IMG/VR virus record: IMGVR_UViG_3300011118_000031
Coordinates: 1 to 23,508 of that record
DNA: 23,508 nucleotides
Reading direction: 5' to 3' (one strand)
Source: a virus
Part shown: piece after piece, positions 1 to 23,508 of the stretch
Layout of the letters: each line of letters begins with the position of its first letter
Position numbering within the stretch: position 1 is the first letter of the stretch
Notes under the pieces: model-generated
The model's input: the letters and a program-made list of their open reading frames with translations, nothing else
Databases searched by the model: none
What the model was told of the DNA's origin: nothing
Program-made: the position numbers and the translations under genes

Positions 1-151
1 AATTGGCATCACGAATTAGTTTCTTTACCTTCCCTGCTACTTCACCGCATTCACTCACTAAACCGAGGGCAGGATATAGCATTTTACTGTTTTCAATTTC
101 CAGATAGATTGCTGTATTGCGAGCTTTCTGTTGATACTCTTTTAAGTCCAT
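1..151 (-). CDS. MazG-like nucleotide pyrophosphohydrolase, N-terminal part (runs off the window)
   Basis: The gene starts with ATG at 151-149 and reads off the left edge, so only about 50 residues are visible. They begin MDLKEYQQKARNTAIY and continue through LYPALGLVSECGEVAGKVKK to an IRD motif. This is the first helix of the all-alpha MazG/dUTPase superfamily, including the E-x-x-E pair (SECGEV) that binds magnesium in these nucleoside triphosphate pyrophosphohydrolases. Phage members are thought to adjust nucleotide or alarmone pools during infection. The start codon overlaps the stop of the upstream protease gene (TAATG), which implies translational coupling. The catalytic second half lies outside the window, so full length and intactness cannot be judged. 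Confidence 0.75.
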   Translation of the reverse strand, partial: MDLKEYQQKARNTAIYLEIENSKMLYPALGLVSECGEVAGKVKKLIRDAN

Positions 152-858
152 TATTGGTTTTCTCCTTCTTCTTCTTCTACCTCATGTTTTCCTAATTTCA
201 TTTTTGGTTGCCATTTAGCATTTTGAGTATCAGTAGCATAATATTTGTATGGGTCTTGTAAATTAATCATTTGCCAATCAGCCAACCCATTTTCAACGGC
301 TTCTTCTGCTGTAAAAATTTTATCATGGGAACACAATTCTTCAATTTTCTTTATGGTAATACGTGGTTTTGCCGCTTTCATTCGGCCAAAATATATTTCA
401 TACATTTGTTGTCGTAATTTACTAGCATATTTGGCCCAAGCTTCAACGGACTTACAAGTACCGCTGAGTTCTTCAAAACCATCGTGAATCATAAATGTGC
501 AGTGCGGAGCAACAATTCGGGAGTCACACCCTTGTACAATAATTGATCCCATGCTCATGGCATTGCCCCAGCAAATACCGTAGACGTGTGATGTTGATGC
601 CCTGATAGCATCGTATATGGCCATTCCGTGAAACCAGCATCCACCCAAATTGTTCATATGCACAAAAATAGGTTTAGAAGATATACTATTGAGATGGCAC
701 ATTGCTTTAATGAAAAATTCAGACATTTGACAATCAGTCCCAGATTCTCCTTCTCCACTTATCATTTCAGCATCGTGGGAACCAACATGAATTAATCGCT
801 GCGATGGTAAATAGCTATACTCAAACCATCTATCAATGTCTTCTTTAATGTACGCCAT
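151..858 (-). CDS. ClpP-like serine protease (S14 family)
   Basis: This 235-residue protein has the ClpP fold signatures in order. NNLGG (69-73) stands for the usual NSPGG oxyanion loop. The nucleophile Ser102 lies in GNAMSMGS, the catalytic His125 in PHCTFMIHDG, and the likely third residue is Asp179 in HDKIF, followed by TAEEAVENGLAD, which matches the family's sAxEAxxyGLiD. ClpP enzymes are self-compartmentalising peptidases. Phage copies act either as prohead proteases or as free proteases. A separate maturation protease is encoded in the head module here, and this gene lies in the opposite-strand operon, so a regulatory or host-directed role is more likely. The C-terminus is an acidic tail (EVEEEEGENQ). 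It overlaps the zinc protein gene by 14 nt upstream and the MazG gene by one base downstream. Confidence 0.85.
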   Translation of the reverse strand: MAYIKEDIDRWFEYSYLPSQRLIHVGSHDAEMISGEGESGTDCQMSEFFIKAMCHLNSISSKPIFVHMNNLGGCWFHGMAIYDAIRASTSHVYGICWGNAMSMGSIIVQGCDSRIVAPHCTFMIHDGFEELSGTCKSVEAWAKYASKLRQQMYEIYFGRMKAAKPRITIKKIEELCSHDKIFTAEEAVENGLADWQMINLQDPYKYYATDTQNAKWQPKMKLGKHEVEEEEGENQ

Positions 859-1171
859 TACCTGCCTCGTCGTTTAATGATTTAATACCACAATATTCAC
901 ATTTCGTTGAATTGCCTTCTTTTCCATAACAGAATGGACACAGTGTCCTAATCGGGGTGGAAACTACGTATAAAGTTAAAATTTTATCTATACACTGACT
1001 ACAAATAGAAATGCCTCCGAATATTTGCCGCATTCTATCTGTTGGCTTAAGTTTCCCGCACGTATCACACGGGAGTCTCTCTGTCGGTGATTCTCTGGAG
1101 TTTTTGAACCACCAACAGAAAATGTTCGAAATAGAGTTCGATAAAATCTTCTTTAATCCAACTATGGCCAT
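845..1171 (-). CDS. Small zinc-finger protein with four CxxC pairs
   Basis: This 108-residue protein carries four CxxC knuckles: CDTC (35-38), CSQC (about 57-60), CPFC (about 78-81) and CEYC (about 92-95). They suffice for two zinc sites of rubredoxin-knuckle or treble-clef type. No catalytic motif is visible. The function is unknown, and binding to nucleic acid or a protein partner is the usual inference for such proteins. The ATG at 1171 has GGAG about nine bases upstream (TACCGGAGATAATGG), which supports this start even though it makes the first 34 codons overlap the end of the upstream gene in another frame. The first zinc knuckle begins just where that gene stops. It overlaps the ClpP-like gene by 14 nt. 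Confidence 0.7.
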   Translation of the reverse strand: MAIVGLKKILSNSISNIFCWWFKNSRESPTERLPCDTCGKLKPTDRMRQIFGGISICSQCIDKILTLYVVSTPIRTLCPFCYGKEGNSTKCEYCGIKSLNDEAGNGVH

Positions 1172-1418
1172 CCATTATCTCCGGTATACTTCTAATTAAA
1201 TCAGTAAATCGAGGCATTTCTTTACATAGTGAATCTTGAATAGTTTTTTGTTTTTCGTATGTCCTGAAATCAAATATGACGGGTTTTCCAGTGACTCTTT
1301 TGATTCGTCCACGAAGACCACTCAGACTGCTGCTAGCTCTCTCTATGGATATTTGTTTACCAGAATCAATAAGTTCTGACCACTGGGTTAGTAATGTTCG
1401 TATATTAGTTTTGTTCAT
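1065..1418 (-). CDS. Hypothetical protein, 117 residues
   Basis: I do not recognise this protein. It is a mixed-charge, mostly helical sequence starting MNKTNIRTLLTQWSEL and ending LQRITDRETPV, with no cysteine motif, signal peptide or membrane segment. The ATG at 1418 is preferred over an in-frame TTG at 1481 because GAGAG lies about nine bases upstream, and because the ATG overlaps the last codon and stop of the AP2/HNH remnant (TTATGA), the arrangement seen between other genes of this operon. The longer reading would also run through sequence that encodes the remnant in another frame. Its last 107 nt overlap the start of the zinc-protein gene. Confidence 0.55.
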   Translation of the reverse strand: MNKTNIRTLLTQWSELIDSGKQISIERASSSLSGLRGRIKRVTGKPVIFDFRTYEKQKTIQDSLCKEMPRFTDLIRSIPEIMDGHSWIKEDFIELYFEHFLLVVQKLQRITDRETPV

Positions 1419-1629
1419 AATGAGTTCTCTCTTCGTTGATGCTTTTGGATTGTGGTAGTTAGGGCTTTTTCGATTGACCAATTCAATTTATATATTCTAT
1501 CATATAAAGTGAAATAATTAATTCCATATTCTTCAGCAAATTCAATTAAAAGCTGTGTTTTCCCAAAACCCTTCTAATAACCTTAAGTCTTCCGAATTTT
1601 TGTCCTATTAAATCGATTAGTTTAGGCAT
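1415..1629 (-). pseudogene. Internally deleted and frameshifted AP2/HNH-type homing gene remnant
   Basis: An ATG at 1629 overlaps the methyltransferase stop and starts MPKLIDLIGQKFGRLKVIRRV, the typical N-terminus of phage AP2-domain/HNH proteins (IGxKFGRLTVI). After 27 codons this frame stops at 1546. In the -1 frame the reading continues GKTQLLIEFAEEYGINYF and then TLYDRIYKLNWSIEKALT, the typical C-terminal tail of the same family (NGKTQTLxEWAxxxGI, then GWSxEKAL), ending with TGA at 1417-1415. The middle, which normally holds the zinc/HNH or AP2 core (roughly 100 or more codons), is absent. The two halves join at a GK pair in the sequence TTGGGAAAACAC. The zero frame there reads GGA AAA, so GGGAAAA is a potential -1 slippery heptamer. 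Loss by deletion is the simplest reading; a frameshifted mini-protein of about 70 residues is possible. Confidence 0.7.
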
Positions 1630-2350
1630 ATAAATTACCCATTTGCCTATGATCTAATTCTTTTTTAATTTGCTCAATACACGTTTCACTTATATCCGAA
1701 CCAATTGCATTTCTATTGGTCGCAATTGCAGCAAAAATTGAAGTTCCACTCCCTACAAATGGATCATAAACCGTTCCGTTTTCAGGACAATGTCCCAAAA
1801 TAATTCTTTCAATAACTTTTTGATTTATTTGATTAGGGAACCATGATCTTCTTTCTTTGAAATTCCCACAAATTCTGGGGAAATCCCAAATATTTTGTGG
1901 AATCTTGCCCATTGGAGATGCTCTGGAATCATTATATTTTAATTGACGATCACTTGGTATTTTGATATTTTCTGGAATCATCAAAGAATTATTTAACCAA
2001 TATATATTTCTATAGCATAAACTATATCTGTTATGACGAGATTGGTCCATTCCGAAATTAAATCTCCACAATAAGTGTTGGACTAATTCGATTCCTATAT
2101 CACCAATGGCATTCTCAACCTCTTTTGTCCAGCATTCATTAAAAAGAAAAAATATCGGACCTTTGGTCAATTCCGACATTTTCTTTAACCAAAGACGTAA
2201 TTTGGTCTCATATTCCCATTTGGGCATCTTATCTATATAATCTGGATATTTTTTGTCTAAACAATCAGGGATATCAGCTATAATTAAATCAACCCTCCCA
2301 ATTTGAGAAGCAGGAATATCTTCAAATGCGCCTTGTATCAATTTAATCAT
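1622..2350 (-). CDS. Beta-class DNA methyltransferase (N6-adenine/N4-cytosine type) with altered catalytic motif
   Basis: This 242-residue protein has the beta-class order of DNA amino-methyltransferases. The catalytic-motif region VDLIIADIPD comes first (20-29). A target-recognition stretch follows, with RHNRYSLCYRNIYW and NIWDFPRICGN. Near the C-terminus come WFPNQINQKVIERII (the usual HPxQKP region) and the SAM-binding motif I, DPFVGSGTSIFAA (196-208). Family members transfer a methyl group from SAM to DNA bases. The expected D/S-P-P-Y/F is replaced by D26-I-P-D29, which lacks the aromatic residue that stacks on the flipped base, so activity is uncertain. Start ATG 2350 has an AGGGGG ribosome site. 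Phage methyltransferases usually protect against host restriction. It is the first gene of the leftward operon and overlaps the AP2/HNH remnant. Confidence 0.8.
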   Translation of the reverse strand: MIKLIQGAFEDIPASQIGRVDLIIADIPDCLDKKYPDYIDKMPKWEYETKLRLWLKKMSELTKGPIFFLFNECWTKEVENAIGDIGIELVQHLLWRFNFGMDQSRHNRYSLCYRNIYWLNNSLMIPENIKIPSDRQLKYNDSRASPMGKIPQNIWDFPRICGNFKERRSWFPNQINQKVIERIILGHCPENGTVYDPFVGSGTSIFAAIATNRNAIGSDISETCIEQIKKELDHRQMGNLYA

Positions 2351-2506
2351 TTTTGCCCCCTAATTCAATCCTACACCCCATTATACGGGTAACCACCAAG
2401 TTTGTTCGAAAAAAAATTAAAAATAATGGAACGTTTTGTCAAAAATGCCCTCTCTCTATATACGGAGGGACGATTTTATCGGACATAGAATTAAAAGGTG
2501 GTGGAA
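2351..2506. promoter_or_regulatory. Divergent intergenic region between the two operons
   Basis: This gap separates leftward and rightward operons and contains no convincing ORF. On the minus strand a perfect TATAAT lies at 2385-2380 (CGTATAATGG), about 30 bases before the methyltransferase ATG, without a clear -35. On the plus strand TTGTCA at 2436-2441 is followed after 17 bases by TATACG at 2459-2464, a plausible weak host-type promoter for the sigma/terminase operon. A short inverted repeat, CCCTC and GAGGG, flanks the TATATA stretch (about 2448-2470). An A-rich run occupies 2409-2425. These assignments rest on consensus similarity only. Confidence 0.4.
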
Positions 2507-2686
2507 ATGAGCGACAAGAAAACTAAGATAAAGTGCTGTTTGACGACCCACGGGACGGAACAGGCTGACGCTAAGGCTGTTGATGATTTGGCCGTACCCG
2601 ATCCCGAATTAGCTATCGGAAAGCAAATAATTCAGGAAGCAACAGAAGAGGAATCTGATAGTGATAGTAAACCAAAACATTCTTGA
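2507..2686 (+). CDS. Short acidic hypothetical protein, 59 residues
   Basis: This small ORF begins MSDKKTKIKCCLTTHGTEQ and has a C-terminal half rich in Asp, Glu and Ser (ATEEESDSDSKPKHS). The ATG at 2507 is chosen over the in-frame GTG at 2498 because AAAGGTGG sits six bases upstream of it. It overlaps the GTG start of the sigma-like gene by 26 nt, so the two are probably translated together. No domain is recognisable. Small acidic proteins of this kind are often phage regulators or DNA mimics, but nothing here shows that specifically. Confidence 0.5.
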   Translation: MSDKKTKIKCCLTTHGTEQADAKAVDDLAVPDPELAIGKQIIQEATEEESDSDSKPKHS

Positions 2687-3212
2687 CGAAGCATATTCCA
2701 TTATTGAACGATTAGCTAAATCACGTAGTGCTAATGGTGCATTCGCCTATTATGAAAATAATGATGTCTATCAAGAAATATGGTGCATGTGCCTAGAAGC
2801 TCTGGAGCGATATGACTCCCAGATAGGTCCAATTGAAAATTATTTGGTTCGACACGTCACCAATCGTATCAAAAATCTAAAAAGAGATAGATATTTTCGT
2901 CCTGGTTCAGATATTTCCACTTCTGGTCTGGCTCGTGTCAGAATGAACTTAATAAATGCTTTACCACTTGATGGTGGCGATATTGCCGTACAAGGTGTGC
3001 TTTTGTGTTCTACAACGGCTAGTGTTGAACCTGTTGAATATATTTTATGTAATGAAACTTTAATATATATCCGCGAACAATTACCCGACGATTTATGTGA
3101 GTCATTCGAAGAATTAATTGGCAATAATAGGGTTCGTAGTCCACTGGTTGAAGAAGTACGCCAAAAGGTTGCTGAGATTTTGAGTGAAAGGGATAATAAT
3201 GTCTCAGGCTAA
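2661..3212 (+). CDS. Sigma-70 region 2-like protein, probable gp55-like late sigma factor
   Basis: This 183-residue protein has a sigma region-2-like core. NNDVYQEIWCMCLEALERYD (33-52) parallels the DLxQEGxxGLxxAxxxFD helix that contacts the RNA polymerase clamp. ENYLVRHVTNRIKNLKRDRY (59-78) parallels the basic -10-binding helices. No region 4 is evident, as in T4 gp55 (185 residues), which directs polymerase to late promoters made only of a -10-type element. The start is GTG at 2661, with AGAGGA about nine bases upstream. The C-terminal part is not recognisable. It overlaps the upstream ORF by 26 nt and the terminase-like gene by 14 nt. The repeated TGTATAAT elements without -35 boxes before the head and tail genes fit such a factor. 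The late-sigma role is inferred. Confidence 0.6.
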   Translation: MIVNQNILDEAYSIIERLAKSRSANGAFAYYENNDVYQEIWCMCLEALERYDSQIGPIENYLVRHVTNRIKNLKRDRYFRPGSDISTSGLARVRMNLINALPLDGGDIAVQGVLLCSTTASVEPVEYILCNETLIYIREQLPDDLCESFEELIGNNRVRSPLVEEVRQKVAEILSERDNNVSG

Positions 3213-4101
3213 ATATAAAAGATTATCCTCAAATCCCAAAGCGTTAAAGATTCTTGCTGATTGTGCGAAGCAGGGTCTAACGGATAAGAAAATTCAACAG
3301 CGATTGGCTCAAGAATGTGGATATCAATGGACAACTGATACGATTAGTAAGCGTCGTCGTCAAATGGGAGTGGTGAGAAATCAGGGCCAACCGACTAATG
3401 TTGATAGCCCAATGCTTACCATACCGCCCCATGGACTTTCTGATCCCGAAAAGGCTAACTGGTTTAGAGATCAATTCAAAAAAACACATTTATACACGAC
3501 TATTCAAAAACAGTTTGAGCCTGAAGAAGTATCTACTTATTTGGAAGATTTTGGACTTTTGTGTTGTCAATTTGAAGATATTGTAATTTCTGAGTTTATG
3601 CAAGTCGATGATTTTTTAAAACACAGAATTCTCATTAATAGACAATTAATCTTGGCTCGTTCAGTTCAAACACAAATTGCCGATTTACAAGAATGGTTTA
3701 TTTTGAACCCCAAGGTTGAGGGTGAACATCAAGATACTATTAAGTTTCGTATTGTGCAACAAAGGCAATTAGATAATAAGTATAGATATCTTAAAATAGC
3801 TAATGATCGATATGATGCTCTTGTGAAAGAACGACAAAAAATTTATAGTAGTTTGGCCGCAACACGTAGAGATCGTTTGGATGAGTTGAAGGGTGGTAAA
3901 GAAACATTTTTTGAGTTGGTGAGTCAAATGCAGCATTCACAGGACGAACGAGATAGGCAGGGGAGATTGGCAGAATTGACTAAACTGGCTTCGGAAGATA
4001 TTAAAGAAGAATTCCGTAAGCCGACTCAGTTTCCAGACGGAAGTGTTGAGCCTATTATTATGGATGATCTCACATCCTTTGATATCGACGATGAAGATTA
4101 G
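3199..4101 (+). CDS. Probable small terminase subunit (HTH plus helical domain)
   Basis: This 300-residue protein starts at ATG 3199, preferred over GTG 3184 because AAAGGG lies six bases upstream. Residues about 12-57 form a predicted DNA-binding helix-turn-helix segment (KILADCAKQGLTDKKIQQRL, then TTDTISKRRRQMG). The middle (about 95-240) is largely helical and charged, with coiled-coil character (NKYRYLKIANDRYDALVKER), as expected for an oligomerising small terminase. The C-terminus is acidic (FDIDDED). Small terminases recognise the packaging site and stimulate the large terminase. The assignment rests on architecture and position before the large terminase gene, not on a diagnostic motif. 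Another DNA-binding packaging or regulatory role is possible. Confidence 0.45.
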   Translation: MSQAKYKRLSSNPKALKILADCAKQGLTDKKIQQRLAQECGYQWTTDTISKRRRQMGVVRNQGQPTNVDSPMLTIPPHGLSDPEKANWFRDQFKKTHLYTTIQKQFEPEEVSTYLEDFGLLCCQFEDIVISEFMQVDDFLKHRILINRQLILARSVQTQIADLQEWFILNPKVEGEHQDTIKFRIVQQRQLDNKYRYLKIANDRYDALVKERQKIYSSLAATRRDRLDELKGGKETFFELVSQMQHSQDERDRQGRLAELTKLASEDIKEEFRKPTQFPDGSVEPIIMDDLTSFDIDDED

Positions 4102-4122
4102 ATAGGTAAGGAAAAGGAAAGA

Positions 4123-5229
4123 ATGAACAAAGTAGCCCTTTTAATTCCAAGACCCGGCATGTCTTATTCAATGGTTAATCAAGGTTATGCTGATGCATTA
4201 GAGCATCTCGGGTGGAAAGTTTATTTGTGCAATCCAAAAACTAAACTAGAATGTAAGAAGCTGATTGAGGAATACGGTGTTAAATTGATCATGACTCATT
4301 CCCGGTTCGGCATGAGACAATTGCCGATTAATACTATTAACGCCAACAAAGTATCGGTAGTTGTGGATGCTTTACCTTTGAATCTAACCCATGCAACTAT
4401 TGATGGACCATACGAACTCGCCCACGACGATGAACCGGATTTAATTAAAAAAATCCAAAACGCTGTGGTTCACACCCATTTAGAACCCCATTTGTTGTCT
4501 ACATATATGCATGGCTGGTTAGACAATAATATTGACATTGAGCACTTACCATTTGCTGGAAATTTAATTCAAGCCTTGCCGCCCACGTGCAATATACTGA
4601 CTGATGTAGCAATGGTTGCCAATTTTACACATCGACAGGGTGTTATGAAACGTTTTATAGAACCTCTATTCAAGCGGCTTGATTTGCTCGGCTACTCCTA
4701 CCAAGCATTTGGTGATAATATTTGGAAACTCGCAGGACTAAGTTGCAATGGCCCATTAAACAATATTACGAAATTAGCTCATATATATGCCACCGCTAAA
4801 ATATGCCCAAATATTCATACAGAAAAACAAATTAGTTTTGGGGCATATGTTAATGAGAGATCATTCATGATTCCGCTATGTGGTGGAATACAGGTATCTG
4901 ATAATCCATTGATTTCTAAATATTTTGGTTCACATTGCGAAATAGGTGTTAGCACAACCGATTATATGAATAAAGTTGTTGGGCTTGTTGATGATCAATC
5001 GCAACGCTTGGATAAAATTAAAGGCGGCGTAGAGCATGTGGCCCACAATCATACATATTTTAATAGACTTTCAACATTATTTGATACATTGGGATTGCTG
5101 GAATTTGCAGATGAGGCAAGAACTAAAGGACAAACAGCGGCGGTACAACACTGTTGGGGGATTGACGCGAGGCTCAGCGCCGCAGAAAGAGATATACCAT
5201 ATGATAACAAAACCATCAGAACGACGTAA
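4123..5229 (+). CDS. CgeB-like GT-B glycosyltransferase
   Basis: This 368-residue protein resembles CgeB-type and group 1 (GT4-like) glycosyltransferases. Its N-terminus is Rossmann-like (MNKVALLIPRPGMSYSMVNQ, then ALEHLGWKVYLCNP). The C-terminal donor-binding half has the diagnostic stretch INEKQ-like HTEKQISFGAYVNERSFMI followed by PLCGGIQVSDN, near residues 230-262. In the family this glutamate/NER-FE region contacts the nucleotide-sugar. It probably transfers a sugar from a nucleotide donor to DNA, a virion protein or a glycan; the acceptor cannot be told. AAGGAAA precedes the ATG. GDP-mannose 4,6-dehydratase lies two genes downstream, suggesting a GDP-deoxyhexose donor. Its end overlaps the SEC-C gene by 29 nt. 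Confidence 0.65.
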   Translation: MNKVALLIPRPGMSYSMVNQGYADALEHLGWKVYLCNPKTKLECKKLIEEYGVKLIMTHSRFGMRQLPINTINANKVSVVVDALPLNLTHATIDGPYELAHDDEPDLIKKIQNAVVHTHLEPHLLSTYMHGWLDNNIDIEHLPFAGNLIQALPPTCNILTDVAMVANFTHRQGVMKRFIEPLFKRLDLLGYSYQAFGDNIWKLAGLSCNGPLNNITKLAHIYATAKICPNIHTEKQISFGAYVNERSFMIPLCGGIQVSDNPLISKYFGSHCEIGVSTTDYMNKVVGLVDDQSQRLDKIKGGVEHVAHNHTYFNRLSTLFDTLGLLEFADEARTKGQTAAVQHCWGIDARLSAAERDIPYDNKTIRTT

Positions 5230-5473
5230 TCTGTGGAAACGAGTGGCGGGTGTTACTATGCCTATTACAAGAAAGAGGGTTAAATATGGTCGTAATTGGC
5301 TGTGTTTGTGTGGTAGCGGAAAGAAATATAAAAATTGTTGTATAAATGAGATCAACGACTTAACTGCTTCAGACGATAATGCTAATGTCGAAACATTGTC
5401 AGAGGACGTTCAAAAAATGATTGATGTTCAGCGTGAATCACAAGGAAATGAGAGGATAAAGGAAAATGGATAA
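5201..5473 (+). CDS. SEC-C motif zinc protein, 90 residues
   Basis: This small protein carries a clear SEC-C zinc motif near residues 31-46: YGRNWLCLCGSGKKYKNCC, the C-x-C-x8-C-C pattern first described at the C-terminus of SecA. The rest is polar and acidic (LSEDVQKMIDVQRESQGNER). SEC-C motifs usually mediate binding to a protein or ribosome. The reading frame is open further upstream, but the sequence there overlaps glycosyltransferase coding sequence. ATG 5201 has GAAAGAG about nine bases upstream. An internal ATG at 5258 is an alternative start that keeps the motif. It overlaps the dehydratase start by 8 nt. A role as adaptor for the neighbouring sugar enzymes is possible but unsupported. 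Confidence 0.7.
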   Translation: MITKPSERRNLWKRVAGVTMPITRKRVKYGRNWLCLCGSGKKYKNCCINEINDLTASDDNANVETLSEDVQKMIDVQRESQGNERIKENG

Positions 5474-7637
5474 GACAGTACTTATCACAGGAATAACTGG
5501 TCAAGATTCTAGTTACCTTTCGGAATTATTGCTCGACAAAGAATATAAAGTCTATGGAGTAATCCGACGATCCTCGGTTAATACGACAGAACGCATTGCT
5601 CACTTGTTGGATAATCCGAAATTCGAATTGGTGGAAGGTGATGTTACTGATGCGGTATGTATGCATCGATTGATTTCTGGTATTCAGCCGGATGAAGTTT
5701 ATAATTTGGCAGCGATGTCAGTGGCTGCTGATTGTATTTGTCCGATTATGACTGCACAAGGAATTCAGCACAGGACCCTAGAATCATTGTGGAATCAGCA
5801 AGTTAAAAAGAAGAAAAATATCAGGGTTGAAAAGGTTGATGATATAGATGTAGAAGTGATTGACTTGCCTCAAGATACACAATTAAAATCACTTGGATTC
5901 TGGAATGGAATGGGTACATGGTTTAAAATTAGACAAATTTCTAGACATCGCTGGAATGATAAAATTGCTATTTGTAAGCAGAAATTTGGTTCAATCAAAG
6001 TTACACCCAATCATTCTTTGCTCGATGTTACAGGCAATCTGTGCCAGCCTCATGAAAATAAATGGTTGTTGAATGTTAGAAAAATTAATTATTCTTTTGA
6101 TCAACAAAATATCGACCATCTCGAATTAACTATTCCCATCAACCACACAGAATGTGATGATAATTATGTATGGGCTAAAAGTAGTACCACTAAATTGACA
6201 AAAAATGTTAGTGGGGAAAGTCTCACAGCGCTGTGTCGATTTATTGGTGCATATATCGCAGAGGGGAGTGTTTCTTATAACAAGGCAAATGGTGGATATA
6301 TTACTAGTATTGCCAACAACAATCTTGAATGGCTCAAAAGTCTTGAAAAAGATTTGAAGCAATTTTTCGTTGGTTCTTGTTGTTATTCACAAACCAAAAA
6401 GGAAGAACATGACAATACATGGAATTTACAGATGAGTTCAAAATCTTTGTATTTATTTCTTAAAAACCATTGTGGACAGGGAAGTAATAATAAGCGATTG
6501 CCGACGTGGTTTACGAAGCTAGGTATCGATAATCTAGCTGCATTATTCGAGAAAATGGTGGAAGGCGATGGGTGCATCAAGGAATGGAAAAATTCTAAAT
6601 CCATAAGATATGGAACAACATCATATGAGTTAGCATGTCAACTTAGTCTTTTATTTACGATGCTTGGGCTGGACTATACAGTGAACCACCATGAGTATGA
6701 TAATGAAAAATGGAGTGATGTGTATAATTTTAGGACATGTCTATCTTATGCTGCAAATCAGGGGGAAAATGGTAAAAGTGTTGAATTTGTAGATTATGAT
6801 GGATTTGTTTATGATATATCTGTTGATGAAGTTTCCAATTTTGCTGTTGGCGTTGGTAATATTGTGGTTCACAATTCACATGTTGGCACTTCGTTTGATC
6901 AGCCGATTACTACATGCCATATTAATGCCCTCGGACCCCTTCACATATTAGAAGCAATTCGTCAATCGTCACCTAAAAGTAAATTTTATCAAGCCTCGAC
7001 ATCAGAACTTTGGGGAGATACAACCATTGCACCACAAGACGAAAATACACCGTTTAATCCCAATTCACCGTATGCTGTGGCAAAGCTTTATGCACATCAC
7101 ATCGTAGGACTTTATCGTCGGGCTTATGGTATTTTTGCCTGCGCAGGTATCCTGAACAATCACGAGTCCGAGCGTCGAGGGGAGACATTTGTAACCAGAA
7201 AGATTACCAAATATGTTGCGACATTACAAAACTGGATTGATACACATGATGGATTCCCGCAGAAAGATGTTGATGTTCCTCCATTGGCTTTGGGTAATAT
7301 CGAAGCGAAGAGGGATTGGAGTCATGCTGAAGACATGGTTCGTGGTATGTGGTTAATGATGCAACAGGATGTACCTGACGACTATGTTCTGGGTTCAGGC
7401 AAAACCCATTCTGTAAGAGAATTGTTAGAAGTGGCTTTTGGGTTAATTGGTTTAGACTACAAGGACTATGTAATTGTTGATCCGAAGTTTTATCGACCCG
7501 TAGATGTTAATCTTTTACATGCTGATCCGACTAAAGCCAGAGAAATACTTGGTTGGGTGCCAACGATTACTTTCGGAGAGATGATAGATCGCATGGTTCA
7601 AAGTGACTACAAGGCGTTGATCGAATGCCCCGTTTAA
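5466..7637 (+). CDS. gmd: GDP-mannose 4,6-dehydratase containing an intein
   Basis: The precursor has 723 residues. Removing the intein (85-470) leaves 337 residues, close to the usual length of GDP-mannose 4,6-dehydratases, which convert GDP-mannose to GDP-4-keto-6-deoxymannose, precursor of GDP-fucose, rhamnose or perosamine. Extended short-chain dehydrogenase marks are intact: the NADP motif GITGQDSSYLSELL (residues 9-22), GVIRRSS, EVYNLAA joined to SHVGTSFDQP after splicing, the active-site STSELWG, and the catalytic Y-x-x-x-K in SPYAVAKLYAHHI. The family glutamine of NLAAQSH is methionine here. No reductase or epimerase to complete a sugar is visible in the window. It lies two genes after a glycosyltransferase, and its end overlaps the ERCC4 nuclease gene by 13 nt. 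AAAGGA precedes the ATG. Confidence 0.92.
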   Translation: MDKTVLITGITGQDSSYLSELLLDKEYKVYGVIRRSSVNTTERIAHLLDNPKFELVEGDVTDAVCMHRLISGIQPDEVYNLAAMSVAADCICPIMTAQGIQHRTLESLWNQQVKKKKNIRVEKVDDIDVEVIDLPQDTQLKSLGFWNGMGTWFKIRQISRHRWNDKIAICKQKFGSIKVTPNHSLLDVTGNLCQPHENKWLLNVRKINYSFDQQNIDHLELTIPINHTECDDNYVWAKSSTTKLTKNVSGESLTALCRFIGAYIAEGSVSYNKANGGYITSIANNNLEWLKSLEKDLKQFFVGSCCYSQTKKEEHDNTWNLQMSSKSLYLFLKNHCGQGSNNKRLPTWFTKLGIDNLAALFEKMVEGDGCIKEWKNSKSIRYGTTSYELACQLSLLFTMLGLDYTVNHHEYDNEKWSDVYNFRTCLSYAANQGENGKSVEFVDYDGFVYDISVDEVSNFAVGVGNIVVHNSHVGTSFDQPITTCHINALGPLHILEAIRQSSPKSKFYQASTSELWGDTTIAPQDENTPFNPNSPYAVAKLYAHHIVGLYRRAYGIFACAGILNNHESERRGETFVTRKITKYVATLQNWIDTHDGFPQKDVDVPPLALGNIEAKRDWSHAEDMVRGMWLMMQQDVPDDYVLGSGKTHSVRELLEVAFGLIGLDYKDYVIVDPKFYRPVDVNLLHADPTKAREILGWVPTITFGEMIDRMVQSDYKALIECPV
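5718..6875 (+). mobile_element. Intein with LAGLIDADG endonuclease in GDP-mannose dehydratase
   Basis: This in-frame insertion of 386 residues splits the conserved NLAA(Q/M)-SHV motif. Block A starts at Ser1 (SVAADCICPIMTAQG). Block B is VTPNHSLLD with its T-x-x-H. Two endonuclease motifs follow, LCRFIGAYIAEGSV and LAALFEKMVEGDGC. Block F is FVYDISVDEVSNFAV, and block G is VGNIVVHN before Ser+1. Joining residue 84 to 471 rebuilds NLAAMSHVGTSF, very close to the family consensus, which fixes both splice points. Ser at position 1 and +1 is compatible with class 1 splicing through ester intermediates. The endonuclease motifs retain acidic residues, so it may still home. Alternatively, Cys90 or Cys92 could be considered as residue 1, but neither restores the host motif. 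Confidence 0.9.
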
Positions 7638-8170
7638 TTTTGCCGACATATACTGTCATTCGAGATACCCGAGAACAAGAAGGGCATGGGTGGACCTTCA
7701 ATGCGCATACTCCAGAGCATCGTCCTCCACGGTGTGACGGAATGACCGTTGATACTCTTCAAACTGGTGACTATAGCCTTGTTGGTTACACTGATATTTT
7801 TGCTATTGAGCGCAAGTTTGCCTTTTCTGAATTGTGGGGTAATTATAGTAGTCAAAAACGACCTGCGTTTGAGGCTGAAATGGAAAGAATGTCGCAGCTT
7901 AAACATGCTTATATTATTATCGAATCTCAATTTACGCCCGACATTATGGAACTATCTCCACCTCAATTTGCTAAAGGTGTTCCAGGTAAGGCGTTGGTGA
8001 GGTGGCTGATGTACTTAACGGTTAAATATGGTGTCAATATTATTCCAGCCGGAGCTTGCGGTAAGCAAATAGCCCAGATGATTTGTGAAGAAGTTGTGCG
8101 TGTTGAAAAGGATCGATGGGTTCATCAGAAACCAAAAAGCAAATCGAGGGAGGATTGTCTTGGGTGCTAA
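7625..8170 (+). CDS. ERCC4-type (XPF family) nuclease
   Basis: This 181-residue protein is an ERCC4 nuclease domain almost from end to end. It has VIRDTREQ (11-18), TGDYS (47-51), and AIERK (60-64) within D-I-F-A-I-E-R-K-F-A-F-S-E-L, corresponding to the family's GDxxxERKxxxD active site. These are followed by RPAFEAEMERM and a strand, AYIIIES. XPF/Mus81-type domains cut branched or flapped DNA. No helix-hairpin-helix is present, as in other short phage members. It may process recombination or packaging intermediates, since it directly precedes and overlaps the large terminase gene by 11 nt. A link to intein homing or repair is another possibility. AAGGCG, a weak ribosome site, precedes ATG 7625. 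Confidence 0.8.
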   Translation: MPRLILPTYTVIRDTREQEGHGWTFNAHTPEHRPPRCDGMTVDTLQTGDYSLVGYTDIFAIERKFAFSELWGNYSSQKRPAFEAEMERMSQLKHAYIIIESQFTPDIMELSPPQFAKGVPGKALVRWLMYLTVKYGVNIIPAGACGKQIAQMICEEVVRVEKDRWVHQKPKSKSREDCLGC

Positions 8171-11100
8171 GGTTACATTAGATGAGTTATTACACGGGGA
8201 CCAAGGGAAACATAAATTCCTATTTCCTTTCCGTGATCGCGTACCTACAATTCGTAAGCATATTTTTACCGACCTTAAACAATCGAAAGACCCATTAGAT
8301 CAAACTATTATTAGTAAGATGTTAGATATTAACTATATTGGCTGGACTGCCAAGGCGATATTGGGAATTGATCTTTTTCCTATTCAAATTGCTATATTAC
8401 AAATTATGTGGAAAACACCTTTTCCAATGTTGGTAGCATCACGTGGTGGCTCGAAGACTTATTTGCTTGCAGTATATGCCGTCCTTCGGGCACTATTTGA
8501 TCCTGGTTCTAAGATTGTTATTGTTGGTGCCGGCTTAAGGCAGGCTAGGTTAGTGTTTGGTTATATTGAAACAATTTGGTCCAATTCACCCATATTAAGA
8601 AGTATTGTTGGTGGTGGTAAAAAAGCTGGTCCGCGTCAAAGTGTTGACCTTTGTTATTTTAAGATTGGTGACAGTATAGTGACAGCCCTCCCGTTGGGGG
8701 ACGGATGTGTCAATTGTGAGACACTTATTACTTATCAAGATTGTTTTGGCACGATTTCTGATGATCAAGCGGATGGCCAAACGGAAAAAACTATTATTAA
8801 TCGTTCCAGAAATATTTGGGGTAATAAAAAATTCAGATTGAGTGATGAATCATATTGCAATGGCATGGCCAAAACTAAAAAGATTACAACTAGTAAAAAT
8901 TTTGAAATTGAGGGAACATTTAACCATAAGATTAAAGTATTGCGTGACGCCAAGGTCCAATGGGTAAGGCTCGATGAAATTGTTCTAGGTGATAGGGTGT
9001 TGATCGATCGTTCACGGCGATGGCACAATGGTTCTAATGATGTTACTGTAGACGAAGGATATGCCCTTGGGCTTCTAACAGGAAATGGCTGTTTTACATA
9101 TCCAGATCGGCTTTCTTTTTCTACGGCTGATGTTGAATTACTGGAAGCGATGAAATGTATAGGTTCTTTTGTTAAGAGAAAAAATAATCCATATGAATAT
9201 TTATATTATGGAAATAAAAAAAGACGAAATTTCTTAAATAAATTTGGAGTGAACCCCGTATTATCATATGAAAAAACAATTCCTACCTCTATCATGTCGG
9301 CGAGTCGTGATGTAATGTCTGCTTTTCTTCGGGGTTTGTTTGATAGTGATGGTGGAGTTCAACAAATTTTTCGCCCAGATAAGCAAGCTTCTGGAGGAAT
9401 GATTCGTCTGACCAGTACGAGTAAAACAATGCTTCAGCAAGTTCAGTTTATTTTATTACATTATGGTATTATTTCGTCTATTAAAGAGAAGAAAAATTAT
9501 GAAAGGTCTCGCCACCAATGTTATGAATTGAATATATGTGGTAGGAATATAAAATTATTTTGGAAAAACATTGGATTTGGGCTCAGTAGGAAGCAGTGTA
9601 TTTTAGATAAGATTGTTGATAGTAAAAAAGATCGGCAAGGTCGTGATGATGTTGTACCCGGAATCAATCATTTGATGTGTGGTATTAGGGATGATTATAG
9701 TCATAATTTAGCAGGAAAAGAGAGAGTTGCTTTTAACACCACAATGTCTCGTATTCGTAAGGGACAACATGGTAGATGGCAGTTACAAAGATTTTTGAAA
9801 GTTTTTGGCCATATAAAAGATGAGAGATTGGATACAATTCGTTCCTTGGGTAGTGATGATATCTATTACGATGATGTAACGGGTATTGTAGATGGTGAAT
9901 GTGTTACATTCGACGTTCATGTGCCGGAAGATCATGAATATTGTGCCAATGGGTGGCACAGTCATAATACAAAAATTCGCGGTTTCAGAGCAACAACAGT
10001 TCTGGTTGATGAATTTGCTAGTGTACCTGAAGATGTTTTTGATATCGTAGTCCGTGGCTTCGCCTCTACAACTAAGACACCAGTTGAAGAAGCTAAAAGA
10101 ATAGCTTTTGATAAGCAATTGATTCAAATGGATATTCCAGAAGATGTTAAACAACAGATTGTTCTTGATGTCAAACAAAAACAGGGTAACCAAATTATTT
10201 ATTGTGGTACTGCCTATTATGCTTTCAATCATTTTGCTAAAAAATATCAAATGTGGCAAGATATCATTCGGAGTAAAGGTGATCCTTCTATTATTGCAAA
10301 TATTTTTGGTGGAGAGAATTTAGTTCCTGACAATTTTGATTATCGAGATTATGCTGTAATACGTATTCCACACACTCATTTGCCAGATGGTCTATTAGAT
10401 CAAAGGCAACTTGCTCACGCTAAAGCCACATTACCACGAAATATATTTCTCATGGAGTTCGGGGGAGTGTTCGTTAAGGATTCGGACGGGTTTTACCCTC
10501 GTAGTCTTATAGAAGGATGTACCGTTGGACCTAATAAGCCAATAGAGACACCCGATGGTGCGGTAACTTTTACTCCATTAATGAGGGGGCAATCTAAGCG
10601 TAAATATGTGATGGGAATTGATCCAGCAGCAGAAAGAGATAATCTTGCAATTACAATGACAGAGGTTTGGCAGAACCATTATCGTGTAGTATACTGTTGG
10701 GTTGTTAACAAGAAGGAATTTCTAAAACGGAAAAAGCAAGGACTAATTACTGACGATGATTACTATGCTTACTGTTGTTCGAGAATTCGTGAGCTTGTTC
10801 GATTATTTAATCCGATGCGTATCGAAATGGATAGTCAAGGTGGTGGTTATGCTATATCAGAAATGCTTCGGAATAAAAAATTACTTGATATAGATAATGG
10901 CGATTTCCCAATTTATGAAGTTATAGATTTTGACGATCCTAAATCAACAGACGGTGAAACAGATGGACGACACATTTTACATCTTGTCAAGCAAAGTACA
11001 GAATTTAATCAAGAAGCCAATATAGCTTTACACAAAAGTTTAGAAACCCATACTTTACTATTCCCAGCTTTTGATAGTGTTAAGATGTATGCCGCACTTG

Positions 11101-11519
11101 AAGCAGAGAAATCTATGGGTGTTATTTTTGATACCTATGAAGAAAATGTGTTTAATATTGAAGAGTTAAAAAACGAACTTTGTACAATTCAAATGAGCGA
11201 AACTGCAACAGGCAGAGAAAAGTTTGACACTCCTCAAGTAGTTAGTCCGGGGGCGGTAGAAGGTCGGGCCAAGAAGGGTAGGCTTCGCAAAGACAGATAT
11301 ACGGCCCTCATGTTATCTCATAAATATATTTATGATACTGAAATAGCTCCCGATGAGAACATCGATTATGAAGATGTGGCCGGGAATATTAAAAAACGAG
11401 AGAAACCCGGTAAGAATGAAGCCTTTTACCGAGGAGAAGGAGTAGGACGTATGCGCAATGCCAAAGAAGCTCGTCAAGGCATTATTTTTAAGGCTGTGAA
11501 AAAGAATAAGCGGATTTAA
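8160..11519 (+). CDS. Terminase large subunit containing an intein
   Basis: The precursor has 1119 residues and the spliced protein 698. The ATPase half has Walker A ASRGGSKT (93-100) and, after the intein, Walker B TTVLVDEFAS with Asp617-Glu618 (196-197 after splicing). The nuclease half has the RNase H-like acidic motifs GIDPAAERD (Asp821, 400 spliced), IEMDSQGGGYAISEM and a late KDRYTALML. The protein drives ATP-powered packaging at the portal and cuts the concatemer. The chosen start is TTG 8160, because GAGGGAGG at 8146-8153 lies six bases before it and no ATG with a ribosome site exists. The longer in-frame extension from 8085 lies inside the ERCC4 gene. The C-terminus is basic and lysine-rich. 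Confidence 0.92.
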   Translation: MGAKVTLDELLHGDQGKHKFLFPFRDRVPTIRKHIFTDLKQSKDPLDQTIISKMLDINYIGWTAKAILGIDLFPIQIAILQIMWKTPFPMLVASRGGSKTYLLAVYAVLRALFDPGSKIVIVGAGLRQARLVFGYIETIWSNSPILRSIVGGGKKAGPRQSVDLCYFKIGDSIVTALPLGDGCVNCETLITYQDCFGTISDDQADGQTEKTIINRSRNIWGNKKFRLSDESYCNGMAKTKKITTSKNFEIEGTFNHKIKVLRDAKVQWVRLDEIVLGDRVLIDRSRRWHNGSNDVTVDEGYALGLLTGNGCFTYPDRLSFSTADVELLEAMKCIGSFVKRKNNPYEYLYYGNKKRRNFLNKFGVNPVLSYEKTIPTSIMSASRDVMSAFLRGLFDSDGGVQQIFRPDKQASGGMIRLTSTSKTMLQQVQFILLHYGIISSIKEKKNYERSRHQCYELNICGRNIKLFWKNIGFGLSRKQCILDKIVDSKKDRQGRDDVVPGINHLMCGIRDDYSHNLAGKERVAFNTTMSRIRKGQHGRWQLQRFLKVFGHIKDERLDTIRSLGSDDIYYDDVTGIVDGECVTFDVHVPEDHEYCANGWHSHNTKIRGFRATTVLVDEFASVPEDVFDIVVRGFASTTKTPVEEAKRIAFDKQLIQMDIPEDVKQQIVLDVKQKQGNQIIYCGTAYYAFNHFAKKYQMWQDIIRSKGDPSIIANIFGGENLVPDNFDYRDYAVIRIPHTHLPDGLLDQRQLAHAKATLPRNIFLMEFGGVFVKDSDGFYPRSLIEGCTVGPNKPIETPDGAVTFTPLMRGQSKRKYVMGIDPAAERDNLAITMTEVWQNHYRVVYCWVVNKKEFLKRKKQGLITDDDYYAYCCSRIRELVRLFNPMRIEMDSQGGGYAISEMLRNKKLLDIDNGDFPIYEVIDFDDPKSTDGETDGRHILHLVKQSTEFNQEANIALHKSLETHTLLFPAFDSVKMYAALEAEKSMGVIFDTYEENVFNIEELKNELCTIQMSETATGREKFDTPQVVSPGAVEGRAKKGRLRKDRYTALMLSHKYIYDTEIAPDENIDYEDVAGNIKKREKPGKNEAFYRGEGVGRMRNAKEARQGIIFKAVKKNKRI
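8706..9968 (+). mobile_element. Intein with LAGLIDADG endonuclease in terminase large subunit
   Basis: This in-frame insertion of 421 residues (183-603 of the precursor) lies between Walker A and Walker B. Block A begins Cys1-VNCETLITYQD. A block-B-like EGTFNHKIKVL follows. Two endonuclease motifs are seen, ALGLLTGNGC and FLRGLFDSDGG. Block F is VTFDVHVPEDHEYCA, and block G is NGWHSHN followed by Thr+1. Splicing rejoins LPLGDG to TKIRGFRATTVLVDEF, matching the uninterrupted LGDGxKIRG motif of terminases. The two inteins of this window share architecture but differ in first residue (Cys versus Ser), +1 residue (Thr versus Ser) and sequence, so they are probably independent acquisitions. Between the second endonuclease motif and block F is an extra region (GINHLMCGIRDDYSHNL) of unknown role. 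Confidence 0.9.
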
Positions 11520-11523
11520 TACC

Positions 11524-11539
11524 AATTGTGTATAATTGA
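11524..11539 (+). promoter_or_regulatory. Putative late promoter before portal gene
   Basis: AATTGTGTATAATTGA, with TATAAT at 11531-11536, lies 47 bases before the portal ATG. The same 16 bases recur before the protease gene. No -35-like hexamer is found 16-18 bases upstream, as expected for a T4-type late promoter read by a gp55-like factor. Confidence 0.6.
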
Positions 11540-11583
11540 CTGAACCGCATTCGCATTACAATATGATTGACAGGAGAAGCTAA

Positions 11584-13668
11584 ATGGCTCAAAAAAAATC
11601 CAGTGCTAATAAATCAACTAAAAAGGGTTTTTATACAAAGGGTACGCAAGGTCTTGCTAACCATATTCTTCCCGAAACCAATAGTGTTACCCATGGATTA
11701 TCACATTGTACAGTAGCATCTGATATTAATCTTCGTGCTGGGTTTAATCGTCATGATCGTGACGCCCAGCGTCCTAGCGACAAGCTTCCAACTGAACACG
11801 CAAAGATTATTCAAGCTTGCCAAGTCATTTATCGTAGAGTTGGTATGGTTAGGAATATTATTGACTTAATGACCGATTTCGCAGCAGAGGGATTGGAATT
11901 ACAGCATACCACCAAAACTCAGGAACGATTTTATCAGGAATGGGCCAGACGAGTAAATTTACAGGGTAGAGCCCACGATTTCATGAAATTACTGATGCGA
12001 GATGCCAATGTAATCGTTTATCGTAAAAATGCTCGTATTACTAAGCCTGCTAAAAAAGAGATGACTAAAGGGTCTGATCAACCAGAAAAAATCCAGACTA
12101 CACAAAAGGAAACAAGCCGCAATGTAATTCCTTGGAAATATACATTTTTGTCACCAGCTATTATCGAAAAAATCGGTGGCGAAGTAGGTCGCTTTTTCGG
12201 TTCTGATGTCCTTGGAATGCGTATGCCACACGCTTTGGCAAATGCTATAAAAAGCCCCAAAGGTGATGCAGAAAAGGAATTTGTTTCAAAATTGCCAGAA
12301 GAGATTGTTCAAGCCGCCCAGAAAAGTGGTACTGTATTTGCTCTCCAAATGAATAATATTTATGTCGAGTATTATAAAAAAGATGATTGGGAGGATTGGG
12401 GTACGCCATTTTTATACGGTGTTCTCGAAGATATTATGTTTAAAGAAAAAATGCGGTTGGCTGACATGGCAGCATTAGATGGTGTAATTAATGTTGTTCG
12501 TTTGTGGAAATTGGGCAAAGCAGATCAGCAGATTTATCCAGCACCCGCTATTGTAGATAGACTTATTGATATTCTTCAAAGCAATACTGGTGGTGGGTGT
12601 ATGGACCTTGTCTGGGATGATATGATTGATCTTCAGGTCGAATATCCACCCACCGATAAGATTTTGGGACCAGAAAAATACAAAGGTGTTAACGCAGATA
12701 TTGTTCAAGGTTTGGGTATTCCAGACTCTTTGGTTGGCGGAATAGATGAAGGAACACGCAATGCTCAATCGGCTTTTGTTCAATTAAAAACTTTGGCCGA
12801 ACGCTTAGAATATGTACGTGGGTGCGCTATCCGTTGGATGGAGGGGGAATTACGCCGTGTCGCCGATGCCATGGGTTTCAAAAGAATTCCTGCAATTAAT
12901 TTTGGTATTATGTCTTTGCGGGATGAAGCGGCAGAAAAGCAACTAATTATCCAGTTACTTGATCGTGGTATCATTTCGTCCGAGAAAACTACCGAGGTAT
13001 TTGGCGTTAATTATATGATCGAACTTGAAAGAATAAAGGCAGAGCAACAAATTAGAGAGGAAACCCCTGGTGTATTAGAAAAAGCTGGTCCATATCATAG
13101 ACCATTCTCAGTTATGGAAAAACAAACCGAACATGCTATTCAGATACAGAAAGTCAAACAAGGGCTTCATCGAGACAGCAATCTACCGCGCAGTAAAGAC
13201 AACGGAGGGGGCGACAACCCCAGCGGTGATCAACCGAAGGATGATGGGATAAACTCGCCAGGGCGACCTCCGTCAACTAAAGACACGAAACCCCGCGATG
13301 AACGCACACCAAAGACACAATCTATGTTATATATTATTGCGGATGAACTGCTAGATCAGATTGATAAATTAATTGATAATCCCTATCTTAAGCAAACTAA
13401 GGTCAAAAATATGCGGTCTCTAACTAAGGCCCAACGAACCGAATTAGATGGGGTCAAACGCACCATGTTTTCTGTCTTGCGTCCTGGGGATACAGTAACA
13501 AAGAAGCTTATAGCTGAAAGATTAAATACAGCACAAAAGGATATTAAGTGTATGGAAGTTGTTTTAAATAAATTGGTGACAGGTTTTGTTGCATCGACTC
13601 AAAAAGAACCAACCATCAAAGAACGTCGGGTTTTGACAGTTTTGGCATGGATTAATGTAATTGAATAG
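11584..13668 (+). CDS. Portal protein
   Basis: This 694-residue protein follows the large terminase and precedes the protease and capsid genes, the standard portal position. Its core resembles phage portals: residues about 75-105 read IIQACQVIYRRVGMVRNIID then LMTDFAAEGLEL. A wing/stem region includes a passage typical of the family about residues 355-420 (KILGPEKYKGVNADIVQGLG, then GGIDEGTRNAQSAFVQ). A dodecameric portal forms the vertex for packaging and tail attachment. Residues about 530-579 are a low-complexity polar linker rich in Gly, Pro, Lys and Asp. The last 115 residues form a separate helical domain that I do not recognise. AGGAG precedes the ATG. Confidence 0.8.
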   Translation: MAQKKSSANKSTKKGFYTKGTQGLANHILPETNSVTHGLSHCTVASDINLRAGFNRHDRDAQRPSDKLPTEHAKIIQACQVIYRRVGMVRNIIDLMTDFAAEGLELQHTTKTQERFYQEWARRVNLQGRAHDFMKLLMRDANVIVYRKNARITKPAKKEMTKGSDQPEKIQTTQKETSRNVIPWKYTFLSPAIIEKIGGEVGRFFGSDVLGMRMPHALANAIKSPKGDAEKEFVSKLPEEIVQAAQKSGTVFALQMNNIYVEYYKKDDWEDWGTPFLYGVLEDIMFKEKMRLADMAALDGVINVVRLWKLGKADQQIYPAPAIVDRLIDILQSNTGGGCMDLVWDDMIDLQVEYPPTDKILGPEKYKGVNADIVQGLGIPDSLVGGIDEGTRNAQSAFVQLKTLAERLEYVRGCAIRWMEGELRRVADAMGFKRIPAINFGIMSLRDEAAEKQLIIQLLDRGIISSEKTTEVFGVNYMIELERIKAEQQIREETPGVLEKAGPYHRPFSVMEKQTEHAIQIQKVKQGLHRDSNLPRSKDNGGGDNPSGDQPKDDGINSPGRPPSTKDTKPRDERTPKTQSMLYIIADELLDQIDKLIDNPYLKQTKVKNMRSLTKAQRTELDGVKRTMFSVLRPGDTVTKKLIAERLNTAQKDIKCMEVVLNKLVTGFVASTQKEPTIKERRVLTVLAWINVIE

Positions 13669-13680
13669 AAGGAGACAGTT

Positions 13681-14004
13681 ATGGCAATGGTAGTAGTATC
13701 GGTAGATACAAAAAGTAGGCAGGCAATTCTTACTGTTAATGGTGTTTTGGTTTCCAGTGATGAATTTAATATAGGTAAATATAAGAAATATGATGAAGAT
13801 GGATATGAAATATCTTTTGGATATACAATTGAAAGAGTCGATGACGACGGAATAGTTGAAAGGCGACAGTTCTATCTTCCTTCACAAGAGGAAATTGCCG
13901 TTACAGCTAATGCAGAGCTTAATGATGACGGATTTGCGTCCAAAGTAGTTCATGATGACGAAAAGGCCAAGGCTGATGTGATTAAGTTTCTCAAGAATCC
14001 TTAA
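13681..14004 (+). CDS. Hypothetical protein, 107 residues
   Basis: This small acidic protein starts MAMVVVSVDTKSRQAILTVNG. The first 75 residues look beta-rich, and the C-terminal helix contains DDEKAKADVIKFLKNP. I do not recognise a family. AGAAGGAGA precedes the ATG, and only 12 bases separate it from the portal gene, so it is cotranscribed with it. Its place between portal and protease suggests a minor head protein, but nothing in the sequence proves this. Confidence 0.6.
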   Translation: MAMVVVSVDTKSRQAILTVNGVLVSSDEFNIGKYKKYDEDGYEISFGYTIERVDDDGIVERRQFYLPSQEEIAVTANAELNDDGFASKVVHDDEKAKADVIKFLKNP

Positions 14005-14037
14005 GAAAGGTCTTTTATATATATAATCTTATTTAAT

Positions 14038-14053
14038 AATTGTGTATAATTGA
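14038..14053 (+). promoter_or_regulatory. Putative late promoter before protease/scaffold gene
   Basis: The 16-base AATTGTGTATAATTGA is identical to the copy upstream of the portal, with TATAAT at 14045-14050. The gene start at 14070 leaves a very short leader that still contains GGAG at 14060-14063. A TATATATATAATC tract at about 14016-14028 lies just upstream, without a -35 box. Confidence 0.6.
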
Positions 14054-14069
14054 TACGATGGAGACTCAT

Positions 14070-15518
14070 ATGCGCATTTATCAAGCTGAAAAAGACGCTG
14101 GCTTAGATTCCCAAATGAATGAAGCCGGAAGTTCTACTGCATTTGTTACAGCACCAGTACAAATTGGTGATATTAAGAAATATTTCGACGGCATGTCTGT
14201 TGCCGATTTGGTAAAAGCAACGGATACTGTACAGAGTGTAGAAGAACTTCTTGGTAAAGAACAACCCGATTTAGCTCTAGTTGTTGCTATTTTAGTTAGC
14301 ACTGGCTGGAACTTAAACGATGACATTTTTACACCAGAAGAAGTGTGGAAAGCTCGGTCCTCTCCATTACATAAACCAATAAATGATAATCATGATATCG
14401 GAAGAATTTTGGGACATATGGTTCAAAGTAGAGTATTGGATAAATCTGGGAATGAAATTGAACTAGCTGAGAACGAAGCTATCCCGTCCGAATTTGATCT
14501 TGAAGTTGCTGGAGTTCTATATAAAGCATTTCCCGAATTAACTGAACGAATCGATGAAATTATTGCCAAAGCCCAGAAGGGCGAAATGTTTGTTTCAATG
14601 GAAGCTTGGTTTCCAGATTTTGGTTATGGCTTAATGGATTCTGCAACTGGTGAAATTAAATTGATCGAGCGTACCGAAGATACTGCCTTTTTAACAAAAC
14701 ATTTGATGATTTATGGCGGTAGCGGCAAGTATCAGGATTACAAAGTTGGTCGAGTTTTGAGGGATTTTATATTTGGTGCCCAAGGATTTGTAGATATACC
14801 TGCGAACCCTGAATCAGTAATTAAAGTGGCAGCAAATAAGCAAGTTTACGTAACGGCTGAATTAAGTGAATTATTGAAAGGGGGTGTAGAAGACGTGGAT
14901 GAAAAACAAATCAAGGAGCTTCAGGTGGATTTAGAGAGCAAGACACAAAAGGTGGTTGAATTACAGAAGCTTGTAGAGGATGTTCAGGCTAAGACCAAGG
15001 AGTATGATGGTCAAATTGCTACTCTAACAGAAAAGGTTGAGGAGCTTACTGCTAATGTGACGGAGGCTTCAGAAAAGATGGTAGTTGTTGAGACTGAAAA
15101 GACGGAACTTCAGAAGCAATTCGATGAGGTAACTAAGCGTGCCGAGAAGAGTGAGTCGGACCTAGAAGGGATTCGTAAGGTTGAAATGGCTCGTGAGAGA
15201 TTGGTCAAACTATCAGAAGTTAAAAAGGTTGATGATGAGAAAGTGGCGTTAGCTGAGCTTTGTGAAATGACCGAAGAGACGTTCGCATTAGTTTTGAAGT
15301 ATGCTGGTGAAGTTAAGACCAGTATCGGAGACAAAACGGTGGACGAAAAAGAAAAAGAAGTAGAGCAAGCAGAGGCGGTTTTAAATGATGCAAAAGTAGA
15401 AGATACTGCTGAGCTTAAGGCAACGGAAGATACTGTAAAAGCAAAAGCTGAGCAATATGTAGCAATGGCAAACGCGCTTTGTGGGTGCGAAGACAAAGAA
15501 AACGAAGGGGGTGAATAG
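14070..15518 (+). CDS. Head maturation protease joined to coiled-coil scaffold
   Basis: This 482-residue protein has two parts. Residues about 1-265 resemble phage prohead serine proteases: WNLNDDIFTPEEVWKA, a His-containing NDNHDIGRILGHM (the candidate catalytic His), and GEMFVSMEAWF (the candidate nucleophile Ser), then VDIPANPESVIKVA. From about 270 onward the sequence is a long, highly charged coiled coil (heptad-like ELQVDLESKTQKVVELQ through LTEKVEELTANV), typical of a scaffold core, with a C-terminal helix and a CGCEDKENEGG tail. Such fusions assemble the prohead and then cut themselves out. The start is ATG 14070, with GGAG six bases before it; ATG 14058 and TTG 14040 lack ribosome sites and lie in the promoter region. 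A nested scaffold start at 14895 is possible. Confidence 0.75.
   Translation: MRIYQAEKDAGLDSQMNEAGSSTAFVTAPVQIGDIKKYFDGMSVADLVKATDTVQSVEELLGKEQPDLALVVAILVSTGWNLNDDIFTPEEVWKARSSPLHKPINDNHDIGRILGHMVQSRVLDKSGNEIELAENEAIPSEFDLEVAGVLYKAFPELTERIDEIIAKAQKGEMFVSMEAWFPDFGYGLMDSATGEIKLIERTEDTAFLTKHLMIYGGSGKYQDYKVGRVLRDFIFGAQGFVDIPANPESVIKVAANKQVYVTAELSELLKGGVEDVDEKQIKELQVDLESKTQKVVELQKLVEDVQAKTKEYDGQIATLTEKVEELTANVTEASEKMVVVETEKTELQKQFDEVTKRAEKSESDLEGIRKVEMARERLVKLSEVKKVDDEKVALAELCEMTEETFALVLKYAGEVKTSIGDKTVDEKEKEVEQAEAVLNDAKVEDTAELKATEDTVKAKAEQYVAMANALCGCEDKENEGGE
14895..15518 (+). CDS. Possible nested scaffold protein (in-frame internal start)
   Basis: AAAGGGGG at 14877-14884 lies ten bases before an in-frame GTG at 14895, exactly where the protease domain ends and the coiled coil begins. 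Initiation there would give a free 207-residue scaffold identical to the C-terminal part of the protease protein, as with lambda Nu3 inside gene C. An out-of-frame ATG overlaps at 14898. The evidence is a ribosome-site match plus the domain boundary only. Confidence 0.35.
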   Translation: MDEKQIKELQVDLESKTQKVVELQKLVEDVQAKTKEYDGQIATLTEKVEELTANVTEASEKMVVVETEKTELQKQFDEVTKRAEKSESDLEGIRKVEMARERLVKLSEVKKVDDEKVALAELCEMTEETFALVLKYAGEVKTSIGDKTVDEKEKEVEQAEAVLNDAKVEDTAELKATEDTVKAKAEQYVAMANALCGCEDKENEGGE

Positions 15519-15520
15519 GG

Positions 15521-16012
15521 ATGGCTTTGAAACCAGATCGTGAATATAATGAAGTTACAGATATTACCAATTTCTGGCTGGCTACTCAAGCTACTGCTGT
15601 TGCAAGAGGCGGGATTGCTAGTGTGGTTACGCAAGGAAGTGGTGCGGCTATGGGGCAAAATATTGTTGATGAACCCAACGTGGTCGATTATGAAGGTACT
15701 GTTGCCAGTACTACGATTCCAAAGGGTGTTCTATTACAAGATGTTGCTTTGAGAATGAGTACAACTCGGGATTTTATTAATTATGAAAATTCAGAAATTC
15801 GTCCTGGTGACAAGTGTACTCTATTAAAGAAGGGGTTTGTGGTTACTGATATGATTGGTGCCGCTCAGACTCCGGCTGTTGGGGGTATTGCTTATCTTGG
15901 TGATGATGGTTTATTGTTTACGACTCAGCAAAATAGTGGTCCTAGCGTGGGTCGTTTTGAAACAACCAAGGATGCAAATGGTTTTGTTCGAGTTTCTATT
16001 GAGATTACTTAA
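15521..16012 (+). CDS. Probable capsid decoration/cement protein
   Basis: This 163-residue protein lies between the scaffold and major capsid genes, the usual place for head decoration proteins. It is beta-rich, with alternating Gly/Val strands (VDYEGTVASTTIPKGVLLQD), and ends VGRFETTKDANGFVRVSIEIT, like the C-terminal strand of small cement proteins (DUF2190-like). The N-terminal 50 residues may be an arm (ITNFWLATQATAVARGGIAS). These proteins bind the outside of the expanded capsid and stabilise it. I place it by position and fold impression, without a diagnostic motif. It starts two bases after the protease stop, and AGGG precedes the ATG. Confidence 0.5.
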   Translation: MALKPDREYNEVTDITNFWLATQATAVARGGIASVVTQGSGAAMGQNIVDEPNVVDYEGTVASTTIPKGVLLQDVALRMSTTRDFINYENSEIRPGDKCTLLKKGFVVTDMIGAAQTPAVGGIAYLGDDGLLFTTQQNSGPSVGRFETTKDANGFVRVSIEIT

Positions 16013-16026
16013 GGGGGTGAAGAAGA

Positions 16027-17052
16027 ATGAAGCGTAATATTAGAAAACCAACTCCTGAGCAAGTTGAACTTCTAAAGCGAACCGGTTCGCCTAATAAGGG
16101 CGAAGCTCTGGAAGCGATGCATTCTCTAGCTCAGGCTCTACAAGTTCCTTTACGGTCAGCATTGCTCAATGGCGATATTTTGGGCGGAATCTTCGCACCA
16201 GAAGTTCTCGATCCAAGTGCAACCGCTGAGTATCCGCTGGATTTCTATCAGACAGCAGATGAAAAAGATTATGTGGCATATATGATTCCTAGCGAAGGCG
16301 CATTGCCACTAAGAAATATCACCGGTGACGCTGTAACAGTTAGTACCTATGAGGTTGGTAATGCGATTGACTGGCCACTGAAGTATGCAAGAACTGCACG
16401 GTGGGATATAGTTGCTCGTGCAATGCAGGTACTTGAGGCTGGTTTTGTTAAGAAGATGAATACTGATGGGTGGCGTGTTCTTATAGCAGCAGCCGCAGGT
16501 CGTACCGACTATAATGGTGGTGCTCCACTGGTATACGATAGTGCTGCAACGGCTGGTCAATTTACGAAGCGTCTCGTTTCTCTAATGAAGACGACTATGA
16601 TTCGCCTGGCTGGTGGAAATAGTGCATCAGTTAATCGGGGTCGCTTAACAGACATATATCTGAGTCCAGAAGCTCTAGAAGATATTAGAGAATGGGATCA
16701 TGACGAAGTTGATGACGTAACTCGTAGAGAGATTTTCACTGCTGGTGACGGTGGTGGCCCAATGGCTCGTATCTACGGCGTTAATCTACATACGTTAGAT
16801 GAGCTTGGTGTCGGTCAAGAATTCCAGACTTATTTCGCAACACTAGGTGTTAATATGGGCACAAGCGATGAGGAAATAGTTATTGGCCTTGATCTGTCAA
16901 AGGGTGATTCCTTCGTGATGCCGATTAAGCTCGAATTAGAAATCTATGAAGATGATAATCTGCATAGACGCAGACGGGCTGGGTTCTACGGTTTTCAGGA
17001 GCATGGATTTGCTAGCCTCGACGGAAAAAGGTGTCTCTTGGGATCGTTCTAA
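16027..17052 (+). CDS. Major capsid protein (HK97 fold)
   Basis: This 341-residue protein looks like an HK97-fold major capsid protein. It has an N-terminal arm with basic residues (1-45), an E-loop-like region with YPLDFYQTADEKDYVAYMIP, the long spine helix region about 125-165 (ARWDIVARAMQVLEAGFVKK), and the A-domain strand/helix set with TDIYLSPEALEDIREW and MARIYGVNLHTLDELG. It ends RRRRAGFYGFQEHGFASLDG. The strong GGGGGT ribosome region, its place before a double terminator and more G/C-rich codons than its neighbours fit high expression. It would be cut or organised by the upstream protease/scaffold. No intein or truncation is seen. Confidence 0.82.
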   Translation: MKRNIRKPTPEQVELLKRTGSPNKGEALEAMHSLAQALQVPLRSALLNGDILGGIFAPEVLDPSATAEYPLDFYQTADEKDYVAYMIPSEGALPLRNITGDAVTVSTYEVGNAIDWPLKYARTARWDIVARAMQVLEAGFVKKMNTDGWRVLIAAAAGRTDYNGGAPLVYDSAATAGQFTKRLVSLMKTTMIRLAGGNSASVNRGRLTDIYLSPEALEDIREWDHDEVDDVTRREIFTAGDGGGPMARIYGVNLHTLDELGVGQEFQTYFATLGVNMGTSDEEIVIGLDLSKGDSFVMPIKLELEIYEDDNLHRRRRAGFYGFQEHGFASLDGKRCLLGSF

Positions 17053-17064
17053 ACTATTGTAAAC

Positions 17065-17084
17065 AAAGAACTTATGTTCTTTTT
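17065..17084 (+). terminator. First intrinsic terminator after capsid gene
   Basis: AAAGAAC (17065-17071) and GTTCTTT (17076-17082) form a 7-bp stem with a TTAT loop, followed by two more T. It lies 12 bases after the capsid stop. On its own it is a modest hairpin. Confidence 0.6.
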
Positions 17085-17091
17085 GATAATC

Positions 17092-17130
17092 AAAGAGGGA
17101 AAAGGATAAAATCTTTTCCCTCTTTTTATT
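17092..17130 (+). terminator. Second, strong intrinsic terminator after capsid gene
   Basis: A 13-bp perfect stem pairs 17092-17104 (AAAGAGGGAAAAG) with 17113-17125 (CTTTTCCCTCTTT) across an eight-base loop, followed by TTATTTG. It ends the head operon before the free-standing HTH-HNH gene. The stem is A/U-rich at its base and symmetrical, so it might also work for leftward transcription. Confidence 0.9.
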
Positions 17131-17170
17131 TGAAAATTTTTATAAAATCAGGAACAAACTGCTGCGTAGA

Positions 17171-17179
17171 GTGTATAAT
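17171..17179 (+). promoter_or_regulatory. Putative late promoter before HTH-HNH-Mom gene
   Basis: GTGTATAAT at 17171-17179 is the same core as the portal and protease copies, followed here by AGT. It lies after the double terminator and only about 15 bases before the chosen ATG at 17195. This suggests a separate transcript with a very short leader. Confidence 0.55.
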
Positions 17180-17194
17180 AGTTCTGGACTTGAT

Positions 17195-19123
17195 ATGACA
17201 CCAGATATTAACAAATGTTCCGACTTGCATATTGCTATATTTTTGTATAGCAGGGGTTTTTCTACCCATAAAATTGGTGAGATATTTGGTGTTAGTGCCA
17301 ATGTTATTATAAGACATTTTCGAAAATCTAATATTCAGTTAAGAAATCCTGGTAGAATATCTAAAAAATTAAATTTTGATTTAATTAAAAATGATTATAT
17401 TAATGATAAAATGCCTATCCGAAAGATAGCCCACAAATACGGTGTTAGTTCGTCAGTTATTCGTAAAATTTTATCCAAAAATGGCATTAAATTAGTAGGC
17501 AATAGGGGGCTTCAGTCTGTTCATATTGATAAAGATAAACTATATGATTTATATGTTGTTCAACATAACAGCATCCAACAGTGTGCAGCCTATTTCCATG
17601 TTCACTCAACCACTATTAAGCGTAAATTGGATGAAATGAAAATTGATGTCCATAAATCTGATTATCATGATATTAATACGAGGGTAACAAATGAACAACT
17701 TTTGGATTTGTATGTCAACCAACACAAGACTATTCGTCAATGTGCTAAGGTTTTTAAAGTTAGTCGAGCCACTCTTAGAAAAAAATTAAATGAGATGGGA
17801 ATTAAAGTTCGGCCAAAGGGTCACGGAATTGATATATCAACAACATCCCAAGAAATAATTATAGACTTATATTGGAATAAGAGATTTACTATTAACGCAA
17901 TATCTGAATACCTTGATATTAGTCCATATTTAGTCAGACGAGAATTAATTAAGTCGGAACGTGGTACACGATCTAGTTCTGACAAAATGAGATTGTTTTA
18001 TGGTACGGAGTCAATATCAGATGATCAATTAATTTATTTACATGATATTTTAGGATGGACATGTTATAAAATTGCTAGATACTTTAATAGAGAAGAGAGT
18101 TTTGTAAGTCACAGATTTCAATCAATAAACAAAAGGGCTCGCAAGCCTATTGGTAAATATAATCATCGCTGGAAAGGCGGGATAACAGCAATCGACGACC
18201 ACATTAGGCGATGCAACCAATATATAAAATGGAGAAAAGGCCGCTTTGCCAAAAATGATTATTTTAGTCAAATCTCTAATGGGCGTGGAACATTAAATTG
18301 TCACCATATTTATCCTTTTAGGGTTATTTTACAGTCATCCATGACCAAACATAAACCACTCCTGGACGAATATAAAAGATTAGCTATGGCAAATGATGAT
18401 CGCTTTTTTGATCTAGAAAATGGTTTAGTTATTACGGACGAAGAACACAATAAAATAGAAAGGGGTAAGCTAGAGAATGCTCACCCCTGGTGGAAAATTT
18501 GGCGAGCATACCCTGACTTTGCAATTAAACAAAACAATTTAGATTCCAGCGATTTTCAATTATTTGATAATAATGGTCAATTATCACCTAATGAATATAC
18601 CATACAAATTTCAACAGCAAAAGAAATACGGCAAATAATTAGATATGAGCATTATTTAGGTACCGTTCCCGGATCGAAACTTATTCTTGTTGCAAAAAGA
18701 GGTGGTGTGATTATCGGAATTGCGACTTTTGGTACTGGGACTAATAAGCATATTGCCAAAGATACTTGGGAATTAACTCGCTTATGTATTCCATTCTATG
18801 TTGTAAAACCTTTCGCTTGTGAATTTTTGCATAAATGCTGTGAATATATCAAAAATCAATGTCCCCAAATTAAAAAACTAATGGCATTTGCGGATTCTTC
18901 TGTGGGACACAATGGCGGTGTTTATAGAATGGCCAAATGGGATAAGGCAGGGAAAACACAACCAAGTTATGCCTATTTTGATCCTACAACATTTAAACTT
19001 AGACATAAAGCATCGTGTCGGCGAATTAAGGGTGTAGATAAAACTGAACGCGAATTAGCCCAAGAGCGAGGGTGGATTCGTATTCCGTTGGGCCATAAAT
19101 ACAGATATACTTTAATTCTATAA
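17195..19123 (+). CDS. Six-HTH array - HNH nuclease - Mom-like domain fusion
   Basis: This 642-residue protein has three parts. Six helix-turn-helix units of about 45 residues lie near 10-50, 60-103, 110-155, 163-208, 217-262 and 275-320; the clearest are IQQCAAYFHVHSTTIKRKLDEM and IRQCAKVFKVSRATLRKKLNEM. An HNH nuclease follows: HRWKGGITAIDDHIRR introduces it, CHHIYPF (369-375) gives the His pair, and ENG (Asn409) and EEHNK (His418) complete H-N-H. The usual zinc CxxC pair is missing (YFSQISNGRGTLN). Residues about 468-642 resemble the GNAT-fold Mom family of DNA modifiers: WELTRLCIP, FADSSVGHNGGVYRMAKW and a final HKYRYTL. A free-standing homing element is likely. ATG 17195 is chosen because GTG 17171 lies within the promoter. 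Confidence 0.65.
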   Translation: MTPDINKCSDLHIAIFLYSRGFSTHKIGEIFGVSANVIIRHFRKSNIQLRNPGRISKKLNFDLIKNDYINDKMPIRKIAHKYGVSSSVIRKILSKNGIKLVGNRGLQSVHIDKDKLYDLYVVQHNSIQQCAAYFHVHSTTIKRKLDEMKIDVHKSDYHDINTRVTNEQLLDLYVNQHKTIRQCAKVFKVSRATLRKKLNEMGIKVRPKGHGIDISTTSQEIIIDLYWNKRFTINAISEYLDISPYLVRRELIKSERGTRSSSDKMRLFYGTESISDDQLIYLHDILGWTCYKIARYFNREESFVSHRFQSINKRARKPIGKYNHRWKGGITAIDDHIRRCNQYIKWRKGRFAKNDYFSQISNGRGTLNCHHIYPFRVILQSSMTKHKPLLDEYKRLAMANDDRFFDLENGLVITDEEHNKIERGKLENAHPWWKIWRAYPDFAIKQNNLDSSDFQLFDNNGQLSPNEYTIQISTAKEIRQIIRYEHYLGTVPGSKLILVAKRGGVIIGIATFGTGTNKHIAKDTWELTRLCIPFYVVKPFACEFLHKCCEYIKNQCPQIKKLMAFADSSVGHNGGVYRMAKWDKAGKTQPSYAYFDPTTFKLRHKASCRRIKGVDKTERELAQERGWIRIPLGHKYRYTLIL

Positions 19124-19190
19124 GTTCATTTATCTAACTCATATCTCAAAGGCTGGGGCTGTATGTGCAGTTTTCGGTCTTCTCTTTTGG

Positions 19191-19198
19191 TGTATAAT
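19191..19198 (+). promoter_or_regulatory. Putative late promoter before two-HTH gene
   Basis: TGTATAAT at 19191-19198 lies 39 bases before the ATG at 19238. It has the same core as the other three copies, but the upstream bases are TTTTGG rather than CAATTG. The stretch 19124-19237 holds no other recognisable element. Confidence 0.5.
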
Positions 19199-19237
19199 TT
19201 AATAGTTAGTGAAAGTTCTTTTTACCTTGGGGATTTT

Positions 19238-19621
19238 ATGCCTTTATCAGACGCGAAAGTAATAGAACTATACTCTCAAGGCGAAAGTTGTGCTGCGGTG
19301 GCTCGCTTAGATGGTTGTAGTGAAACATCAATGTATAATAGATTCAAATCTCTTGATATTAAAATGCGAAATCGATCAGAAGCAAACCAAATTTTTCCAG
19401 ATTCTATTTTTATAATACTATACAACGTGGGCCTTTCTACTTCACAAATTGGAAGACTTTTGGGTGTTGATTCTTCGACAGTCACAAAACGACTGCATAC
19501 TCTTAAGTTCCCCTTGCGGTCTCGCAATATCGCGTCTCGCATCCGATACACTGAAGATGAATTTAAACAACATTTTATGATACCCGGTATTTTGAATCAA
19601 CTTGTTGAATTAGTTAGATAA
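19238..19621 (+). CDS. Small two-HTH protein, relative or remnant of the HTH array gene
   Basis: This 127-residue protein contains two helix-turn-helix units: DAKVIELYSQGESCAAVARL with SETSMYNRFKSLDIKMRNRS, and FIILYNVGLSTSQIGRLLGV with DSSTVTKRLHTLKFPLRSRN. The second is close to the first unit of the neighbouring fusion protein (GFSTHKIGEIFGVSANVIIR, then HFRKSNIQLRN). It ends with RYTEDEFKQHFM and a short tail, where related homing proteins continue into a nuclease domain, so it may be a truncated homing gene or a small regulator kept for DNA binding. ATG 19238 has a GGGGA ribosome site; the longer in-frame reading from 19163 starts upstream of the promoter. GGAGGA after its stop serves the next gene. 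Confidence 0.55.
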   Translation: MPLSDAKVIELYSQGESCAAVARLDGCSETSMYNRFKSLDIKMRNRSEANQIFPDSIFIILYNVGLSTSQIGRLLGVDSSTVTKRLHTLKFPLRSRNIASRIRYTEDEFKQHFMIPGILNQLVELVR

Positions 19622-19633
19622 GGAGGATTGAAT

Positions 19634-19987
19634 ATGGCTTTAATAGGACAATCAATTGCGGAATTTGATTTCTTTCCAGATGCGCCACCGGCCATTGTCG
19701 GCGAATTGACAACGGGGCAAACAGTCAATATTGAGCTTTGGAAAGATGGGGTAGCAGTATCTATTAGTGCTAGTGGCTGTGATGAAATTAATAGTACAGG
19801 ACGATACAGTTGGTCTACTGGCGGCATTTCAACCCTGAGTGCGAGTCGAGAACAATTCCACTGGCGAATGTCCACAAGCGGTTTAGTCCAAACAGATGAG
19901 GGCGACTTTGTGCTTGTCTCACATGAAAATCACGATAGTGGTATGCCATCGATAGACAACAAAAGTTCGTACATCATACAGAACTAA
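19634..19987 (+). CDS. Beta-rich protein, tandem paralogue A
   Basis: This 117-residue protein is of unknown function. It starts at ATG 19634 behind AAGGAGGA. It is beta-rich and has a central core VNIELWKDGVAVSISASGCD followed by EINSTGRYSWST, then EGDFVLVS. The same pattern, with the same spacing, occurs in the next gene, so the two form a duplicated pair. In phage gene order, short beta-rich proteins between capsid and tail genes are often neck, tail-terminator or baseplate-adhesin components. I infer a virion role but cannot be more precise. The last 20 residues (HDSGMPSIDNKSSYIIQN) have no counterpart in the paralogue. Confidence 0.6.
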   Translation: MALIGQSIAEFDFFPDAPPAIVGELTTGQTVNIELWKDGVAVSISASGCDEINSTGRYSWSTGGISTLSASREQFHWRMSTSGLVQTDEGDFVLVSHENHDSGMPSIDNKSSYIIQN

Positions 19988-19999
19988 GGGGAGATAGAT

Positions 20000-20332
20000 G
20001 TGTCCGAATCATTAAGGATTGTTCATCGTCTGGTAAGAACTGGGGATTATCACCCACAATTGGTAGGATCATTCGTTGATGATGCGTCGTCGGTTAATAT
20101 TCGAGTGTGGGATATCGTAGATGGAATAAACTCGCCAGTAGCCATAGCAAGCAGCGGATGCTCAGAAATAGGCAATACCAACAGGTGGCGTTGGTCCACA
20201 GAACACCTCCCTTTTGCGTCTGGCTACAACAATTACCATTATTATTTTGAAATGGCTGCTAATACTGGTGAAACAGATTACGGAGAGTTTTTTCTTACCG
20301 TACCCGAACGTGGTCGGTGGGTTTATCCATAA
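20000..20332 (+). CDS. Beta-rich protein, tandem paralogue B
   Basis: This 110-residue protein starts at GTG 20000 behind AAGGGGAG. An ATG one frame away (19998) leads to an immediate stop and is not used. The core VNIRVWDIVDGINSPVAIAS, SGCSEIGNTNRWRWST and YGEFFLTV matches the preceding protein (VNIxxW, VAIxxSGCxEIxxTxRxxWST, GxFxL), which shows gene duplication with strong divergence. It has an extra loop (DIVDGINSP) and a longer Tyr/His-rich stretch (YNNYHYYFEMAANTG). The function is unknown. Only 12 bases separate the two genes, and both precede a connector-like gene in the same transcript. Confidence 0.6.
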   Translation: MSESLRIVHRLVRTGDYHPQLVGSFVDDASSVNIRVWDIVDGINSPVAIASSGCSEIGNTNRWRWSTEHLPFASGYNNYHYYFEMAANTGETDYGEFFLTVPERGRWVYP

Positions 20333-20343
20333 AGGGGTAAAGC

Positions 20344-20865
20344 ATGGCGTGGACAGCAGATTTAGTTTTAATGACCAGAGTTTTAATCAGTGACATTGAT
20401 TCGCCACAGACTTATGCAGATGAATATCTTCAACGAGTATTGATTACTGCTGGGATAATGGTTGATACTGAAATTACTTTTGGCTATGATTATACGTATG
20501 ACATCAGTGCTATAACAATTTCCCCCGATCCCGTAGCTAGTGGGGATTCAACTTTTATGGCTCTTATACCATTAAAAGCCGCCTGTATTATTACACATGG
20601 TGAGTTTAAACAGGCATTGGGACAAGGAATCAAAGTACGCGATGGTGATAGTGCGATTGATACAAGTGTTAGTTTTAGGGGTTACCGTGATATTTTAGAA
20701 TTTGGGCCTTGTGCTGCGTATGAGAAATTGAAATGGTCCTTACTAGTTTCTAATGGTATTGGCAAAGCTGTTTTGGGGCCACACAGGATATCCGGAGGTA
20801 GTGCGTTGGATACTATATCATGGTATTATGATCAATTTCAAACCAATCGTAAAGACAGATTTTAA
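20344..20865 (+). CDS. Probable head-tail connector protein
   Basis: This 173-residue protein starts MAWTADLVLMTRVLISDIDS. The first 40 residues look like the helical start of head-tail connector proteins (TRVLISDIDSPQTYADEYLQ, then RVLITAGIMV), followed by a beta/helix core with KAACIITHGEFKQALGQGIK then VRDGDSAIDTSVSFRGYRDI. The N-terminal resemblance to gp6-like connectors, length and position after the capsid module support a neck role, joining portal to tail. No diagnostic motif fixes it. AAAGGGG lies before the ATG, 11 bases after the previous gene. Confidence 0.45.
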   Translation: MAWTADLVLMTRVLISDIDSPQTYADEYLQRVLITAGIMVDTEITFGYDYTYDISAITISPDPVASGDSTFMALIPLKAACIITHGEFKQALGQGIKVRDGDSAIDTSVSFRGYRDILEFGPCAAYEKLKWSLLVSNGIGKAVLGPHRISGGSALDTISWYYDQFQTNRKDRF

Positions 20866-20867
20866 TT

Positions 20868-20882
20868 ACCAATTGGTATATT
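20868..20882 (+). promoter_or_regulatory. Variant late-promoter-like site before tail gene
   Basis: ACCAATTGGTATATT resembles the portal promoter (ACCAATTGTGTATAATT) with one base fewer in the spacer and TATATT (20877-20882) instead of TATAAT. It is 24 bases before the GTG at 20907. TACCAATTGGTA (20867-20878) is also a perfect 12-base palindrome, so a regulator-binding site is equally possible. Confidence 0.35.
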
Positions 20883-20906
20883 CTGAGAACATAAAGGATC
20901 GATTTA

Positions 20907-23508
20907 GTGGCTAGTTTCTCTGGGGTTTTACATAGTGACGCATCTGACATCAGTCCATTTACTGATGGTAATCGATCTATTAAAAATGCCTCTGCGGCTA
21001 ACACGATTGAGATTGGTGTTCCTGGGGAGGACCATGAATATTGGGGTTTTATTAGTGAATCAGGATTACCCGGCAATATATCCTGGGAAGATGGTGGTAC
21101 ATGGTCAGCTACTATTAGAGTAGTTGTTGGTACTACAAATATTCGTGCTAGATGCAAAGCCGTTAGAATTGATCCTAGTGGCAGTATAGTACAGGATGGT
21201 TTTTATTGTCCTTATCAAATTTTAAGTGCTGGAAATAAAACTTTTACAATAAATAGTCCGTCATGGGATGATGGTGAAGAAGATGTTAGCAACAGATTAG
21301 CTGTCGCAATTGATTTTACCAATACCTTTTTTGGTGCGCAGTCTGTAACTATAGGTACTAACACAGTAGTCGAAAAGGTAGAAACAAACATAACAGTTGG
21401 TGCGTCCCCGATAAGTGGTAGCACAGATTTATTTACTCAGGGTCATCTTCAGTCTTCTGGTAATTTAAATCTATTTGCAAGTGGACATGGTCAACTTACT
21501 AATACTTTGAATTTATTTCTTCAAGTCGAACCACATCCATTTAAAACTTATTCAACCATTCTCGCTACTGTATCAGGTTTATATACTCAAGATATTGATT
21601 TACCACAAGGATTTGGTACTCCTACGTTTGTTGTTGCAGTAACCTCTTCGGCTATGTGGGGAGGGGAAGCCCAGCATCACCAAGCTAGAATGTGCGTAGG
21701 ATTTTCTGATGGCGTGAATAACAGATGTTCACTATGCCAATCTCGTGACGAAATTCCCGTTGGAACACAGACTTACAGGTTTAATTCTTCGGATTATTCA
21801 ATTTATCTTCTTCAGGCTGGGGGTGGTACCCCAAGATCGGTTGGTAAATTAACGTTTCACGAAGATAAAATAACCGTTCACTGGGACAAGGTTGCTGCAT
21901 GTACTGTTACGTTTCTCATATTAACTGGGACAGAACATGTCTGGATAGACGGATTTACACACGATTACAACATAGATGGAGAATATAAATTAAAAAATGA
22001 CTTGGGCTGGGAACCAACATTTATTTTGTCTACCAGCACATGGTCGGATTTTGATTCTTACGATGTTAATGCTGCATTAAATTTTGGTTGTGCCATAAAT
22101 AATGATAATATATCACAAAGAAGTCTTAATTGGTATTCAAAGGATGTAATAGCTGGTACACCAGAAGTAGGTGCGTTTTTTAGTAATCAACTTTTCCAGC
22201 GCATCGATGAAGCATCAGTATATACCGGATTATCAATAAATGAATTTTTACCGAATGGTTTCAGCACACAAATTAGTGACAGTGGTCATGCTAAATACTT
22301 AAATTTAGCCGCGATTCAACTGCCGAGCGGTATAGATACACACCTACAGACATTTTTAACAAAATCATCCAGTGGCGTACAATCATATACTGATTTTGGG
22401 TTTAAACCTAAAACACAAATAGTTACCCAAACATTAATGACTGTATCCGGTTCGCATCAAACTAACGAACAAGCACATTGTTTTGCTATTGGCGCTGGGC
22501 GTGGTTTATTTGGTCTTAACGAATGGTCTCAGTCGTACCGAGATGAAGAGGGTGGTTCAGAAACTGAGACAGAAAATCATATTTATGGTAGTATTATTGG
22601 TATAGATAGTCATGATGGTAGTGGTAGTAATGTCGGTCATACACAATCTTATGATTTAGATGGAGTTACATATGATTACACCAATATTGATGCTGGCGAT
22701 GCATACTGTTGGGGGTTATATTTTCGAAGCGAAGAACCAAGTGCTACTTTGGATTTATTTATCGAAAGTACCGTATCACTGAGCGGTACTGTCGATTTGT
22801 TTATTGATGGCGTTGGTTCGCACAGTGGCCAGATAAATTCATTTATACATGGATATGAGAATCAAGCTATATCTGGTGACTTATTTATTCATGGTGATAA
22901 AAATATTTTAACGTCAGGTGATTTGTTGATAGAGGGGTGCGATGTGATACAAACATCCGGAAATTTATTTATTCATGGCTACGAAGATATTTCTACTTCT
23001 GGTGATTTATTTATACATGGATACGAATTATATACCACATCAGGTGATCTTTACATTGTAGGCCCACAACAAATAGCCGATTCGGGTAATTTGTTTGTTC
23101 ACGGATATAGCAACACTATTGCGTCTGGTAATCTTTTCATGTCCTCCCCGACACAAGTAATCGATTCTGGTAACTTGTTTATTAATGGATATGAAAGTAT
23201 TACTGATTCGGGCAATTTATTTGTTCATGGCCACCAAGTTACACAAGCATCTGGTGATTTGCACGTTGAGGGTCGTGAGTCGCTTACAGCATCTGGCGAT
23301 TTATATATCGCTGGGCTTTTTGTTGCTAGTGGATTTCTCAATTCGGAAAATGTTGTTTTTTATCATCCATTGGATAATTATGTGGATGGTATTCAAGGAG
23401 AAACATGGGCTGGATCAGCAGCATTTGATCTTGCAATTATCTCTAGTGGAATTGGTTCTGCTAAATTGGGTGGGCCGCTAGTTTCACAAGGGACTTCGAT
23501 TCCACAAA
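20907..23508 (+). CDS. Large tail/adhesin protein with 14-residue repeats (open at window end)
   Basis: The frame is open from GTG 20907 (AAAGGATC eight bases before it) to the window edge, at least 867 residues. The N-terminal 120 residues are beta-rich (SWEDGGTWSATIRVVVGTTN), of a kind common in phage tail or baseplate proteins. Residues about 165-215 carry early irregular copies of the repeat (SGSTDLFTQGHLQSSGNLNL). About 216-610 is a large domain with repeated Trp/His/Asp motifs, perhaps two related halves (TILATVSGLYTQDI and TLMTVSGSHQTNEQ). Then comes the 14-residue repeat array, followed by NVVFYHPLDNYVDGI, which looks like the start of a LamG/concanavalin-type carbohydrate-binding domain. 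Host-surface binding is inferred. Confidence 0.6.
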   Translation, partial: MASFSGVLHSDASDISPFTDGNRSIKNASAANTIEIGVPGEDHEYWGFISESGLPGNISWEDGGTWSATIRVVVGTTNIRARCKAVRIDPSGSIVQDGFYCPYQILSAGNKTFTINSPSWDDGEEDVSNRLAVAIDFTNTFFGAQSVTIGTNTVVEKVETNITVGASPISGSTDLFTQGHLQSSGNLNLFASGHGQLTNTLNLFLQVEPHPFKTYSTILATVSGLYTQDIDLPQGFGTPTFVVAVTSSAMWGGEAQHHQARMCVGFSDGVNNRCSLCQSRDEIPVGTQTYRFNSSDYSIYLLQAGGGTPRSVGKLTFHEDKITVHWDKVAACTVTFLILTGTEHVWIDGFTHDYNIDGEYKLKNDLGWEPTFILSTSTWSDFDSYDVNAALNFGCAINNDNISQRSLNWYSKDVIAGTPEVGAFFSNQLFQRIDEASVYTGLSINEFLPNGFSTQISDSGHAKYLNLAAIQLPSGIDTHLQTFLTKSSSGVQSYTDFGFKPKTQIVTQTLMTVSGSHQTNEQAHCFAIGAGRGLFGLNEWSQSYRDEEGGSETETENHIYGSIIGIDSHDGSGSNVGHTQSYDLDGVTYDYTNIDAGDAYCWGLYFRSEEPSATLDLFIESTVSLSGTVDLFIDGVGSHSGQINSFIHGYENQAISGDLFIHGDKNILTSGDLLIEGCDVIQTSGNLFIHGYEDISTSGDLFIHGYELYTTSGDLYIVGPQQIADSGNLFVHGYSNTIASGNLFMSSPTQVIDSGNLFINGYESITDSGNLFVHGHQVTQASGDLHVEGRESLTASGDLYIAGLFVASGFLNSENVVFYHPLDNYVDGIQGETWAGSAAFDLAIISSGIGSAKLGGPLVSQGTSIPQ
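22740..23327 (+). repeat. In-frame array of 14-residue (42-bp) repeats in tail gene
   Basis: Fourteen in-frame units of the type SGxLFIxGxxxxxx occur here. The first two are diverged 14-mers (22740, 22782), the third has 16 residues (22824), ten are exactly 42 bp in register (22872-23291) and the last is 12 residues (23292-23327). Conserved positions are S-G, a small polar residue, L, F/Y, I/V and G. DNA identity between units is well below protein similarity, so selection acts on the protein. This suggests a regular beta structure such as a beta-helix or stalk. Confidence 0.9.

Follow-up and report, generated by a model that had tools for sequence, protein, structure and literature searches.

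An HTH array, an HNH nuclease domain and a Mom-like domain fused in a candidate homing-type cassette beside a putative phage capsid gene

Why would a nuclease and a DNA-modifying domain be joined in one chain next to a phage capsid gene? This question is raised by a viral DNA of 23,508 nucleotides (positions 1 to 23,508 of IMG/VR record IMGVR_UViG_3300011118_000031; hereafter the window). An original prediction, made from the letters of this DNA, described a fusion of six HTH units, an HNH nuclease and a domain resembling phage Mu Mom, and proposed either a homing element with built-in protection or a single-chain restriction-modification-like system. Here, the parts of the protein, its genomic slot and its relatives are analyzed. 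The coordinates are collected in Table 1, and L numbers denote individual loci of relatives.

Table 1. Positions in the window of the fusion gene, its domains and the borders of its slot.
Feature	Positions	Strand	Basis
Putative major capsid protein, upstream neighbour	16027..17052	+	Structural-block position; weak PHROG major head protein match, E 0.005-0.007
Capsid gene terminator, left slot border	17065..17125	+	Weak hairpin 17065-17082, strong hairpin 17092-17125
Inserted cassette, approximate extent	17131..19187	+	Occupied versus empty alleles, above all L046 versus L045
GTGTATAAT, promoter-like motif of the cassette	17171..17179	+	5 in the window versus 0.32 expected
HTH6-HNH-Mom fusion gene, 642 aa	17195..19123	+	ORF; start from homologue alignment
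Six tandem HTH units	17216..18124	+	Pfam HTH families; AlphaFold2 helices, pLDDT about 70-80
HNH nuclease domain, residues 326-435	18170..18499	+	hhalign to sister HNH; invariant residues; beta-beta-helix order in model
HNH key residues H370/H371; N409; H418	18302-18307; 18419-18421; 18446-18448	+	Invariant
Mom-like GNAT domain, residues 468-642	18596..19120	+	PF25680 E 8e-17; 8bv8 Foldseek E 8e-9, VIA Z 14.1; alignment
GTGTATAAT and start of the downstream gene's conserved leader, right slot border	19190..19198	+	Kept in empty and occupied relatives
Two-HTH gene (HTH2)	19238..19621	+	ORF, Pfam

Architecture of the fusion protein

The reading of the protein in three parts proved correct, and the alignment of homologues bears out the gene coordinates 17195-19123 given originally. 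A longer frame opens at GTG 17171. The start was placed at ATG 17195, because the homologue alignment begins there and GTG 17171 falls within the promoter-like motif GTGTATAAT. An assembly artefact was ruled out, since the same fusion was seen again in independent contigs.

The N-terminal arm contains the six predicted HTH units. In the AlphaFold2 model, three-helix units are located at residues 8-44, 61-95, 113-147, 166-200, 219-253 and 276-310, and many Pfam HTH families match the array. The number of units varies among the fusions from about three (L046 and L047) to about eight (L115), as judged by eye. In NCBIfam, the HTH matches were all far under the cut-offs, apart from one generic sigma-70 superfamily match in L005. 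PADLOC gave weak matches for the cassette, to HTH only, and the cassette was therefore not assigned to a known defence system.

The HNH domain was assigned primarily by profile comparison. The isolated domain matches no Pfam HNH family, and a PDB sequence search with HNH profiles returned nothing significant. In profile comparison, hhalign matched the domain to the HNH of sister cassettes with probability 99.2 and E 9e-20, and these sister domains match PHROG HNH families with a best E of 4.6e-7; PHROG_8446 HNH is matched by the full-length protein (E 5e-30), in part via its HTH units. The PDB fold-search listing was filled by the GNAT domain, and the order of secondary structure (beta-beta-helix) agrees with the profile-based assignment in a model that is of low confidence in parts. 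In a second model, the H/N/H residues lie on the expected strand, loop and helix, with only moderate local confidence. A REase fold is not supported for this nuclease by profile or by secondary-structure order. H370/H371, N409 and H418 are invariant in all aligned relatives, so that the catalytic residues, which might have been buried or absent, are present and conserved. The zinc CxxC pair is missing, as the original prediction noted, but it is missing from all sister cassettes as well and its absence is thus a family trait, not a novelty.

The C-terminal domain scores 62.1 bits against Pfam Mom (PF25680), well above the cut-off of 27.1 (E 8e-17), and matches the Mom-like PHROG_1384 at E 1e-21. 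It models as the predicted Mom fold and not as an unrelated one. The best PDB match of the model is phage Mu Mom (8bv8), with a VIA Z of 14.1 over 166 residues compared with 12.7 for the next GNAT protein; in Foldseek, 8bv8 (E 8e-9) leads the next GNAT (E 3e-5) by more than three orders of magnitude. The positions of the HY, ELxR, FAD and Y motifs are shared with Mu Mom: H486-Y487, R529, D567 and Y577 correspond to Mu H58-Y59, R111, D149 and Y159 (241-aa numbering). The fusion domains were aligned with Mom of Mu, Mom of phiEf11 and 20 other standalone homologues; the HY pair, the Arg of ELxR, the Asp of FAD and the Tyr of GxxY are kept in all 33 Mom domains.

Compared with Mu Mom, which is a standalone protein of 241 aa, the domain is fused to HTH-HNH and exhibits certain differences. 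YRM replaces YQA, a Cys lies near S124, and the C-terminal PYPK tail is missing from the fusion Mom domains. The title of PDB entry 8bv8 calls the S124A mutant of Mu Mom inactive. The S124 position is Cys in the window and most fusions, Ser in L054 and L055 and Ile in L115, a placement made uncertain by a two-residue gap nearby and by the 8bv8 numbering. Because of this variation, the chemistry of the domain, which represents a divergent Mom-like subfamily, may differ from that of Mu. No methyltransferase domain was found in the fusion protein with Pfam or NCBIfam. A separate gene on the minus strand of the window (1622-2350) encodes an N6/N4 DNA methyltransferase (PF01555, E 2e-24) with ADIPD instead of the usual DPPY.

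The slot downstream of the capsid gene

The gene had been described as standing between a double terminator and the neck genes with a promoter of its own. Of the two hairpins, the 14-bp hairpin at 17092-17125 is solid and the first, at 17065-17082, is weak. Placement after the terminator holds, whereas direct adjacency to the neck genes does not, as HTH2 (19238-19621) intervenes. The promoter claim is confirmed at the level of the motif: GTGTATAAT stands just upstream of the fusion gene and is overrepresented in the window. Four of its five copies are just upstream of genes (11528, 14042, 17171 and 19190, before the portal-region, protease-region, fusion and HTH2 genes, respectively) and one is inside an intein. 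The motif seems to be the promoter type of the phage's structural genes, used also by the cassette, and TATAAT is retained upstream of most homologues. The junctions are alike across relatives: on the left is the capsid terminator, and on the right is the downstream gene's conserved TGGTGTATAAT promoter. Whether the slot is empty or occupied, a terminator-like element lies ahead of it.

HTH2 probably acts as a DNA-binding module that targets this locus, because it is fused at the same place in relatives to GIY-YIG (L058 1011-1805) or to NUMOD4-HNH_3 (L035 7521-8285). The CapR/HEG link of ICP1 satellites is a similar case.

With the capsid protein, 80 loci of relatives were fetched, and in 35 of them the genes that follow were typed. 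HTH-HNH-Mom occupies the slot in 10, HTH-HNH-HTH in nine, HTH-HNH in three and GIY-YIG in one; the remaining 12 are empty, with roughly 90-215 bp between the flanking genes. Genomes with and without the gene at this locus, which the original prediction proposed to look for, therefore both exist, together with others that carry different nuclease cassettes. At least 15 state changes are required on the capsid tree. The empty L045 groups with its sister L046, which has a Mom cassette, at 100/99 support, and the capsid proteins of L027, L024 and L028 are 97-98% identical while their three cassettes differ.

The cassettes are also modular. L024 combines the HTH arm seen in the Mom cassettes (55% identical over 166 aa, E 1e-71) with the other HNH subtype and has no Mom, which indicates a shared arm and an exchanged enzyme part. 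The arm of L029 is that of the HTH-HNH-HTH cassettes. Mom is present in 11 of 11 cassettes with its associated HNH subtype, which was never seen without it, and in none of the 12 other HNH cassettes. A query that matched all six Mom-cassette records tried detected no Mom in 15 relatives whose slot is empty or holds a different cassette, some of them contigs of 119-168 kb; Mom thus travels with the cassette. No clear co-conversion tract was observed in the flanks of L046 versus L045 or of other pairs. Every pair shows reduced identity close to the slot, and this dip is not diagnostic since same-type pairs have it too.

T4-like phages and ICP1 exhibit a homing-endonuclease hot-spot pattern like that of this slot (PMC2988022, PMC10448857). 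On such comparative evidence, the slot is a hot spot of homing endonucleases, and there is good support for a homing-type cassette that is mobile and modular. The homing-element half of the original prediction is consequently upheld by the empty sites, the alternative nucleases, the sister genomes that differ in carrying the gene, and the occurrence of one member in an unrelated phage.

Other carriers and selection on the fusion

The same architecture occurs in at least 11 other virus records, with 40-100% identity. Ten fusions are at the capsid slot (L023, L027, L030, L034, L044, L046, L047, L049, L054 and L055), of which L023 is nearly identical to the window and belongs to the same record as L001. 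The eleventh, L115, is elsewhere, in a phage record of 137 kb in which no relative of this capsid protein is detectable. There (226-3516), an HTH-LAGLIDADG gene directly abuts the HTH-HNH-Mom gene, and another HNH-like gene is nearby. In L049, a single in-frame TAG (6954-6956) separates the HNH domain from an otherwise intact Mom domain, which suggests that this gene is either split or decaying.

The HNH and Mom motif residues are invariant among the fusions. For L054 and L055, the only pair unsaturated at silent sites, dN/dS is 0.06 for HNH and 0.06 for Mom, and both domains are thus retained under purifying selection. The HTH array of the same pair has a dN/dS of 0.21, and the reading arm evolves faster than the two enzymatic parts.

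Among isolated phages, a protein search found phiEf11 standalone Mom as the sole related protein, and this capsid protein was found in none. Bacterial and archaeal genomes contained small Mom genes only, with the HTH-HNH fusion in none of 22 loci. About 70 other viral Mom genes, taken from the best 80 of 550 candidates, are all small ORFs without an HTH-HNH part; further HTH-HNH-Mom fusions may exist among the viral Mom candidates.

Other features of the window and its relatives were also recorded. A GDP-mannose 4,6-dehydratase-like gene (5466-7637) is broken by an intein with a LAGLIDADG domain, and a probable terminase large subunit (8085-11519) contains a LAGLIDADG intein. L002 has an extra gene (677-1294) between the portal-region and protease-region genes that is absent from the window; by eye it looks like an HNH/AP2-type homing endonuclease, with no Pfam match.

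Homing, marking and the competing explanations

The usual explanation of why homing endonucleases do not attack the genome that carries them is that insertion of the element, or linked sequence changes, destroy the target. In the present case, insertion leaves the right-hand promoter region unchanged, and the target is therefore possibly not destroyed by the cassette. We tentatively favour the reading that the gene is a free-standing cassette for a homing-type endonuclease, which has gained a base-modifying domain of the Mom type. Within such a cassette, Mom probably serves self-protection. The full proposal of a self-immunising homing endonuclease, in which a shared HTH arm directs both HNH and a Mom acyl- or carbamoyl-transferase to one target so that unmarked alleles are destroyed and the own allele is marked, is put forward with more reserve, as a possibility that is open to real doubt.

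We infer cleavage, homing, DNA modification with its chemistry, and self-protection, and the cycle may be pictured as follows. The cassette would be transcribed from its own copy of GTGTATAAT, along with the structural genes. The HTH array would dock the protein onto a long DNA target, where HNH would cut or nick the DNA of a co-infecting relative that lacks the element. Repair would then place a copy of the cassette in the slot, which lies after the capsid terminator and before the next promoter. Mom, tethered in the same chain, would put a small acyl-type group on adenines at or near the target in its own genome, and the DNA so marked would be shielded from its own nuclease. The intact right-hand promoter region and the tie between Mom and one HNH subtype are consistent with such shielding. 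Conversely, to our knowledge free-standing homing enzymes normally need no modification domain, and Mom proteins that stand alone protect DNA with no nuclease attached. The apparent replacement of Mu S124 in most fusions and the flanks without a clear co-conversion tract also speak against the homing-plus-Mom reading.

The explanation that survives best besides this one, although we consider it rather unlikely, is that HNH homes while Mom merely rides on the nuclease as a general anti-restriction payload against host restriction enzymes. Mu Mom acts in this manner (PMC6483171), the promoter motif is that of structural genes, and Mom would be a gain as cassette-free relatives have none detected. 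However, Mom is held in one chain with a DNA-reading arm and is separated only by the single TAG of L049, and its restriction to one HNH subtype suggests a functional pairing. It is improbable that the protein is a restriction-modification-like phage weapon instead of a homing enzyme, with Mom marking phage DNA and HNH destroying host DNA or superinfecting phages: in its favour are the published prediction of this kind for the Mom-REase fusions of jumbo phages (PMC7824862) and the analogous domain pairing, whereas the fixed slot, the swaps with GIY-YIG and Mom-less HNH, and presence or absence between sisters fit homing better, and long HTH arrays imply a rare target. Very unlikely is a site-directed DNA modifier or late-transcription regulator in which HNH only binds or nicks and delivers Mom to chosen sites, as might be suspected from an HNH without zinc cysteines, a model of low confidence in parts, and the adjoining small HTH gene and late promoters, because the HNH residues are invariant, the HNH domain is under purifying selection and the sister HNH cassettes lack the zinc cysteines too.

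The preferred reading, a homing-type cassette with an acquired Mom domain, can be set beside several known systems. Cutting and marking in one polypeptide with a common reading arm is familiar from Type IIG enzymes. Compared with these and other Type II enzymes, the marker of the fusion is of the acyltransferase fold (GNAT Mom) rather than a SAM methyltransferase, and the gene is phage-borne and homing-like. The T4 Seg and Mob enzymes and the ICP1 T5orf172 HEGs likewise combine a nuclease with separate DNA-binding modules, are intergenic and sporadic between relatives, often lie near essential genes and have swapped modules (PMC2988022; PMC10448857). The fusion differs from them in that its arm is an HTH array and its C-terminus is Mom, and a homing endonuclease with a base-modifying domain was not found described in those two papers. 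Nuclease and Mom are also joined in one protein in the jumbo-phage Mom-REase fusions, for which both cutting and protection were predicted (Iyer et al., 2021; PMC7824862), and a Mom-nuclease fusion is thus known before as a prediction, with a nuclease of the REase fold. In contrast, the present fusion has HNH, a six-unit HTH arm and a homing slot in which it is swapped with Mom-less nucleases. No description of this form at a homing slot turned up in the literature searched, and a mention in earlier Mom papers is possible.

If the proposal is true, chemical self-immunity would be another route by which homing enzymes spare their own genome. Homing and restriction-modification enzymes would then lie on one continuum, with an evolutionary bridge that uses a non-methyl mark. 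The site choice and chemistry of Mom are still poorly understood, and the fusion would provide a Mom enzyme with a defined reading arm. The close relatives form a natural series, from the empty slot through arm and HNH to arm, HNH and Mom, which offers ready-made controls.
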